DNA from: Chitinophagaceae bacterium
Lineage (GTDB): Bacteria > Bacteroidota > Bacteroidia > Chitinophagales > Chitinophagaceae
Direction: 5' to 3'
Assembly: GCA_947446645.1 (NCBI GenBank)
Contig: CANFHA010000010.1
Span: 62,001 to 126,000, forward strand
Length of the DNA: 64,000 bases
This document shows, one piece after another, positions 1-64,000 of this stretch. Made by a program: the position numbers and the translations under genes. Under the pieces are notes generated by a model. It was given only the letters and a program-made list of their open reading frames with translations, did not search any database and was not told where the DNA came from. The number at the start of each line of letters is the position of its first letter. The stretch's first letter is position 1.

Positions 1-1
1 T

Positions 2-238
2 GTATTTGATCCTACCGGTGCAGGTGATACGTTTGCGGGTGGTTTCATTGGCTACCTTGCCCGTATCGATGATATTTCGTTCGAAGCTATGAAAGCAGCC
101 ATCATTATGGGCTCTTCTTTAGCATCTTACTGCGTTGAAAAATTCGGACCGATCAGGATGAAGGAAATTAACGCCGCTGATATACAGAACCGGGTGAATG
201 AGTTCATAAGCCTGGCTAATTTCGAAATTAGAAATTGA
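2..238 (+). CDS. PfkB-family sugar/nucleoside kinase, C-terminal part
   Basis: The reading frame is open from base 2 and ends at TGA 236-238; the N-terminal part lies outside the window, so the ORF track does not list it. It begins with VFDPTGAGDTFAGGF, the second PfkB signature, in which the Asp of GAGD is the catalytic base that activates the acceptor hydroxyl and the Gly-rich turn forms the anion hole. The remaining 65 or so residues match the C-terminal helices of ribokinase/adenosine kinase-like enzymes. The substrate cannot be told from this part. Family membership is seen directly; anything more specific would be a guess. Confidence 0.88.
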   Translation, partial: VFDPTGAGDTFAGGFIGYLARIDDISFEAMKAAIIMGSSLASYCVEKFGPIRMKEINAADIQNRVNEFISLANFEIRN

Positions 239-250
239 TCTTAGTGAATA

Positions 251-294
251 TTTAAATTGTAGAGACGGGATGCATCCCGTCTCTACAATTTAAA
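251..294. repeat. Perfect 44-bp palindrome (REP-like or terminator hairpin)
   Basis: Bases 251-294 form an uninterrupted palindrome centred on TGCA at 271-274, with a core arm GTAGAGACGGGATGCA. It lies 12 bases after the kinase stop codon and before the flavin reductase start. Transcribed, it would fold into a long hairpin with almost no loop. GTAGAGACGGGATGCATCCC-type palindromes occur as dispersed intergenic repeats in several bacterial genomes, so it may be a REP/MITE-like copy. It could also act as a bidirectional terminator, but there is no strong T-tract. A degenerate relative may sit at 40661. Confidence 0.75.
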
Positions 295-322
295 CCCCTA
301 CGTATTTTTAAACACAGTTATT

Positions 323-1204
323 ATGAAAATCACTCCCGGCGAAATTAAAACAGCGCAGCTGCACGCCTACTTACTTGGTTCTGTGGCCCCCAGGCCTATT
401 TGTTTTGCCAGCACTATAGACAGCGAAGGAAACGCCAATCTGTCGCCGTTCAGCTTTTTTAATGTATTCGGGAGTAAGCCGCCAATATGTATTTTTTCTC
501 CGGCACGCCGCGTGCGGGACAACACCATAAAGCATACACTGGAAAATGTGTATGATACCAAAGAGGTGGTTATAAACGTAGTGAACTTCAACATGGTGCA
601 GCAGATGAACCTATCGAGCTGTGAGTATCCTAAAGGCACTGATGAGTTTGTGAAATCCGGCTTTACCCCCATAAAATCAGACCTGGTAAAGCCTTTCCGG
701 GTAAAGGAATCGCCTGTGCAACTGGAGTGTAAGCTGCTGCAGGTGATAGAGACCGGCAAAGAGGGTGGGGCGGCCAACCTGATCATTTGTGAAGTAGTGT
801 GTATGCACATCGACGACAATGTGCTGGATGAACATTTGAGGATAGATCCAAATAAAATTGACCTTGTTGCCCGCATGGGTGGCGATTACTATTGCCGTGC
901 ATCCGGCAGTTCACTGTTTGAAGTACATAAGCCCAATGTAGAGCTGGGTGTAGGCGTAGATGCGCTCCCAGCGCACATTCGCCACAGCAGCATACTTACC
1001 GGCAACAATCTGGGTATGCTTGGCAACTGCACTACCATACCGGTAGTAAGCGAATTGTTGCAAGACGACCGATTAATGTCAATTCTAAAGGAATATGCGC
1101 ATGATGAGGACACGAAAACAGAGGCGCTGCATCAGTATGCAAAGGAGCTGCTTGATGGAAAGCAGGTAGACAAAGCGTGGCAGGTATTGATGGCTGGCGT
1201 GTAG
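323..1204 (+). CDS. Flavin reductase-like domain protein
   Basis: This 293-residue protein carries a flavin reductase-like (FMN-binding split-barrel) domain over roughly residues 10-180. It includes the conserved opening APRPICFASTIDSEG followed by NLSPFSFFNVFGSKPP, a stretch that in this family binds FMN phosphate and ring. About 100 C-terminal residues extend beyond the minimal domain, as in larger Bacteroidota members. Family members reduce flavin with NAD(P)H or use bound FMN directly; the substrate cannot be inferred. The ATG at 323 starts the conserved N-terminus. The gene stands alone between a palindromic repeat and the convergent hicBA pair. An antisense ORF (367-876) is a shadow. 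Confidence 0.87.
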   Translation: MKITPGEIKTAQLHAYLLGSVAPRPICFASTIDSEGNANLSPFSFFNVFGSKPPICIFSPARRVRDNTIKHTLENVYDTKEVVINVVNFNMVQQMNLSSCEYPKGTDEFVKSGFTPIKSDLVKPFRVKESPVQLECKLLQVIETGKEGGAANLIICEVVCMHIDDNVLDEHLRIDPNKIDLVARMGGDYYCRASGSSLFEVHKPNVELGVGVDALPAHIRHSSILTGNNLGMLGNCTTIPVVSELLQDDRLMSILKEYAHDEDTKTEALHQYAKELLDGKQVDKAWQVLMAGV

Positions 1205-1264
1205 AATAGTTCGCTTTCGACTCATCAAGGTAGGCATACAAAAAGTAAGAGCTATTTTGATTTT

Positions 1265-1459
1265 TTATTTGCCGATCGCAAGCAATACTTCTTTAACGAT
1301 CTTTGGGTGAAGCGACTTTCCAGCATGAAACGGAATAACTATCCTGTTTTTGCCCTTCATATAAATTCGGTGGCTACCGTTTGTTCTGATATGTCCATAC
1401 TCTGCTTTGAGCAACATGCTCTCGGCTTCCTTTGCAGTCAATATAGGCAGCTTAGGCAA
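1265..1459 (-). CDS. hicA: HicA family mRNA interferase toxin
   Basis: A 64-residue protein of usual HicA length with the dsRBD-like pattern LTAKEAESMLLKAEYGHIRTNGSHRIYMK. The His of GSHR is the catalytic residue known for HicA toxins, which cleave mRNA. The C-terminal VIPFHAGKSLHPKIVKEVL is also typical. It is encoded downstream of hicB and overlaps it by 8 bases (1452-1459), so translation is probably coupled. The antitoxin-first order is found in many hic loci. The gene is intact. Confidence 0.92.
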   Translation of the reverse strand: MPKLPILTAKEAESMLLKAEYGHIRTNGSHRIYMKGKNRIVIPFHAGKSLHPKIVKEVLLAIGK

Positions 1460-1676
1460 CCTTTACCTCCATTGTAGTTGTTAGCATTTCTTTATTCAGA
1501 GAATCTGCAATTTCTTCAGGGCTCATTGTTTCCAGGTATAAGTCAATTGCCTCTCTAATATTGGCTTTTGCTTCTTCAAAGCTATTACCTTGTGACTGAC
1601 AGCCGGGCAATTCAGGGCAATGAACATAATAGCCGTGCTCGTCTTCCATAAAAACAACATTCACCTTGTAAATCAT
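1452..1676 (-). CDS. hicB: HicB family antitoxin
   Basis: A 74-residue protein with the HicB partial RNase H-like fold, including HCPELPGCQSQGNSFEEA followed by a helix (NIREAIDLYLE). HicB binds and neutralises HicA and usually represses the operon. This copy is short and I see no clear C-terminal HTH or ribbon-helix-helix domain, so DNA binding may rest on the short tail or be absent. It is first in the operon, 3 kb from any other toxin-antitoxin gene. A -7 element (TAAATTTG on the minus strand, 1703-1696) lies 19 bases upstream of the ATG. Confidence 0.92.
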   Translation of the reverse strand: MIYKVNVVFMEDEHGYYVHCPELPGCQSQGNSFEEAKANIREAIDLYLETMSPEEIADSLNKEMLTTTMEVKVA

Positions 1677-1695
1677 AAGCTCTCTTTAATCAAAA

Positions 1696-1703
1696 CAAAT
1701 TTA
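1696..1703 (-). promoter_or_regulatory. Predicted -7 element for hicBA
   Basis: On the minus strand the sequence reads TAAATTTG, an exact match to the Bacteroidota -7 consensus TAnnTTTG, 19 bases before the hicB ATG. No TTTG at the expected -33 spacing is clear, so this is a prediction from one element only. Confidence 0.45.
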
Positions 1704-1834
1704 CCGGTTTTTCAACAATGTAAAACAATTCCATTTGTGTTAATAACGCGTGAATTTCACTTTCGCATAATACGGAAATAATATTTTGGTAATGTATTTG
1801 CAGGTAACTTTAGTATAACTAAAATGTTACTTGT

Positions 1835-2308
1835 ATGCTTTGGAGAAGATTTAGCGGGGAACCCCTGCGCACATCCATTAAAAATGCGGTAGAAGAAACG
1901 ATCATCAGGGAAACCGAAGCTGGTTATAAGCTCAAGGTATGTATAGGCACCGATTCGCAGGTGCGTGGAACAGATACTGAGTTTGCAACCGTCATCGTTT
2001 TCCTTCGTGAGAAGCGTGGCGGCTTTATGTTCATCAGCAACGACAGGTCACAGCAGCCCTACAGCATTAAAGAACGTATGCTGGTAGAGGTGGCAAAAAG
2101 CATAGAAATTGCTTTTGAGCTTTGCGATCTGTTCAATAAATATGATGTAGATATGGAAGTGCATGCTGACATCAACACAAATCCGCAGTTCAAAAGTAAC
2201 GAAGCGCTTCGGGAGGCCATGGGCTATATATTGGGCATGGGCTATGCTTTTAAGGCTAAACCTGACGCATTTGCCAGCAGTTGCTGCGCCGATAAGATGG
2301 TGAACTAA
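1835..2308 (+). CDS. YkuK-like ribonuclease H-fold protein (DUF458)
   Basis: A 157-residue protein matching the YkuK/DUF458 family. It has the first RNase H-like strand with an acidic residue (KVCIGTDSQVRGTDTEFATVIVF), a central helical stretch (IKERMLVEVAKSIEIAFEL), and a later acidic motif (VEVHADINTNPQFKSNEAL written MEVHADIN in this copy). The family has an RNase H-like fold, but its biological substrate is not established to my knowledge. It starts at ATG 1835 and has no evident operon partner. A hairpin with arms CAGGGG/CCCCTG follows at 2331-2350 and might end the transcript, though it lacks a T-tract. Confidence 0.78.
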   Translation: MLWRRFSGEPLRTSIKNAVEETIIRETEAGYKLKVCIGTDSQVRGTDTEFATVIVFLREKRGGFMFISNDRSQQPYSIKERMLVEVAKSIEIAFELCDLFNKYDVDMEVHADINTNPQFKSNEALREAMGYILGMGYAFKAKPDAFASSCCADKMVN

Positions 2309-2503
2309 TCATCACTATTTCCATTCTTTACAGGGGCTTTATCTCCCCTGCGGGGGACTTTCTCCTAAATTTTGAGCACACTTGCTCGGCAGTTTTCCAC
2401 ATTACAGATTTACTTTTTTCGTTTTCCTCACCTTTTTGGCTATCTTTCTGTCTATTTATAAGAAAAAAGGTTAAATTTACTATCATAATTATAAAAATCT
2501 ATA

Positions 2504-5500
2504 ATGAGAGCGCGTTTTTTACTACTATGCTGCTTATACTCTGTCATTGCATATACTGCAAACTCGCAGACCGCCGAATTTATTGAAAACCAAGGTCAGT
2601 GGGGCAATTGGATAAAATATAAAGCAACCACACTGGCTGGGGAGGTATATATGGAGAATGATGGTTTCCGATATCTACTTTGTGATCCCGCAAACCGCAA
2701 AAAGATCGATTCCATCCACACCGGCCGGCTGGATACGGCACGCATGAAGTTCCATGTCTACAAAATGACGTTTGAAGGTGCAAACCTGCAACCTCAGATT
2801 GAGGGAACCAAACCGCAGAAAAACTATTACAACTATTACTACGGCAACGATCCTAAGCGCTGGAAATCAGGCATTCATCCTTACCAGTCGCTGGAGTACA
2901 ATGAGCTTTATCCCGGTATCAATATGCATGTAGCTGCTGAGGTTGGCTCTCTGATTTATGAGCTGTTTGTGCAGCCTGGCGCTGACGTCACCAAGGTGAA
3001 ATTGAATTTTGAGGGGCCAGACAAAATGTACACAAAAGATGGCGATCTGTATATCAATACTTCGGTCGGCCTGGTGAAAGAAATGAAGCCATACGTATTC
3101 CAGTATATTAATGGTAATAAAACTGAAGTAGCGTGTAACTATCATCTGAAAAATAAGCAGGTAACGTTTGACTTTCCTAACGATTATGATCACACTGCCC
3201 AGCTTATCATAGACCCTACTATCGCTTTCTGGTGCTCGTTTACGGGCTCTACAGCTGATAACTGGGGCTTTACCGCTACTTACGACAACAGTGGCAATTT
3301 TTATCTTGCAGGCCTGGTCAATGCACTGTCGGTTGCGGCCGGTGGTCTTGGTGGAGCATTCCCTGTTAGTCCCGGCGCTTACCAGAGCACATTCGGCGGT
3401 GGCCAGGGCAATACTGCTATTGAATATGCTGCTGATATCGCTATCATGAAGCTCAGCACAGATGGTACTACCCGTTTGTATGCTACCTATCTTGGCGGTG
3501 CTAATAATGAGCGCCCGCACAGCCTTATAGTAGATGCATCTAACAATCTTATCGTTGCCGGCCGCACGCACTCAGTAGATTTTCCGGTTACGGCAGGCGC
3601 CTACCAGGGCACAAACCACGGCGGCTGGGATATAATAGTAAGCAAGATGAACGCAGCAGGCACGTCGCTCCTGGCATCCACCTATGTGGGTGGCGCAGGT
3701 GAAGATGGTGTGAACTTCGATTCTACTGAAGTAGGTTATGGTCACCTTAAATGGAACTATGGTGATGATGCACGTAGCGAAGTGCAGGTGGATAATGCAG
3801 GCAATATTTATGTTACCGGCAATTCATCCTCTACCGATTTTCCTACCACGCCCGGTGCGCTTTCTACCACTTTCGGTGGTGGCTTGCAGGATGGGGTTGC
3901 ATTTAAAATGAACAGTACACTTTCGTCCATGCTCTGGAGTTCATACCTCGGAGGCACAGGCGACGATGCTGGCTACGTGCTTGCATTCAACAGCGATCAG
4001 AGTTCGTTTTATGTTGCCGGTGGTACCAACAGTACTAACTTCCCCACTACCCCGGGTTGCTGGCAAACTACGTACATGGGCGATTCTGCTGATGGTTTCA
4101 TTCTCAAATTTCAGAACAGTGCGCCCTATTCTTTGCAAAAAGGAACCTTCGTAGGCACCTCGCATTTCGACCAGGTATACGGTATACAGGTAGACCAGTC
4201 AAACGCTGTATACGTTATGGGGCAGTCCTTGGGTGGAGCTTTCCCGGTTACCGGCGGTGTCTATTCCAATCCTAATTCCAGCCAGTTCGTTATGAAGATG
4301 GATGCAAATCTTACGTCCGATCTTATTTCCACGGTCTATGGCTCCGGCGATCCGCTGCACACCAACATCTCGCCTGTGGCATTCCTGGTAGATACTTGTA
4401 ACAACGTTTATATTTCCGGCTGGGGTGGCAATATCATGGGCGGGTTTGCACCCGGCCTTGACCATAGCGGCACTACTACCGGCATGTATGTAACACCGGA
4501 TGCACACCTGGCGACTACTGATGGTTTCGACTTCTACTTTATTGTTTTCGGCCCCGGTCTCACTGCGGTGAGGTACGCCACCTTCTATGGCCGTAACGAT
4601 CCTGAAGCAAACCATGGAGAGCACGTAGATGGCGGCACCAGCAGATTCGACAAGCACGGCATTATATACCAGGCTATCTGCGCCAACTGTGGCGGTACAT
4701 CTGGCCCTCCGTTCCCAACCACCGCCGGTGTTTGGGCCCCTACCAACATGAGTCAGAATTGCAACGAAGCTGCGCTTAAAATATCTTTCAATATCGGTCC
4801 CGTAGAAGCTATTATTACCGCCGGTCCCAGTCTCACTGGCTGCGCCCCGCTTACAGTAGACTTCACTAATTCATCAAACAACGGACTTAGTTTTGTTTGG
4901 AATTTTGGCGATGGCAGCCCTACAGATACGTCCTATGCGCCCACCCACACATTCACTGCCGGTGGCACATATACGGTGACGCTCTCTGCCGCTAACTCAA
5001 GTGCCTGCTTTGTAACAAATGACACCGCTCGCCTGATAATTGTTGTAGACACCAACCGCATCGATGCAGGCTTTGATGCCGTGGTGTTGGATAGCTGCGG
5101 ACCATATACAGTTTCATTCACAAACACCTCTACGTCTCATTCTACCGGCACCCCTACCTACCAGTGGTGGTTTGGCAATGGATCGGTATATACCGGCATT
5201 AATCCTCCGGTACAGAATTATCCCGATACAGGGCTATACACCATAGTGCTGGTAATGACGGACCCCAGCGCCTGCAACTCCCCGGATTCGGTCGTTAAGC
5301 AGGTACATATTGTCGGGCTGGAGGTGTCCGCGAGCTTTGTGATGCCTGATTCGATTTGTGCCGGCACCTCGTTCACGCCTTCGGGTGGCAGCATCAATGC
5401 CACCACCACCACCTGGTATTTTGGCACCGGAGACTCTTCCACTTCAGCCGTGCCCATTATCACTTACAATACAGTAGGTACTTATACCGTCACCATGATT

Positions 5501-6079
5501 GCCTCCAATCCAGGCTCTTGTAATGGCAGTGACACTATTGTACATGTCATTAAAGTGTTACCGCTGCCCATAGCAGATTTTTCTTTTGTGCCGCTTACGC
5601 CTACTGCCAATGTGCCCACTTCGTTCACTAACCTGTCCACAAATGCCAACCGCTACACCTGGGACTTCGGAGATAACATAGCCAGCAGCGAAATGAACCC
5701 GGTTCATCAATTCACAAAAACAGGGAATTTCAAAGTATGTCTCACCGCTTTCAACAATAGTAATTGTCCGTCTGTTATCTGTAAATTAGTACCTGCAGAT
5801 GTAGAGCCAGAGCTTGGTTTGCCAACCGGGTTTTCGCCAAACGGTGACGGGGAGAATGATGTGTTGTATGTGCGTGGCGCGGCAATCACTACGCTCGATC
5901 TTAAGATATTTAACCGGTGGGGTCAGCTGGTATTCGAAACTACCAGCAAGGAAAAAGGATGGGATGGTACTTTTAACGGTCAGCCACAGCCTATTGATGC
6001 ATATGCCTTTGTGCTCACTGCGTCGTTTATAGATGGGTCGGCCAAGGTGCTTAAAGGAAACGTAACATTACTGAGATAG
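2504..6079 (+). CDS. Large T9SS type B substrate with SBBP beta-propeller and PKD domains
   Basis: This 1191-residue exported protein starts with a signal peptide (MRARFLLLCCLYSVIAYTANSQ). Residues of about 24-235 resemble the N-terminal domain often found before SBBP repeats. Residues of about 240-690 hold several SBBP-type repeats, with patterns such as YLGGANNE and YVTGNSSSTDFPTTPG. About four PKD-like domains follow (WNFGDGSPTDTS near residue 790, WDFGDN near 1055). The last 85 residues are the gliding-motility-associated CHU_C domain (LPTGFSPNGDGENDVLYV...), the type B signal for the type IX secretion system. It is probably a surface or secreted adhesin-like protein. The PorP/SprF gene just downstream supports T9SS type B export. 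Confidence 0.9.
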   Translation: MRARFLLLCCLYSVIAYTANSQTAEFIENQGQWGNWIKYKATTLAGEVYMENDGFRYLLCDPANRKKIDSIHTGRLDTARMKFHVYKMTFEGANLQPQIEGTKPQKNYYNYYYGNDPKRWKSGIHPYQSLEYNELYPGINMHVAAEVGSLIYELFVQPGADVTKVKLNFEGPDKMYTKDGDLYINTSVGLVKEMKPYVFQYINGNKTEVACNYHLKNKQVTFDFPNDYDHTAQLIIDPTIAFWCSFTGSTADNWGFTATYDNSGNFYLAGLVNALSVAAGGLGGAFPVSPGAYQSTFGGGQGNTAIEYAADIAIMKLSTDGTTRLYATYLGGANNERPHSLIVDASNNLIVAGRTHSVDFPVTAGAYQGTNHGGWDIIVSKMNAAGTSLLASTYVGGAGEDGVNFDSTEVGYGHLKWNYGDDARSEVQVDNAGNIYVTGNSSSTDFPTTPGALSTTFGGGLQDGVAFKMNSTLSSMLWSSYLGGTGDDAGYVLAFNSDQSSFYVAGGTNSTNFPTTPGCWQTTYMGDSADGFILKFQNSAPYSLQKGTFVGTSHFDQVYGIQVDQSNAVYVMGQSLGGAFPVTGGVYSNPNSSQFVMKMDANLTSDLISTVYGSGDPLHTNISPVAFLVDTCNNVYISGWGGNIMGGFAPGLDHSGTTTGMYVTPDAHLATTDGFDFYFIVFGPGLTAVRYATFYGRNDPEANHGEHVDGGTSRFDKHGIIYQAICANCGGTSGPPFPTTAGVWAPTNMSQNCNEAALKISFNIGPVEAIITAGPSLTGCAPLTVDFTNSSNNGLSFVWNFGDGSPTDTSYAPTHTFTAGGTYTVTLSAANSSACFVTNDTARLIIVVDTNRIDAGFDAVVLDSCGPYTVSFTNTSTSHSTGTPTYQWWFGNGSVYTGINPPVQNYPDTGLYTIVLVMTDPSACNSPDSVVKQVHIVGLEVSASFVMPDSICAGTSFTPSGGSINATTTTWYFGTGDSSTSAVPIITYNTVGTYTVTMIASNPGSCNGSDTIVHVIKVLPLPIADFSFVPLTPTANVPTSFTNLSTNANRYTWDFGDNIASSEMNPVHQFTKTGNFKVCLTAFNNSNCPSVICKLVPADVEPELGLPTGFSPNGDGENDVLYVRGAAITTLDLKIFNRWGQLVFETTSKEKGWDGTFNGQPQPIDAYAFVLTASFIDGSAKVLKGNVTLLR

Positions 6080-6143
6080 GGTAGGTGGCTCGCAAGGCCG
6101 GAGAGATACACGTTGTTTGAGAAAAAAGATAAGAACATTACAC

Positions 6144-7175
6144 ATGAAAAAAGCGAGCTGGTCACTTATAGTTGCTTTCCTGGTATGCGGCAATATTGCT
6201 ACCGGGCAGGGCCTTCATTTCAGCCAGTATTATAATGCGCCGTTATTACTAAATGCCGCTAATACAGCCCTTCTTCCGGGCGATGATTATAGGATAGGTA
6301 TCAATTATCGCAATCAATGGTCTACTGTGCCTGTGCCATACAATACTTTCGCTGCTTTTGCCGATTGCAAGATTGGTGGCAACCGTGAAAATACTAACCA
6401 TAACAACTGGCTGGGTATAGGTCTTGCATTCTTTAATGATAAGGCAGGCAATGGCAGTTTGTCACTGCTGCAGGTGCAGGGCAATATAGCCTACCACTTA
6501 CAGCTTAGCGAGTTTACCATGATTTCCCTTGGTCTATCCGGGGCCTCCGTGCAGCGCAGTGTCAATTACGACAACCTCACCTTCGATCAGCAGTGGGATG
6601 GTGTTACCTTCAACTCGCACATTGCGAACGGTGAAAAAGTGGGAATAATAAAAACCAGCTATTACACCATCGGCGCCGGCGGTAATTTCGCCTGGTTTCC
6701 CAACGAAAACTTATACGTAAAATTAGGTGGAGGCGTTACCAATATCAACCGCCCTAACGAGAGCTTCTACAAAAGCACAAACACGCTGGAAATGCGACCT
6801 ACAGGCAACCTGGACGTGATGTTTAAGACTGGTCCGGTGCTTATTATTAATCCCTCTGTTTACTACACTACTCAGAGCGCAGCGTCTGAACTGGTGGCTG
6901 GTGCGCAATTCAGGATATTGCTCAATAGCGCCACCACTACCCATACAGAGCTGATACTTGGAGCTTATGACAGGTTGGCCGACGCAATAATAGGGGTGGC
7001 CGGCGTAAAAATTGGCGGCATACAGATCACTGCTAACTATGACTTCACCATGTCGGCTTTATCTCCCTATAATAACTCCTACGGCGCGCTGGAATTCTCT
7101 GTTATTTACCAGAATCCCTACGGCCGTAACAAGGATAAAATGTCAAAGCAGTTTACTTGTCCCCGGTTCTTTTAA
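6144..7175 (+). CDS. PorP/SprF family type IX secretion membrane protein
   Basis: A 343-residue outer-membrane protein with a signal peptide (MKKASWSLIVAFLVCGNIATGQ) followed by the family hallmark GLHFSQYYNAPLLLNAANTALLPGDDYRIGINYRNQW. The rest alternates as expected for a beta-barrel. I place the start at ATG 6144 rather than the upstream TTG at 6117, because the signal peptide begins there. PorP/SprF proteins anchor or help export type B CTD substrates of the T9SS, and their genes commonly follow the substrate gene. Here the substrate ends 64 bases upstream, so the two likely form an operon and a working pair. Confidence 0.9.
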   Translation: MKKASWSLIVAFLVCGNIATGQGLHFSQYYNAPLLLNAANTALLPGDDYRIGINYRNQWSTVPVPYNTFAAFADCKIGGNRENTNHNNWLGIGLAFFNDKAGNGSLSLLQVQGNIAYHLQLSEFTMISLGLSGASVQRSVNYDNLTFDQQWDGVTFNSHIANGEKVGIIKTSYYTIGAGGNFAWFPNENLYVKLGGGVTNINRPNESFYKSTNTLEMRPTGNLDVMFKTGPVLIINPSVYYTTQSAASELVAGAQFRILLNSATTTHTELILGAYDRLADAIIGVAGVKIGGIQITANYDFTMSALSPYNNSYGALEFSVIYQNPYGRNKDKMSKQFTCPRFF

Positions 7176-7203
7176 CAAAAGATTTCATGGATTGGGAATT
7201 TAG

Positions 7204-7224
7204 TGGTACTATATTTGAGTACCA
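7204..7224 (+). promoter_or_regulatory. Inverted repeat over a -7 promoter element of the response regulator gene
   Basis: TGGTACT and AGTACCA form perfect 7-base arms around ATATTTG. The exact -7 consensus match TATATTTG (7210-7217) lies inside the repeat, 31 bases before the ATG at 7249. A dimeric regulator bound here would cover the promoter. The protein that binds is unknown; the neighbouring response regulator is an obvious candidate. Confidence 0.5.
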
Positions 7225-7248
7225 ATATTAAACACACATACTTCTAAT

Positions 7249-7950
7249 ATGGAAAAGGAAAAAAATAAAATACTCTTAGTTGAAGATGACACCAATTTCG
7301 GGATGGTACTGAAAAGCTACCTGGAATTGCATGATTTTGTTGTAGAACTGGCCCGTGATGGTATTCTCGGTCTTGCTGCCTTCCGCCGTGAGCGTTTTGA
7401 CATTTGCCTGCTTGATGTGATGATGCCCAATATGGACGGCTTCACCCTGGCAGAGGAAATTCGTAATGTTGATCCCGATGTGCCTTTGTTCTTCCTTTCT
7501 GCCAAAAGCATGAAGGACGACATACTGACAGGTTACAAACTGGGTGCCGACGATTATATCACAAAGCCATTTGATAGTGATGTATTGCTGTCTAAGATAA
7601 AGGCAGTACTGAAGCGTAACCAGGAACTGCACGACAAGCAGCATTCACAGATCGAATTTACTATCGGTATATATCATTTCAACAGCAAGCTTCGTACGCT
7701 GAAACATGGCAACGAATCACATACTTTATCTCCAAAAGAGAATGAGCTGCTGCTGATGCTGTGCGAATACAAAAATGACCTGCTTCCGCGCGAAACTGCA
7801 CTTAAGCGGATCTGGGGTAGTGATACCTACTTTAACGGCCGGAGCATGGACGTATATATCGCCAAGCTGCGCAAGTACCTAAAAGATGACAGCAGTGTGG
7901 AAATCGTAAATATCCACGGCAACGGCTTCAGGCTGGTATTACCTGAGTAA
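7249..7950 (+). CDS. OmpR-family response regulator
   Basis: A 233-residue two-component response regulator. The receiver domain occupies about residues 6-122, with the acidic pair ED/D13-14, phosphoacceptor D56 (DICLLDVMMPNMDG) and the conserved Lys at about 106 (YITKPFDSD). The winged-helix DNA-binding domain spans about 135-231 (LSPKENELLLMLCEYKNDLLPRETALKRIW). No sensor kinase is adjacent, so it is an orphan regulator by position. A hairpin and T8 run follow the stop codon, so it looks monocistronic. Its promoter carries an inverted repeat that may be an autoregulatory site. Confidence 0.95.
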   Translation: MEKEKNKILLVEDDTNFGMVLKSYLELHDFVVELARDGILGLAAFRRERFDICLLDVMMPNMDGFTLAEEIRNVDPDVPLFFLSAKSMKDDILTGYKLGADDYITKPFDSDVLLSKIKAVLKRNQELHDKQHSQIEFTIGIYHFNSKLRTLKHGNESHTLSPKENELLLMLCEYKNDLLPRETALKRIWGSDTYFNGRSMDVYIAKLRKYLKDDSSVEIVNIHGNGFRLVLPE

Positions 7951-7972
7951 ATTAAACAATGTAACTATACGG

Positions 7973-8002
7973 GTGTTCCGGTTTTCCGGAACACTTTTTT
8001 TT
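7973..8002 (+). terminator. Rho-independent terminator after the response regulator gene
   Basis: A perfect 9-base stem GTGTTCCGG/CCGGAACAC with a TTTT loop is followed by eight T residues. It begins 22 bases after the response regulator stop codon. Confidence 0.9.
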
Positions 8003-8020
8003 GTGCCTGTATCTCAGGCA

Positions 8021-8051
8021 TTTGAATTTGCAGTGCATTATTATATCTTTG
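8021..8051 (+). promoter_or_regulatory. Predicted Bacteroidota promoter of the TonB-dependent receptor gene
   Basis: TTTG at 8021-8024, 19 bases, then TATCTTTG at 8044-8051: both elements of the Bacteroidota sigma-ABfr consensus (TTTG, N19, TAnnTTTG) match exactly. The ATG follows 26 bases later. Confidence 0.7.
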
Positions 8052-8077
8052 AGCGTACTTAAATCTCGTTCTGTTTT

Positions 8078-10537
8078 ATGAATACAAAGTATATCCGTTT
8101 GTCGATATTATTTTTGTGTATTTTTTCCGTTAAAACGTTTGCTCAAACTGCGCTCACCGGCACTGTCCTAAAAAAAGCCGACGGCGGCCCTATACAGGGC
8201 GCTCTCGTTCAAATCCCTGACCTTAAGGTGTCTGCACTCACTGATTCAGAGGGCTATTATACATTCACTGATCTGCCTAAAGGCACTTACCTGGTACAGG
8301 TGAATGCGCTTGGTTTTGCCTCAGCTGCACAGACTTCAAAGGCGGAAGTTTCTGAGCCGCTTAATTTCAGGCTGGTCATATCCTATGTAGAAGAAAATGA
8401 AGTGGTAGTAACCGGGAACGCCAAAGCAACGCCTGTTGATAACACGCCACAGCCGGTAACAGAAGTATCTCATGATTACCTTATGCAGCACGCATCTGCC
8501 AATATCATTGATGCGCTGTCGCAGATACCTGGTGTATCCGGTATCACAGATGGTCAGAGTATTTCTAAGCCAGTGATCCGTGGCCTGGGTGGCAACCGCG
8601 TTGTAACCATTAACGATGGTGTACGCCAGGAAGGCCAGCAGTGGGGCGATGAGTTCGGTATTGAAGTAGATCCGTTTTCAGTAAACAGGGTAGAGATTCT
8701 GAAAGGCCCGGCTACACTCGTTTATGGCTCAGACGCTATGGCCGGAGTGATCAACTTTTTGCCGCAGAAAACAATGGTAGAAGGAGAAATAAAAGGTGAG
8801 GTAATTATGGGCTACCAGACCAACAACGGAATGATAAGTAACGCTGGCAATATTGCAGGTAATATAAAAGGGGTATCATTCAGCTCGCGTATAGACAATA
8901 CAATGGCTTATGCTTACCAGAATCCGCGCGATGGATATGTATTCAACTCTCAGTTTAGCAATTTCAACACAGACCACACTATTGGCTTGCATCGCAAATG
9001 GGGCTTTACCCAGCTACATTACAGCTACTTTGAGTTAAGGACAGGTATCGCAGAAGGTGTAAAAAATGAACAGGGGCAATTTGTAAAATCAGCCCTCGAC
9101 GAAAATGGTGATCCAATAGAAGTAGCGGCTACTAACCAGGAGCTAAGGTCTTACACTCCCTTCGTTATCAACCAGCTGGTAAAGCACAATAAGCTGGTGT
9201 GGGACAATAGCGTTTCTGTAGGTGGTGGCAACATTATTGCACGCATGGGTTGGCAGAACAATAGTCGCCAGGAAAACAATGATATCACCATGGCGAATAC
9301 ATCTAACATCTGGTATAAGCTCAACACATTCACTTACGATCTGCGCTACGTATCACCTGCAATGGGTGGTTTCAACTTTTCTACGGGAGTTAACGGTATG
9401 CAGCAGAACTCAAAGAACAAAGGCACCCTGTTGCTGATACCTGAATACGATCTTTTTGATTTTGGTGCATTCGCTATAGCGAATCAGAAGATCGGTAAAC
9501 TGAATTTGAGTGCAGGTATCCGCTACGACAACCGTAGTTTCCACGGCCACGACAACTATATTGATGAAGATGGCAACCAGTTGTCTGCTTCCGACCCTGG
9601 TGCAATTCACAGGTTCACGGCTTATTCCTCTAATTTTAACGGTATCTCCGGTAGCCTGGGCGCTGCATTCCAGGTAAATGAGAATCTTTACCTTAAGGCA
9701 AACGTGGCCCGTGGTTTCCGTGCGCCAAACGTTGCTGAGTCAGGATCAAATGGTATAAAGGATGGCACTGTAGTTTACGAAGTAGGCCAGCCAACATTGA
9801 AGCCGGAACAGAACATTGAAGTGGATTTTACCCCAGGTTTCAAGTCTCCAAACGTTACTGCCGAACTGAGCATATTCTATAACAGCATCAGCAATTTCAT
9901 CTATTCAAAACAACTGAAAGCTGCATCGGGCGACGATTCGCTGAACAGTAGTACCCCCGGCTTTGAGAATGCACCGGTATTCCTGTACTCACAGACAGAT
10001 GCTACCCTCATGGGTGGTGAGCTGAGGCTGGATATCCATCCTGTTGCCATCAGGTGGTTCGACTGGTATACGGCTTACAGCAGGGTAGATGCCAAGCTTA
10101 AAAATGTTCCTGTTGATGAGAACATCCTGGCATTCGTGCCTCCGGCTCACCTGCGCTCTGAGATTATATTGTCTACGCCTAAGATTACAAACGGCATTCG
10201 CAATGCATACTTCCGCTTTGGTGTATTCTACAGCTTTGAGCAGTCTCGTCCATACCAGATCAGCAGCACATACTATGGTTTAGATCATATAGACGGTACG
10301 CCATCTTACCTGCTCCTTAATGCCGGTATCGGTGCAGATATCATGAACCATGGCACCAGGGCTTGTTCCATATACCTGAATGTGGATAATATTGCTAACC
10401 TTGGCTACTACGATTACATGAGCCGTTACAAATATGCCGTAAACAGCATAAACGGTGTTGAGCAGAAATACATCTACAACATGGGCCGCAATGTAAGTGT
10501 AAAGGTTGTGGTGCCTATCGATTTTAAGCACAAATAA
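8078..10537 (+). CDS. TonB-dependent outer-membrane receptor with CarboxypepD_reg-like N-terminus
   Basis: An 819-residue receptor. A signal peptide (about residues 1-22, ending TFAQ) is followed by a carboxypeptidase-regulatory-like beta-sandwich (TALTGTVLKKADGGPIQGA, about 24-110), then a plug domain (about 120-235) with IRGLGGNRVVTINDGVRQEGQ and LKGPATLVYGSDAMAGVINF, then a long beta-barrel with the typical NLYLKANVARGFRAPNVAE. Such receptors import large or scarce substrates through the outer membrane using TonB energy. No SusD partner is adjacent, which argues against a glycan-uptake SusCD pair; a metal chelate or cofactor ligand is possible but unproven. It has its own promoter and terminator. 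Confidence 0.93.
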   Translation: MNTKYIRLSILFLCIFSVKTFAQTALTGTVLKKADGGPIQGALVQIPDLKVSALTDSEGYYTFTDLPKGTYLVQVNALGFASAAQTSKAEVSEPLNFRLVISYVEENEVVVTGNAKATPVDNTPQPVTEVSHDYLMQHASANIIDALSQIPGVSGITDGQSISKPVIRGLGGNRVVTINDGVRQEGQQWGDEFGIEVDPFSVNRVEILKGPATLVYGSDAMAGVINFLPQKTMVEGEIKGEVIMGYQTNNGMISNAGNIAGNIKGVSFSSRIDNTMAYAYQNPRDGYVFNSQFSNFNTDHTIGLHRKWGFTQLHYSYFELRTGIAEGVKNEQGQFVKSALDENGDPIEVAATNQELRSYTPFVINQLVKHNKLVWDNSVSVGGGNIIARMGWQNNSRQENNDITMANTSNIWYKLNTFTYDLRYVSPAMGGFNFSTGVNGMQQNSKNKGTLLLIPEYDLFDFGAFAIANQKIGKLNLSAGIRYDNRSFHGHDNYIDEDGNQLSASDPGAIHRFTAYSSNFNGISGSLGAAFQVNENLYLKANVARGFRAPNVAESGSNGIKDGTVVYEVGQPTLKPEQNIEVDFTPGFKSPNVTAELSIFYNSISNFIYSKQLKAASGDDSLNSSTPGFENAPVFLYSQTDATLMGGELRLDIHPVAIRWFDWYTAYSRVDAKLKNVPVDENILAFVPPAHLRSEIILSTPKITNGIRNAYFRFGVFYSFEQSRPYQISSTYYGLDHIDGTPSYLLLNAGIGADIMNHGTRACSIYLNVDNIANLGYYDYMSRYKYAVNSINGVEQKYIYNMGRNVSVKVVVPIDFKHK

Positions 10538-10548
10538 TTTGGTGTGCA

Positions 10549-10590
10549 CCAATAAAAAATCCGGACTTTTCAGTCCGGATTTTTTATTGG
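10549..10590. terminator. Bidirectional terminator between convergent genes
   Basis: A perfect 19-base stem (arm CCAATAAAAAATCCGGACT) around a TTTC loop gives T-rich tails on both strands. It sits just after the TonB receptor stop codon and before the end of the convergent hypothetical gene at 10634. Confidence 0.92.
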
Positions 10591-10633
10591 CCTAAGGCCG
10601 CTATAGTTTGCGGGTTTACGGAGGGCAATCGTT

Positions 10634-11155
10634 CTACGCTATTGTTCCGTTTAGTGTCACCCGGTTGGCCAGCCAGCTCTTGCTCAGCGGCACCAGCCAT
10701 GTGCTCATAAGTTCTTTCTTGGTGGTAGCAACATTGTTGAATAACAACGTGTCGCCATCTATATAACCTTTATCTATAGCGTACTGCACTTGTGTAAACG
10801 GCAGCATCTCTGCTTTCCCTTTCAGCAGGAAGGTGATCATCATACGGTCGAAGAAGTTTACATCATACTGTCGTTCCAGGCTTTTTATTACCCGTACCGA
10901 GCTGTCCGTGCTGCACCCGCTTACTTCCACATCACTTTCATCCGCAATGACCACTATGAACTGGCGAAACAAAAGTTTAGCCCATCCCCTAACCGGCGCG
11001 CCGTGCGCCTGCCATTGCGTGTAGAACTGGTATAGCTGCTCATTTACCTCTTTTTCTTCCTTCTCTATAAAGGCACGGCTGCACTGGTATATCCACACTC
11101 TGGCGCTATCAGGAAAATCCTGCGGAATGATATCATTTAAATCTTCGATAAGCAT
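10634..11155 (-). CDS. Conserved Bacteroidota protein often labelled 'ABC transporter ATPase'; function unknown
   Basis: A 173-residue protein. The pattern DSARVWIYQCSRAF, then QWQAHGAPVRGWAKLLFRQFIVV, then SGCSTDSSVRVIKSLERQYDVNFFDRM is shared with a conserved Bacteroidota family that databases frequently name ABC transporter ATPase. The sequence has no Walker A, Walker B or ABC signature, so I do not accept that name. It is soluble, with no signal peptide or membrane segment. The -7 element TATCTTTG ends four bases before the ATG, suggesting a leaderless mRNA. Family recognition is from memory; the function is not known. Confidence 0.7.
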   Translation of the reverse strand: MLIEDLNDIIPQDFPDSARVWIYQCSRAFIEKEEKEVNEQLYQFYTQWQAHGAPVRGWAKLLFRQFIVVIADESDVEVSGCSTDSSVRVIKSLERQYDVNFFDRMMITFLLKGKAEMLPFTQVQYAIDKGYIDGDTLLFNNVATTKKELMSTWLVPLSKSWLANRVTLNGTIA

Positions 11156-11159
11156 ACGG

Positions 11160-11167
11160 CAAAGATA
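11160..11167 (-). promoter_or_regulatory. -7 element four bases from a start codon
   Basis: The minus strand reads TATCTTTG, then CCGT, then ATG at 11155. This is an exact TAnnTTTG match. If it works as a -7 element, transcription would begin at or within a base or two of the ATG, giving a leaderless mRNA. Confidence 0.5.
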
Positions 11168-11243
11168 CTGATGAAAAAGATATAGCTTATCGGCTTAGCT
11201 TATTCAGAAAACCTTATTTTTACAATCACAAATGTTAAAATAA

Positions 11244-12377
11244 TTGAGGCAAGTTTATATTACAAGACTATCAAAGTACCTGCCAAACGAACCGGTGTCG
11301 AACGATCAAATGGAAGGGGTGCTGGGACTGGTAAACGGGAAACCGTCGCGTGCGCGTGCAATAGTGCTAAGAAACAATGGTATTAAAACCCGCTATTACG
11401 CTATCGCTAATGGAAAGAAAACACACTCAAACGCTGCTTTGGCTGCAACGGCCATAAAAGCGCTGTTCGATGATTCCCTGCCCATAAGCCAGCTTCAATT
11501 GCTGGCTTCGGGTACTTCGTCGCCTGAGCAGATACTACCTTCTCACACCTCCATGGTACACCATGAGCTTAATGCAGGGAATGTAGAGATCGTTTCTCCA
11601 AGCGGATCTTGCTGCACCAGTATGCTGGCGCTCAAGTATGCTTATATGAGCGTAGCTGCAGGAATGACAGACCTAGCTGCTGTTTCAGGCTCTGAGCTTT
11701 TCTCTAACTGGATGCTGGCATCACGGTTCCAGAAAGAAGCAGACAGCTGGGACAGTATAGAAAAGAATCCGTACCTCGCATTTGAAAAAGATTTTCTGCG
11801 CTGGATGCTGAGCGATGGCGCAGCTGCTGCGCTGGTACAGGATAAGCCTAATGACAACGGAATATCGTTGAGAATTGAATGGTTGGAGGTTACATCTTAC
11901 GCCAACGAGTTGGATACTTGCATGTATGCCGGTAGTGTCAAAAACGAAGACGGCTCACTCTTGAGCTGGACCGATATGGACCCGGATAGATGGATAAAGG
12001 AAAGTGTATTTTCACTCAAGCAGGATACGCGCCTGCTTGGTGAGAACATCATAGCTAAGGGCGGTCAGTTCCTGGCATTGCTGATGAAAAAGAAAGGGCT
12101 GACGCCCGACCAGGTAGACTTCTACCTCCCGCACATGTCCAGCGAGTTCTTCAAAAAGGAAATGATGGACAGCATGCGCGAGATAGGTATGGACCTGCCG
12201 CAGGAAAAGTGGTTTTACAACCTTACCCGTGTTGGTAACGTAGGCAGCGCTTCTCCGTTCCTGATGCTGGAGGAGCTCTTCCACAGCGGTAAGTTGAAGA
12301 AGGGTGACAGGCTGCTTGTAATGGTGCCCGAGAGTGCACGGTTCACTTACGCTTATTTGAACTTGACGGTTGTATAA
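11244..12377 (+). CDS. darB: StlD/DarB family beta-ketoacyl synthase (dialkylresorcinol biosynthesis)
   Basis: A 377-residue thiolase-fold ketosynthase III. The N-terminus (VYITRLSKYLPNEPVSNDQM then GKPSRARAIVLRNNGIKTRYYAI) is characteristic of StlD/DarB enzymes rather than housekeeping FabH. The catalytic Cys lies in SPSGSCCTSM (C123 or C124), with His in YLPHMSSEF and Asn in TRVGNVGSAS. In known systems DarB condenses two acyl thioesters to a cyclohexanedione, which DarA then aromatises to a dialkylresorcinol, part of flexirubin-type pigments. The start is TTG 11244; the ATG at 11232 runs into a stop at once and the next ATG would remove the conserved N-terminus. It lies 64 bases from darA. 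Confidence 0.85.
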   Translation: MRQVYITRLSKYLPNEPVSNDQMEGVLGLVNGKPSRARAIVLRNNGIKTRYYAIANGKKTHSNAALAATAIKALFDDSLPISQLQLLASGTSSPEQILPSHTSMVHHELNAGNVEIVSPSGSCCTSMLALKYAYMSVAAGMTDLAAVSGSELFSNWMLASRFQKEADSWDSIEKNPYLAFEKDFLRWMLSDGAAAALVQDKPNDNGISLRIEWLEVTSYANELDTCMYAGSVKNEDGSLLSWTDMDPDRWIKESVFSLKQDTRLLGENIIAKGGQFLALLMKKKGLTPDQVDFYLPHMSSEFFKKEMMDSMREIGMDLPQEKWFYNLTRVGNVGSASPFLMLEELFHSGKLKKGDRLLVMVPESARFTYAYLNLTVV

Positions 12378-12441
12378 GCGTTGCGCGCTTTCCTAGTCAA
12401 ACGGAATTATAAATTTAAATTAGTTTAGAAATTTACAGTGT

Positions 12442-13368
12442 ATGCGGCCAAGGATACTAGTGCTTTATTATTCCCAGACAGGGCAGTTGCGACAGATACT
12501 CGACAGCCTGGTTTCAGACATTAAAGGTAAGGCAGACATAGAGTATGCTCAGATCGAGCCAGTTACCGCATTTCCCTTCCCGTGGACGGCCCTGGAGTTT
12601 TTTGATGCTATGCCGGAAACTGTGGCGCATGTGCCCATTCCGGTAAAGCCACTTCCGGCAACGGTGATGAATGGCAAGTATGATCTCATCATCTTCGGTT
12701 ACCAGCCCTGGTTTCTGAATCCATCGCAGCCTACTACTGGTTTTCTGAATACAGAGTTTGCACAGATTTTTAAAGATACACCCGTGCTAACTGTCGTAGG
12801 GTGCCGCAACATGTGGTTGCATGCCCAGGAAAAAGTTAAAAGCTACCTGGCGAAAGTAAATGCACAGCTGGTGGGCAACATTGTGCTTACAGATACCAAC
12901 CCTAATCTCGTTTCGCTCCTTACCGTTATCCGCTGGTCGTTCAAAGGCCAGAAAGAAGCCTCTGGTATGCTCCCGGCCGCCGGTGTGCAGCAGAGAGATA
13001 TAGAGGCCACCAGTCGCTTTGGCAATATCATCTACAAACACTTAGCAGAAGATAATCTTTTCGACCTGCAGCGCGCCTTGTTATCCAGTGGTGCAGTGCA
13101 GCTAAGGCCCGGGCTGGTGATACTGGAGCAGCGCGGTATTAAAAATTTCAGGTTCTGGTCTAAGTTCATTCGGGAGAAGGGTGGCCCCGGCGACCCGGCA
13201 AGAGCGGGCAGGGTATTAATGTTTAAGAACCTGCTGCTCGTGGCTATTTTTATTTTGTCCCCCATATCTACCGCTACAGCGCTGCTGAAGCTGGCAATAA
13301 AAAGGAACTCACTGCTCAAAGACGTAGACTACTTTAAGCAGCTGGAATATCAGGAGGGGCGCCTCTAA
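12442..13368 (+). CDS. darA: DarA-like dialkylresorcinol condensing/aromatising enzyme
   Basis: A 308-residue protein matching DarA. It has a flavodoxin-like start (RILVLYYSQTGQLRQILDSL), then FGYQPWFLNPSQPTTGFL and VVGCRNMWLHAQEKVKSYL. A hydrophobic segment near residues 255-280 (NLLLVAIFILSPISTATALL) suggests membrane association. In characterised loci DarA works with DarB to make 2,5-dialkylresorcinols, which are protective antioxidants or the alkyl part of flexirubins. darB is directly upstream on the same strand. No aryl polyene genes, acyl carrier proteins or DarC-type genes are in the window, so the rest of any pigment pathway would be elsewhere. The start is ATG 12442. Confidence 0.85.
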   Translation: MRPRILVLYYSQTGQLRQILDSLVSDIKGKADIEYAQIEPVTAFPFPWTALEFFDAMPETVAHVPIPVKPLPATVMNGKYDLIIFGYQPWFLNPSQPTTGFLNTEFAQIFKDTPVLTVVGCRNMWLHAQEKVKSYLAKVNAQLVGNIVLTDTNPNLVSLLTVIRWSFKGQKEASGMLPAAGVQQRDIEATSRFGNIIYKHLAEDNLFDLQRALLSSGAVQLRPGLVILEQRGIKNFRFWSKFIREKGGPGDPARAGRVLMFKNLLLVAIFILSPISTATALLKLAIKRNSLLKDVDYFKQLEYQEGRL

Positions 13369-13513
13369 AGATTGTGCCTCTTACTGCGGCCTTGAAAACG
13401 GTATATTGAGACCTGCGCCTTTGCGCCTTCGCGAGAAACTTTAACCGAAACTTCACGAAGAAATAATATCAACAGCTGCTAAAACTGGTTACTTTGCAGC
13501 TCACTTTTTTGTT

Positions 13514-14458
13514 ATGAACATACCTGTAGTCAACCTCGCCGACTTTACCAGCGGCGACCCGCAACTGAAACAATCATTCGTAAACCAGCTGGGCAAGGCG
13601 TATGAAGAAGTAGGCTTTGTGGCTGTCAAAAATCACGGCATTTCAGATGACCTTATTGCCTCATTATATAAAGATGTAGAGCAGTTCTTCGGGTTGCCAT
13701 TAGCAACTAAAGAAAAATATAAAAAGCCGGAACTGGCCGGCCAGCGGGGCTATACCTCGTTTGGTACCGAGCATGCCAAAGGCTACGAAGCGCCTGATCT
13801 CAAGGAGTTCTTCCAGTTTGGCCAGACGGTAGAAGATAAAGATCCCATAAAAAGTGAATATCCTGACAATGTAACTGTCGAGGAAATTCCTGCTTTTACG
13901 CCAACTATGTTGCAGGCCTACAAAGCTTTCGAAAAGTCGGGTACATCGCTGCTGCAGGCTATAGCCTTGTTTCTGGATATGGATGAGCATTATTTTGACG
14001 GGCAGGTGCACAACGGTAATTCTATTTTAAGGGCTATCTATTATCCGCCTATTACCCAGGAGCCTAAGTCGGCTATAAGGGCAGAGCAGCATGAGGATAT
14101 CAACCTCATTACGCTGCTTGTAGGTGCCTCTGCGGATGGCTTGCAGATACTCAACATGCAGGGCGACTGGGTGCCGGTAACATCGTTGCCTGAGCAGATA
14201 GTGGTGAATGTGGGCGATATGCTGCAGCGTCTTACTAACGATAGGCTGAAGTCAACAACACATCGCGTAGTAAACCCCCCGAAAGAAAAGTGGAGCACTC
14301 CGCGCTATTCCATACCTTTCTTCCTCCACCCAAAGAGCAACATGAGCCTTGCCTGCCTCGATAGCTGCATTACCGCCGCTCATCCAAAGGCCTACGAAGA
14401 CTATACTGCAGGGCAATACCTTGACGAACGCCTGCGCGAGATAGGCCTTAAAAAATAA
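13514..14458 (+). CDS. Fe(II)/2-oxoglutarate-dependent oxygenase, isopenicillin N synthase family
   Basis: A 314-residue enzyme with the two-domain layout of the isopenicillin N synthase/2OG oxygenase family. The N-terminal DIOX_N region includes GKAYEEVGFVAVKNHGISDDL. The double-stranded beta-helix core shows the iron-binding triad, with His and Asp in EQHEDINLITLL and the distal His in STTHRVVNPP. The co-substrate-binding Arg-x-Ser is in PRYSIPFF. Family members oxidise small molecules; the substrate is not predictable here. The cytidine deaminase start codon follows its stop by a single base, so the two are almost certainly co-transcribed. The promoter region contains TTACTTTGCAGC. Confidence 0.9.
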   Translation: MNIPVVNLADFTSGDPQLKQSFVNQLGKAYEEVGFVAVKNHGISDDLIASLYKDVEQFFGLPLATKEKYKKPELAGQRGYTSFGTEHAKGYEAPDLKEFFQFGQTVEDKDPIKSEYPDNVTVEEIPAFTPTMLQAYKAFEKSGTSLLQAIALFLDMDEHYFDGQVHNGNSILRAIYYPPITQEPKSAIRAEQHEDINLITLLVGASADGLQILNMQGDWVPVTSLPEQIVVNVGDMLQRLTNDRLKSTTHRVVNPPKEKWSTPRYSIPFFLHPKSNMSLACLDSCITAAHPKAYEDYTAGQYLDERLREIGLKK

Positions 14459-14459
14459 T

Positions 14460-14864
14460 ATGAGCTACCTGCCTGATATTGAAGCGCAAAAGTTGCTGGA
14501 AGAAGCAAAGAAAGTGAGTGAAAATACCTACTCGCCTTATTCACACTTCCCGGTGGGTGCCGCCGTGCTCACTGCCGATGGTACCATAGTATGCGGTACC
14601 AATGTGGAAAACGCCTCCTACGGTCTTACCATTTGTGCGGAGCGCATCGCCCTGGGGCAGGCTGTCTCTATCGGTAAAACCAACATAAAAGCCATAGCAG
14701 TTTACTGCAAAACAAACGGCTCGGCACCCTGTGGTGCCTGCCGCCAGTTCATCATAGAGTTTGGCAAAGAAGTCGTTGTCATTTTCATGAATGGCGAAGA
14801 GCTGGTGCAGCGCACCATACAGGAGTTACTACCGTATGCGTTTACTAAGGAGGCGATGGGGTAG
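14460..14864 (+). CDS. cdd: Cytidine deaminase
   Basis: A 134-residue homotetrameric-type cytidine deaminase. It shows the zinc site Cys and catalytic Glu in GLTICAERIALGQAV and the two further zinc Cys in APCGACRQFI. The substrate-binding FPVGAAVLTADGTIVCGTNVENASY is intact. It converts cytidine and deoxycytidine to uridine and deoxyuridine for pyrimidine salvage. The start ATG at 14460 lies one base after the oxygenase stop, so translation is probably coupled. A nucleoside transporter of the CNT family lies 1.7 kb away, a plausible functional partner though not in the same transcript. Confidence 0.95.
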   Translation: MSYLPDIEAQKLLEEAKKVSENTYSPYSHFPVGAAVLTADGTIVCGTNVENASYGLTICAERIALGQAVSIGKTNIKAIAVYCKTNGSAPCGACRQFIIEFGKEVVVIFMNGEELVQRTIQELLPYAFTKEAMG

Positions 14865-14890
14865 TGGAAGCTAGTGCTCCTCCAGGCAGA

Positions 14891-15346
14891 CTAAGCGCGT
14901 TTAAGCCGTGCCAATTCTTTGGTAGTATTCATCACACTGGCATTTTTTAAGCGTGAATTTTTCGGGAAAGTGAGCTTATATGGTCGGTTAAATGCCTCTT
15001 GTGAAACTTTAAAATGTTCAGCCAGTTTCCTTATCACCTCTTTTGAAAGTCCCTTTCGGCAATTGAGAATATCTGAAACGTAACCCTTGCTGATATCAAG
15101 GATACCTACTAAGTCTTTCGCTTTTAGATTGTTGTCTTTTATTAGCGAATGAAGAAGCTGAACGGGTGTCAATTCTGAAAAAGTGTTATGATCGGCATCC
15201 CATTTTTCAATAAGTAAAGTAAGCAGTGCTATCTCGTCCTTGGTATTCCGATCCTCCAATCCGGAAAACACCAACTGCTCCAGTGTGTTACAGTATGCTC
15301 TGTACTGGCTTTTACCCGTAATAACTTTATATTTTAGTGTTTCCAT
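14891..15346 (-). CDS. higA: HigA-type antitoxin / HTH transcriptional regulator
   Basis: A 151-residue protein from the ATG at 15346. The track uses a GTG at 15367, which is not preceded by a better signal and would overlap higB. The C-terminal half holds an HTH: LKAKDLVGILDISKGYVSDILNCRKGLSKEVIRKLAEHFKVS, the HigA/XRE pattern. The N-terminal half (about 1-70) is the part that in this larger HigA type contacts the toxin. It lies downstream of the broken higB gene, the usual higBA order. With the toxin broken, the antitoxin may persist as an autorepressor or simply be a remnant. Confidence 0.85.
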   Translation of the reverse strand: METLKYKVITGKSQYRAYCNTLEQLVFSGLEDRNTKDEIALLTLLIEKWDADHNTFSELTPVQLLHSLIKDNNLKAKDLVGILDISKGYVSDILNCRKGLSKEVIRKLAEHFKVSQEAFNRPYKLTFPKNSRLKNASVMNTTKELARLKRA

Positions 15347-15356
15347 CTCTCTGTGG

Positions 15357-15689
15357 TTAATATTCACTTACATTATACTGTTCGCCGGCATGGCAAAGCT
15401 TGTCATACTCGGCATGTGTGCCTATCCAGCAAATAAAGAGATGCACTTGTTTATCTCCGAAAGCTTACTTGCCGATCATACGGTATTTGTTGCCACCAAT
15501 ATCAAATACCACCCTGTTTGAGCCGTTCCCAAGCAAATCAGCGCTTCGGAAGGTAGCTTGCACATCTGCTGGCGTTTCCCAATCTGCAAATCTCAGTTTA
15601 TTGCTCCATTCTTCAAGTGAAGCCCGGCTTTGAACATTTTGCTTTGCATAGGCAGCTATGGATTCTTTTCTTATTAAATGAACTTTCAC
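15357..15689 (-). pseudogene. higB: HigB-family toxin gene interrupted by an in-frame TAA
   Basis: The track lists a 74-residue ORF (15465-15689) ending NGSNRVVFDIGGNKYRMIGK then TAA. Reading on in the same frame gives AFGDKQVHLFICWIGTHAEYDKL to a TAA at 15357, the expected C-terminus of HigB mRNA interferases. The full frame is 110 residues plus stops, close to the family length, and the TAA at 15467-15465 sits where homologues have Tyr (KYAFGD). A single TAC or TAT to TAA change explains it. The C-terminal part carries core residues of the RelE-like fold, so the product is probably inactive. The start is GTG 15689, which overlaps the predicted -7 element by one base. A sequencing error cannot be excluded. 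Confidence 0.85.
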
Positions 15690-15727
15690 AAAGGTAGAGA
15701 TGTTTTAGTGGTTCACAAAATGTGAAC
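15689..15727 (-). promoter_or_regulatory. higBA promoter with a 17-bp operator over the -33 element
   Basis: On the minus strand TTTG (15719-15716), 19 bases, then TACCTTTG (15696-15689) fit the Bacteroidota consensus exactly. GTTCACA/TGTGAAC form a perfect 7-base inverted repeat with an AAA spacer (15711-15727) that covers the -33 element, as expected for HigA autorepression. The last G of the -7 element is the first base of the annotated GTG start, so the predicted transcript would begin inside the coding frame. This hints that the toxin start is wrong or lost. Confidence 0.65.
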
Positions 15728-16020
15728 ATATCGGTCGCTTTATTTCATATTGTTAGTCAAAATACAGATTACATTGCAAATATTAATCCAACCCCGGTCC
15801 GGAACGCAAATCTTGGATTTATAGGTATTTACATTCCCATCGGTACTCTGTACTAGGGGCCAAGTCAGCGCGTATGTACGTCTCTGCCAAAACAACATTC
15901 TATCCACAATTTAACAAACTAGCACAATATTTGCTGCACATTAGGTCTTAGTTTTCTCTTATTGACGTTCATTTTGCTGCAGTAAGCGATCGGAAAAGAC
16001 AGCTCAATACAAGCGGACGA

Positions 16021-16178
16021 AAATACCCCGCACGGGTAAAAGTGGGGCATTTTGGGTAAATTTAAAATATTTCAATAATATACCCCAAACCCTTTAGGGT
16101 AAAGGGATTCGGTAAAATAATTCGAAAAACAAATGCCCCACATAAGTTCATTTTTTATTTGAGTAAAATGGGGTATTT
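16021..16178. repeat. Nested inverted repeats with GGGG-rich arms
   Basis: The outer arms AAATACCCC (16021-16029) and GGGGTATTT (16170-16178) enclose the inner arms GTGGGGCATTT (16042-16052) and AAATGCCCCAC (16131-16141). In the middle lies the small palindrome ACCCTTTAGGGT (16089-16100). GGTAAA or GTAAAA recurs several times between the arms. The arrangement could fold as one long stem or be a set of protein sites; the role is unknown. Confidence 0.7.
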
Positions 16179-16329
16179 CACTTTCGTTAAGTGCTGTCAA
16201 TCAGTTCCCCGCCTCCCGGCAGGTTTACGGCGAAAAGGGTTCAGTAAGCCGGAAAAAATCGGAAAGAAGCTTGCTCCGGACCGTTCAAATAATCCGGCTG
16301 ATCAGCTATATATGAAGGTTCAGGCAGCA

Positions 16330-16355
16330 TTTCCGGTTCCCGCAAAAACCGGAAA
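16330..16355. repeat. 9-bp hairpin sharing a 16-mer with the 34.6 kb intergenic region
   Basis: TTTCCGGTT and AACCGGAAA form a perfect 9-base stem around CCCGCAAA. The segment CCGCAAAAACCGGAAA (16340-16355) occurs as its reverse complement at 34664-34679. The stem is followed by TTTTA, so a weak terminator is possible. Confidence 0.6.
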
Positions 16356-16566
16356 TTTTACAAACCCAACGTGTTGATTATTAATAACAATGTGTGCAAT
16401 TTTCGTTTTTTTTCAGAACAGGTAATTGCACAATTTTCACCTTTGATCTACAATTAGTTATCTACTAAATATCAAGATGTGTATAAGGGTGTTATTCTTT
16501 GTCACAATTAGAACATAAACCCATATTTTGCGAGTAATTTGTACATTGGCGGTTTAAAATAAATCT

Positions 16567-17799
16567 ATGGGGCGTTTTACGGGCATCTTCGGCATTATAT
16601 TGATACTGGGTATCGCGTTTCTTGTTTCCAACAATAAAAAACGCATCAACCTCAGGCTGGTCTTCAGCGGTCTTGTGCTGCAGTTATGTATCGCGTTACT
16701 TGTGCTCAAAGTGCCTGCCGTTAACAACTTTTTCCAGCTGCTGGGCAAGGGAATGCAGAAGCTGGAAGGCTTTGCAAAAGAGGGTGCGAGCTTTGTTTAT
16801 GGCGGCATCGGTGTTTATGGCCCCGGTGGCCAGGTGGTGAATTATGGTATGGCGCCGGCTTTTGTGTTTGCATTCAATATTACTGCCACCATCATCCTCG
16901 TATGTGTGCTTGTGGCAGTGCTGTATCATTTACGCATTATGCAGTTCATTGTATCTATAGTAGCCAGGGCTATGAACTTTGTGATGCGTGTGAGTGGGGC
17001 AGAAGCGCTGAGCAATGTAGCCAGTGCATTTGTAGGCCAGGTGGAAGCACAGGTGATGATAAGAGCCTACCTGCCTACCATGACAAAGAGTGAGCTACTG
17101 GCTTCCATGAGCGGCAGCCTTGCATGTATAGCAGGAGGCATACTTATAGTATATGCCAATATGGGTGCGCGTCCCGACTACCTGATAGCCGCCAGCCTTA
17201 TGGCGGCGCCGGGTGCCTTGGTGATATCAAAAATTGTATTCCCGGAAACAGAAGAGTCTGTAACCATGGGCAAAGTAAAGCTGGATGTAAAGAGTAACTA
17301 TATCAACATGGTCGATGCCATTACGCATGGTGCCGCTGATGGCTTCAAGATAGCAATGAATGTAATAGCCATGCTCATAGGCTTTATAGCGCTTATAGCC
17401 ATGGTGAACTGGATGCTGGGCCACGTATACCACGGCCTGTCGCTGGATATGATATTTGGTAAGCTGTTCTACCCGTTTGCATGGGCTATGGGCGTGCCGC
17501 AGCAGGATATACAAAACGCTGCTACACTGCTGGGTCAGAAGCTGACGGTAAATGAATTTGTCGCATTCAAAAGCCTTACCACAAACAAGATACCTATGGT
17601 AACACCCCGGGGGCTTACGATCATCACTATAGCCATATGCGGCTTCGCAAACTTCAGCAGTGTGGGGATGCAGATAGGTGGAATAGGCGCCCTTGCTCCT
17701 GAGCGCAGGGTAGACCTCGCCAAGCTGGGTATGAAAGCGCTGCTCTGCGGCACATTGGCTTCTTATCTTTCAGCCACTATAGCTGGTATGCTCATCTAG
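16567..17799 (+). CDS. Concentrative nucleoside transporter (CNT/NupC family)
   Basis: A 410-residue polytopic inner-membrane protein of the usual CNT length. Early helices include GRFTGIFGIILILGIAFLVS and LVLQLCIALLVL. The Nucleos_tra2 signature region is visible in VSGAEALSNVASAFVGQVEAQ followed by YLPTMTKSELLASMSGSLACIAGGIL. The C-terminal core has NEFVAFKSL and AICGFANFSSVGMQIGGIGALAPERR, typical of substrate and Na+/H+ binding helices. It should import nucleosides using an ion gradient. Cytidine deaminase, a downstream salvage enzyme, is encoded nearby. It starts at ATG 16567 after a long non-coding region that may hold its regulation. Confidence 0.93.
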   Translation: MGRFTGIFGIILILGIAFLVSNNKKRINLRLVFSGLVLQLCIALLVLKVPAVNNFFQLLGKGMQKLEGFAKEGASFVYGGIGVYGPGGQVVNYGMAPAFVFAFNITATIILVCVLVAVLYHLRIMQFIVSIVARAMNFVMRVSGAEALSNVASAFVGQVEAQVMIRAYLPTMTKSELLASMSGSLACIAGGILIVYANMGARPDYLIAASLMAAPGALVISKIVFPETEESVTMGKVKLDVKSNYINMVDAITHGAADGFKIAMNVIAMLIGFIALIAMVNWMLGHVYHGLSLDMIFGKLFYPFAWAMGVPQQDIQNAATLLGQKLTVNEFVAFKSLTTNKIPMVTPRGLTIITIAICGFANFSSVGMQIGGIGALAPERRVDLAKLGMKALLCGTLASYLSATIAGMLI

Positions 17800-17880
17800 C
17801 CTTTCTTCATGGGTATATAAGCATCTCGCTAACACTTTAGGCATTGAAATGTTAAAATGTTCGGGTAGCTAAAAAAATAT

Positions 17881-17928
17881 TTTGCTATTACGATAAGTGT
17901 CGTACATTTGGATACGAAACAAATCGTA
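17881..17928 (+). promoter_or_regulatory. BlaI-type double operator over the blaI-M56 promoter
   Basis: TTTG (17881-17884), 18 bases, then TACATTTG (17903-17910) match the Bacteroidota promoter consensus. Two inverted repeats of identical form, TACGA-N6-TCGTA, lie at 17889-17904 and 17913-17928, centred 24 bases apart. The first overlaps the -7 element and the second covers the likely transcription start. This is what one expects of an autorepressing BlaI/MecI dimer. Confidence 0.75.
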
Positions 17929-17929
17929 C

Positions 17930-18313
17930 ATGGCTAAACAGGAAACAATACGGGCTACAGAAGCGGAACTTGAAATACTAAACATACTATGGGCCGGTGG
18001 TCCCGCAACTGTAAGAGAGGTGCACGAAAAGCTGGCACTTAAAAAGGACGCTGGGTACACTACTACGCTGAAGCAAATGCAGGTGATGCTGGAAAAGGAA
18101 TTGCTAAGCAGGACGGCGGAAGGGAAAGCGCATATATATGCCGCTATACCAGACAAACAAAAAACACAGGGACAAATAGTGCAGCGCATGATAGACTCTG
18201 TCTTCAGTGGCTCTGCCATGCAGCTGGTAATGCAGGCGCTGGGCAATCATAAGCCCAGCAAGGCAGAGCTGGCTATGATAAAAGAGTACCTGGATAAGAA
18301 AACAAAAAAGTAA
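17930..18313 (+). CDS. BlaI/MecI/CopY family transcriptional repressor
   Basis: A 127-residue winged-helix repressor from ATG 17930; the GTG at 17897 used in the track lies inside the operator region and is rejected. The DNA-binding domain covers about residues 5-75 (TEAELEILNILWAGGPATVREVHEKLA, then YTTTLKQMQVMLEKELLSR). The C-terminal helices (about 80-125) dimerise, and in the paradigm the M56 peptidase cleaves near the junction. It directly precedes an M56 peptidase gene by 36 bases. In Bacteroidota such pairs often do not control beta-lactamase, and no beta-lactamase gene is present here, so the signal and targets remain unknown. Confidence 0.92.
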   Translation: MAKQETIRATEAELEILNILWAGGPATVREVHEKLALKKDAGYTTTLKQMQVMLEKELLSRTAEGKAHIYAAIPDKQKTQGQIVQRMIDSVFSGSAMQLVMQALGNHKPSKAELAMIKEYLDKKTKK

Positions 18314-18349
18314 TTGGAATAAATTGTTCATTCGGAAAACCATTTGAGT

Positions 18350-19759
18350 ATGCACATCTGGATTCAATCACTATCGTGGACACTGATCTATGCACTGGCG
18401 CAGGGTTTACTGGTCTATGCGTCGTTGCGGCTGATCTTTAAGTTGGCACCGGGTACGCCATCAGCCACGCGGTACTATCTGTCGTTGTCTGCCCTCGCTA
18501 TATTGCTGGCATGGTTTGCCGACACGTGGTGGAGCCAGTACCATACTACGCTGCTTAGCGCAGAGCAGCTAAAATCGTTGGCTACAGGCGATACTACCAT
18601 CATATTGCTGCCTGCTGCCGGCACTGTAGATTATGTGACCCGTTTCAGGGCCGGGATGGAATCTGTAAGGGTTATTTTTCCCTGGCTATCGGGTGCTTAT
18701 TTATTAGGTCTTGGGTTCATGGTGCTACGTTTGTTTGCAGGCATGCGGCAGCTGTTCGCACTAAAAGCTAATGGTACTACTGCGCCGGATGCGATGCTGA
18801 ATGAACTGCTGGAAAGCCTGAAGAAGAAGATGCAATGGAATGCCCCTGTGAAGCTGCTTATTTCGGCCAGGGCCAGTGTTCCAATGGTTGTAGGCTTTCT
18901 GAAACCCATAATTCTATTGCCTGTGGCTACAGCAGCGCAGCTGAGTACCGCGCAAATAGAGACAATACTGCTACACGAGCTGGCACACTTGAAGCGGTAT
19001 GACTACCTCGTTAATATTCTGCAGACAGTTGTTGAGACCATACTCTTCTTTAACCCGTTTGTGTGGCTCGTATCTGGTATCTGCAGGCGTGAAAGAGAGT
19101 ATAGTTGTGATGACATGGTACTGCAGTACACCACTGAACCAATATCTTATGCAACGGCGCTTGCCGCACTCGCATCGCCCGATTTTACTTATTCGTCGGT
19201 TGTAGTTGCTGCCACCGGAGAGCCCACCCATTTGTTTAACCGTATAAAAAGAATCATGGAAATGAAAAAGAGAACATTCAGTTACAGCAGGACCTCTGCG
19301 GCCGTCCTCATTATCGCCATTATTGCCTGCCTAGCGGCATGGTTGCCATCGTCTGTTGCCCGGCCAAAAGATGATAAACCCACGAAAGTAAAACCGGAGA
19401 AAGTAGCCGAAGCGCAGAAGGCTCCTGATGCCACTGCCTCGCAGGACGCAATGGACAGCCAGTCAGAAGAGGGCAGGCTCGTGCAGCTGCTGATCAACGA
19501 TGGTCTTGTAAACCAGATAAAAGGTTTTGTGGTTGAGAAAAAACAAAGCAGTCTTTTCATCAACGGAGAAAAACAAGCCGAGGAAGTATCGAAAAAATAC
19601 TTGTCGACCATGACGCAGGAAAACATGAGAGTACAGGTTTTCTCTTTCTCAGAAAGGTTGAACATGCACCCCGATGCCAGCTTCCTGCAAATACTTTTGC
19701 CGGTATCACTGGAGTCGCCATGTGTAGATGTGAAGTCGAAGAGGAAGCCTGGATGCTAA
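18350..19759 (+). CDS. BlaR1-like M56 family membrane metallopeptidase
   Basis: A 469-residue protein starting at ATG 18350. Several N-terminal membrane helices surround the zinc peptidase domain, whose HExxH motif is in ILLHELAHLKRYDYL, with a downstream ligand region FNPFVWLVSGICRREREYSCDD. A further membrane helix (about residues 318-335, TSAAVLIIAIIACLAAWLP) is followed by a short 130-residue periplasmic tail. That tail is not a penicillin-binding sensor domain as in true BlaR1. It should cleave the partner BlaI repressor on receiving an unknown envelope signal. It is co-transcribed with the repressor gene. Confidence 0.9.
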   Translation: MHIWIQSLSWTLIYALAQGLLVYASLRLIFKLAPGTPSATRYYLSLSALAILLAWFADTWWSQYHTTLLSAEQLKSLATGDTTIILLPAAGTVDYVTRFRAGMESVRVIFPWLSGAYLLGLGFMVLRLFAGMRQLFALKANGTTAPDAMLNELLESLKKKMQWNAPVKLLISARASVPMVVGFLKPIILLPVATAAQLSTAQIETILLHELAHLKRYDYLVNILQTVVETILFFNPFVWLVSGICRREREYSCDDMVLQYTTEPISYATALAALASPDFTYSSVVVAATGEPTHLFNRIKRIMEMKKRTFSYSRTSAAVLIIAIIACLAAWLPSSVARPKDDKPTKVKPEKVAEAQKAPDATASQDAMDSQSEEGRLVQLLINDGLVNQIKGFVVEKKQSSLFINGEKQAEEVSKKYLSTMTQENMRVQVFSFSERLNMHPDASFLQILLPVSLESPCVDVKSKRKPGC

Positions 19760-19835
19760 ACGTTACTTACGATTATTTTTGGAGTCTGAGCGTACCCGGT
19801 GGGTGCGCTTATTCTTATTTAGAGAACAAAATTAT

Positions 19836-19869
19836 TTTGTGGTTTAAATATTAATCGTAATTTTACGAT
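19836..19869 (+). promoter_or_regulatory. arsR promoter and 16-bp palindromic operator
   Basis: TTTG (19836-19839), 18 bases, then TAATTTTA (19858-19865) is a near match to the Bacteroidota promoter. The perfect palindrome ATCGTAATTTTACGAT (19854-19869) overlaps the -7 element, five bases before the arsR ATG at 19874. This is the expected layout for an autorepressing ArsR protein. Confidence 0.65.
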
Positions 19870-19873
19870 AGAT

Positions 19874-20203
19874 ATGGGCGCGAGTAAATCGGATCTTTTT
19901 ACTAAAAAGCAAAATGAAATAGCTGCAATGGCAAAGGCGATTGCACATCCAGCCCGCATAGCAATAATACAAGAGCTGCTTAAAGCCAACGCCTGCATAT
20001 GCGGCGACCTCGTAAACGATTTGGGTCTTGCACAGGCAACCATTTCACAGCACCTTAAGGAGCTGAAGAATGCCGGGCTTATACAAGGCACGGTAGAGGG
20101 TACAAGCATATGTTATTGCATAGATCCGAAAGTATGGGAAGTGTACAGAAAACAATTTGCCGGGTTGTTTGGGCAGATGCTCCCTGCTCAAAAATGCTGC
20201 TGA
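19874..20203 (+). CDS. arsR: ArsR-family arsenic-responsive repressor
   Basis: A 109-residue winged-helix SmtB/ArsR regulator: AMAKAIAHPARIAIIQELLKAN, then LGLAQATISQHLKELKNAGLI as the recognition helix region. The motif NACICGDLV places two Cys at the start of the alpha-3 region, as in As(III)/Sb(III)-sensing ArsR proteins, and two more Cys end the protein (QKCC). It should repress the operon until arsenite binds. The position upstream of arsM and arsC supports this. Palindromes lie before arsR and before arsM. Confidence 0.93.
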   Translation: MGASKSDLFTKKQNEIAAMAKAIAHPARIAIIQELLKANACICGDLVNDLGLAQATISQHLKELKNAGLIQGTVEGTSICYCIDPKVWEVYRKQFAGLFGQMLPAQKCC

Positions 20204-20222
20204 TATTTTTTTACCAAAATCA

Positions 20223-20238
20223 ATCGCAATATTGCAAT
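20223..20238 (+). promoter_or_regulatory. Second candidate ArsR operator, upstream of arsM
   Basis: ATCGCAATATTGCAAT is a 16-base palindrome with one mismatched pair and a perfect core GCAATATTGC. It has the same length and ATCG-N8-type outline as the arsR operator and lies 18 bases before the arsM ATG. It suggests that arsM-arsC can also be controlled separately. Confidence 0.5.
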
Positions 20239-20256
20239 AAAACAAAAACATAAACG

Positions 20257-21093
20257 ATGAATACGGACCAGGAGTTAAAGGAAATGGTAAGGCAGAAATA
20301 CAGCGAAATAGCACTGCAGGACAAAGAGACCAATGCCTCGTCCTGTTGTGGCTCCGGCTGCTGTAGTACAGAGGTATACAACATAATGAGTGATGACTAC
20401 AGCAAGCTGGAAGGATACCATTCTGATGCAGACCTGGGGCTTGGTTGCGGCCTGCCCACAGAGTTTGCACAAATAAGACCTGGTGATGTGGTTATAGACC
20501 TTGGCAGCGGTGCTGGCAACGACTGCTTTGTAGCGCGGTCTCAAACGGGTGAAAGCGGTAAAGTGATTGGCATCGACTTTACTGAGGCAATGATAGCCAA
20601 AGCAAGGGCGAACGCGGAAAAGATGAACTACCATAACGTGGAGTTCCGCCTCGGGGATATCGAGAAAATGCCCGTCACTGCCGGGTCTGCGAATGTAATA
20701 GTGAGTAACTGCGTGCTGAACCTTGTGCCGGCGAAAGCTAATGTCTTCAAAGAAATGTTCAGGGTGCTGAAGGCTGGCGGTCATTTCTGTATCTCCGATG
20801 TAGTGCTCGTTGGCGAGCTTCCGGATAGTTTGAAGAAGGTAGCTGAACTTTACGCAGGCTGCGTGAGTGGCGCCATTCAGAAGCGTGAATACCTGGACCT
20901 GGTAAAGCAGGCAGGCTTTGAGTCGCTGACAGTACAAAAGGAAAAGGAGATCATCATACCTGATGATATTCTCGAAAATTACTTGACGGCAGATGAGCTT
21001 AAATCTTTCAGGGACAGTAAAACAGGTATTTACAGCATCACTGTTTTTGCACGCAAACCCGATTGTTGTACACCCGGCTCAGGCTGCTGCTAG
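20257..21093 (+). CDS. arsM: Arsenite S-adenosylmethionine methyltransferase
   Basis: A 278-residue class I SAM methyltransferase. The SAM-binding motif I is VVIDLGSGAGNDCFVA, followed by GKVIGIDFTEAMIAKA and a motif II-like RLGDIEKMPV. Arsenic-binding Cys are suggested by NCVLNL and GCVSGA, with additional vicinal Cys pairs near the N-terminus (SSCCGSGCC, about 29-37) and at the C-terminus (CCTPGSGCC). ArsM methylates As(III) to mono-, di- and trimethyl species, detoxifying it. It lies between arsR and a small membrane protein plus arsC in one operon. Confidence 0.93.
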   Translation: MNTDQELKEMVRQKYSEIALQDKETNASSCCGSGCCSTEVYNIMSDDYSKLEGYHSDADLGLGCGLPTEFAQIRPGDVVIDLGSGAGNDCFVARSQTGESGKVIGIDFTEAMIAKARANAEKMNYHNVEFRLGDIEKMPVTAGSANVIVSNCVLNLVPAKANVFKEMFRVLKAGGHFCISDVVLVGELPDSLKKVAELYAGCVSGAIQKREYLDLVKQAGFESLTVQKEKEIIIPDDILENYLTADELKSFRDSKTGIYSITVFARKPDCCTPGSGCC

Positions 21094-21120
21094 TATATTG
21101 GTAACTTAAAAACAAGTTCT

Positions 21121-21261
21121 ATGGAATACCTCAAAAGACATAAACGATTTGGTATAATAATACTGGGTATTGTTGCGCTCAATATGGCCTACGGTTTCGA
21201 CGCAAGATTTACCATTATTAACCTTATGTGGATACTTATCAGCGTAGTAAAAATAGACTAA
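21121..21261 (+). CDS. 46-residue hydrophobic protein hidden in the ars operon
   Basis: This ORF is too short for the track. ATG 21121 begins MEYLKRHKRFGIIILGIV, and the frame runs 46 codons to TAA 21259-21261. A basic N-terminus precedes one or two hydrophobic segments (about residues 11-24 and 31-43), so it is probably a small inner-membrane protein. Its stop overlaps the arsC start by one base (TAATG), and it starts 27 bases after arsM, so it is placed as a translated, coupled member of the operon. I do not recognise the family. A link to arsenic species at the membrane is inference from position only. Confidence 0.7.
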   Translation: MEYLKRHKRFGIIILGIVALNMAYGFDARFTIINLMWILISVVKID

Positions 21262-21674
21262 TGAAGAACGTTTTAGTGCTCTGCACAGGTAACAGCTGCC
21301 GGAGCCAGATAGCAGAAGGGTATCTGCGTCATTTTGCAGGTACCAAGGCAAACATATATAGTGCAGGCATTGAGGCCCATGGTGTGAACCCCAGGGCTGT
21401 AGCAGCCATGCGCGAAGACGGGATCGATATATCAGCACACACATCTGATCATATAGACAAGTACCGGGACATTCCGTTTGATTTTGTAATAACGGTGTGC
21501 GACAATGCCAGGGAGAATTGTCCCTATTTTCCAACCAGCGCACAAAAATTTCACGAGAATTTTCCAGACCCTGCAAAAGCAAAGGGTACTGAAGATGAAA
21601 TTATGCAACAGTTTCGTGAGGTTCGGGATATGATAAGGGCGTATTGCAGGGCGTTTGTGGCGAACAATTTGTAA
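21261..21674 (+). CDS. arsC: Arsenate reductase, LMW phosphatase (thioredoxin-coupled) type
   Basis: A 137-residue enzyme from ATG 21261, chosen over the track's GTG 21228 because the conserved N-terminus MKNVLVLCTGNSCRSQ starts there. The P-loop CTGNSCRS (C-x5-R/S) is the nucleophile loop of the low-molecular-weight phosphatase fold. The redox Cys pair is in VCDNARENCPYFP, and the Asp-Pro catalytic acid in FPDPAKA. The enzyme reduces arsenate to arsenite with thioredoxin. The arsenite can then be methylated by ArsM. No ArsB or Acr3 efflux pump is in the window, so removal may rely on methylation. Confidence 0.94.
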   Translation: MKNVLVLCTGNSCRSQIAEGYLRHFAGTKANIYSAGIEAHGVNPRAVAAMREDGIDISAHTSDHIDKYRDIPFDFVITVCDNARENCPYFPTSAQKFHENFPDPAKAKGTEDEIMQQFREVRDMIRAYCRAFVANNL

Positions 21675-21705
21675 GATATTTCTGAAGGGAAATACGTTCG
21701 GGTTG

Positions 21706-23103
21706 TTACTCCACCACGATAACCTTTTTTGCGAAATGCTCAGCACCTATCGTAAACTTGAAAAAGTACATACCTGGCGTCGAGAGCTCAAGGTCATAAC
21801 GATGAGCGCCGCTCTGCTCCATTGAAGATATGGTTTGTACATCCTGGCCGAGTACATTGGAAATGTTTATCGTTACTTGTTGGGGAGTCATTAGTTGTAG
21901 GCTTATCATAACGCTGCCGTTACATGGGTTAGGGAAAATAGTAGTGTTGTTCTCCACTATCTTATCCACGCCTGCGAGGCCACAGCCGGCTACTGGCTGC
22001 AGAGAACCGCCCAGCGAAATGAAATCCTGGTAAAAGGATTGGTAGAACATGTTGGCAATGGTGTCGCTGTGGATGATGATTGTGTTTTCATCATTTTTAG
22101 AGTTTGCCGAAAATGTCCAGTTGTGCGAACCCGTGAGCACCAGCGGGTCGGAGCAGGTGTCCGAGGGGTCCACTATCAATGTTTTGGCATGATAGACGCC
22201 TGCGCCGCTGTATACCTTAAAATGGGTGCCGAGGCCAGCAGTAAGTATATCATAAGGGGAGTAGGAGTTACTGAAATTGTCGTTTATACCAGAGGCATAA
22301 ACGCCGCTATTGTACTTCGCTACGATCAGGTTGGCTTCTGTCGACTGGGTGAAGGTATACACGCCAAAATAGAGATCAGTATTTGCTGATGATATGGCCG
22401 ACTGAATACGGCTGTCCGTTCCATCAGATGGGCTGAAATATAGTTCCACCAGGTGGCCATCTATATGAAACAGGTGGGCGCCAAGGTCTGTTTTGTCTGC
22501 GCCGAATTTCGCAGCGGCTGCATTGGGCGTGGCTGTGCTGCTTCCCCACATCATATTAAATTCTGCGGTGTAGGCCTGCGCCAGTGGCGCATCCTGCAGG
22601 AACACCATATTGTTGTAGTCGCCGTACATCATGGCGCTGTTCCAGTCGTAAGAACCGGTCCACACTATTGCATCATCTGCATTAGATGAGTTGGCATCTA
22701 TAATGATGAATTTGTTGTGCATGATGCCGAGGTTATCGGTGCGGGGAAGGGTAGGGATGGCTGGGTTGAGGCCTAGCATGCCGTTATTGGTTATCGTACT
22801 GTCATAGATCCAGCGTACTGTTATGCCATGGGCGTAAGCGCTGTCTATGGCATCTGCAATACTTGTATAGGGCCCCCTGGTCGCATCCTGTACATATTCG
22901 AACTGGGCAATATCAATAGTGTGCTTTGCCCGCTTTATGTATGCACAGATAGTATCTGCAGATGAGCTGCCTGAAATGTAGGCTGCATCAACACCAGAAG
23001 ACACTGATGTATTTACCGGGTGATTGAAATAGACTTTTATCTTATTGCCAGCCAGTGCACTAAAAGATAGCAGGAGCGTTAATAGATTGATGATTAGTTT
23101 CAT
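21706..23103 (-). CDS. Secreted phospholipase D-like protein with T9SS type A sorting domain
   Basis: A 465-residue exported protein. The signal peptide ends near ALAG (about residue 19). Two PLD-family half-sites are visible: MHNKFIIIDAN with TGSYDWN (about 130-155) and YHAKTLIVDPS with TGSHNWT (about 305-330), each an H-x-K-x4-D motif. The last 75 residues (TTIFPNPCNGSVMIS to FAKKVIVVE) form a type A C-terminal domain for the type IX secretion system. Members of the superfamily cut phosphodiesters in phospholipids or DNA; secretion suggests an extracellular nuclease or phospholipase, but the substrate is unknown. A -7 element TAGTTTTG lies 51 bases upstream. Confidence 0.9.
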   Translation of the reverse strand: MKLIINLLTLLLSFSALAGNKIKVYFNHPVNTSVSSGVDAAYISGSSSADTICAYIKRAKHTIDIAQFEYVQDATRGPYTSIADAIDSAYAHGITVRWIYDSTITNNGMLGLNPAIPTLPRTDNLGIMHNKFIIIDANSSNADDAIVWTGSYDWNSAMMYGDYNNMVFLQDAPLAQAYTAEFNMMWGSSTATPNAAAAKFGADKTDLGAHLFHIDGHLVELYFSPSDGTDSRIQSAISSANTDLYFGVYTFTQSTEANLIVAKYNSGVYASGINDNFSNSYSPYDILTAGLGTHFKVYSGAGVYHAKTLIVDPSDTCSDPLVLTGSHNWTFSANSKNDENTIIIHSDTIANMFYQSFYQDFISLGGSLQPVAGCGLAGVDKIVENNTTIFPNPCNGSVMISLQLMTPQQVTINISNVLGQDVQTISSMEQSGAHRYDLELSTPGMYFFKFTIGAEHFAKKVIVVE

Positions 23104-23154
23104 TGCTGCTGTTTGACGTAATTGCTAATTTAAGGTCAATAAATTGTAAAGCAG

Positions 23155-23162
23155 CAAAACTA
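23155..23162 (-). promoter_or_regulatory. Predicted -7 element of the PLD-like gene
   Basis: The minus strand reads TAGTTTTG, an exact TAnnTTTG match, 51 bases before the ATG at 23103. No clear -33 element was found. Confidence 0.35.
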
Positions 23163-23221
23163 TCACCAATTCTTCTTAACAGCGGATAAACACCATTACT
23201 ATTCTGTTATGTTCATAGCCC

Positions 23222-24490
23222 TTAGTATACGGTAACTGCACTTGTCTGTACCAGCTGGTCAGATGTCAGCTTTACAAAGTAATATCCCTTTTCGAGAGAC
23301 ACGGAAACCTGCTGGTCTTTAATAAGTTGACTGAACGTGCTATGGTATACCTCTTTGCCGGTAACGTTATAAACGGAAATTACAGTGTTCGTCAGGTCGT
23401 GGTCTGCGGATAAATGTGTAATTCCTGAAGAAGGGTTAGGATACAAAGTGAAGTGCGCATTGTCTGCTGCAACGGAAGATACGCTCGTAGTTGAGGTTGG
23501 GTTTTTTGAAGCAAGCCATATGGTCATATTCATGATCAGCAACTGGTGATTGCCGGATGCATCGGCAAAGTAACCATTATATAGTGTGCAGGTTGGGTTA
23601 CCTGTGCCGTCGTCAGCGGGTGAACTATCTCCCATTGCGGCTACCTTACCCGAACCGTATCTTCCATAAGCAATCATTACGTTGCTATTGCCAGGTGTTG
23701 TTCCAGTCTTGAATATTACCCCTTTTACAGATGGGTTTTTTACCGGATCCAGGGTCATTGTAGTTCCACCAGCCCACTGCGCCTTAATAACATTGCCCAT
23801 TGGTCCGTGAATGATCGAGTCGGTGGCTGATGCGGAAACATTAGTTGTTGTTTGTGAAAAGTCAACGGTGTCGAACACAATCCCGAATGGGTTTGAAGTA
23901 ATTGTATTGTTTTTTAAAAGGTCGTTCCAGATATGAGGGGAGTCCCAACCATCACCATTGCGATCGCTGACATTATGATCAGCTATCATAAATAGACTAC
24001 CGCCGTTGTGTACAAAGTTTATTATTGCAGTCTTCTCGGCTGCAGTAAATACGAGGTTTGGCTCGTCTATAACATAGACATCGTAATGGCTGAGATCCTG
24101 GGCATTGCTGGTATTGCCGTAGGTGATCTGGCCATTCCATGGCAAAGTCTCTACTACGTAACCTTTCTTCGCACAGTCCACAGCCCATGCAGAAAGTGCT
24201 CCGCTCCAGTAGTTTTCTGAAGTACTGCTGGTAATGCCGCTCTGTGCAGGGGTAGGAACTTGTTGAGGATTGCTTTGGTGGCCAGATGAAGTAAGGTAGG
24301 GCCCGCCCGATCCGACACCTAGCGTAGTCGCATCATAGTCAATTACCCAATCTGCGTTACCAGCCATTTCGCCCTTGGTGGCATCAAACAGAATATGAAC
24401 TTGGGCACCCGCAGATGATACGAGGGCTGATAAAAATATAGTTGATAAAAAAGATCGTGTATACTTCTTGAAATTTGTATAGATATGCAT
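23222..24490 (-). CDS. Secreted protein of unknown function with T9SS type A sorting domain
   Basis: A 422-residue protein from ATG 24490; the track's upstream start adds 13 residues before the signal peptide. The signal peptide runs to about residue 29 (SSAGAQ). The central part (SHYDVYVIDEPNLVFTAAEKTAIINFVHNGGSLFMIADHNV) looks like the Rossmann-like fold seen in GldG-like or glutamine amidotransferase-like domains. A GTTPGNSNVMIAYGRYGSGKVAAMGDSS segment follows, also typical of that fold. The last 75 residues (FTLYPNPSSGITHLS onwards) are a type A T9SS sorting domain. The biochemical role is not known. It lies next to the secreted PLD-like gene, on the same strand but with a separate promoter. 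Confidence 0.78.
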   Translation of the reverse strand: MHIYTNFKKYTRSFLSTIFLSALVSSAGAQVHILFDATKGEMAGNADWVIDYDATTLGVGSGGPYLTSSGHQSNPQQVPTPAQSGITSSTSENYWSGALSAWAVDCAKKGYVVETLPWNGQITYGNTSNAQDLSHYDVYVIDEPNLVFTAAEKTAIINFVHNGGSLFMIADHNVSDRNGDGWDSPHIWNDLLKNNTITSNPFGIVFDTVDFSQTTTNVSASATDSIIHGPMGNVIKAQWAGGTTMTLDPVKNPSVKGVIFKTGTTPGNSNVMIAYGRYGSGKVAAMGDSSPADDGTGNPTCTLYNGYFADASGNHQLLIMNMTIWLASKNPTSTTSVSSVAADNAHFTLYPNPSSGITHLSADHDLTNTVISVYNVTGKEVYHSTFSQLIKDQQVSVSLEKGYYFVKLTSDQLVQTSAVTVY

Positions 24491-24516
24491 TATGCCGCTT
24501 TTTGTAAAATAAGCGG

Positions 24517-24524
24517 CAAATTTA
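24517..24524 (-). promoter_or_regulatory. Predicted -7 element next to a GCCGCTT/AAGCGGC inverted repeat
   Basis: The minus strand reads TAAATTTG at 24524-24517. Just downstream in the leader, arms GCCGCTT (24494-24500) and AAGCGGC (24511-24517) are exact inverses around a 10-base spacer. They could form a leader hairpin or an operator. Confidence 0.4.
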
Positions 24525-24590
24525 AGCACTTTTTACTAATTACTCTCTCCTGTGGATTATATTTTTGTTGTTATTGTTAATTGCTGATTG

Positions 24591-25310
24591 CTATTTCTTT
24601 AACCACTTTACCAGGTCGGTTAGTACATCTTTGCTAATTGAATGCCCCATTTCAGGATAAGAATGGAATTCAGGGTTTAGACCAAGCGTTTTAGTATAGT
24701 CGCACGCCGCTTTGCCGCTGGTATAGCTAATACGTTCGTCATTGCTGCCGTGTGATACGAATACCTTCAGTTTTCTTAGCGATTCACCATGTTTTACCAA
24801 TGGTTTTAGTGAGGGGTAAATGGTGCCGCTAAGCACAGCTATGCCGCGCAGCAAAGATGGATGAGTAAGCCCCACCTGGTAACTCATAATACCTCCCTGG
24901 CTAAATCCGGAGAGAAATACGTGCTTAGGGTCTGCGCTGTAATTTGTGGTTACCTGGCTTATGAACTCTTCTATCAGCTTGCGGCTGTTGGCAAGTTCAG
25001 CGGGTTTACCATCATGTACGCCGTTTATGTTCGTCATTTCATACCACTGGTAGCCGCCACCCGATAGTTCATAGGGTGCACGCGCAGACACGATAATGAA
25101 ATTTTTAGGCATAAAATTACGCAGCTCAAATAAGTCTTTTTCATCGCTGCCATAGCCATGCAGTAGTATGAGGATGGGCGGGTGTGCTGATTTTTCGGCA
25201 GGCAACTGAACGAGGTACTTAAGCGCAAGACCATCCTGCAAACCAGTTTGGGCAGATGCTTTTGTACCAACGAAGATTAGTGACAATAAAATAAAAGCCA
25301 GTTTATTCAT
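24591..25310 (-). CDS. Exported alpha/beta hydrolase, phospholipase/carboxylesterase family
   Basis: A 239-residue protein starting at ATG 25310, where a signal peptide begins (MNKLAFILLSLIFVGTKASAQ). The track's start at 25403 would overlap the acyltransferase gene. The oxyanion turn is ILLHGYGSDEKDLF, the nucleophile elbow GFSQGG, and the catalytic Asp and His are likely in HGSNDERISY and EMGHSI. It belongs to the serine esterase family that includes acyl thioesterases and carboxylesterases. It is last in a run with an LpxL-like acyltransferase and an LpxR-like deacylase, so a role on envelope lipids is plausible but inferred. Confidence 0.88.
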   Translation of the reverse strand: MNKLAFILLSLIFVGTKASAQTGLQDGLALKYLVQLPAEKSAHPPILILLHGYGSDEKDLFELRNFMPKNFIIVSARAPYELSGGGYQWYEMTNINGVHDGKPAELANSRKLIEEFISQVTTNYSADPKHVFLSGFSQGGIMSYQVGLTHPSLLRGIAVLSGTIYPSLKPLVKHGESLRKLKVFVSHGSNDERISYTSGKAACDYTKTLGLNPEFHSYPEMGHSISKDVLTDLVKWLKK

Positions 25311-25351
25311 ATGTTTTGTCTTTCGTTTAGAAGAACGATAAAAGCATTTAT

Positions 25352-26233
25352 TTATTTCACCTGCGGTCTTTTGTATTTCCATCGCCTGTGAGACCATAAC
25401 CATATTTCGGGTTGGGCAATGATGTCTTTTTCAAGCATTCTGGTATGCAGCTCTGATATTTCTCCCTCTGCGGTTGCAGCGGGATTGTCAGTAAGGGTGG
25501 TGGCGTACATCTTATAGTAGCCTCTCTTTTTCCGTACTATTTTACAATACACAATAGGCAGGTTCAGTTTTTTTGAAATCTGCTCTGTTCCTTTGAATAC
25601 AGGTGTATCCTGGTTAAGGAACATCGTCCAGTAAGCTGTCTCAGGCATTGGGGTTTGGTCTGAAATGAAAACAGTAGCCGTGGTCTCGTGCTGACTGGCT
25701 ACTATGCCGCGGAAAGCAGTTTTCATGGGCAGCATACGGGTGCCAAACCGTGAACGCAGGCGGATCATTAGCCCATCGAAATATTTATTTGCAAGCGGAT
25801 GATACAGAACAACAAGCTGTTGCCTGCACAGCAGAGAGAACGGATGCCCTGCCCATTCCCAATTGCCGAGATGGCCCATAACCATGATAACACTTTTACC
25901 CTCGTCGGCATATTTTGAGAATAGCGCAAGACTTTCGGCATCGAATGAGCAATGCCTGATCATACTTTTTTTACTGATTGTCGCTATCTTAAGTACTTCA
26001 AAAATCAGATCGCAGAGGTAGTGGTAGAATTTTTTACAGATCAGATCAATTTCCGCATCTGTCTTTTTGGGAAACGACTTTCTAAGGTTTTCCAGGACTA
26101 CCTTTTTACGATAACCAAAGCAGTGATAAAGTAAAAAATAGACACAGTCAGAAAGTAAATACAATACCGGGAACGGTAGCAGCGAAATAAAGTAAATGAA
26201 AGGAAGCGCAATAAAGTATGCTACGGCGGCCAA
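25352..26233 (-). CDS. LpxL/HtrB-like lysophospholipid acyltransferase
   Basis: A 293-residue membrane-associated acyltransferase. A hydrophobic N-terminus (about residues 3-35) is followed by the catalytic H-x4-E motif in MGHLGNWEWAGHPF and by FISDQTPMPETAYWTMFLN, typical of the lipid A secondary acyltransferase family. It should add acyl chains to lipid A or to other lysolipids at the inner membrane. The start is TTG 26233: no ATG fits and homologues begin at this hydrophobic stretch. A -7 element lies 15 bases upstream, which supports it. The neighbouring LpxR-like deacylase suggests that this locus tunes outer-membrane lipid acylation. Confidence 0.88.
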   Translation of the reverse strand: MAAVAYFIALPFIYFISLLPFPVLYLLSDCVYFLLYHCFGYRKKVVLENLRKSFPKKTDAEIDLICKKFYHYLCDLIFEVLKIATISKKSMIRHCSFDAESLALFSKYADEGKSVIMVMGHLGNWEWAGHPFSLLCRQQLVVLYHPLANKYFDGLMIRLRSRFGTRMLPMKTAFRGIVASQHETTATVFISDQTPMPETAYWTMFLNQDTPVFKGTEQISKKLNLPIVYCKIVRKKRGYYKMYATTLTDNPAATAEGEISELHTRMLEKDIIAQPEIWLWSHRRWKYKRPQVK

Positions 26234-26248
26234 TAGAAATTATTTGTC

Positions 26249-26256
26249 CAAAAATA
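26249..26256 (-). promoter_or_regulatory. Predicted -7 element of the acyltransferase gene
   Basis: The minus strand reads TATTTTTG, an exact TAnnTTTG match, 15 bases before the TTG start at 26233. It supports that start and suggests the acyltransferase-esterase pair can be transcribed apart from the LpxR-like gene. Confidence 0.4.
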
Positions 26257-26286
26257 TATAATTTATGGCAAAGATCTGGCCGCAAA

Positions 26287-27255
26287 CTAAAGGCCGAATG
26301 CTACCTGCACGCCACCCCAAACATGGTAATTGCCGGAAGAAAACTCGCTGCTAAGCAAACTTTGAAAATATTCGAGATAAAACCTCCGGTAAACAACTAC
26401 GAAGCCAAACCGGTTTTGAAAGACAAATGGAGTGACATCCTTTGCACTTATGGTATATGGGCTGGTTTTGTTGAAGACACCACCTTGCAGTGTGGCATCG
26501 TAGGCCACCGCATTTATCTCGGCGTGCTCATAAGCATATATGCGCAGATTTTTTTTAGACGCTAAGATTGTATCGAACGGGGAGTCGAAATACCCAAACA
26601 TGAAGGTAGTGCCAATGTTTATTTTGTCGCTAAGTGTGCCTGCTCGTGCCATGGCGTCAGCATCTATGGAAAGAAATCGGCTGACTGCGATTAGTTGTTT
26701 CTCGTAGTTTACCTGGTAATTAACAATGGCATCGTTATGTATTTGGTTCGGCCACCCGTGTGGTGCCATATCATTTAGCCATCGGTGTATGCCTGTCTGC
26801 ATTTCGCCCCCACCGGCTGCGGGCCCCATAATGCCGGTACTTAAAGCCGTTGAGAATCGCTGCTTATGCTTGGGGTCAATTGCAGTTTGAAAGGTTTTCA
26901 GGAACAGGCACGCGGCAAACGGCCGGTCGCCATAAAGGATTTGTGGCACAGTATAATCTGATGGGGTATAGCCATCATGTTCAAAGGCAATACCGTATTT
27001 TATATAGCTATAGTGCGGATGGACCAACAGTTTACTAACCGGGAATCGTTTGATCCAGGGAGCAACCAGTTCAAGATGTATGCCTTGTGTATAGTATTTG
27101 TCAGTAGCAGAGAAGAAGTCATTTTCATAGTTGAGCCGGAAATATCGTTCGCTGTTTATGTTTTTATAAGGCCGGAAATTGTCTATTGCCTGTGCCAGTA
27201 TACTGAATGGCATCAACATTAGTAGAATGAGTGAAAAGGCGTTTCTGATCTGCAT
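26287..27255 (-). CDS. LpxR-like lipid A deacylase family outer-membrane protein
   Basis: A 322-residue protein from ATG 27255 with a signal peptide (MQIRNAFSLILLMLMPFSILAQ). The mature N-terminus has RLNYENDFFSATDKYYTQGIHLEL, the LpxR hallmark in which Asn, Asp and Asp/Tyr-Tyr-T-x-G residues bind Ca2+ and form the active site. A second family motif appears in YGDRPFAACLFL and STGIMGPAAGGGEMQTGIHRWL, with the catalytic His likely in the latter. The remainder is a beta-barrel. LpxR removes the 3'-O-linked acyloxyacyl chains of lipid A. The gene lies 53 bases upstream of the LpxL-like acyltransferase on the same strand. Confidence 0.88.
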   Translation of the reverse strand: MQIRNAFSLILLMLMPFSILAQAIDNFRPYKNINSERYFRLNYENDFFSATDKYYTQGIHLELVAPWIKRFPVSKLLVHPHYSYIKYGIAFEHDGYTPSDYTVPQILYGDRPFAACLFLKTFQTAIDPKHKQRFSTALSTGIMGPAAGGGEMQTGIHRWLNDMAPHGWPNQIHNDAIVNYQVNYEKQLIAVSRFLSIDADAMARAGTLSDKINIGTTFMFGYFDSPFDTILASKKNLRIYAYEHAEINAVAYDATLQGGVFNKTSPYTISAKDVTPFVFQNRFGFVVVYRRFYLEYFQSLLSSEFSSGNYHVWGGVQVAFGL

Positions 27256-27381
27256 ATAACTATAGTGATATACGAAACGCATGCCTTGAAAGATTTAGCC
27301 GTTTGGTAGGTCTGAATATTATTAATGAAGACACTAGGATATTCATCTTTGTTTGTGCATATTTGTGTACAATACTTTTTT

Positions 27382-28233
27382 ATGGCTTCTTACCTCATTG
27401 CAGACAGCGGATCGACAAAAACTGACTGGTGCCTTTTGAAAAAAGGTAAGAAACCGATGCGGTTCAGTACCCAGGGTATTAATCCTTATTTGCAAAGCAA
27501 GGAGGCGATAACGGAAATGCTGAAAAATGAATTGCCGTGGGACAATAGCAAGTACAAAGCAGATCGTTTTTCCTACTTCGGCGCAGGAGCTGCCAATCCG
27601 GAAAAGCAGGAGTTCCTGGAAAAAATATTAAAGGGCCATTTTGGTATAAAGGATACCGAAGTAGCGGGAGATATGGTTGCTGCTGCCAGGGCGCTATGCG
27701 GCGAAGAAAAGGGCATAGTGTGCATACTAGGCACAGGTAGTGCCAGTTGCTACTACAATGGCAAAAAAGTAAAAGATCTGCGTCCTTCACTAGGGTACAT
27801 AGCAGGTGATGAAGGCGGAGGGAATTATATGGGCAAGCGCATACTGCAATACTATGCCTATGGCACGTTTGACAGCGAGCTAAAGGTAGGTTTTGAAATG
27901 CGCTTTGGCAATGACATCAAGCAGATCATCAACACGCTGTATCATCAGCCTAATCCGAATCGATACCTTGCCTCGTTCGTTACGTTGCTAAAAGAGAATC
28001 GGGGCCACTATATGGTGGAGAATATCATAGAGGACTGTCTCAATGATTTTTTTCATACCAGCATACTCAAGCACCGTAATAGCTGGAATCTGCCCCTCTA
28101 TTTCTCGGGATCAGTTGCTTTTGAGTTCCGCGATGTCTTAGAAAATCTCTGCAGCCAGTACGAGCTGGAAATTGGCGATGTGATAAAAAGCCCTATGGAT
28201 GGACTCATCAAGTATTACAAGGCCCTTCTCTAG
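27382..28233 (+). CDS. BadF/BadG/N-acetylglucosamine kinase family protein
   Basis: A 283-residue actin-fold (ASKHA) sugar kinase. The start is ATG 27382 (MASYLIADSGSTKTDWCLL), where the phosphate-1 motif begins; the track's 27325 start adds 19 residues that do not fit. A second nucleotide-binding motif is CILGTGSASCYYNGK with GYIAGDEGGGNYMG, and LYFSGSVAFEF is the adenosine motif. Such proteins phosphorylate N-acetylglucosamine in amino-sugar and cell-wall recycling. Its convergent neighbour is MurF-Alr, a cell-wall enzyme, though they are on opposite strands. Confidence 0.88.
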   Translation: MASYLIADSGSTKTDWCLLKKGKKPMRFSTQGINPYLQSKEAITEMLKNELPWDNSKYKADRFSYFGAGAANPEKQEFLEKILKGHFGIKDTEVAGDMVAAARALCGEEKGIVCILGTGSASCYYNGKKVKDLRPSLGYIAGDEGGGNYMGKRILQYYAYGTFDSELKVGFEMRFGNDIKQIINTLYHQPNPNRYLASFVTLLKENRGHYMVENIIEDCLNDFFHTSILKHRNSWNLPLYFSGSVAFEFRDVLENLCSQYELEIGDVIKSPMDGLIKYYKALL

Positions 28234-28246
28234 GCTTTATCTGCAT

Positions 28247-30754
28247 CTATCCCTCATTTACATATACGCGTTTCACCCGTTGAGATATGCTTGTCATGAT
28301 CTCGTAGGATATGGTACCGGCCCATGCGGCCAACTGTGAAACGGTAAGGTCTTTACCAAAGATAATTGCATCATCTCCTTCTTTCGCTTCCGGTATGTCT
28401 GTTACGTCCACCATACACATATCCATACAAATGGATCCGGTAGTTTTTGCCTGCTTATCGTGTATCAGCACGTGCGACTTTCCATTTCCCAATGATCGCG
28501 GATACCCATCTGCATAGCCAATGCAAATGGTGGCAATGCGCATATCGCGCGGTGCGATCGTGTGGTGTCCATACCCAATATTATCCCCTGCTGTTACGTA
28601 GTGGATCTGGGCAATGCTTGTTTTCAATGTGCTTATCTGCCGTAGCCTGTTTTGCAATAAGTGGCTGCCATCTACACCATACAGTCCCAGTCCCAGGCGT
28701 ACCATGTCGTATTGTAGGTTGCGGTGACGCAATATGCCAGCTGAGTTACACAGATGGCGCATTGGTTTATTGTTCAATACAGCCATCAGTTTGTTGCTCA
28801 TGCTGTTAAAGAGCAGGCCTTGTTGTTTTGTGAATTCGTCCTGGGCCGGATCGTCGCTGGCGGCGAGATGGCTAAAGATACTGGCTACTTCTATTGCATT
28901 GCTCTCAGGTAGCCGTACTGTTAGTGCGTCAATATCTTCGGGTGTGAATCCCAGCCGGTGCATGCCTGTGTCAAGTTTGATGTGCACAGGGTACTTATTT
29001 ACCTGTAGTGTCTGGGCTATATTTAGAAACGCAGTAAGCGAGCGGAAGTTGAACAATTCCGGTTCCAGTTTCCAGGCTATCATCCGGTCAAATGATGTGG
29101 CGTCCGGGCTCATCACCATTATTGGCAGTTTTATTCCTGCTTTGCGCAGGGCTATTCCTTCATCCGTATAGGCTACGGTCAGGTAATCCACGCCTGCATA
29201 CTGCAATAAATTCGCTATTTCGTAACTGCCGCTACCGTATGCGAAAGCCTTTACCATGGCCATGGTTTTCACGCCCGGCTCCAGTTCGCCTCTGAACACA
29301 TTCAGATTGTGAGTGAGCGCAGACAAGTCTATTGACATTACGGTCTGGTGTACCTGCTGCTCCAGCAGCAGTCCTATTTTTTCAAAGGCAAATACCCGTG
29401 CACCTTTAAGCAGTATAGCTTCTTTGTCGAACGTCAGCAGGTGAAAGTTCTTTAGCAGATCTTCGGTGGACTTAAAGAAAATACTGCGTATTCTTTTATG
29501 TTTTCTGAAAGATGCCTTGTTTTTATATAATGCCGGTCCGATACCTATAAACCGTTGTATATTCTTGCGGCTGATCAAGGCGGCAACTTCGTCGTACAAG
29601 TCCAGGTCCCGCTTACCTATCTGCAGTATGTCGGACATGATAACGGTATGGTGCGTATGCTGCTTTTGCTGATCGAGATAGTTGAGCGCCAGCTGCAAAG
29701 AAGTGAGGTCTGAGTTATAGGCGTCATTTATAATCGTACAATCATTAATTCCGTGCTTCAGTTCCAAACGCATAGAGACCTGCTGCAGCTGTGCCATTTG
29801 TGACCTCGTCTCTTCTTCATCCACTCCAAGCAATAATGCTACACACCAGCAATGAATTGCATTTTCCACCGAAGCATCGTCAGAGAAGGGTATGGATATG
29901 TTGATCGTGTTTCCCTTATGTATGCCGGTAATAGTGGTTTTAGCACCTATCTTATCAATCTTTGTTATTCTCAGGTCAGCATCGTGTTTTTGTGACCACG
30001 TGAATAACTGTAACGGTTCCTCAGTTCTTCCACCCTTTACCTGGTGTATATACTGCACTATACATTGGTTCAGCTCGGCATGATCGTGGCAATAAATGAG
30101 GTGTTTTGCGTGGCGGAATAATATCAGCTTCTCGTTGATCTTTTGTCGTGAATTCATAAAGCCCTCACTATGGGCCTCGCCTATGTTAGTGAATACGCCT
30201 ATAATGGGCTGAATGATGCGTTCCAGGTTTTCCATTTCCCCGGGCTGGGAAATGCCTGCTTCAAAAATGGCCAGCTGCTGCTCGTTGTTCATGAGCCAGA
30301 CGGATAGCGGTACACCCACCTGGGAGTTGTAGCTCTTAGGGCTTCTTAAAGCGTTGTATCTGTTGCCTAATAGCTGGTAAAGCCATTCCTTTACCACTGT
30401 TTTGCCATTGCTGCCTGTGATACCGATAACAGGAATATCAAATTGTTTACGATGTGCTGCTGCAATCTTTTGCAGTGCAACTACCGTGTCTTTTACCTGG
30501 ATGATATTTGCGCCGGGTAGTAGGCTTTCGTCAATTGACTGAGATATGAGGAAATTACGAACCCCCTTCTGCCACGCATCCTGCAGGTAGTTGTGGCCGT
30601 CGCGCAGTGCTGTTTTAATGGGAATAAACAAGGTACATCCGCCGGTTTCAATACTACGACTGTCTATTGATAATTCTGTTACTTCAGCCTCGGCCAGTAT
30701 TTTTACAAGCCATACTCCATTGCACCATTTCCGAAGTTGTTCAATATTGTTCAT
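28247..30754 (-). CDS. murF-alr: Bifunctional MurF ligase / alanine racemase
   Basis: An 835-residue fusion from ATG 30754; the track's start lies 58 codons upstream, beyond a -7 element. Residues of about 1-455 are UDP-N-acetylmuramoyl-tripeptide:D-Ala-D-Ala ligase, with the ATP loop GITGSNGKTVVKEW and FEAGISQPGEMENLE. Residues of about 460-835 are a PLP alanine racemase, with SIDLSALTHNLNVF, the PLP Lys in MAMVKAFAYGSG, and catalytic Tyr in NIGYGHHT. One polypeptide thus makes D-Ala and adds D-Ala-D-Ala to the peptidoglycan precursor. The fusion is known in Bacteroidota, so it is not novel. A -7 element ends 9 bases before the ATG. Confidence 0.94.
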   Translation of the reverse strand: MNNIEQLRKWCNGVWLVKILAEAEVTELSIDSRSIETGGCTLFIPIKTALRDGHNYLQDAWQKGVRNFLISQSIDESLLPGANIIQVKDTVVALQKIAAAHRKQFDIPVIGITGSNGKTVVKEWLYQLLGNRYNALRSPKSYNSQVGVPLSVWLMNNEQQLAIFEAGISQPGEMENLERIIQPIIGVFTNIGEAHSEGFMNSRQKINEKLILFRHAKHLIYCHDHAELNQCIVQYIHQVKGGRTEEPLQLFTWSQKHDADLRITKIDKIGAKTTITGIHKGNTINISIPFSDDASVENAIHCWCVALLLGVDEEETRSQMAQLQQVSMRLELKHGINDCTIINDAYNSDLTSLQLALNYLDQQKQHTHHTVIMSDILQIGKRDLDLYDEVAALISRKNIQRFIGIGPALYKNKASFRKHKRIRSIFFKSTEDLLKNFHLLTFDKEAILLKGARVFAFEKIGLLLEQQVHQTVMSIDLSALTHNLNVFRGELEPGVKTMAMVKAFAYGSGSYEIANLLQYAGVDYLTVAYTDEGIALRKAGIKLPIMVMSPDATSFDRMIAWKLEPELFNFRSLTAFLNIAQTLQVNKYPVHIKLDTGMHRLGFTPEDIDALTVRLPESNAIEVASIFSHLAASDDPAQDEFTKQQGLLFNSMSNKLMAVLNNKPMRHLCNSAGILRHRNLQYDMVRLGLGLYGVDGSHLLQNRLRQISTLKTSIAQIHYVTAGDNIGYGHHTIAPRDMRIATICIGYADGYPRSLGNGKSHVLIHDKQAKTTGSICMDMCMVDVTDIPEAKEGDDAIIFGKDLTVSQLAAWAGTISYEIMTSISQRVKRVYVNEG

Positions 30755-30763
30755 AGCGGGTAG

Positions 30764-30771
30764 CAAATATA
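30764..30771 (-). promoter_or_regulatory. -7 element nine bases from the murF-alr start
   Basis: The minus strand reads TATATTTG at 30771-30764, then nine bases to ATG 30754. An exact consensus match that would give a 5' leader of only a few bases. It also supports the chosen ATG. Confidence 0.5.
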
Positions 30772-30865
30772 GATAAAGTATGTAATTGTGGATTTTCAAA
30801 TCACCAGGTTTATAAATATCGTATAGCGAAGTGATAGCGCAAGCGGTTATCTGTCTATCTTTCCT

Positions 30866-30873
30866 TAGATTTG
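30866..30873 (+). promoter_or_regulatory. -7 element four bases from the nadD start
   Basis: TAGATTTG, then CCGC, then ATG 30878. An exact TAnnTTTG match; transcription would begin at about the A of the start codon. The TTTGCCGYATG arrangement is the same as at 11155 on the other strand. Confidence 0.5.
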
Positions 30874-30877
30874 CCGC

Positions 30878-31459
30878 ATGCATATCGGGTTGTATTTTGG
30901 CAGCTTTAATCCTGTTCATACCGGCCATCTAATAGTGGCAAATCATGTGGTGGCGCATACTGAAGTGGATAAAATATGGTTTGTCGTTTCGCCTCACAAT
31001 CCACTGAAAGATTCCCACTCGCTGCTAAATGAATATGACAGACTGCACCTGGTGAACCTCGCTATAGAAGATAATCCGAAGTTCAGGGCAAGCAATGTGG
31101 AATTTAATCTACCCAAACCTTCCTATACAATAGATACCCTTACCTACCTCACAGAAAAGTTTCCACTCGAAAAATTTTCGGTAGTAATGGGGGCGGATAG
31201 TTTTCAAAATATACACCGCTGGAAAAATTACGAGCAGCTTGTAGCCCGGTATTCATTTATTGTGTACAACAGGCCAGGCTTTGAGATTACTGAGACATAC
31301 GGTGCAGATATAACTGTACTTGACGCTCCCTTGCTGCATTTGTCATCTACCTTCATACGCAAGCAGATAAAGGAGAAAAGATCGATAAAGTATATAGTGC
31401 CCGATGCGGTAGAGAAGTATATAGATGCAAACAGGTACTACGTGGAGCTAAAAAAGTAG
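30878..31459 (+). CDS. nadD: Nicotinate-nucleotide adenylyltransferase
   Basis: A 193-residue nucleotidyltransferase. The N-terminus MHIGLYFGSFNPVHTGHL carries the GxFxPxHxGH nucleotide-binding motif, and the second signature is near LSSTFIRKQI (SSTxxR). SVVMGADSFQNIHRWKNYEQL is typical of NadD. It converts nicotinate mononucleotide and ATP to deamido-NAD in NAD synthesis. NadB, an early enzyme of the same pathway, is also in the window (45.6 kb). It is divergent from murF-alr with 123 bases between them. Confidence 0.95.
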   Translation: MHIGLYFGSFNPVHTGHLIVANHVVAHTEVDKIWFVVSPHNPLKDSHSLLNEYDRLHLVNLAIEDNPKFRASNVEFNLPKPSYTIDTLTYLTEKFPLEKFSVVMGADSFQNIHRWKNYEQLVARYSFIVYNRPGFEITETYGADITVLDAPLLHLSSTFIRKQIKEKRSIKYIVPDAVEKYIDANRYYVELKK

Positions 31460-31533
31460 GAATCAAATTGTTAAATCCGGTAGAAATCGGCGGAGGAATG
31501 ATTCCGGTCACAGCTTCTTATATGGGGATGTGC

Positions 31534-31541
31534 TACCTTTG
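31534..31541 (+). promoter_or_regulatory. Predicted -7 element of the YtxH gene
   Basis: TACCTTTG, exact TAnnTTTG match, 46 bases before ATG 31588. No clear -33 element. Confidence 0.35.
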
Positions 31542-31587
31542 GTATGATATTTATGAGTTAATTTGTAAACTCTAAAAATTAGAAATT

Positions 31588-31782
31588 ATGGCAAAGATTG
31601 GCAACACTATCGCAACATTATTAATTGGCGCAGCTGCCGGAGTAGCAGTTGGTTATTTACTAGCTACAGACAAGGAAACCCGCCAGGAAGACCTTGATAA
31701 GCTAAAGAAGGGCCTGGACAACCTGAAGGGGAAATTTGCTAAAAAGGCACAGGATATGGAGGAAGAAATTTATCATTCTTAA
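31588..31782 (+). CDS. YtxH domain protein
   Basis: A 64-residue protein: one N-terminal membrane helix (TIATLLIGAAAGVAVGYLLA) followed by a charged helical tail (KKGLDNLKGKFAKKAQDMEEEI), the YtxH layout. YtxH proteins are general-stress or envelope-associated in other bacteria, with no fixed biochemical role. It is the first of three closely spaced genes (26 and 54 base gaps) for small envelope proteins. Confidence 0.85.
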   Translation: MAKIGNTIATLLIGAAAGVAVGYLLATDKETRQEDLDKLKKGLDNLKGKFAKKAQDMEEEIYHS

Positions 31783-31808
31783 TCTATAAGCCTAAACCGT
31801 CTTCTAGC

Positions 31809-32144
31809 ATGTTCAGCGACTTAAAGGAAAAGATAACACGTTACCTTGACGTTCATATTAAATTGATTAAACTCAATTTTATTGAGCGCAGTGCTAACGT
31901 GTTTAGTTATTTTTTGTTTGCCCTCATTTGTCTTTTCTTTTGTTTTTGCATGTTCCTGTTTATCGGGTTCGGATTAACCGAGGCCTTTATCAGGGCTGGA
32001 TTATCAAAGATGGCTTCGTTCTTCGTAGTTATAGGTATTTACTTCCTTATGCTAATCATAATCGTAGCACTTCGTAAGTATATTACCCGTTTTTTTGCGA
32101 GCGGCTTTATCCGCGTGCTTACGGAGGATGGAAAGGACGACTAA
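31809..32144 (+). CDS. Small membrane protein, phage-holin-like (holin 3_6/YqjE type) family
   Basis: A 111-residue protein. An N-terminal amphipathic helix (KITRYLDVHIKLIKLNFIERSA) precedes two membrane helices (about residues 38-62 and 72-95). This is the YqjE/holin_3_6 pattern that is widespread in non-phage contexts. I do not read it as a prophage gene: no phage genes are near. It sits between the YtxH gene and an unknown gene in a probable operon. Confidence 0.75.
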   Translation: MFSDLKEKITRYLDVHIKLIKLNFIERSANVFSYFLFALICLFFCFCMFLFIGFGLTEAFIRAGLSKMASFFVVIGIYFLMLIIIVALRKYITRFFASGFIRVLTEDGKDD

Positions 32145-32198
32145 CAGAAACAACCTCTGTATACATAAGATTCATCCGATCAGCATATCCGTATTAAA

Positions 32199-32630
32199 AT
32201 GGCTTTTTATCCCAAGAAATTACGCAGTATAGAAGACCTGGAGCGCGAAAAGAAGCTGCTGCTCAAGGAAAGCAAGCGCATGGACGAAGAGGATGTTCTA
32301 TCACTGGAAGGGATTTTCAAAAGCAGTAAAAAGGAAAGTAGTGATGGTGGTGGTATTGGCTCCCTTTTGAACTATTTACCTATATCTAACCCCATTGTGG
32401 GTATGCTGGTGAAGCTGGTACAGAAGCGCCTGTCAAAAAAAAACAAAAATCCTGAACGGGTTTATACATCGAAAGGAGTAGAACAAAAAAAGGGAAGAAG
32501 CCTGCTTAAGGCCGTTGCTTTTGAATTAATAGGCAGTTATCTCAAATGGAAAGCTATTGAACTCTCTTATAAAGGGATAGCCCATCTGATCAGGAAACGT
32601 AGAGAAAAGAAGGCAGCTGAACTTTATTAG
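32199..32630 (+). CDS. Conserved unknown protein of the YtxH/holin trio
   Basis: A 143-residue, strongly basic protein with no signal peptide. The N-terminal 40 residues are charged and helical (SIEDLEREKKLLLKESKRMDEED). A mildly hydrophobic middle (LLNYLPISNPIVGMLVKLVQ, about residues 55-75) and a helical C-terminus follow. I do not recognise the family. The position after the YtxH and holin-like genes suggests a shared envelope role; a phasin-like or membrane-bending role would be guesswork. Confidence 0.65.
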   Translation: MAFYPKKLRSIEDLEREKKLLLKESKRMDEEDVLSLEGIFKSSKKESSDGGGIGSLLNYLPISNPIVGMLVKLVQKRLSKKNKNPERVYTSKGVEQKKGRSLLKAVAFELIGSYLKWKAIELSYKGIAHLIRKRREKKAAELY

Positions 32631-32635
32631 CTTCT

Positions 32636-33469
32636 TTATTCAGTATGCGTTTCGTGCAGTGCCAATACTGGTATGCGGCTGTGATGTGCTATTGCCCTGC
32701 TCTGGCTCTTATGAAACAGGCCTTCGAAAAATGAGTGCTTGCGCGGTATAAGTATCAGCCAGTCTATTGTATTTTCCTCAACAAATTTCTCCAGCTCTGC
32801 CTCGATATTTTTAATTTCGTACACTACGTGAAAATGAGGATTTGCAGGTGCCAATAGCCTCACTGCGTCTTCGTCTATCCTGGTTTCGTTATCGCGATTA
32901 TGTACATCTTGCTGCATCGTTAATACATGGAGATCAGCACCTAATTCTGTGGCAATGTCGGCTAGCTGCGACATTGCGGTAGAATTGCCCACATGCTTAT
33001 TATCAAAGGCAAGACATATCTTTTTAACCGGATGATACGTGAGTCCGGGCGGAATAGCAAGCACAGGATATTTCAGGTGCTTAAAAGCGGATATTACATT
33101 ACTATCTATCCATGTAGACTGCTCGCCCGCTGTACTATTGCCTAGCACTACAAGCCACGGCTCTTCATTATCTTCCGCGTACTCTTCAAGGGCATCAATA
33201 ATGTTGCCATCTATTACAAGTCCGTGAACGTCAAGAGTAGGGTAGAGCTGTTTATAACTTGCTACCATTTCCTCTATTCTGTCCTCAGCGTCGTTCTGTG
33301 AACCGTTGATCAGAGAGGACGGCATAGGCACGTCGGTAAAAATTACCGGAAGCACAAACGAATGAATGATCACTAGTCGTGCATCTTCTGCCACGGCCAG
33401 CTGGCATGCGTAGTTGGTGGCATTCTGGGCTACTTCAGAAAAGTCGGTTGCAGTAATGATAAGCGGCAT
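32636..33469 (-). CDS. Universal stress protein with two Usp domains
   Basis: A 277-residue tandem Usp protein. The first domain (about 1-140) begins MPLIITATDFSEVAQNATNYACQLA and the second (about 150-277) begins KKICLAFDNKHVGNSTAMSQLADIA. The C-terminal part of domain two ends in WLILIPRKHSFFEGLFHKSQSRAIAHHSRIPVLAL, where the ATP-binding G-x2-G-x9-G(S/T) motif is degenerate. Roles in the family range from stress survival to regulation of partners. The end lies 5 bases from the end of the convergent unknown gene. A 12-base palindrome (GATTAATTAATC, 33480-33491) precedes its start. Confidence 0.9.
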   Translation of the reverse strand: MPLIITATDFSEVAQNATNYACQLAVAEDARLVIIHSFVLPVIFTDVPMPSSLINGSQNDAEDRIEEMVASYKQLYPTLDVHGLVIDGNIIDALEEYAEDNEEPWLVVLGNSTAGEQSTWIDSNVISAFKHLKYPVLAIPPGLTYHPVKKICLAFDNKHVGNSTAMSQLADIATELGADLHVLTMQQDVHNRDNETRIDEDAVRLLAPANPHFHVVYEIKNIEAELEKFVEENTIDWLILIPRKHSFFEGLFHKSQSRAIAHHSRIPVLALHETHTE

Positions 33470-33479
33470 GGTAATAGTT

Positions 33480-33491
33480 GATTAATTAATC
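33480..33491. promoter_or_regulatory. 12-bp palindrome upstream of the universal stress protein gene
   Basis: GATTAATTAATC is a perfect palindrome 10 bases before the ATG at 33469. It is AT-rich and could be a regulator site or chance. Confidence 0.25.
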
Positions 33492-33582
33492 GATCATTTG
33501 AGGCCGTAATGGCTATCGTAAAGTTAATCGAAAAATGAATGCCGTGGTAAGAGAAAATGGGGTAAGGGTACCGGCGGGTGTC

Positions 33583-34323
33583 TTAGCTTTTACCGGCGAT
33601 CATCTTAAATACCTTTTTGAACACACAGCCTGCCGTGCTGAGCAGGATGTTGATATCCAAACCGATGCTCTTGTTCTTCATGTAGTAGATATCCCACTGT
33701 ATGCGTTTACGTAGCTCACGCTCCACACTTATCTCGCCTATATAGTCTTTTATCTGTGCCATGCCAGTCATTCCGGGTTTTACTTCAAGGCGCAGATTAT
33801 AGTAGGGGATACACTCAGAATAATACCGAGTATGGAAAAGCATGTGCGGGCGAGGACCGATAACGCTCATGTCGCCAATAATAACATTGAAGAACTGTGG
33901 TGTTTCATCAAGGTGCGTGATCCTGAGGAACTTGCCTATTGCCGTAATACGTTTGTCGTTAATGGAAACCTGCTTTATATCGGCTTCGTCATTAACGTAC
34001 ATAGTTCTGAACTTAAAGCAGTTAAAGTCGACCCCCATGTAGCCGGTTCTTTTTTGTACAAAGAAAACAGGGCCTTTAGATGTGAGCTTAATGAGTAATG
34101 CGATTATTGGTGTTAGCCACGACATTACGAGTAATACGAACAAACCTGAAAGAATTACATCCATAGCACGCTTTACTGCATAGTAATATGTTGCAGGTTC
34201 ATGCTCTAGGTTTTGCTGGTCCATTTCATAAAACATATAGCGTATGCTCGCTATGTCGGACTGGGGTATTACCTGCACTGGTGGTCTTTCAAAAACAATA
34301 TCTAACGTGTCCGTTTGTTTCAT
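33583..34323 (-). CDS. Initiating sugar-1-phosphate transferase (bacterial sugar transferase family)
   Basis: A 246-residue enzyme of the WcaJ/WbaP C-terminal type. A membrane re-entrant helix (KRAMDVILSGLFVLLVMSWLTPIIALLIKLTSKGPVFFVQKRTGY) leads into the catalytic domain, with KFRTMYVN, KFLRITHLDETPQFFNVIIGDMSVIGPRP and VKPGMTGMAQI. It transfers a sugar phosphate to undecaprenyl phosphate, the first step of many surface glycans. It has no N-terminal Wzx/sensor-like extension. It heads the polysaccharide locus that runs to 40.7 kb but is separated from it by a long intergenic region. Confidence 0.93.
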   Translation of the reverse strand: MKQTDTLDIVFERPPVQVIPQSDIASIRYMFYEMDQQNLEHEPATYYYAVKRAMDVILSGLFVLLVMSWLTPIIALLIKLTSKGPVFFVQKRTGYMGVDFNCFKFRTMYVNDEADIKQVSINDKRITAIGKFLRITHLDETPQFFNVIIGDMSVIGPRPHMLFHTRYYSECIPYYNLRLEVKPGMTGMAQIKDYIGEISVERELRKRIQWDIYYMKNKSIGLDINILLSTAGCVFKKVFKMIAGKS

Positions 34324-34885
34324 TTTGTACTACTGGCTGGCAAAAATCGTGCTAATTTTCTAAAAAAGAGAATAATATGACCCGATAATTGTTAAAGATT
34401 TTAAATAATTATCTGCACAAGGGGGCTTGTGAGCAGTTAGATTGGTTTTATGGTGAGCGGTTTAATGAGCTGTAAAACCTCCCGCAATGTTGCAGTTTCC
34501 GGTGGTCATAAGTGCGCTAAGTTTAAGTGCCTTGAAGGATCATAGGTTGCTAGATGGGTAAATTGCGGGTTTACAAAAAAAACGTCCTTTTTGCTGGGTT
34601 GGAGTTATTGTATTGTCTATCAGTCTGTTATGAAATAATCAATTGCGGGAAATTGCGGGATTTTTTCCGGTTTTTGCGGTGGCTTTTGACCACGCGCACC
34701 GTCAGGCTTTGCTGCGAAGAGATGAGTGAAACATAGAGGATAGGTTGTATTACTAAAATACTTAAAGAGTAAAATTAGCCTCAAATTTAGACAATAATAC
34801 CGGAAATTCCAAATTTATTGGAATATTAATTTAATTTTTGGCCGAGCGTTTTCACGAATGCGAATTTTGCTCTCAGATAGGGGTT
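34324..34885. other. Long intergenic region with ATTGCGGG motifs
   Basis: About 560 bases without a convincing gene; the 60-residue ORF at 34554-34736 is probably chance. ATTGCGGG occurs three times forward (34562, 34642, 34652) and once inverted (34481), the last two forward copies in tandem. The 16-mer TTTCCGGTTTTTGCGG (34664-34679) matches the 16.3 kb intergenic region in inverse orientation. A hairpin with arms ATTCCAA/TTGGAAT lies at 34806-34824. Confidence 0.55.
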
Positions 34886-36148
34886 TTATTTGAACCCCTC
34901 GCCCCTATGCTTTTCAATGCAATAAACTCCCGATTTGCAAGCTTCAATCGCTATTTGTTTGGCGTGAGCTTGCCCTTCAGGCGATGGAGGGTAGCTATAT
35001 TCATTATTTTTCATGCTGTAATAAAAGGATTCGAAACCACTGATACCAGGCTGGTAATTAAAATAATAAACAAATAGCATAAATATTGCTGAAAAATAAA
35101 GGAAGGGTTTTACACTGATCTTTATAAATGCAAAAACAAAAATGACAGAAAGCATGATGTGGGAGTATATCAGATACCTGCTTGAATAAGCATTTCCTAA
35201 GGGGAGTTTCCCTCTGAATATTGCCATAATACCTAATGACATGAGCATAAATCCCAGAATGCAGACCAACGGTATAGTGGCAGGGTTTCTCCACTGTTTC
35301 CTGAAAACATATAAGAGCACAAATAAAACACCACAGATAGCAATGCCCGCAAAGAAGCTTGTATCATGCCTGAAGTTAGCACCCAGAGCCGTAAAGAAGT
35401 AAGGCAAAAATTTTGAAGCATCAAGTGTGAAAAAAATGGAGTTTGGATTAGCAAAGTTGAAGTGATAGAAATAAAGGGGTGTAAATATCAGGAACAGGGC
35501 AATGCTGGTTATATATTTTTTAGGAGCGTTCTGTAAAATGGTGCAGAGCATAATGAACAATGCACCTACCATGCCATTGCCACCTGAATAAATAAGCATG
35601 ACCTGTAGCATACCGGCAGGTATGATCAACTTGTTATTTTTATGGGTGTAGCAAAACATCGTAAGCAGGAAGAGCATGACGATACCATAATTGAAAATAC
35701 CGGCACAAACAAAGTCGGCGTTTTCGAAATTGTTGAGGTCGAATAGTCCCAGGCTGAGTATAAGCGTAGCGATAAGCCACGAGTCGGGAAGCGCTTTTTT
35801 AATAAAGTAGACAAGTACGCCAAAGGCCGTGAAAAGCAGCAACATATCGAAGAGAATAATGTGCCGGAAATTGATATTGCCAAATATCAGGAAGTGGAAA
35901 AGTAGAAGAAGCTTAGGAAACAGTGCTCTATGCTCGCCTTGCTGCTGAAACATAAATGCAATCCTGTCTGAAAATGAAGCCTTATTATAATTGCTAAAAA
36001 TGTTAAGAATTGAATCATAGTCATCTTCCCGAGGCAGGTTTAGAGCAAAATGGTAAACTGTTTTGACATGCAGGAATATAGGAACGCATATTAGGCCAAT
36101 AAGCAAAAAATCGAGATATTTTTTTTTATTAGAAAATGCCATGGCCAT
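34886..36148 (-). CDS. Polytopic membrane protein of the polysaccharide locus, GT-C-like
   Basis: A 420-residue protein with about 10-11 predicted membrane helices. After the first helix comes an acidic extracytoplasmic loop (LNLPREDDYDSILNIF), then a conserved-looking QQGEHRALFPKLLLLFHFLIFG. An early Asp-Asp loop is a feature of GT-C glycosyltransferases that use lipid-linked donors, so that is my best reading; an O-antigen polymerase or ligase-like role is the alternative. I do not recognise a specific family. It lies 24 bases downstream of the double GT2 gene, on the same strand. Confidence 0.6.
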   Translation of the reverse strand: MAMAFSNKKKYLDFLLIGLICVPIFLHVKTVYHFALNLPREDDYDSILNIFSNYNKASFSDRIAFMFQQQGEHRALFPKLLLLFHFLIFGNINFRHIILFDMLLLFTAFGVLVYFIKKALPDSWLIATLILSLGLFDLNNFENADFVCAGIFNYGIVMLFLLTMFCYTHKNNKLIIPAGMLQVMLIYSGGNGMVGALFIMLCTILQNAPKKYITSIALFLIFTPLYFYHFNFANPNSIFFTLDASKFLPYFFTALGANFRHDTSFFAGIAICGVLFVLLYVFRKQWRNPATIPLVCILGFMLMSLGIMAIFRGKLPLGNAYSSRYLIYSHIMLSVIFVFAFIKISVKPFLYFSAIFMLFVYYFNYQPGISGFESFYYSMKNNEYSYPPSPEGQAHAKQIAIEACKSGVYCIEKHRGEGFK

Positions 36149-36172
36149 AGTGCTGTTATGTAAACCGTTATG

Positions 36173-38026
36173 TTATGAACTCGTTTTAATCTGGAAGTCC
36201 GTACAATGAATGCTTAAGTTAGGATTGTAAAAAGGGTCATTGTCTATCCATTTTTGCCATTTACTTCCAAAAATGGCAAAGTCTTTCTCATGCTGCGCCC
36301 ATGCAATTTTACTTTGAAATGGATGGCCCCTTGTTGCTGATTCATGATGGTACACCTCTACAGTTGGGACATAAACATTGAAGTAGCCATGTGCCAGGAA
36401 TTGCAGACAAAGATCTACATCGTTATATTCCACTTCCAGTTTTTCATCCATGCCGCCCACTTCATTATAAATGCTTTTGCGGCACATAAGGCATGCACCT
36501 GTTACCGCAGCATAGTTATTTAGCGAGCGGATATAGTTAAAGTAACCTCTGTCGTTACGCCCCATATTTACAAATACATGACCAGCGGCGCCGCCAAGGC
36601 CAAGCACTACACCAGCATGTTGTATTGTATTGTCAGGGTATAGAAGTTTTACACCGACAGCCCCGGTTTTTTTACGCTGCGCGTAAGATACCATTTGTGT
36701 CATCCAGTCCCCGTGTATCACTTCTATATCGTTATTACACAATAGCAGGAATTCGCCATTGCTTTCCGCAGCGCCGAGGTTCATTAACCTGGCGAAGTTG
36801 AAAGGGAAATTAGCCTCGACGCAGCGAAACTTGCCGGGATATTTATTTTCATACCCCTTCATCAGCTCGAAAAACTCACTTGAAGTACTGTTGTTATTGA
36901 GCACTATTATTTCGTAATCCGGGTAAGTGGTTTTCTGTAATATGGAGTCAATACATGTTTTTAAGAGCGCGACCTGATCCTTTGTTGGGATAATGACACT
37001 TACTTTTCCGAAAGACTTTATTTTGTATTCAATTTGATAGCCGCCCAGTGTTTCCGGGATGTGGTGAATGGTAGCGGGCGTTCCTCTTCTTATCATCGCA
37101 TCATTGAGCGCCCTTTCTGCTGCGTCATAGGCATATGGTTTGGCATCAGTATTTTCGGCAACGGATAGACTATGAATTCGCCAATGGTAAAGCACCTTGG
37201 GTATATGTCCCACATGGTTAGTAAGCTCTGTAACCCGTAGCAGCAGATCATGGTCCTGGCTGCCTTCATACCCTTCCCGGAAACCTTTTACCTGCGCCAT
37301 TAAGCCCTTGCTGACTACAATTACGTGCCCCATATAGTTGCGCGACAATAAGTTGTCTGGTGCCCAATCGGGTTTAAAATGCGGATATGAAAATTCGCCT
37401 TTATCATCTACCTTATCCTCGTCTGAGTAGATCACCTGGTCTGCGGGATGGGCATTAATATGCTTTACAAACTCAAAAAGACAATTGGGTGTAAGCAGGT
37501 CATCATGATCCATGAAGAGCATATAGTCACCTGTAGCCAGTGATAATGCGGAATTAGAGTTTGCGGATATATGCCCGTTTGTTTCACGGAAAATCACCTT
37601 GATGCGACTATCTTTTTTACTAAAAGTGTCCAGCACCTTTTTTACTCTTGGATCCGGTGAAAGATCATCGGAAAGACACAGCTCCCAGTTCGTATAAGAT
37701 TGATCAATTACCGACTGAATAGCATCTGTCAGGTATTCTGTAGGAGGGTTGTATACCGGTACAATTATACTTATTTTCGGTTTGCTTGCCAGCGTTGGAT
37801 AAACCTTGTCAAACTCCGTTTTAAGTACTGTGGCGTCGAGCTTTGCATTGATCCATTCATCATATCCCGCGCTATATTCTCTCCAAAACCCTTTTTTTAT
37901 AAGTATTTTTTTGATTATTTTTTTTACAAGATTGAAACCGGGTTTGGTGAGCACAAACGACGCAAATTTCATCACAGTCTTCAACTTGCCTTCGCCGGAG
38001 GATAGTTTAGCAAAATTTCTCTTCAT
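36173..38026 (-). CDS. Glycosyltransferase with two family 2 (GT-A) domains
   Basis: A 617-residue protein. The first GT2 domain (about residues 85-270) shows KISIIVPVYNPPTEYLTDAIQSV, then DHDDLL as the metal-binding DxD-type motif and YSDEDKVDDKGEF. The second (about 340-590) starts KVSVIIPTKDQVALLKTCIDSIL, with LLCNNDIEVI as its DxD-like site and the downstream EVEYNDVDLCLQFLAHGY. Tandem GT2 enzymes usually build alternating linkages of a polysaccharide. It lies in the Wzt/Wzm locus and is probably co-transcribed with both. Confidence 0.92.
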   Translation of the reverse strand: MKRNFAKLSSGEGKLKTVMKFASFVLTKPGFNLVKKIIKKILIKKGFWREYSAGYDEWINAKLDATVLKTEFDKVYPTLASKPKISIIVPVYNPPTEYLTDAIQSVIDQSYTNWELCLSDDLSPDPRVKKVLDTFSKKDSRIKVIFRETNGHISANSNSALSLATGDYMLFMDHDDLLTPNCLFEFVKHINAHPADQVIYSDEDKVDDKGEFSYPHFKPDWAPDNLLSRNYMGHVIVVSKGLMAQVKGFREGYEGSQDHDLLLRVTELTNHVGHIPKVLYHWRIHSLSVAENTDAKPYAYDAAERALNDAMIRRGTPATIHHIPETLGGYQIEYKIKSFGKVSVIIPTKDQVALLKTCIDSILQKTTYPDYEIIVLNNNSTSSEFFELMKGYENKYPGKFRCVEANFPFNFARLMNLGAAESNGEFLLLCNNDIEVIHGDWMTQMVSYAQRKKTGAVGVKLLYPDNTIQHAGVVLGLGGAAGHVFVNMGRNDRGYFNYIRSLNNYAAVTGACLMCRKSIYNEVGGMDEKLEVEYNDVDLCLQFLAHGYFNVYVPTVEVYHHESATRGHPFQSKIAWAQHEKDFAIFGSKWQKWIDNDPFYNPNLSIHCTDFQIKTSS

Positions 38027-38070
38027 TAGCTAGAGATTATAAATCACCACATGTTTAGGGTGGAGCGAAA

Positions 38071-38799
38071 TTAGAATAAAAGCGTGTAGTTGTCGCAAAT
38101 TTCTTTGGCTGTGCCACGGTGCGTGATTTGACCGTTTTCGAGGAGAATAGCGGTATCGCAAATTTTGAGTACTCCATCGGGGAAATGGGATACGAAAAGT
38201 ATGGTGGTGCCCTGCGCTTTTATCTGGTGTATCTTATCCATGCACTTGGCCTGAAACCCTTGGTCGCCCACGGAAAGCACTTCATCTATAATAAGTATAT
38301 CCGCTTGTTTGGCCAGTGATATAGAAAATGCGAGCCGGGCCACCATGCCAGATGAATAACGTTTTACCGGCATGCGAAGTACGTCTTCACTTAGCTCTGA
38401 AAATTCTTTTATTTCCTCTCCTGCATTGGTGTTTTTTCGGGAAGTGCCATATAGGGATAAAAGGAGAGAAATATTCTCATATCCGCTGAGTTCCAGTTCA
38501 AGCCCCGCACCAATGGCAAGGATAGGAGCAAAGCTGCCGTTCACTTTTATGATACCGTCTTGCGGTTTTATCAGGCCAGCAATGGTGCGTAGCAGTGTGC
38601 TTTTACCAGAGCCGTTACGACCCAGGATGCCCATGCTTTCTCCCCGTTTTACTTCGAATGAGATGTCTTTAAGAATGGTTTTGCTGCTAAATGGCTTTTT
38701 GCGCTTTGTGATCAGGTCTTTGATTGAGTTAATACCCATATTGTTCTGCCAGAAACTGACTGAAACTTTATCAAACGATATGAGGGTATCTGCGTTCAT
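38071..38799 (-). CDS. ABC exporter ATPase of a surface polysaccharide (Wzt-like)
   Basis: A 242-residue ATPase. Walker A is GILGRNGSGKSTLLRTIAG, the Q-loop region follows, the signature is VKRYSSGMVARLAFS, and Walker B is ADILIIDEVLSVGDQGFQ, which is diagnostic of polysaccharide/teichoic acid exporters. There is no C-terminal carbohydrate-binding domain as in Wzt from O9a, so export is likely not tied to a terminal sugar cap. The ATG 38799 follows an AGGA; a TTG at 38811 would overlap the permease gene by 4 bases. It powers the Wzm-like permease encoded just upstream. Confidence 0.93.
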   Translation of the reverse strand: MNADTLISFDKVSVSFWQNNMGINSIKDLITKRKKPFSSKTILKDISFEVKRGESMGILGRNGSGKSTLLRTIAGLIKPQDGIIKVNGSFAPILAIGAGLELELSGYENISLLLSLYGTSRKNTNAGEEIKEFSELSEDVLRMPVKRYSSGMVARLAFSISLAKQADILIIDEVLSVGDQGFQAKCMDKIHQIKAQGTTILFVSHFPDGVLKICDTAILLENGQITHRGTAKEICDNYTLLF

Positions 38800-38807
38800 T
38801 CCTGAAA

Positions 38808-39557
38808 TCAAATGGTGGAAATAAATTGATTTTTTAATCTGCTAAATACAAATGCACCAATGCCATACATGACGAATGCAATTATAGCGCAGTAAGCCCA
38901 CAGCCGGTTAGATGGAGCTATCGGGTCATTAAAAATACCACGCCCAAGCTTAATGAAATAGTAGATAGGATTGCACTTAATAATAAACATGTTGCGGCCT
39001 TGCAACAGGCTTTCGGGGTACGCTATAGGCGTAATGTAGAATAGTGCGGGTTGTACGGTTCCCCAGATAATACTAATATCCCTGAAAAACACATTAAGTG
39101 AAGACAAAAGGAGTATGACCCCCAGTGAAAAAATGCTGAATAGGATAGTGCAGGGGACAATGAGCAGCAGCCGCAGGCTATAGCTGATGCCAAACCAATA
39201 CATAACTACCAGGAAGACCACCAGGGTAAGGAAAAAGTTGAAAAGCTCGCCCACCAGTTCGGAGATAGGGAAGGATACGGGGGGGATATTCAGCGACTTT
39301 ATAAGGCCCGCTGAGCCTACAATGGTGCCTATGGCCTGGTTAGTAACATTAGAAAAAAAGAACCAAAAAATAAGACCTGAAGTAGCGTAAAGGATGTAAT
39401 TGTTTACCGATGGAAACTGTGCTGCGAAAATGACTATAAAAATGAGCAGGTAAAGCAACGGTTTGAAAAATCCCCAGAAAAAGCCAACGAGCGAATTTTT
39501 GTACCTTAATATTACGTTTCGTTTGCTTAATGCATATATGCGCGTGATATTTTGCAC
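38808..39557 (-). CDS. ABC exporter permease of a surface polysaccharide (Wzm-like)
   Basis: A 249-residue ABC-2-type permease with six predicted helices. The N-terminal cytoplasmic segment (RIYALSKRNVILRYKNSLVGFFWGFFKPLLYLLIFIVIF) is the family hallmark, and a late segment PALFYITPIAYPESLL is typical of polysaccharide exporters. The start is GTG 39557. It moves lipid-linked polysaccharide across the inner membrane with the adjacent ATPase. The locus orders permease, ATPase, GT2, polytopic membrane protein, all on the minus strand. Confidence 0.92.
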   Translation of the reverse strand: MQNITRIYALSKRNVILRYKNSLVGFFWGFFKPLLYLLIFIVIFAAQFPSVNNYILYATSGLIFWFFFSNVTNQAIGTIVGSAGLIKSLNIPPVSFPISELVGELFNFFLTLVVFLVVMYWFGISYSLRLLLIVPCTILFSIFSLGVILLLSSLNVFFRDISIIWGTVQPALFYITPIAYPESLLQGRNMFIIKCNPIYYFIKLGRGIFNDPIAPSNRLWAYCAIIAFVMYGIGAFVFSRLKNQFISTI

Positions 39558-39613
39558 GTTGTGGATTTTGTTGATACTTTGCAGCAGTTAGAACGATTGA
39601 TTGCCGCAGCAAA

Positions 39614-40666
39614 ATGAAAATATATGTAAACGCACGTTTCCTTACACAGCCCGTTTCGGGGGTACAAAGGTATGGAATTGAATGCAGCAGACAAATAAAA
39701 AAGTTGCGGCCGGATACCGTCTTCCTGGCACCTAAAAATGTGCTGCACAAAGACATAGCTGAAGAACTGGGCGCTAAAGTGATAGGGTTTAATACAGGGC
39801 ATCTGTGGGAGCAGGTTGATTTGCCGCTTTTTTTGGCGGGCAAAAAATATCCTCCCTTATTTAACCCGGCAAACACAGGACCTATGCTTTATAGCAATAA
39901 TTATGTGACGCTGCATGATCTTGCTTTTTACCACCACCCGGAATGGAACTCTAAAGCCTTTTCCGCATGGTATAATATACTTATCCCCGGGTTAGCCATT
40001 AATTGCCGTCATCTTTTTACGGTAAGCAACACGGTGCGGGAGGAAATTGTTTCCTGTTATAAAATACCAAAGGCCAAAATAACAGTGACCTTTAATGGCC
40101 TGGCCGAACAAATGAAGGTTGCCGCCAAAGGGGTGGCGGCAAAGAAAAAGGTAATATTAGCGGTAGGGACATTTAACAAGAGAAAGAATCATCAGAACCT
40201 TTTAAAGGCTTTTCTTTTAAGTAAGGTCAGTTCTGAATATCAATTGGTGATTGTAGGAGACAGGAACAAGGTGTTTAGCGAGAGTAGCCTGAATGAAGAT
40301 GATCTTAAAAAAGGAAATATAAAGATATGCGAGCACCTGGGCGGGGATGAACTGATTCAGATGTATGCGCAGGCGGACATAGTTGTGTCGCTGTCGCTTT
40401 ATGAGGGCTTTGGTGTACCGGTGCTGGAGGGGCTTTACTTTGGGTGCAAGGTCCTCTGCTCAGATATAAACGTGTACCGGGAACTCTATGAAGGGTATGT
40501 TGATTTTTGTGATCCGCTGGATATTGATAGTATTGCAACGTCGCTGGAGCGATTAGTGCATGAAGAACCTATAGCTGCGGCGGCAATGCATACTTTGATG
40601 GAGAAATATAATTACGGCACTTCTGCCAGAACAATTGTAGAGGCCATAGAGGCTACAAAAAAATAG
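39614..40666 (+). CDS. GT4-type glycosyltransferase (GT-B fold)
   Basis: A 350-residue glycosyltransferase. The N-terminal Rossmann domain starts MKIYVNARFLTQPVSGVQRYGIE, and the C-terminal donor-binding domain shows ILAVGTFNKRKNHQNLLKAF and the E-x7-E type motif in LYEGFGVPVLEGLYFGCKVLCSD. It is probably a retaining transferase acting on the polysaccharide made at this locus. It is divergent from the exporter genes, 56 bases from the permease start, so the two transcription units share a short promoter region. Confidence 0.93.
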   Translation: MKIYVNARFLTQPVSGVQRYGIECSRQIKKLRPDTVFLAPKNVLHKDIAEELGAKVIGFNTGHLWEQVDLPLFLAGKKYPPLFNPANTGPMLYSNNYVTLHDLAFYHHPEWNSKAFSAWYNILIPGLAINCRHLFTVSNTVREEIVSCYKIPKAKITVTFNGLAEQMKVAAKGVAAKKKVILAVGTFNKRKNHQNLLKAFLLSKVSSEYQLVIVGDRNKVFSESSLNEDDLKKGNIKICEHLGGDELIQMYAQADIVVSLSLYEGFGVPVLEGLYFGCKVLCSDINVYRELYEGYVDFCDPLDIDSIATSLERLVHEEPIAAAAMHTLMEKYNYGTSARTIVEAIEATKK

Positions 40667-40697
40667 AGACAAGCCGTTGCTCATCTCTACTATTTGT
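40661..40697. terminator. Imperfect hairpin between convergent genes
   Basis: AAATAGAGACAAGC and GCTCATCTCTACTATTT pair imperfectly with a three-base bulge, overlapping the GT4 stop codon and facing the convergent TlpA-like gene. It resembles a decayed version of the GTAGAGAC...GTCTCTAC palindrome at 251-294. It may act as a terminator. Confidence 0.4.
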
Positions 40698-40725
40698 ACT
40701 GTAAATTCTAATTTATTAATTGCAA

Positions 40726-41220
40726 CTATTTGGCTGCAGAAAGCTCTTTTATTTTAGCAAAAATTTCGGCTTCACCACCTTCTTCGTAGCCCGTATGTGT
40801 AAAGGCTATTTTGCCATTCTTGTCGATGATAACAGTGTATGGTACATTCTGAAAGCTAAGTGAGCGCTTGAGATCAGAATTGGGATCAATATAAAAAGGG
40901 AAATCCCAGCCTTGAGAAATAGCGTAGGTACGCACAAGTCCTTCAGAGCGGGATTCATCTATAGATACAGTCATATAATTGAAGTCAGCCTCTTTTTTCC
41001 ACTCAGGTAGTTTTAGCCTAAGGTTTTTTATTTCCTTTTTGCAGGGTACACACCATGTAGCCCAAAAGCTGATCAGGGTTACTTTGCCCTTTTCAACTGT
41101 TTGACCAAAGGCTATTTTTTTGCCTGAACTCACATCTTTAATTTCAGTGGAGGGCAAGCCTTGCGCATTTAGGGATACAGTGGCCAGCAGGCAGGCAATT
41201 GCGAACGCAATTTTTTTCAT
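40726..41220 (-). CDS. TlpA-like thiol-disulfide oxidoreductase
   Basis: A 164-residue exported thioredoxin-fold protein. The signal peptide is MKKIAFAIACLLATVSLNAQ. The active site is WATWCVPCKKEIKNL (CxxC), and the cis-Pro region is FQNVPYTVIIDKNGKIA. TlpA/ResA-like proteins reduce disulfides in the periplasm, for example in cytochrome c maturation or envelope protein repair. The direct client is unknown. The following divergent gene encodes an outer-membrane DUF6029-like protein. Confidence 0.92.
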   Translation of the reverse strand: MKKIAFAIACLLATVSLNAQGLPSTEIKDVSSGKKIAFGQTVEKGKVTLISFWATWCVPCKKEIKNLRLKLPEWKKEADFNYMTVSIDESRSEGLVRTYAISQGWDFPFYIDPNSDLKRSLSFQNVPYTVIIDKNGKIAFTHTGYEEGGEAEIFAKIKELSAAK

Positions 41221-41253
41221 AAGTACTTGTTTTTAACAATAATAAGCGAAAAC

Positions 41254-41285
41254 TTTGCCGGAATTGAATAAAGAGGCTAATTTCG
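41254..41285 (+). promoter_or_regulatory. Predicted promoter of the DUF6029-like gene
   Basis: TTTG (41254-41257), 20 bases, then TAATTTCG (41278-41285), seven of eight matches to TAnnTTTG, 28 bases before ATG 41314. Confidence 0.45.
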
Positions 41286-41313
41286 GAAAAACTTTAACAA
41301 TATACACATCTGA

Positions 41314-42966
41314 ATGAAAAAAGCGGCGGTTTTATTTTTCATAATGATCACGGCAGTGAATTTATTTGGACAGGGCACTTTTTCGGGAGACCTGATGATG
41401 AACATGAACTTTTTTCAGCGAGATACTAGTATAAAAGCATCAGGAAACCCGCTTTACGACAATGCACTTAGTGGAAGCGAGGGGTGGCTGAATCTTAGGT
41501 ATAATATAAGCGGGTTTACATTTTTTGTGCGAGCCGACGCATTTAACAATTCAAACCTTAAGAATCCGATAGCACCCAGCACAGATTTTGGGATAGGGGC
41601 ATGGGGGGTAACAAAAGAATTGGGCGATCTGACTATTTCTATAGGTTCTATTTATGACCAGGTAGGCAGCGGTATACTTTTTCGTTCGTATGAAGACAGG
41701 GGCTTGTTGATAGACAATGCACTCATGGGGATAGAGCTTAAGTATAAGCTAACCAAAAACATCATGATAAAGGGATTTACGGGCCAGCAGAAGAACAACA
41801 CCCGGGTAAACAATGTACGTTATGGTCCGGTGATCAAAGGTTTTAACGCAGAAGGCGATTTTGGTGCCGGTAAGTTGCATGTCATTCCCGGTGTAGGGGT
41901 TCTTAATCGCACGCTTGACGATGCATCGATGGCTGCTATACAAGGAACAATCAATGCCCAGGATACGAATCACAGGTTTTACCCCAAATACAATATGTAT
42001 GCCTTCACGGTATACAATACCCTTATCTACAAAAATTTCTCCTGGTACGTAGAAGGCGCTTTTAAGACGCATGAGGCAGTGAGTGAGCCGGGCTATTATG
42101 CCACAAATGCCAACTATACTGACTCAAGTAAAAGTGCAATACTCTTTGACCGGCCGGGAAATGTGGAATATACATCGATCAACTACGGCAAGAAGGGCAT
42201 TGCATTAAGTCTTACCGGTAAGCGCACGCAGGATTTTGTTATGCGCACTTCTCCCAATGAAAATTTATTGAACGGTATGCTCAACTGGCAGCCTGTTGTA
42301 GCTGTGTTGCGCCCTGAGCGACTGATGGCCCGCTATACACCGGCATCGCAGGATATTTCTGAATTGGCCGGAACGGCAAACATGGTATTGTCACCTAACG
42401 ATCTTACCAATTTCAATTTTTCTTATACGCACATTAATACGCTTGACGGACGTAAATTGTACAGGGAGGCGTATGCCGAAGGCAATTACCAGGGACTGAA
42501 GTCCTGGATATTGCAGGGTGGTGTGCAATACATGGAGTATAACATACAGGCTTACCGGTCTGAAGGGGGTACGAGACCCATGTTGTTTTCTATAACTCCA
42601 TTTGTGGACATAACCTACCGTGTTACCGAAAAGAAGTCGTTAAGGGCTGAAGTGCAGTACATGGCTTCGAAAGATGACTGGGGATCATGGTTGTTTGCTT
42701 TATTGGAATATGATATAGCACCAAAATGGTCATTTACCGTATCTGACATGGTTAACGTGGTGCCAAACAATGATCTCCTGTCTAACAAGAATTATAAAAA
42801 TCCACCTAATAATTACTATAATATTTTTGTAGCCTATACCAAAGGCCCGCACAGGTTTACATTGGCTTATGTGAAACAAGTGGATGGCATTAACTGCTCA
42901 GGCGGCGTATGCCGTTATGAGCCGGCTTTCAGCGGCGTGAAAGCAACCCTCACATCAAGCTTTTAA
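41314..42966 (+). CDS. DUF6029-like outer-membrane beta-barrel protein
   Basis: A 550-residue exported protein with a signal peptide (MKKAAVLFFIMITAVNLFGQG). The mature part starts TFSGDLMMNMNFFQRDTSIKA and includes GIGAWGVTKELGDLTISIGSIYDQVGSGILFRSYEDRGLLIDNAL split across beta-strands, the pattern I recall for DUF6029. Alternating strands and a C-terminal aromatic (SSF) suggest an outer-membrane barrel. The role is not known. It is followed by a DUF5916-like gene that ends in the same type of structure, with a 92-base gap, so they may form one unit. Confidence 0.78.
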   Translation: MKKAAVLFFIMITAVNLFGQGTFSGDLMMNMNFFQRDTSIKASGNPLYDNALSGSEGWLNLRYNISGFTFFVRADAFNNSNLKNPIAPSTDFGIGAWGVTKELGDLTISIGSIYDQVGSGILFRSYEDRGLLIDNALMGIELKYKLTKNIMIKGFTGQQKNNTRVNNVRYGPVIKGFNAEGDFGAGKLHVIPGVGVLNRTLDDASMAAIQGTINAQDTNHRFYPKYNMYAFTVYNTLIYKNFSWYVEGAFKTHEAVSEPGYYATNANYTDSSKSAILFDRPGNVEYTSINYGKKGIALSLTGKRTQDFVMRTSPNENLLNGMLNWQPVVAVLRPERLMARYTPASQDISELAGTANMVLSPNDLTNFNFSYTHINTLDGRKLYREAYAEGNYQGLKSWILQGGVQYMEYNIQAYRSEGGTRPMLFSITPFVDITYRVTEKKSLRAEVQYMASKDDWGSWLFALLEYDIAPKWSFTVSDMVNVVPNNDLLSNKNYKNPPNNYYNIFVAYTKGPHRFTLAYVKQVDGINCSGGVCRYEPAFSGVKATLTSSF

Positions 42967-43058
42967 GTATTACGTTTTTTACGTAGTGGGAGGGTGAGTT
43001 AGAAGGGGATTGCCATGTGAATGATATAGCAGATATTAGTCAACTTATTTGGTTCAAC

Positions 43059-45488
43059 ATGGTTCGTTTTTTCTCCCGCCGCCACATCATATACCTATTG
43101 CTGTTGCCCGTCGTCTTGTTAGCGGGTATCGACGTGCATGCGCAGGTGCAAAAGAAGGTACTTGGCGTCCGCCAGATAAGCGAGAAAATAACGCTGGACG
43201 GTAAGCTTAATGAGGCGGCATGGCAAAAAGCAGAAAAGGCTACGGGGTTCACACAGCACGACCCATATCCCGGGCTACCAGCTACTGAGAGGTCTGAGGT
43301 AAGCATACTGTACGACAACGATGCAGTATATGTTGGAGCCATGCTTTACGACGAACATCCCGATAGTATTCTGAAGCAGCTGTCTCCGCGGGATGTGTGG
43401 GATAACAATAATGATGCTTTTGGTGTGTTTTTTGATACCTATTCAGACCACCAAAACGGTTTTTTCTTTATCCTGACCGCGGCCGGGGTGCAGGCAGACG
43501 CCAAACAAAAATTTGACAACAGTGATCTGTCGTGGAACGCAGCATGGTTTTCAAAAGTAGCCATAACTGAAAAGGGCTGGTGTGTGGAGATGCGGATACC
43601 ATACTCTGCTATACGCTTTTCCAAAAATGATATACAGGAGTGGGGCGTAAATTTTGCGCGTATTATTAGGAGGCGCAGAGAGCAATCGTTCTGGAATGCT
43701 GTAGAGCCTACCCAGTCAAATTTCGTGAACCAGGCTGGTGTGCTCAGGGGTATTCATGATATAGAATCTCCGGTACGATTGCAGTTGCTTCCATACCTTT
43801 CCGGTTATGCTGAGAATTATGGTGGTGTAAATGCTCATACAGTAGATGGTGGTCTTGATATTAAGTACGGTATAAACGACGGATTCACGCTGGACGTGAC
43901 TTTGGTGCCGGACTTTGGCCAGACATTGTACGATAATCGTGTGCTGAATCTCTCTCCTGTAGAGGTGCGTTATGATGAAAGGCGATACTTTTTCACAGAA
44001 GGCTTTGATCTGTTCAATAAGAACGATCTTTTTTATTCGCGAAGAGTGGGCGGACGACCGGTTAATTTCGATGTAGCCATTGGACCGCATGATTCAATTA
44101 TTTCTGAATCGCAGACTACAAAACTCTATAATGCGACAAAGATATCAGGCAGAACAAAAGGAAACCTGGGCATAGGTGTGTTTAATGCGGTATCGGCACC
44201 TGTATCGGCAATCATCAGGGACCTTTCAAACGGGATTGACAGAAAAGTGCAAACGGCCCCGCTTACCAATTACAACGAGATCGTGCTGGATCAGGCATTT
44301 AAGAATAGCTCTTACATCAGTCTTGTTAATACTAATGTAACGCGAAACGATACTACCCACAATGCTGACGTAACTGCCGTCCTTTACAGGCTGGCAAATA
44401 AGTCCAACAGGTACGCCGTTGAAGGGTCTGCTGATGTGAGCCAGCTGTTTTACACCCGTAATACTGATTTTGGATACAGGTATTACCTGGGCGCAGGAAA
44501 AGTGAGCGGTAACTATACCTGGCAGATAAACACGAGATCGGTCAGCGACCATTTTAACCCTAATGATATGGGCTACCTGGACAGGAACAATACTGTCTAC
44601 TACAACGTGGATCAATACTATAATATTTATAAGCCATTTTGGGTGATAAACAGCATGAACAACCATGTGAATGTTTATTACAACCGCATTTTCAATCCTG
44701 CAGTTTTTCAGAGCTTTGGTTTTGACGGTTCTCACTATGCCACACTAAAAAATTATTTGACCCTCGGGCTATCTTGGGCCGAGCAGCCTATGACATATTA
44801 CGACTACTTAGAACCGCGATCGCCAGGCAGGTATTACAAATACCCGACTACCGGAATGGCGGGCGGATTTTTTTCGTCAGACTACAGGAAGAAATTTGCG
44901 CTTGATGGCGAGAGCAATTACCGCTGGTTTGGTGCTGCAGGCCGTAATACTTTGTTCTGGTCTTTGACTCCGCGCTACCGGTTTAGTGACAAGTTATCAA
45001 TGGTATACAGCTTTGCCTACACCCGGCAGCAAAATGACGTGGGTTTTGTAGATAAAGTTGCAGACTCTATTTATTTCGGTATCCGCAACATTGCTACTAT
45101 TACCAATACGCTCAGCGCTTCCTATATTTTCAGCAATGTGATGTCGCTATCGCTCAATGAGCGCCACTACTGGTCGCAAGCCGACTATTCGTATTATCGC
45201 TTACTCAGTTCAGAAGGAACACTATTAAACACGCCGTACAACACCAGTCATGATATCAACTACAATTCCTTCAATGTTTACCTGAGCTTTGTATGGCAGT
45301 TCCGGCCGGGCAGCGAGATGAGTGTTGTGTACCAGAATAGTATTTACACCAGTAACGCCAATATAATTAACGACTACGCACGTGACGTGAACAATATGTT
45401 CCAGTCGCCACAAAGTAATAGCCTGTCAGTAAAGGTGATATACTACCTTGATTATCTTGATCTGAGAAAAGCGTTGAGAAGGGCCTAA
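43059..45488 (+). CDS. DUF5916/CBM9-like outer-membrane associated protein
   Basis: An 809-residue protein from ATG 43059; the track's GTG 43017 adds 14 residues before the signal peptide (MVRFFSRRHIIYLLLLPVVLLAGIDVHAQ). Residues of about 45-215 form a CBM9-like sugar-binding fold (ITLDGKLNEAAWQKAEKATGFTQ, then AVYVGAMLYDEHPDSI and WCVEMRIPYSAIRFSK). The remaining 580 residues match DUF5916 and look like a beta-barrel, with VDVTLVPDFGQ-type strands (TLDVTLVPDFGQTLYDNRVL) and FFTEGFDLFNKNDLFYSRRVG. It may bind glycans or lipids at the outer membrane; the function is not established. Confidence 0.82.
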   Translation: MVRFFSRRHIIYLLLLPVVLLAGIDVHAQVQKKVLGVRQISEKITLDGKLNEAAWQKAEKATGFTQHDPYPGLPATERSEVSILYDNDAVYVGAMLYDEHPDSILKQLSPRDVWDNNNDAFGVFFDTYSDHQNGFFFILTAAGVQADAKQKFDNSDLSWNAAWFSKVAITEKGWCVEMRIPYSAIRFSKNDIQEWGVNFARIIRRRREQSFWNAVEPTQSNFVNQAGVLRGIHDIESPVRLQLLPYLSGYAENYGGVNAHTVDGGLDIKYGINDGFTLDVTLVPDFGQTLYDNRVLNLSPVEVRYDERRYFFTEGFDLFNKNDLFYSRRVGGRPVNFDVAIGPHDSIISESQTTKLYNATKISGRTKGNLGIGVFNAVSAPVSAIIRDLSNGIDRKVQTAPLTNYNEIVLDQAFKNSSYISLVNTNVTRNDTTHNADVTAVLYRLANKSNRYAVEGSADVSQLFYTRNTDFGYRYYLGAGKVSGNYTWQINTRSVSDHFNPNDMGYLDRNNTVYYNVDQYYNIYKPFWVINSMNNHVNVYYNRIFNPAVFQSFGFDGSHYATLKNYLTLGLSWAEQPMTYYDYLEPRSPGRYYKYPTTGMAGGFFSSDYRKKFALDGESNYRWFGAAGRNTLFWSLTPRYRFSDKLSMVYSFAYTRQQNDVGFVDKVADSIYFGIRNIATITNTLSASYIFSNVMSLSLNERHYWSQADYSYYRLLSSEGTLLNTPYNTSHDINYNSFNVYLSFVWQFRPGSEMSVVYQNSIYTSNANIINDYARDVNNMFQSPQSNSLSVKVIYYLDYLDLRKALRRA

Positions 45489-45572
45489 TCCCCGGTTGTT
45501 CGCAGTAGTCAGCATTTGCGTGTTTATGAATATTTCAGCCTTTTCTTGCCGTGCTATTTATCCGGCAGTGAC

Positions 45573-45580
45573 TACCTTTG
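45573..45580 (+). promoter_or_regulatory. -7 element seven bases from the nadB start
   Basis: TACCTTTG is an exact TAnnTTTG match ending seven bases before ATG 45588. Transcription would begin within a few bases of the start codon. Confidence 0.45.
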
Positions 45581-45587
45581 ATGATAT

Positions 45588-47186
45588 ATGCTAAAGACGG
45601 ATTTTCTAATAATTGGTTCCGGTATTGCCGGCCTCACATTTGCAGTGAAGACCGCGCGCAAGTTTCCGGAAAAAAGCATAACCATACTTACCAAGGCCAA
45701 TGCCGACGAAACAAATACCAAGTACGCACAGGGAGGTATAGCTGTGGTGAATGACCTGGAGCGTGATAGTTTTAAGAAGCATATACGGGACACACTGATA
45801 GCCGGAGATGGCCTGTGTAATGAGCACATAGTAGATGCGGTAGTGACAGAAGGACCGGAGCGCGTGAATGAGATAATAGAGTGGGGGGCAAACTTTGATA
45901 AGGACAAAGGGGGCGAATATATGCGTGGCAAAGAAGGTGGCCACAGCGAATACAGGATACTGCATTATAAAGACATTACCGGCTCTGAAATAGAACGTGC
46001 ACTGCTGGAAGAGGTGAAGAGGCATCCTAACATACAGATATACAACCATTGGTTTGTGGTAGACATTATAACGCAGCACAACCTGGGATATTTGGTGACA
46101 AAGGCTACGCCGGATATTACGTGCTACGGGGTATACGCGCTGAACCTCAGGACCAATAATATTGAAAAGATACTGGCCCGCTGCACAACTATGGCATCGG
46201 GTGGTGCAGGGCAGGTGTACCGTACTACCACTAATCCGCGTATAGCTACCGGCGATGGTATTGCAATGGCATACAGGGCCAAAGGGCGCATAGAGAATAT
46301 GGAGTTCATACAGTTCCATCCCACAGCTTTGTACGAGGCCGGTGTAAGCCCGTCGTTTCTTATTACTGAGGCTGTAAGAGGCGACGGCGGGATATTGCGG
46401 AATAAAGAGGGTGTGGCCTTTATGCCGGAGTACGACCCTCGTGCTGACCTGGCCCCACGCGATGTTGTAGCCAGGGCTATTGATAGCGAAATGAAGCGAA
46501 CGGGAACGGAGCACGTATATCTGGACTGCCGTGCTATGGACAAAGAAAAATTCACAGCGCACTTCCCTAATATTTATGCGCGTTGCAAGAGCATAGGCAT
46601 AGATGTGTTTGAGCAAATGATTCCGGTAGCGCCGGCGGCGCATTACTGCTGTGGTGGCATAAAAACGGATGAGGTGGGGAGATCCTCTATCATCAATTTG
46701 TATGCGTGTGGAGAGTGCTCCAGCACAGGCCTGCATGGAGCTAATCGCCTGGCTTCAAACTCGCTGTTGGAAGCACTGGTGTTTGCACACAGGTGCGCGG
46801 AAGATATGGCCGCCAGGATAGATGATATTGAATTCAAAGATGAAGTGCCCGACTGGAATGCTTCAGGCACAAGTGATCCTAAGGAAATGATCCTGATCAC
46901 GCAAAGCCTGAAAGAACTTCAGCAAATAATGAGCGACTATGTGGGCATCGTACGTAACGATGTGCGACTGCACCGTGCTATGAGCCGCATAGACCTGATA
47001 CATAATGAAACAGAAGATCTGTATAAGTCAACAACGCTATCACCGCAGCTCTGTGAATTGCGGAATCTTATAACTGTAGGGTATTTAATTGTAAAGGGCG
47101 CACAATTTCGTAAGGAGAGCAGGGGGCTGCATTTTAATACTGACTATCCGTTCAAGAGTAACTTATTGCAACAGGTGGTGTTGTAG
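45588..47186 (+). CDS. nadB: L-aspartate oxidase
   Basis: A 532-residue flavoprotein. The FAD-binding start is TDFLIIGSGIAGLTFAVKTAR, followed by NTKYAQGGIAVV, then EGGHSEYRILHYKDITGSEIERALLE. The succinate dehydrogenase/fumarate reductase-type core is seen in MEFIQFHPTALYEAG and the C-terminal YACGECSSTGLHGANRLASNSLLEALVF. It oxidises L-aspartate to iminoaspartate, the first step of de novo NAD synthesis. NadA and NadC are not in the window. A 376-residue antisense ORF (45606-46736) is a shadow. Confidence 0.96.
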   Translation: MLKTDFLIIGSGIAGLTFAVKTARKFPEKSITILTKANADETNTKYAQGGIAVVNDLERDSFKKHIRDTLIAGDGLCNEHIVDAVVTEGPERVNEIIEWGANFDKDKGGEYMRGKEGGHSEYRILHYKDITGSEIERALLEEVKRHPNIQIYNHWFVVDIITQHNLGYLVTKATPDITCYGVYALNLRTNNIEKILARCTTMASGGAGQVYRTTTNPRIATGDGIAMAYRAKGRIENMEFIQFHPTALYEAGVSPSFLITEAVRGDGGILRNKEGVAFMPEYDPRADLAPRDVVARAIDSEMKRTGTEHVYLDCRAMDKEKFTAHFPNIYARCKSIGIDVFEQMIPVAPAAHYCCGGIKTDEVGRSSIINLYACGECSSTGLHGANRLASNSLLEALVFAHRCAEDMAARIDDIEFKDEVPDWNASGTSDPKEMILITQSLKELQQIMSDYVGIVRNDVRLHRAMSRIDLIHNETEDLYKSTTLSPQLCELRNLITVGYLIVKGAQFRKESRGLHFNTDYPFKSNLLQQVVL

Positions 47187-47220
47187 AAGGATCGAGGACT
47201 GAGCCCGAGTAAAATGCTGG

Positions 47221-49293
47221 CTATTTCTTTAGCTCTACAGTTTCGTCAGCTACTTTTATTACCTCCTTTATGGCATTGTCCAGGTCGTTTACTGCCCGGG
47301 TCATTTGGGGTATTATGTCGTTTGTAAATTCTTCATGATCCAGGAACTCGCTGATGTTTATGGCACCCATTATGCGGGCCAGGGGTTCGCGCATGTAGTG
47401 GGCATTATACTGTATCAGTTCTACTAGTTTCTTGTTGGCATTAGCCAGTTCTGCCGTGCGCTCCGCAATAGTCTGTTCCTGCTCCTCTACCAGTTTCACT
47501 ACTTTGGCTTTTTCTTCCACCACCTGCGCAGTACGTTCGATCACCACTTTTTCCAGTGTTTCCTTTTCCCTTCTCAGCGAAGCAGTGCGCCAGCGGAATA
47601 TAGCAATAGCAGCATATACCAGGGCTAATAGGTACAGGCAATAAGCCCACCAGGTGCGGTATGTAGGTGGTGATACGGTAAAAGTGTAGGGAATCGGCTC
47701 ACTCCATACGCCGTCCGGGCTTTGGGCTTTCAGCTTAAAGGTGTAAGTGCCTTCGCGAATGTTGCCAAATGCTGCCGATGTTTTGTCCGTCACGGTTTCC
47801 CAGTCCTTGTCGTAGCCTTCAAGTATGTATTGATACCTCACCATGTATGGCCTGGCCAGCTCATTGGCTCCGAATTCAAAACTGATCTTATTATGCTTGT
47901 ACGGAAGGACCAGGTGCAACGGTATAGAGTAAAAACGTGTAACGCTATCAAACCTGACCCTGGCAAATTTCCGCACCATCGAATCCCGCCTTTCCGGGCT
48001 TAGGACATTACCAAACGTACGCACCTCTTCGTTAACTAAAGTCAACGAGTCTTTTCTTGCAGCCTTGCCTTTCAAATCGCTCCAGCATACCGGCTCTCCG
48101 TCTATCTTCACTGCGTCCAGGAATATGTGAGGCGTACCATTGTTTTTACGAATGCCGCTGTAGTCAAACCGTACAAGCTTGTCTCCGCTGCCAGCCCACA
48201 CAATGCCCTTGCTGTCTATATACATCGCGTTTGAATTCACATCCTTTACCGGATAGCCGTTTTTGAAATGGTACCTTTCAAATACAGGCTCGTAATTTTC
48301 GGTGAGATCATTGTTGCGGTGTATGTTATCAGCCGGGAAAAGTTTCGCCTCCGCTGCCAGGCCATCGCCCGTCACTTTCTTGTTGCCGGTAAACACAGTG
48401 AACCCATCATTTGTGCCAAACCAGATATTTTTATTGCGGTCTTCTTTTATATTGTAAACTCCGTTGCTTCCCAGGCCATTTGCAGAATTGAAAGTCGCGA
48501 ATTTCTTTCCGTCAAACCAGCTGGCCCCGCCTCCATCTGTGCCTATCCATATATTGCCGCTTTTGTCCTGCCACAGACTCCATACAAAATCACTTCCAAG
48601 GCCATTTGCTTTGGTGTAATTTCTGAAGATGACCTTGCCCTTTGCTCTTGATGCTGCAGCATCGTAGCAGAATACACCACCTCCGCTTGTCCCCATCCAA
48701 ACGTTTCCACTTTTGTCAGCAAGCAGCGTATTCACATGGCCGTTTGTAAGGCCTTGCGGGCTGGAGTAGTTTGTAAACGACTTGCCATCGAAACAGGTGA
48801 CACCGGCACCGTAGGTGCCAAACCATAACTTTCCTTCAATATCCTCAGCGATGCTTGAGAAAGAGGATGCCGGAAGGCCATGCGCCTTGGTGTATGTGGT
48901 AATGCACGCTCCGTTTTTACCTGTTTGTTCTGAGTAGTGGCTGACACCTACGCCTCCTGTGGCAAACCAAATGTCGCCAGTCCGGTCTGCTAATATGCCA
49001 TTTATCACATTTTTACCAAGTCCTTGTGCTGTTGTGTACGTGGTGAAACGCGCCGGGCCGCCGTCTGCCGGAAAAGCCTCGTAGCGGCTTACGCCTGTGC
49101 CATCAGTAGCAAACCACAGGTCGCCGCCTTTGTCCTCTACAATACCTATCACCGAGTTAGCCGCAAGGCCCTGATCGCTGGAATAAGTGGTGAACGCCTT
49201 GCCGTCGTATCGGCAGGGACCGCTGCCAGATGTGCCAAACCAGATACTTCCGTTGTTGTCTTCGCATATACTGAGTATATCATTGCTGGCCAA
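47221..49293 (-). pseudogene. Double-propeller sensor protein, C-terminal fragment after an in-frame stop
   Basis: The 690-residue track ORF starts at a TTG inside propeller repeats; it is the in-frame continuation of the 49357-50166 ORF. Together they hold about 14 two-component regulator propeller repeats (GL-x-x-N...WFGT...GV-x-x-YDG), eight here, equal to two seven-bladed propellers. Then come a Y_Y_Y-type domain (about 495-565), a membrane helix (WWAYCLYLLALVYAAIAIF), a coiled coil, and a HisKA-like end YNAHYMREPLARIMGAI. No HATPase domain follows. The full protein would sense a ligand in the periplasm. The fragment lacks a signal peptide and is unlikely to be exported. Confidence 0.85.
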
Positions 49294-49356
49294 TCCTTCT
49301 GTTACCGTGTAATTTGTAAATGGCCGCGCCCCGGCGCCCGTATCTTTTTGCGGGTC

Positions 49357-50166
49357 TTAGCAACTCGCACCACTTTTTTCTGTACCGAACCATACCTTTC
49401 CGGAACGTTCACAGAGCAGGCAAAGTATTTCGTTGTCTGTGAGGCCCTGTTCTCGTGTATATGTTGTAAAGGTCTTGCCCCCTGTTCGCAGCCACTCAAG
49501 CGGATCATAGCGGCTTACGCCACCATCTTTAGTTCCAAACCAGATATTTCCCGCTTTATCCTCTGCTATGCACCGAACGTAATTCTGGGCCAGGCCCTGG
49601 GCCGTAGTATAATTAGTGAATACGCTACTTCCCTGGCCTTTTCTTTGTCTCGGGTCAAACTTGCTTACGCCATCGTTTGTTCCAATCCAGAGATTGCCGG
49701 TTTTATCCTCCGCTATTGCAGACACAGTATCATTAGCAAGCCCCTGGGTAGTTCTGTAGTTGGTGAACGGATTTGAGCCAGGCCCTGTATCCAGGCGAGG
49801 ATCATATACGCTAACGCCGTTCCCTGCTGTCGCGAACCAGATCCTGCCGTTTTTTTCCGTTATTACGCAGTTTATTGAGTTGTTGCCCAGCGCGACTCCA
49901 TCAGCTATCGTGGTAAACCTTTTTCCGTCATACCGGCTTACACCTCCGCTTGTAGTGGCAAACCACATGTTGCCGGCCCTGTCTTCCGTTATGCTCACTA
50001 CCTCGCTATGTACCAACCCTTGCGCTGTAGTATAAGTAGTAAACGTTTTGCCATCGTAGCGACATACACCACCACCATAAGTACCAAACCAAAGGCTACC
50101 CGCATTGTCTTTTTTAATACAACTGACAGATGAATACAGCCCGTCCTGCGGCGTATAGTTCGTCAT
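49357..50166 (-). pseudogene. Double-propeller sensor protein, N-terminal propeller fragment ended by TAA
   Basis: A 269-residue ORF of about six propeller repeats, ending WFGTEKSGASC then TAA (49359-49357). The same frame continues DPQKDTGAGARPFTNYTVTEGLASNDIL into the next ORF. Sister repeats have Y, F or similar before the Asp (RYDP, VYDP, KFDP), so the TAA most simply replaces a Tyr codon. The listed ATG 50166 is not the true start: the frame is open upstream to just after a TGA, with coding-like sequence (KPADEITSQRPDTLKPPQ) back to an A7 run, where a -1 shift joins it to a lipoprotein signal peptide. Confidence 0.85.
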
Positions 50167-50267
50167 TGGCGCATAAAATCCCGCAGTTTTATGCTGAGGA
50201 GGGTTGCGCTGAATGGATACAATATTGGGAGGAGGGCAATTTTCCAGCAGGGTGACCTGCGGCGGTT

Positions 50268-50393
50268 TCAGTGTGTCTGGCCGCTGAGAGGTAATTTCAT
50301 CAGCAGGTTTTCCGTCTTTTTTTCTGTGTCCTCACGGTGGTTGCATGAGATATACAGCACGGTGAGGAGTAAAAAGACGGTCGTTTTTTTCAT
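50268..50393 (-). pseudogene. Lipoprotein leader ORF joined to the propeller gene by a -1 frameshift
   Basis: ATG 50393 opens MKKTTVFLLLTVLYISCNHRED, a lipoprotein-like signal peptide with Cys 17. The frame ends at TGA 50268 after 41 codons. The codons ACA GAA AAA AAG hold the slippery heptamer A_AAA_AAG in the correct phase; a -1 slip there continues as GAC GGA AAA CCT, the frame of the downstream propeller ORF. One missing A in the run would give the same result. The ORF is too short for the track. The real gene therefore runs 50393-47221. Confidence 0.7.
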
Positions 50394-50428
50394 AGGGGTA
50401 ATGAAAAAATTATCATGCCGTGAGTAAA

Positions 50429-51808
50429 TTACTCCTTTTCCTTAGGCTCGTTTATCGTAAACTTCACTCTTTGTATGCGCATTTTCTCTATCGCCAGCAC
50501 GGTAAATTCATACTCTTCCCAGCGAATAACTTCATTTACTGCAGCAAATTTGCCTGATATTTCCAGTATCAGTCCGGCTAACGAATCGCTTTCACCTCGC
50601 ACATTGTCAAATGTGTCTGGCGGCATGCTTATTACCCGGCATACGTCGTTTATAAGCATTTTACCTTCAAATATAAAGTTGCGGTCGTCTATCTTTTTAT
50701 AATTGAGGTCTTCCTCGTCAAATTCATCTTTAATGTCACCAATGATCTCCTCCATGATATCCTCAAGGGTAATGATACCCGATGTGCCACCAAACTCATC
50801 CACCACAATGGCAAAGTGCATGCGCTTCTGCTGAAACTCTTTCAGCAGGTCTTCAATTAGTTTTCCTTCATGTACAAAATAGGCCGGGCGAATGATCTTG
50901 TGCCAGTCGAAGCTGTCGGTATCAATATAGGGTAAGAAATCCTTTGTGTAAAGGATACCAGCTACCTTGTCCAGGCTCTCCTTATATACCGGCAGTCTTG
51001 AGTAGCCGGCTTCCAGGCAGTAGTTACGGACCTCTGAAAAGGTCATATCGAAGTCGATGGCACTTACATCCAGCCGGGTGCGCATTACCTGCCGGGCAGT
51101 GATATTGCCAAATTTCAGAATCCCTTTGAAGATATTTACCTCCTCCCGGGTGGCAGTATGGCCTACGGTAAGCTCAATAGCGTGCTCAAAATCTTCGCTG
51201 CTTATGTTCGATGATTTGGTTCCTATCTTACCTTCTATAAAGCTGGTAGAGTTAACAAGCAGGCGGCTGATGGGAGCAAACACGCCTAACAGCACGCGAA
51301 GGAACGGAGCCGAGAACAGTGCCATACGCAGATTGTTCTGGCTTGCGTATACCTTGGGCAGCACCTCTCCAAAAAGTACCAGCAGAAAGGTTACAAAAAC
51401 AACTTGTATCAGGAAGGCGAAAATCGAATTGGTCTGCTGCGAAAAAGCTGTGCTGATAACAACCTGGTGGTGCCCGTCGTGCGGCAGTATAGAGCTGACG
51501 AACAGGTTGATGGTAATAACTATGGCAATATTTATAAAGTTATTGGCAACAAGTATAGTGGCAAGCAGCATCTTGGGCTGCTCCAGCAATTGAGATGCCA
51601 TACGCGCGCTTTGCTTCTCCTTTGTCTTCAGAAAATAGATATCCTTAGCAGCAAGGGAGAAGTACGCTGTTTCAGCACCTGCTATTACAGCCGACATCAG
51701 CAGCAGTAGTAATATGGCAATAGTAAGTATTGTGGCGTTCGACGCATCAATAGATGATGCCTGAAGAATTAACGATGTAAGATTCGTATCGCCCTCTGTA
51801 CTTTCCAA
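50429..51808 (-). CDS. gldE: GldE-like CNNM/CBS/CorC-HlyC domain protein
   Basis: A 459-residue membrane protein. The DUF21/CNNM domain covers about residues 25-215 with four hydrophobic segments (TILTIAILLLLLMSAVIAGAETAYFSL). CBS domains follow (about 225-345: VMRTRLDVSAIDFDMTFSEVRNY, IVVDEFGGTSGIITLEDIMEEIIGDI), then a CorC_HlyC domain (about 360-445). The order mutY-ssb-gldE is the conserved Bacteroidota arrangement, which supports GldE, a gliding motility or T9SS-linked protein, over a generic hemolysin-type exporter. gldD, its usual downstream partner, is missing here; a propeller pseudogene follows. The start is TTG 51808. Confidence 0.85.
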   Translation of the reverse strand: MESTEGDTNLTSLILQASSIDASNATILTIAILLLLLMSAVIAGAETAYFSLAAKDIYFLKTKEKQSARMASQLLEQPKMLLATILVANNFINIAIVITINLFVSSILPHDGHHQVVISTAFSQQTNSIFAFLIQVVFVTFLLVLFGEVLPKVYASQNNLRMALFSAPFLRVLLGVFAPISRLLVNSTSFIEGKIGTKSSNISSEDFEHAIELTVGHTATREEVNIFKGILKFGNITARQVMRTRLDVSAIDFDMTFSEVRNYCLEAGYSRLPVYKESLDKVAGILYTKDFLPYIDTDSFDWHKIIRPAYFVHEGKLIEDLLKEFQQKRMHFAIVVDEFGGTSGIITLEDIMEEIIGDIKDEFDEEDLNYKKIDDRNFIFEGKMLINDVCRVISMPPDTFDNVRGESDSLAGLILEISGKFAAVNEVIRWEEYEFTVLAIEKMRIQRVKFTINEPKEKE

Positions 51809-51899
51809 GTTGTATTATAGTTTGGTGACGGATTCAAAATTAACGAAGCAAGAGATATAAAACTACATCTCCGTTTGTTAACAGAAAAAAAGTATACAA

Positions 51900-52352
51900 T
51901 TAAAATGGAAGGTCATCCTTAGATAAGCTGCCCGGCACTGTATTGCTGTCAAAGTTAATATCTGGGAAACTATTAGTTTCCGGCGAGGGAGATTCCACCG
52001 ATGAATGGTCGGAGTTTTCCTTGCGCTTATCAAGCATTACCAGGTTGTCACCAATAATTTCGGTACTGAAACGGCGATTTTTGTCCTTATCCTCCCAGTT
52101 TCGGGTCCTTATCCTGCCTTCTATGAATACGAGGCTCCCCTTATGGAGATATTTTTGAGCCAGTTCGGCCAGCCCGCGCCACAATACTACAGTGTGCCAT
52201 TCGGTTTGGGAAACCAGTTGGCCATTTTTATCTTTATATGTTTCGGTAGTGGCCAGCGGGAATTTTGCAACTGCTATATTTCCTTCCAGGTATTGCAGGT
52301 CCGGTTCCTTGCCAAGATTTCCTATCAGTACAACTCGATTGACGCCTCTCAT
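51900..52352 (-). CDS. ssb: Single-stranded DNA-binding protein
   Basis: A 150-residue OB-fold protein: MRGVNRVVLIGNLGKEPDLQYL, then FPLATTETYKDKNGQLVSQTEWHTVVLWRGLAELAQKYL, then VFIEGRIRTRNWEDKDKNRRF. The acidic C-terminal tip DDLPF recruits repair and replication proteins. It binds ssDNA in replication, recombination and repair. It sits between mutY and gldE on the same strand, with gaps of 47 and 91 bases. Confidence 0.96.
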   Translation of the reverse strand: MRGVNRVVLIGNLGKEPDLQYLEGNIAVAKFPLATTETYKDKNGQLVSQTEWHTVVLWRGLAELAQKYLHKGSLVFIEGRIRTRNWEDKDKNRRFSTEIIGDNLVMLDKRKENSDHSSVESPSPETNSFPDINFDSNTVPGSLSKDDLPF

Positions 52353-52399
52353 AGTATAGTCTCAATTTTCAAATGATAAAAATCATAACCTAAACAATA

Positions 52400-53476
52400 C
52401 TAAAAGTATAAATTATTTTGTAAAAAAGAAACTAGTGTCTTGGGAAATGCTGTTTTTTTTAAGTCGCTAGCACTCAGCCACATACCATTTAGCCCTTTTA
52501 TGTTTATTTTTTTTGATATATCTATAACAAAAAAACGTGTATTAATGAGCTGATGGGTCAATCGCTGCACGGAATGCCCGGCATCGACAACCACTGGCTG
52601 CGCTATATTCAATTCTTTGAATTTTTCATTCTTCAATAATTCAAGGGTATCTATTTGGTCTTCGGTCTCTATAAGAAATGGTTCATGCAGGTTTTCCCAA
52701 ATATCGTTTCCCGTGCGTTTGTGTATCCATATCTTGCCATTGCATTTTAGTAACAGGTAGTTAAAATGCCTTGTGCGTACAGATTGCTTTTTGCTCCGGA
52801 CAGGCAGTAGTTCTATCAGTCCCTCACGATATGCGGTGCATTCCTTCTGCAGCGGACATTCGCCGCAGAGCGGGTTGCGTGGCGTACACACTGTAGCGCC
52901 AAGGTCCATAATAGCCTGGTTGTAAGCAGCGCTGTTTTTTACGTCCAGTAGCTCTTGCGCGAGTGTGGAAAATATTTTTTTTCCTTCGGTGGTGTCAAAA
53001 GGTGTTTCAATTCCAAAATACCTTGAAAGTACCCGGTACACATTCCCGTCTACCACGGCGTGGGGTAGTGCAAAAGCAAAAGACGCAATGGCGGCTGCGG
53101 TATAGGGTCCAATACCCTTTAGCTGTAATAGCTGGTCGTAGGTGGATGGGAACTGGCCTTTAAGTTCATTGGCAATATACCGTGCAGATGCCAGCATATT
53201 TTTACAACGGTTGTAGTATCCCAGGCCCTGCCACAGGCGAAAGGCGTCTTCATCCCTGGCGTCTGCCATAGCTTCTACTGTCGGGTAGGCTTGTGTAAAG
53301 CTCAGGTAGTAGGGTAGTCCCTGTTGCGCGCGGGTCTGCTGGAGTATGATTTCTGACAGCCAGATTTTATAGGGATCCGTTTCGCTTTTCCAGGGCAGGC
53401 TGCGCTGATTTTCAGTAGCATGCCATTCGGTAAGCTGCGAAGTGAAGTGCTTTTTTGCTTTGGGGTTATTTTCCAT
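52400..53476 (-). CDS. mutY: A/G-specific adenine glycosylase
   Basis: A 358-residue DNA glycosylase. It has the HhH motif LLQLKGIGPYTAAAIASFAF followed by the catalytic Asp in AVVDGNVYRVLSRYFG. The [4Fe-4S] Cys are in CTPRNPLCGECPLQKEC. A C-terminal NUDIX-like domain (about 235-355) recognises 8-oxoG. It removes adenine mispaired with 8-oxoguanine. The length and motifs are complete, so the gene looks functional. Confidence 0.95.
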   Translation of the reverse strand: MENNPKAKKHFTSQLTEWHATENQRSLPWKSETDPYKIWLSEIILQQTRAQQGLPYYLSFTQAYPTVEAMADARDEDAFRLWQGLGYYNRCKNMLASARYIANELKGQFPSTYDQLLQLKGIGPYTAAAIASFAFALPHAVVDGNVYRVLSRYFGIETPFDTTEGKKIFSTLAQELLDVKNSAAYNQAIMDLGATVCTPRNPLCGECPLQKECTAYREGLIELLPVRSKKQSVRTRHFNYLLLKCNGKIWIHKRTGNDIWENLHEPFLIETEDQIDTLELLKNEKFKELNIAQPVVVDAGHSVQRLTHQLINTRFFVIDISKKINIKGLNGMWLSASDLKKTAFPKTLVSFLQNNLYF

Positions 53477-53517
53477 TAGGTGGTTTGCAAATTAAGAAAT
53501 CCGGTCTTATGAGGCGC

Positions 53518-54348
53518 TCAGAACAACGACATCTGCACCGGTTTAGTAACCTGAAAAGCCGAAACGGGCTCTACGCAGTCAAGATCTGTGAGCTCGTATA
53601 CCGGTGTTTCCTTATAGCGGGAAGCAACAACTACATCGGTATCCTCAGCATGTTCGGCAAATAGTTCCAGTGCCAGGTGGGGCGAGTTATTATCTTTCGA
53701 AAGATGAGATAACCAGATCATACTTACGAATGGTGAACGATGCTGTATGAACAGGTCGAGCGCCTGCTTGTTAGACAAATGCCCATTATTGCCGCTTATG
53801 CGCCTTTTAAGGTGTAGCGGGTAGCGGCCACTCTCCAGCATATCATCGTCATAATTCGCCTCAAGGAAAATGGCATGGCATTGTTTGAAATTTTGGACCA
53901 CGTGTTCGCAAGGGCTGCCAATATCAGTGAATACGCCCACGTTAAGCCCGTTATAACTGATTACGAAGCTATGCGGGTCTATGGCATCATGCAACTTTGG
54001 AAAAGCCAGTACAGATAAAGAACCTATGATTACCGGCTTGTACGCGGTGAATTGTTTAACCAGATGCACACCAACATTGAGACGGCTGTGCTGAAAAGTT
54101 AATGGCGTTATATATAGTGGCAGCTGGTATTTGCGCGTCAGGGCCTCAGCCCCGCAAATATGGTCGCCATGCTCATGAGAAATAAAAACGGCTTTCACCC
54201 TGTCCATCTCCAGGCCCAGTCGCTTCATTCTTTTTTCAGTCTCGCGGCAGGAAATGCCGGCATCAACAAGCACAGCTTCTGTGTCATTACCTATGTAATA
54301 ACAGTTGCCGTTGCTACCGGAATTCAAAGATGCTATGAACAGGGACAT
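53518..54348 (-). CDS. MBL-fold metallohydrolase (YycJ/WalJ-like)
   Basis: A 276-residue metallo-beta-lactamase-fold protein. The metal motif is FISHEHGDHICGAEAL (HxHxDH), with further ligands likely at FPKLHDAIDPHSF and in the FTDIGSP stretch, typical of the YycJ group. It is probably a nuclease or a phosphodiesterase in DNA metabolism by family analogy; the substrate is unproven. The -7 element TATTTTTG ends five bases before the ATG at 54348, so the mRNA may be leaderless. It shares the strand with mutY but is separated by 41 bases. Confidence 0.88.
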   Translation of the reverse strand: MSLFIASLNSGSNGNCYYIGNDTEAVLVDAGISCRETEKRMKRLGLEMDRVKAVFISHEHGDHICGAEALTRKYQLPLYITPLTFQHSRLNVGVHLVKQFTAYKPVIIGSLSVLAFPKLHDAIDPHSFVISYNGLNVGVFTDIGSPCEHVVQNFKQCHAIFLEANYDDDMLESGRYPLHLKRRISGNNGHLSNKQALDLFIQHRSPFVSMIWLSHLSKDNNSPHLALELFAEHAEDTDVVVASRYKETPVYELTDLDCVEPVSAFQVTKPVQMSLF

Positions 54349-54353
54349 TTAGG

Positions 54354-54361
54354 CAAAAATA
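54354..54361 (-). promoter_or_regulatory. -7 element five bases from an MBL-fold gene start
   Basis: The minus strand reads TATTTTTG, then CCTAA, then ATG 54348. Exact consensus match, predicting an almost leaderless transcript. Confidence 0.45.
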
Positions 54362-54441
54362 CCCGATAAGCAGCAATAACCGGAACATGGGACTGTCAAA
54401 AAAGGGTTTTAATTTTTCCTCAGAAAATCCGCGTTATCTGC

Positions 54442-54449
54442 TACTTTTG
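54442..54449 (+). promoter_or_regulatory. Predicted -7 element of the transketolase gene
   Basis: TACTTTTG, exact TAnnTTTG match, 23 bases before ATG 54473. The -33 region is T-rich but has no TTTG at the right spacing. Confidence 0.45.
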
Positions 54450-54472
54450 CTCACAATTTCAGTTTAACAGAG

Positions 54473-55315
54473 ATGGATAACAAGAACCTGGCAGAAATGG
54501 CCACGCAGGTGCGCCGCGATATAGTAAGAATGGTACATAAAGTACAGAGTGGCCATCCTGGCGGCTCACTAGGGTGCACCGACTTCCTTACTGCACTGTA
54601 TTTTAAGATCATGGATCGCAAGCCAGGCTTCGATATGGATGGTGCTGGCGAGGATATTTTCTTTTTATCCAATGGTCATATATCTCCGGTTTTTTACAGC
54701 GTTCTGGCGCGTTCGGGCTACTTCGCCGTAAGCGAGCTGGCTACGTTTCGTCATATTAACTCCCGGTTGCAGGGGCATCCCGCTACGCACGAGCATTTGC
54801 CCGGTGTGCGCATTGCCAGTGGATCGCTGGGGCAGGGTATGAGTGTGGCCTGCGGTGCAGCACTGGCCAAGAAGATGAACAAAGACAGCCATATTGTATA
54901 CTCGCTGCATGGAGATGGCGAGTTGCAGGAAGGCCAGAACTGGGAGGCAATTATGTTCGCTGCACATCATAAAATTGATAATCTCATCTCAAGTATTGAT
55001 GTAAACGGACAGCAGATAGACGGACCAACATCCCTTGTTATGAACCTCGGCTCACTTAGAGAAAAATTTGAGGCGTTTGGATGGCAGGTAATGGACATGG
55101 ATGGCAACAACATGGACGATTTGCTGCGTGTAATGGCTGACGCCAAGGCTGCTACAGGTAAGGGTAAACCTATCTGTATACTTATGCGCACCATTATGGG
55201 CAAAGGCGTAAGTTTCATGGAGGGTACTCATGAATGGCACGGAATAGCGCCAAGCGACAAACAGCTGGCGGATGCACTGAACATGTTGCCGGAAACGCCC
55301 TATGGCGATTACTAA
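54473..55315 (+). CDS. Transketolase, N-terminal (thiamine diphosphate) subunit
   Basis: A 280-residue protein corresponding to the first third to half of transketolase. It has VQSGHPGGSLGCTDFLTALYF, GSLGQGMSVACGAAL, and the thiamine diphosphate/metal motif GDGELQEGQNWEAIMFAAHHKIDNL. Split transketolases need a separate C-terminal subunit, normally encoded directly downstream. Here the next gene is an unrelated lipoprotein, so the partner must lie elsewhere. It acts in the pentose phosphate pathway. The gene is intact with no sign of frameshift at its end. Confidence 0.92.
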   Translation: MDNKNLAEMATQVRRDIVRMVHKVQSGHPGGSLGCTDFLTALYFKIMDRKPGFDMDGAGEDIFFLSNGHISPVFYSVLARSGYFAVSELATFRHINSRLQGHPATHEHLPGVRIASGSLGQGMSVACGAALAKKMNKDSHIVYSLHGDGELQEGQNWEAIMFAAHHKIDNLISSIDVNGQQIDGPTSLVMNLGSLREKFEAFGWQVMDMDGNNMDDLLRVMADAKAATGKGKPICILMRTIMGKGVSFMEGTHEWHGIAPSDKQLADALNMLPETPYGDY

Positions 55316-55387
55316 TACGCTTTGTATTCCATTTATTGGTAAATTTGCTATACAGGCATGCTTTTTGCTGTTCTGATGGATACATCC

Positions 55388-55819
55388 ATGAGGGATATTT
55401 TAACCATATTAATCGCCCTATTTATTCTATCTGCAGTTTTGGGTGTGGTCTCCTGCACTAAAAAGGAGCAGCCTGATACCATTTTTACCAGGGTCGCAGG
55501 CAGGTGGAAAAAAGTGCAGTTTGCCACAGACGATAATAATAATGGCGTAATAGATCAGCAGGAAATACGCACCCAGCCGGTCAATTTTATTGATGTTTTA
55601 TCGCTCAATTCCGATACAACAGGGTACCAGGCTGTGAACTATGATAATTTCACCGACACAGCAGCTTTCAAATGGTTTGTTGCCGGTGACTCTTTATTCA
55701 TCAGTTATAAGGCAAATCTTTCGCTTCGGTATTACATCGAGCGTGTAAACTCTATAAATCTTACAATTGTTACCAGCACTTCTACGGGCCTCGCATGGTA
55801 CAACTATGTAAATTATTAG
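55388..55819 (+). CDS. Small lipoprotein of unknown function
   Basis: A 143-residue protein if started at ATG 55388; ATGs at 55358 and 55376 are also possible. A hydrophobic leader MRDILTILIALFILSAVLG is followed by the lipobox-like VVSC, then TKKEQPDTIFTRVAGRWKKVQFATDDNNNGVIDQQE. The layout (W near the start of the mature part, mostly beta) resembles lipocalin-like lipoproteins of Bacteroidota, but the match is weak. It follows the transketolase gene by 72 bases. No function can be given. Confidence 0.65.
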   Translation: MRDILTILIALFILSAVLGVVSCTKKEQPDTIFTRVAGRWKKVQFATDDNNNGVIDQQEIRTQPVNFIDVLSLNSDTTGYQAVNYDNFTDTAAFKWFVAGDSLFISYKANLSLRYYIERVNSINLTIVTSTSTGLAWYNYVNY

Positions 55820-55873
55820 TTCGCAGTTTACAATTTCCTTTGCCCGTTCAGTTAACGTCTCTCAACCTCAATA

Positions 55874-56968
55874 TTATTCCTCAAAAAGGCGCAATTGCCA
55901 GGAGTCTTTTTTATTCAATTTTACAGGCTCGTGAAAATTAGAAACTGAGATACCTAGCAAGCGTGTCTTTTTGCCTTCCGGATCAGTGGTGAGCAACAAT
56001 TCCTTTGCCAGCGCAGCTATTGTTTCTGCATCGCCTACAGGTTGCTCCAGTGATCTGCTACGGGTTATCTGCCTGAAATCATTGTACTTAATCTTAACAG
56101 TTACTGTCCTTCCTTTTAATTGATATTTTTCAAGCCGCGCGCATACCAGTTTCGCTATCTTATCCAGTTCTGCGTTCATCTCGGAGGTCTGCGTCAGATC
56201 ATAGGCAAAAGTGTCCTCTGCAGCCACCGACTTGGTTTCCCTGTCGGGCTGTACCTCGCGGTCATCTATGCCCCTTACAATTTTGTAATAAAAGCTACCG
56301 GCTTTCCCAAAACACTTCGTCAGCTCATCTTCAGTCATCTTCTTAAGATCAGCGCCGGTGTGGAGGCCCATATTTTTCATTTTATCGGCTGTCACTCTTC
56401 CTACACCATAGAATTTTTCTACCGGCAATTTCTCCATAAACTCTTCGATGTGCGATGGCCCGATAAAAGCTAAGCCATCCGGCTTATTGAGATCGGAGGC
56501 TATTTTAGCTACAAATTTGTTTATCGATACTCCGGCGGATGCAGTGAGGTTCAGCTCGTCTTTAATGGCCTGTTTTGTAAGTTTTGCAATAGCTATCGCT
56601 GAGCCAATTCCCTGCTTGTCCTCCGTTACGTCCAGGTAGGCTTCGTCCAGCGACAATGGTTCAATGATGTCTGTATGACGGTGAAAAATCTCGCGTATAT
56701 GATTAGATACCTCCTTGTAGGCGGCAAACCTGGGATACACAAATATTAGATCCGGGCAAAGTGCCAGGGCCCTTTTTGATGGCATTGCAGACCTTATCCC
56801 GAATTTTCGTGCCTCGTAGCTGGCCGCAGCCACCACGCCGCCGCGGCCTTCAGGCGAGCCGCCCACTACCAGTGCCTTACCCCTGTATTCCGGGTTGTCG
56901 CGCTGCTCTACAGATGCATAAAATGCATCCATATCCACGTGAATGATCTTTCGCTGCTTGTCCGGCAT
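55874..56968 (-). CDS. dinB: DNA polymerase IV (Y-family)
   Basis: A 364-residue polymerase from ATG 56968; the track uses a TTG three codons earlier. Catalytic residues are in IHVDMDAFYASVEQRDNP and in PLSLDEAYLDVTEDKQG (SxDE). The HhH thumb region is PVEKFYGVGRVTADKMKNMGL, and the little-finger domain ends the protein. It makes short error-prone patches past DNA lesions. The C-terminus ends WQLRLFEE, resembling a beta-clamp-binding tail. It lies 14 bases downstream of the aat gene. Confidence 0.95.
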   Translation of the reverse strand: MPDKQRKIIHVDMDAFYASVEQRDNPEYRGKALVVGGSPEGRGGVVAAASYEARKFGIRSAMPSKRALALCPDLIFVYPRFAAYKEVSNHIREIFHRHTDIIEPLSLDEAYLDVTEDKQGIGSAIAIAKLTKQAIKDELNLTASAGVSINKFVAKIASDLNKPDGLAFIGPSHIEEFMEKLPVEKFYGVGRVTADKMKNMGLHTGADLKKMTEDELTKCFGKAGSFYYKIVRGIDDREVQPDRETKSVAAEDTFAYDLTQTSEMNAELDKIAKLVCARLEKYQLKGRTVTVKIKYNDFRQITRSRSLEQPVGDAETIAALAKELLLTTDPEGKKTRLLGISVSNFHEPVKLNKKDSWQLRLFEE

Positions 56969-56982
56969 TGGACGCAAAGTTA

Positions 56983-57633
56983 CTAGGGTACATGCGTTCT
57001 GAGCATTTCCATAAAATCGGTGCGGCTGATCATGCGGGCGCCAAGGCTCTCAAGATGGGCCGTGTATACCTGGCAATCAATAAGCACTATTCCCCGCGCT
57101 TTCAACTCCTGCACCCACATTATAAAGGCAAACTTACTGGCATTGTCAGCTTTGCTGAACATGCTTTCCCCGAAAAATACATTGCCAAGCAAAATACCAT
57201 ATAGCCCACCAACCAAGATGCCATTTTCCCACGTTTCAGCACTATGGGCATACCCTAGTCGGTGAAGTGCGGTATATGCATCTATAATGTCATTGCCGAT
57301 CCAAGTGCCATCCATTCCTTTCCTTTTCGCCCCGGCACAGTTTGCTATAACTTCCTCAAAAGCCTCATTTACCGTGAACTCGAAAGAGCCTTTTTTAATG
57401 GTGCGCTGCATGCTTTTGCTTACCTTAAGCTCGCCCGGAAACAGCACAAATCTTGGATCAGGAGACCACCAGAGTGGTATCTCATCTTCATTATACCATG
57501 GAAAAATGCCGCTGCGATAGGCGAGCAGGAGCCTTTCGGGGTTCAGGTCACCACCGGCTGCCAGCAACCCATCGGGCATAGCATATTCCACCGGGGGAAA
57601 CCAAATCAACTCATCAAGTAAGCACAAATCCAC
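56983..57633 (-). CDS. aat: Leucyl/phenylalanyl-tRNA-protein transferase
   Basis: A 216-residue protein: FPPVEYAMPDGLLAAGGDLNPERLLLAYRSGIFPWYNEDEIPLWWSPDPRF, shortened here in two overlapping family motifs, then GMDGTWIGNDIIDAYTALHRLGYAHSAETW and GNVFFGESMFSKADNASKFAF. It adds Leu or Phe to proteins bearing N-terminal Lys or Arg, marking them for ClpS/ClpAP. The start is GTG 57633; the overlapping ATG is in another frame. It is probably co-transcribed with dinB. Confidence 0.95.
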   Translation of the reverse strand: MDLCLLDELIWFPPVEYAMPDGLLAAGGDLNPERLLLAYRSGIFPWYNEDEIPLWWSPDPRFVLFPGELKVSKSMQRTIKKGSFEFTVNEAFEEVIANCAGAKRKGMDGTWIGNDIIDAYTALHRLGYAHSAETWENGILVGGLYGILLGNVFFGESMFSKADNASKFAFIMWVQELKARGIVLIDCQVYTAHLESLGARMISRTDFMEMLRTHVP

Positions 57634-57942
57634 ATTCTAAGGTAGATATCTGGGTCTCGTTATCCAAATCCCGCGAGTTTAGCTAATTGGCGTTTATTCA
57701 CCCCTTTGTTTGGTGGTTTCGTCCTTTTTTACCCGTTCTATAAAATATTCAGCTCCATTTTTTTATATCTTGGGCATCCTAAATCAATAAAAAGCGAAGC
57801 TAAAATAACTACAAGTTGACGCATTTAGTAAAATTGCGTATGCTCAAAAATCACCCTTTAATTAACTTTAGCATGGTTTTTGATTATACTTTTATTAACA
57901 CCGATTGAGTTATTTTTGTTAGATAATTATCAAGTAATTTAT
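57634..57942. other. Divergent intergenic region between aat and prc
   Basis: About 310 bases. It must hold the divergent promoters of aat and prc. TATTTTTG at 57911-57918 fits the -7 consensus for prc. A short ACGCA/TGCGT inverted repeat lies near 57818-57840. I see no gene or stable hairpin beyond this. Confidence 0.5.
57911..57918 (+). promoter_or_regulatory. Predicted -7 element of prc
   Basis: TATTTTTG, exact TAnnTTTG match, 24 bases before ATG 57943. No TTTG at standard spacing upstream. Confidence 0.4.
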
Positions 57943-60216
57943 ATGTTGAAGTTCATGAAGAATAAGATCCTGATACCGCTGGTTGTTGTGGGTATTCTCG
58001 CGGCTTTCTTTTCGTTTAAGTATAGCCGCGGTGGTGGACAAACATCGGAGGAGAAGAGGAAGATGGTAATAGAGGTGGTAATGAAGGTGATCAATGGCGG
58101 GCACTATTCACCAAAGCCCCTTGACGATACGTTTTCAACGCGGGTATACCACAAGATGCTCCATAATTTTGATTTTGATAAACTGTATTTCACGCAGGCT
58201 GACCACGCTAAACTGGCACAGTACGAGTTTAAGATTGACGATCAGCTTAAAAGCAATTCGATTGAGTTTTTCGATACGCTTGATGCCATCTACATCAGGA
58301 GGGCGGCAGCGGCTGAGAAGTATTATCCCGAGATTCTGGGTATAGCCTTCAACTTCGAAGATCATGAGGTACTACAGCTGAATCCTGAAAAGGAACAATA
58401 TGCCGCTGATGAGGCTGGGTTGAAGAACAGGTGGCGTCAATATCTTAAGTACAGAACACTGATCAAGTATGTAGATCTTAAAGACGAACAAGCTAAACTC
58501 AAGTCAAAGATCGACACGGGGCATTATGTGAAAATGACAGTTCCAAAGGAAAACGGTGGAGTGGTTTATGTAAACAAGGATAAGGCAGATACCATTAAAA
58601 CTCAGATCAAGACCGATGCGGAGCTTGAGGTTCAGGCCCGCGCTGATATCAAAAAGAGCTACGATCGCTACTTTACCCGTGTACACAAGTGGAAGGATGA
58701 TGACCGGTTTACGCTTTATGTAGACGCTATCACGGAAACTGAAGATCCGCATACGCAGTACTTCCCGCCAGATGATAAGAAAGATTTCGATGTATCTATG
58801 AGCGGCAGCTTTGTAGGGATAGGCGCAAAATTGAGCCCTGAAAATGATAAAGTGACAGTGTCATCTATCATTGTGGGCAGCCCCTCATGGAAACAAGGCG
58901 AGCTGAAGGCCGGCGATGAAATAACCAAAGTGGCGCAAGGCGAAGGTAAACCAGTGGATATAGCCGGTTATGAACTGAATGACGTAATAAAACTTATTCG
59001 CGGGCCTAAGGGCAGCGAGGTGCGCCTAACTGTGAAGCGGACTGACGGCTCTACCAAAGTGATACCAATCATGCGAGGTGTTATTGAAATCGAAGAGACA
59101 TTTGCAAAGTCGGCTATCATAAAGAGTAAAGAAGGGCCGGTTGGTTATATTTCATTGCCTGAATTCTATGCCGACTTTAACCACACCAGCGGCCGCACTT
59201 GCTCTGCCGACGTGGCAATTGAAGTTAAGAAACTGAAAGAGGCTGGTGTTACAGGTATCATACTTGATCTGCGCAACAATGGTGGTGGATCACTCGGTGA
59301 CGTGGTGGACATGGCTGGTTTGTTTGTGGGCCGTGGGCCCGTGGTGCAGGTAAAAAACAACAACTCTTCACCTTCAGTTTTAAGATCACAGCCAAGCGAT
59401 AGTGCGCTCTATTCAGGCCCGCTGGCGATAATGGTGAATGAAAACAGTGCATCTGCGTCTGAGATACTTGCAGCGGCTATGCAGGACTATAAGCGTGCGG
59501 TAATCGTAGGTGCAATGACTTATGGGAAGGGTACCGTGCAGAAAATGGTAGACCTCGACGGCATGGTAGACCCGATGACCCGCCTGCAAATGGCCAACGA
59601 CACTTCCGGCGCGCAGGGCTCTTCAATGGGTTCTTTGAAACTGACAATGGAGAAGTTCTACCGTGTGAACGGTGGTTCTACTCAGCTCAAGGGCGTTACT
59701 CCAGACATTACTATCCCAGATATTTATGACGGTTATGACGATGAGGAGCTTGGTGAGCGTCATAATAAGTCAGCGCTTGCCTGGGACGAGATTCCTGCTG
59801 CAAACTACAAGTCAACAAATAGTGTAGGCAATGTACGGCAGTTAGCTACGCTCAGTGAAAGCCGTATTGTGAGCAATCCTACTTTCAAGCTGATCCAGGA
59901 GAATTCTGAGATCATGAAGAAGAAAAAGGATGATAACAGGGTGTCACTGAACGAAGTGGAATTCAGGAAGGAGCAGGAAGAATTGAATGCAACTTCTAAA
60001 AAACTGGAAGAGATACAGAAAAAAGCAATAGTTCTGGAAATGGCAAACGCACCTGCTGATTTGAAAAGAATTAATGCAGATAGCAGCGCAATCACCAAGA
60101 ATAGAGACTGGCTGAAATTCCTTAGCAAAGACATTTATATTTCTGAAACAGTGAACATTATCAATGATCTGCCCAAAGGGACCATGAAGGTGAGCCTGGG
60201 AACAGGAATGAGATAA
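57943..60216 (+). CDS. prc: Carboxy-terminal processing protease (Prc/Tsp, S41)
   Basis: A 757-residue protease from ATG 57943; the track's TTG start lies 21 codons upstream, before the predicted -7 element. A signal anchor (ILIPLVVVGILAAFFSFKY) is followed by an N-terminal helical part (about 30-250), a PDZ domain (about 265-360; SFVGIGAKLSPENDKVTVSSIIVGSP), and the S41 core, with catalytic Ser in NENSASASEILAAAM and Lys in GAMTYGKGTVQKM. A C-terminal DUF3340-type region follows. It trims or degrades periplasmic proteins from the C-terminus, including peptidoglycan hydrolases in other species. A bidirectional terminator follows. Confidence 0.95.
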   Translation: MLKFMKNKILIPLVVVGILAAFFSFKYSRGGGQTSEEKRKMVIEVVMKVINGGHYSPKPLDDTFSTRVYHKMLHNFDFDKLYFTQADHAKLAQYEFKIDDQLKSNSIEFFDTLDAIYIRRAAAAEKYYPEILGIAFNFEDHEVLQLNPEKEQYAADEAGLKNRWRQYLKYRTLIKYVDLKDEQAKLKSKIDTGHYVKMTVPKENGGVVYVNKDKADTIKTQIKTDAELEVQARADIKKSYDRYFTRVHKWKDDDRFTLYVDAITETEDPHTQYFPPDDKKDFDVSMSGSFVGIGAKLSPENDKVTVSSIIVGSPSWKQGELKAGDEITKVAQGEGKPVDIAGYELNDVIKLIRGPKGSEVRLTVKRTDGSTKVIPIMRGVIEIEETFAKSAIIKSKEGPVGYISLPEFYADFNHTSGRTCSADVAIEVKKLKEAGVTGIILDLRNNGGGSLGDVVDMAGLFVGRGPVVQVKNNNSSPSVLRSQPSDSALYSGPLAIMVNENSASASEILAAAMQDYKRAVIVGAMTYGKGTVQKMVDLDGMVDPMTRLQMANDTSGAQGSSMGSLKLTMEKFYRVNGGSTQLKGVTPDITIPDIYDGYDDEELGERHNKSALAWDEIPAANYKSTNSVGNVRQLATLSESRIVSNPTFKLIQENSEIMKKKKDDNRVSLNEVEFRKEQEELNATSKKLEEIQKKAIVLEMANAPADLKRINADSSAITKNRDWLKFLSKDIYISETVNIINDLPKGTMKVSLGTGMR

Positions 60217-60237
60217 TAAGTAGTTCTTTGTCAGAGC

Positions 60238-60271
60238 AAAAAAAAGAGACTCATTGGAGTCTCTTTTTTTT
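60238..60271. terminator. Bidirectional terminator between prc and the mscS-like gene
   Basis: A perfect 15-base stem (AAAAAAAAGAGACTC with GAGTCTCTTTTTTTT) around ATTG lies between two convergent genes. It has A-runs on one side and T-runs on the other, so it can stop transcription in both directions. Confidence 0.93.
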
Positions 60272-60276
60272 GTGCG

Positions 60277-61416
60277 CTAACTGGTTCCTATTGGTGTTCC
60301 CAATGTTGCATTGGCCGTTGTGATTTCAAATATTTTCATGTTTACATCTCTTTTCAGGGTCACAAGAGAAGCATCATCTGGCAAAGGGTGGGGTAGCTGA
60401 TAGGAGATCGCCAACTGGAAAGTTTCTTTGTCAAAAGTTTCAATGTTTACTTCCACGGGTTCTTCGATATGGGGCACAGTTCGCACTGCGTCTTTTATCA
60501 TTTCTATTAACTTGGCCAGCGCTTCATGATTCAGGCCATATTTTATGTTTGCGAAAACTTTTACCCGGCGGCTGCTGCACGCTGAGAGGTTCACCAAATT
60601 CTGGCTTACCAGGTTTTGGTTAGGGATAATATAGGCAGATCCGTCCGCATTGCGCAGCCTTGTGCTCCGAAATCCTATTCGCTCGACTGTACCTTCCGTG
60701 TCTCCTAGCTTTATAATATCGCCGGTTTGAAAAGGCTTATCGGAGAGTATGGTAAAAGCAGCAAAAAAGTTTTCTACAGTTTCTTTGCCGGCCAGCGCTA
60801 TCGCTACTCCGCCTATTCCTAGTCCGGTAATGAGCGCAGGCACATTTACATGAAAAATACTGCCCATTATCCAGAATGCGCTGAGTGTCCAGAGCCCCAG
60901 TTTGGTCATTTCCTTTATCAGCGGGAACAGTTGGATACGGGAGTAATTTTTCTCTACCCTGGCCTTGTCCATTCTCAGGTAGTAGATAAAATCTACAAAA
61001 CTGGTGATCACCTTTGTAAAGAAAAGGATGAAAAGCAGGTAGAAGACATGATCCACTATGTCGCCGAGCCGTATGTTTATCTTCCCGTTACTGCCCATTG
61101 AGTGCCGGATGGCTATGCGGTCAAGCAGTGAATCCAATTGGTTGACAGCTACAAAATATAGAATGGTCTGAAGCAGCCTTTCTATCGGCTTAAACAGCAT
61201 TTCCCGTATGGTGCCCTTATGCTCTTTATAGTTGATCCGTGCCGAAAGACTGCTGCTGATACGTGTTAGTAATGCAGCCACCGGCCCTTTCAGCAGCATG
61301 GTTGCCGCCACAATGCCTATACACCATATATAGTTAGTCACTTTCTCTCCCATGTACACACGGTTGAAAAAGGAAAGGTCTACTTCTAATAGTAAGCTAC
61401 TCATCCTTATTTCCAT
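60277..61416 (-). CDS. MscS-family mechanosensitive channel
   Basis: A 379-residue inner-membrane channel with about five N-terminal helices. The pore-lining helix region is LITGLGIGGVAIALAGKETVENFFAAFTILSDKPFQTGDIIKLG, the MscS core with its glycine/alanine-rich TM3. A beta-domain follows (EGTVERIGFRSTRLRNADGSAYIIPNQ). It releases solutes on sudden osmotic downshift. The ATG at 61416 lies immediately after the dapD stop codon with no gap, so the two genes are translationally coupled. Confidence 0.93.
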   Translation of the reverse strand: MEIRMSSLLLEVDLSFFNRVYMGEKVTNYIWCIGIVAATMLLKGPVAALLTRISSSLSARINYKEHKGTIREMLFKPIERLLQTILYFVAVNQLDSLLDRIAIRHSMGSNGKINIRLGDIVDHVFYLLFILFFTKVITSFVDFIYYLRMDKARVEKNYSRIQLFPLIKEMTKLGLWTLSAFWIMGSIFHVNVPALITGLGIGGVAIALAGKETVENFFAAFTILSDKPFQTGDIIKLGDTEGTVERIGFRSTRLRNADGSAYIIPNQNLVSQNLVNLSACSSRRVKVFANIKYGLNHEALAKLIEMIKDAVRTVPHIEEPVEVNIETFDKETFQLAISYQLPHPLPDDASLVTLKRDVNMKIFEITTANATLGTPIGTS

Positions 61417-62235
61417 TTATACTGACACGTTAAATTCTCTAAGGGCTTCATTCAGGCTGGTCTTCAGGTCTGTAGATGGCTTGCGTGTGCCTATGATCAG
61501 CGCACAGCTTACCTGGTAGTCGCCGGCAGGGAATCGTTTTGTATAGCTTCCCGGTATCACTACACTGCGGGCCGGAATACGACCCTGGTATTCCACCGGT
61601 ATTGAGTTGCTGACGTCAATGATCTTGGTGGATTGTGTAAGCACTACATTCGCACCAAGCACGGCTTCTTTTTCCACTACTACACCTTCCACCACTATAC
61701 ACCTTGAACCTATAAAGCAGCCGTCTTCAATGATCACCGGAGATGCCTGAAGTGGTTCCAGCACACCACCTATGCCCACACCGCCGCTCAGGTGCACACC
61801 CTTGCCTATTTGCGCGCAAGATCCCACAGTGGCCCAGGTATCTACCATAGTGCCTTCATCCACGTAAGCGCCAATGTTTACGTAAGATGGCATCAGTATC
61901 ACATTCCTCGCTATGAACGCACCGTAGCGGGCCACAGCATGAGGCACTGCCCGCACACCCAGCGATGCGTAATCTTTTTTGAGTAGCATCTTGTCGTGAA
62001 ACTCAAAAGGTTCTACGTGCCATGTTTGCATTGGCTGTATGCCAAAATAAAGCAGTATTGCCTTTTTTATCCATTCCTGCACCTGCCATCCTTTATCTGT
62101 TGGTGTCGCTACGCGGAGCCTGCCTTTATCTACCTCTTCTATTACCGCCCTTATTGTCTCGCTGTAGGCCGGATCTTTTAGCAATTCCCGGTTTGCATAG
62201 GCGGCCTCTATTTGTTCTTGCCATTGTTGGTTCAT
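61417..62235 (-). CDS. dapD: 2,3,4,5-tetrahydropyridine-2,6-dicarboxylate N-succinyltransferase
   Basis: A 272-residue left-handed beta-helix acyltransferase. It has hexapeptide repeats through VNIGAYVDEGTMVDTWATVGSCAQIGKGVHLSGGVGIGGVLEPL, which also contain the DapD substrate-site residues, then IIEDGCFIGSRCIVVEGVVVEKEAVLGANVVLTQ. It succinylates the tetrahydrodipicolinate intermediate in lysine and meso-diaminopimelate synthesis, feeding peptidoglycan. It is directly followed by the mscS-like gene (zero-base gap). Confidence 0.96.
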   Translation of the reverse strand: MNQQWQEQIEAAYANRELLKDPAYSETIRAVIEEVDKGRLRVATPTDKGWQVQEWIKKAILLYFGIQPMQTWHVEPFEFHDKMLLKKDYASLGVRAVPHAVARYGAFIARNVILMPSYVNIGAYVDEGTMVDTWATVGSCAQIGKGVHLSGGVGIGGVLEPLQASPVIIEDGCFIGSRCIVVEGVVVEKEAVLGANVVLTQSTKIIDVSNSIPVEYQGRIPARSVVIPGSYTKRFPAGDYQVSCALIIGTRKPSTDLKTSLNEALREFNVSV

Positions 62236-62464
62236 GTCGTAAAAATAGGAAATCGACGTGGCATATGATTGCTGCCGGGCTATTATGTAATTTTCGGTGC
62301 TCTATGCAGGCCTGTGAAATCAGCACCGGATAAGTGTATGCTTCCGTTCAATAGCCACTTATAACCCTGACTTGTATGCGTACTGATGAGCAACTTGAAC
62401 GCAACTGGCCGTTAGCATTAGAAAAACCGGGCTTTTTTCCTTTTATTCGCAGATAATTTGCGCT
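62236..62464. other. dapD-gmk intergenic region with a nested inverted repeat
   Basis: Arms CGGTGCT (62295-62301) and AGCACCG (62322-62328) are exact inverses, and the loop contains the palindrome CAGGCCTG. It could be a leader hairpin or a regulator site for the divergent genes. I see nothing else here. Confidence 0.4.
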
Positions 62465-63034
62465 TTGGAAAACCGGAAAATAATAGTAATCACGGCACCC
62501 TCGGGTTCAGGAAAGACAACGTTGGTGAAACGTTTGCTGGCTGCATGTCCGCATCTTGCATTTTCTATTTCGGCATGTACCCGTAAGCCACGAGCCGGAG
62601 AGGTGCACGCAAGGGATTATTATTTTTATGAGGAAGCGGAATTTAAGCAGCTTATAGAAGAAGATGCATTTGTAGAATGGGAAATGGTATATACTGGCAA
62701 GTATTATGGAACACTCAGGTCTGAGATGGAACGTATCTGGAACGAAGGTAAATGCCCGCTGGTGGATATAGACGTGCAGGGCGCACTAGCCATAAGAGAT
62801 AAATTTCCTGCTGAAGCACTTACCATATTTATTGAGGCACCCTCCATTGAAGTACTGCGTGAGCGCCTGAAGTTAAGAGGTACCGAAACTGACCATAGCC
62901 TGGAAGAACGGGTTAACAAGGCCGTTGTCGAGCTTTCCTTTGCCCCTCAGTTCGATCGCATCATTATAAACGAAGACCTGGAAAAAGCTACTGCTGAATT
63001 AACCCATGTTGTAGAGAAATTTACAGGCTGTTAA
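62465..63034 (+). CDS. gmk: Guanylate kinase
   Basis: A 189-residue kinase. The P-loop is IIVITAPSGSGKTTLVKRLL, the GMP-binding region FSISACTRKPRAGEVHARDYYF and EWEMVYTGKYYGTL, and the lid LRERLKLRGTETDHSLEERVNKA. It phosphorylates GMP to GDP. The start is TTG 62465; no ATG occurs in frame before the P-loop. Confidence 0.96.
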   Translation: MENRKIIVITAPSGSGKTTLVKRLLAACPHLAFSISACTRKPRAGEVHARDYYFYEEAEFKQLIEEDAFVEWEMVYTGKYYGTLRSEMERIWNEGKCPLVDIDVQGALAIRDKFPAEALTIFIEAPSIEVLRERLKLRGTETDHSLEERVNKAVVELSFAPQFDRIIINEDLEKATAELTHVVEKFTGC

Positions 63035-63102
63035 TTTTCATCATGCAATAGTGGTATCTTTCAACACCATAAATAATTATTTTTGGGTATTATCTTGTAG
63101 TC

Positions 63103-64000
63103 ATGGCTAAAAAACAAAAAGTACAACCAGCGCCACAAACCACGGTTGAAAAACAAGTTCCGCAGTCGGGTCCGGTAGTAGCAAAGCCTAAACCCTGGTC
63201 GCTGAATGATTTTAAATTCCAGGCCACCTTCCTGGCCGTTCTGTGCGTTGTTATTTATTTCAATAGTTTCTTTAATGAGTTTGCGCACGACGACGGTATC
63301 GTGATCGTAAAGAACGAATACGTGCTGGAAGGATTTAACGGTCTCAAAGATATCTTTACAAAAGATGCCTACGACAGCTACTATAAACAACTGAACACTA
63401 CGAATCAGCTGGGTGGCGGCAGGTATCGTCCGCTATCCATTGCTACCTTCGCGGTTGAGCAGCAGTTCTTAGGAGCAGTGCCCTTGGACCGCATAGACAG
63501 CGTTCTAAAGCAAAGTATTTCCTACGGCGTTTCTGGTCCTCAGCAGTCCAGGCTGATAACGGCCATGCATGTGCGGCACGTTATTAATGTGCTTATCTAT
63601 GCCCTCTCTGTAGTCGTGCTCCTGTATTTCCTCCGGTACGTTGTGTTCAAAGACAACCCGCTCATGGCATTTATTGCTGCCATTCTTTTTGCAGTACACC
63701 CTATGCATACCGAGGTAGTGGCTAACGTAAAGAGCCGCGATGAAATTATGTCGCTCTTGTTTATGTGCCTCACGTTCATTTTTGCATTCAAATACGAGGA
63801 CAATAAGAAAAATGTATGGCTGCTTATGGCTGCGCTGGGCAGTTTTCTGCTGGCCTTCCTGTCAAAAGAATACGCCATCACTATTGTAGCACTATTGCCG
63901 CTGGCGCTTATCGCATTCAGGCAGTATTCTATTCCCAGGAGCATTACCGCTATTCTGCCATACCTCATTATAGTGACAGTATACCTGGGATTGAGGTTAA
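63103..64000 (+). CDS. TMTC-like polytopic membrane protein, N-terminal part
   Basis: The frame opens at ATG 63103 (MAKKQKVQPAPQTTVEK) and runs off the window after about 299 codons, which is why the track does not list it. After a charged N-terminus come several membrane helices. The first extracytoplasmic loop has FFNEFAHDDGIVIVKNEYVL, with the acidic pair typical of GT-C enzymes, and ILFAVHPMHTEVVANVKSRDEIMSLLF is the TMTC/O-mannosyltransferase-like motif. Related proteins carry C-terminal TPR repeats, which would lie outside this window. The exact substrate is unknown. Confidence 0.85.
   Translation, partial: MAKKQKVQPAPQTTVEKQVPQSGPVVAKPKPWSLNDFKFQATFLAVLCVVIYFNSFFNEFAHDDGIVIVKNEYVLEGFNGLKDIFTKDAYDSYYKQLNTTNQLGGGRYRPLSIATFAVEQQFLGAVPLDRIDSVLKQSISYGVSGPQQSRLITAMHVRHVINVLIYALSVVVLLYFLRYVVFKDNPLMAFIAAILFAVHPMHTEVVANVKSRDEIMSLLFMCLTFIFAFKYEDNKKNVWLLMAALGSFLLAFLSKEYAITIVALLPLALIAFRQYSIPRSITAILPYLIIVTVYLGLRL

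Follow-up and report, generated by a model that had tools for sequence, protein, structure and literature searches.

Bacteria of the phylum Bacteroidota lack the usual ribosome-binding signal, their primary sigma factor recognises the -7 element TAnnTTTG, and leaderless messages are thought to be rare among them. The stretch of DNA described here, a window of 64,000 nucleotides, raises a simple question: what does it mean when this promoter element lies only a few bases before a start codon? Does transcription begin on the AUG itself? Or, is the element a signal inside a longer message, or there by chance? The window comes from a genome of 4.7 Mb (contig C10, 62001-126000); among named organisms, its closest relatives are Chitinophagaceae from the Flavipsychrobacter/Taibaiella group. 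The answer that we favour, with a probability of roughly 0.86, is that ordinary primary-sigma promoters would here start transcription on the AUG or 1-4 bases before it, and that the resulting mRNAs would be leaderless.

A preliminary description of the window had placed five TAnnTTTG elements 4, 9, 4, 7 and 5 bases before the genes at 11155, 30754, 30878, 45588 and 54348, and its coordinates were confirmed (Table 1). All five elements match TAnnTTTG exactly; relative to the stricter TAHHTTTG, a G replaces the H at -10 in the nadD element. A sixth case, absent from that description, precedes the gene at 56968, a DNA polymerase of the impB/mucB/samB family, and is the least certain in the window because the element directly adjoins the end of the upstream gene. 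Distances are given as the gap, i.e., the number of bases separating the final G of the element from the start codon. In mapped F. johnsoniae promoters the element runs from T(-12) to G(-5) (PMC6847099); therefore, a gap of 4 puts +1 on the A of the ATG, and subtracting 4 from the gap gives the length of the predicted leader. All transcript starts given here are inferred from this published position.

Table 1. Near -7 elements of the window and the genes that follow them, with predicted starts and leaders.
Feature	Coordinates	Strand	Remarks
-7 element TAGATTTG	30866..30873	+	gap 4 to nadD ATG; predicted transcript start 30878 (A of ATG)
nadD, nicotinate-nucleotide adenylyltransferase	30878..31459	+	TIGR00482, E 9.7e-53; predicted leaderless
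-7 element TATCTTTG	11160..11167	-	gap 4 to gene at 11155; predicted transcript start 11155
Conserved 173-aa protein of unknown function	10634..11155	-	predicted leaderless
-7 element TATTTTTG	54354..54361	-	gap 5 to MBL gene; predicted leader 1 nt
Metallo-beta-lactamase-fold hydrolase (MBL gene)	53518..54348	-	PF00753, PF12706; predicted, probably leaderless
-7 element TATATTTG	30764..30771	-	gap 9 to murF-alr; predicted leader 5 nt
Bifunctional murF-alr	28247..30754	-	NF008897, 1102.8 bits; predicted very short leader
TACCTTTG	45573..45580	+	gap 7 to nadB; leader would be 3 nt; not conserved, possibly chance
nadB, L-aspartate oxidase	45588..47186	+	TIGR00551, 543.3 bits
TAACTTTG	56975..56982	-	gap 6 to gene at 56968; sixth case

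Could such cases arise by accident, from a short, T-rich motif that falls near a few starts? The motif by itself shows no enrichment, which would suit this explanation: the whole window holds 47 matches to TAnnTTTG, against 58 expected by shuffling. The enrichment is confined to the position of the motif relative to start codons. An element stands at 4-9 bases before 6 of the 45 called ATG genes of the window, against a mean of 0.29 and a maximum of 3 in 1000 shuffles, which bears out the earlier impression that five close cases are beyond chance. The string TTTGCCGYATG does occur at both 11155 and 30878, as had been described. As a separate element it was rejected: TANNTTTGCCGYATG has only four occurrences in the 4.7-Mb genome, and relatives differ in the bases that separate the element from the start, apart from a common C next to the G.

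At genome scale, distance histograms cover 1.6 Mb of the window's genome and, from a second genome, 0.8 Mb of strain LGM1; genes were called by a hexamer score blind to the motif, yielding 1012 and 588 ATG starts, respectively; some of the starts called by the script differ from the longest frame. Element placement was controlled by 29 permuted motifs, by dinucleotide shuffles and by a start-call-free count restricted to the first ATG of each frame that stays open for 100 codons or more. In the 1.6-Mb sample TAHHTTTG lies at gaps of 3-8 before 46 of the 1012 starts, against a mean of 1.9 (maximum 4) for the 29 permuted motifs; gaps of 9-13 hold 11 cases (2.0 permuted) and gaps of 14-20 hold 52 (3.9), with lower counts beyond. 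The corresponding values for LGM1 are 24 of 588 (1.6), 9 (0.8) and 21 (2.0). At gaps of 0-2 there is no excess above background in the two genomes, with 0 cases in the window's genome sample and 1 in LGM1. Dinucleotide shuffles of the genome sample tell the same story at gaps of 4-9, where 48 elements were observed against a mean of 4.9 and a maximum of 11 (100 shuffles). The excess at close distance, which the preliminary description had proposed to measure against shuffled sequence, amounts to ∼24-fold over permuted motifs and ∼10-fold over dinucleotide shuffles, and it reappears, with the same peaks, when start calls are left out. For the set as a whole, chance is refuted by this excess together with the exact spacing kept in diverged DNA (see below), and its probability is next to nil; single genes such as nadB, whose element is not conserved, may still be chance matches.

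The distances are two-peaked: a first peak at gaps of 3-8 (predicted leaders of 0-4 nt), a trough at 9-13, and a second peak at 14-20. Only 20 of the 163 pooled elements with gaps of 3-20 fall into the trough (p 1.5e-6, an optimistic value, as the bins were set after the data were seen). The position of this trough, equivalent to predicted leaders of 5-9 nt, suggests that messages either have no leader or have one that can extend into the ribosome, and that intermediate lengths are disfavoured.

How large is the class? Within 112 bases of a gene, predicted leaders of 0-4 nt make up ∼21% (44/210) of the total exact-element excess in the window's genome and 19% (22/115) in LGM1, a share of about 20% for which a promoter had to match the consensus exactly and lie near a gene. 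One-mismatch elements provide ∼54 further near cases in the window's genome. These imperfect elements also peak at a gap of 4 (33 cases in the 1.6-Mb sample), and their commonest change at gaps of 3-8 is TAnnTTTA, with 29 cases; it is possibly a second promoter variant, or in part an A-rich pre-start signal.

Another intriguing question is whether the near element belongs to the promoter or to the message. A translation or regulatory signal lying within a longer leader, with transcription beginning further upstream, would share the strict spacing to the start codon that is expected of a ribosome-binding signal, and the transcript start is placed here from sequence alone. The surroundings of the element point elsewhere. 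It is the promoter consensus letter for letter, and in the pooled near-element set it is accompanied, like the promoters that have been mapped, by AT-rich patches at -18 and -28 (74% vs 59% A+T, p 3e-6). Co-directional gene clusters seldom contain it, although a translation signal would serve equally well there: near elements stand close behind a co-directional gene in 7% vs 22% of cases (p 0.001). A near element precedes 70 of 1600 ATG starts vs 1 of 152 GTG/TTG starts. Finally, the genes behind near elements are without the A-rich pre-start sequence of leadered genes, with A at -3 in 16% vs 37% (p 0.001) and a G+C content at -3..-1 of 53% vs 32%. Taken together, the AT patches, the avoidance of clusters, the preference for ATG and the missing A-rich signature agree with a start at the AUG and sit uneasily with a signal that is itself transcribed, an explanation that we hold to be unlikely. 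The weakness of the -33 elements, noted as a reservation in the preliminary description, need not count against this reading: TTTG has no preferred upstream offset in either the near-element or the leadered class, and the mapped F. johnsoniae promoters likewise show no clear -33 element (PMC6847099).

Conservation separates the genes of the window from one another. Before nadD the exact element occurs at a gap of 4 in 41, of 5 in 21 and of 6 in 2, that is in 64 of 80 related loci, which are not independent observations; at the loci with a gap of 4, most other upstream positions agree with the window in only 20-50% of cases. The near element of nadD is confined to a close group, and elsewhere in the family there is mostly none; in distant family members, nadD has no near element and apparently follows another reading frame at a short distance. 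Leaderless nadD thus seems particular to the close group, where the gene has a promoter of its own. The variant with G at -10, TAGnTTTG, is found before nadD in the window's genome and in ∼59% of the gap-4 relatives; among the promoters mapped in F. johnsoniae, hardly any are reported to have a G at this position (PMC6847099).

The gene at 11155 has an exact element at a gap of 3-5 in 21 of 30 family genomes from different genera, the gap being exactly 4 in 19 of these; in three further genomes a one-mismatch element stands at a gap of 4. Relatives of the MBL gene keep an exact or, often, a one-mismatch element, mostly at gaps of 4-8, and the gap of 9 before murF-alr is found in the window's genome and in the 5 relatives with an alignment at the start of this gene. 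Before nadB, a near element is present in 4 of 30 genomes, its own included. A uniform treatment of all five genes was rejected, as nadB failed conservation. The proposal that these mRNAs have almost no 5' leader can be retained, as a prediction, with strong support from conserved spacing for nadD and the gene at 11155, which are very probably leaderless, and with moderate support for the MBL gene, which is probably so. It is modified for murF-alr, a borderline case whose predicted leader of 5 nt is kept in close relatives, and it gives way for nadB, a doubtful short-leader gene whose element may be a chance match.

Between the window's genome and LGM1, 4 of 9 genes predicted leaderless have orthologues that are likewise predicted leaderless, against 5 of 153 other genes (Fisher p 5e-4). 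The pairs predicted leaderless in both genomes are RlmN, FolD, Dcd (Pfam) and PanD, the last of which we take to be PanD from its N-terminus. Across the class, TAHHTTTGC followed by ATG is more frequent at a gap of 4 than at a gap of 11 in 48 of 49 genomes, with totals of 1278 and 621, counts that include matches outside called genes, and the ratio ranges by family from 1.5 to 7. This 11-base spacing control replaced a reversed-pattern control across the phylum, which is used as a guide only because the reversed motif differs in dinucleotide make-up.

Might the start codons themselves be wrong, with transcription beginning near the called ATG and translation further downstream in the frame, after an ordinary leader? 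Start prediction is uncertain where ribosome-binding signals are lacking, and the discrepancies between some script-called starts and the longest frame are a reminder of this. However, no start codon precedes the called one in the reading frame of nadD, and the nucleotide-binding motif of the protein, GSFNPVHTGH, occupies residues 8-17; therefore, a much later start is ruled out. Orthologues of nadD, RlmN, FolD, Dcd and PanD align from residue 1, and misassignment would not yield a sharp peak at 4 bases. We consider misplaced starts very unlikely as a general explanation.

The leaderless reading implies a short chain of events. The promoters would be ordinary primary-sigma promoters of the sigma-ABfr type, RNA polymerase would start on the A of the AUG or 1-4 bases before it, and ribosomes would recognise the 5'-terminal AUG directly, without an upstream ribosome-binding signal. 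Leaderless mRNAs of other bacteria are translated in this way, by direct ribosome recognition of the 5'-terminal AUG, and it is from there that the mode of ribosome entry is inferred. Further upstream promoters could give leadered transcripts of the same genes as well.

Which functions are encoded behind near elements? In the 1.6-Mb sample, the housekeeping families predicted leaderless include a purN-like formyltransferase, IMP dehydrogenase, folD, dCTP deaminase and clpS, along with a class II tRNA synthetase, an rRNA adenine dimethylase, rlmN, rimM, a release factor, and coaBC-like and RidA-like genes. The gene at 11155 is the most strictly conserved of those predicted leaderless. Its product has a homologue in 90 of 99 class genomes and an AlphaFold model with a mean pLDDT of 92.4; it has no Pfam or NCBIfam match, and searches for solved structures and PDB folds gave no reliable match. 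It is an orphan family common to most of the class.

Leaderless mRNAs in Bacteroidota are already known, though the published accounts present them as few. B. thetaiotaomicron, F. psychrophilum and F. johnsoniae share the phylum and the -7 element with the window's genome and have transcripts that start at or near the AUG: in the first, 3.7% of leaders are under 10 nt (PMC7366714), in the second, 5.5% are leaderless (PMC9723704), and in the third, 87% of leaders are over 10 nt, hence at most 13% are shorter (PMC6847099). These shares are lower than the ∼20% predicted here, although the comparison is rough, as it sets measurements against exact-consensus predictions. Two features set the present prediction apart from those reports: the trough, at predicted leaders of 5-9 nt, and the conservation from genus to genus. 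Among 953 bacterial genomes surveyed elsewhere, leaderless genes turned up in only 1 of 37 from Bacteroidetes/Chlorobi, because the search was for sigma-70 boxes; the survey judged large missed fractions unlikely (PMC3160421). A later comparison of nucleotide bias suggested leaderless mRNAs in the phylum, indistinguishable there from other signals (PMC5397173). In the literature searched, no transcript-start study naming Chitinophaga was found.

The leaderless genes of Actinobacteria and Deinococcus-Thermus likewise have a promoter element close to the start codon and at a set distance from it, which serves as their hallmark (PMC3160421); unlike in the window's genome, it is a sigma-70 type TAnnnT box ∼10-12 bases upstream. 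With sigma-ABfr promoters, the near elements share TAHHTTTG, the AT-rich patches at -18/-28 and perhaps a weak -33; they stand out only by where they lie with respect to the start codon, except that nadD also has its G at -10. What is new is the predicted share of ∼20% in this group, the two-peaked distribution and the conservation across genera.

Do these observations extend to the Bacteroidia as a whole? We regard it as an even bet that translation there starts in two discrete ways, leaderless (0-4 nt) and leadered (at least 10 nt), with 5-9 nt selected against, and that the leaderless way is a major one, passed on individually for each gene and used by housekeeping genes, among them those for ribosome maturation and for the synthesis of nucleotides and cofactors.

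The predicted leaderless class revises the earlier survey, in which the phylum had hardly any such genes. For 5'-end mapping, the shortage of leaders of 5-9 nt is a sharp prediction, and for gene finders the near element is a usable start signal. A leaderless class that is conserved and predictable offers direct test material for how Bacteroidota choose their start codons without Shine-Dalgarno pairing.
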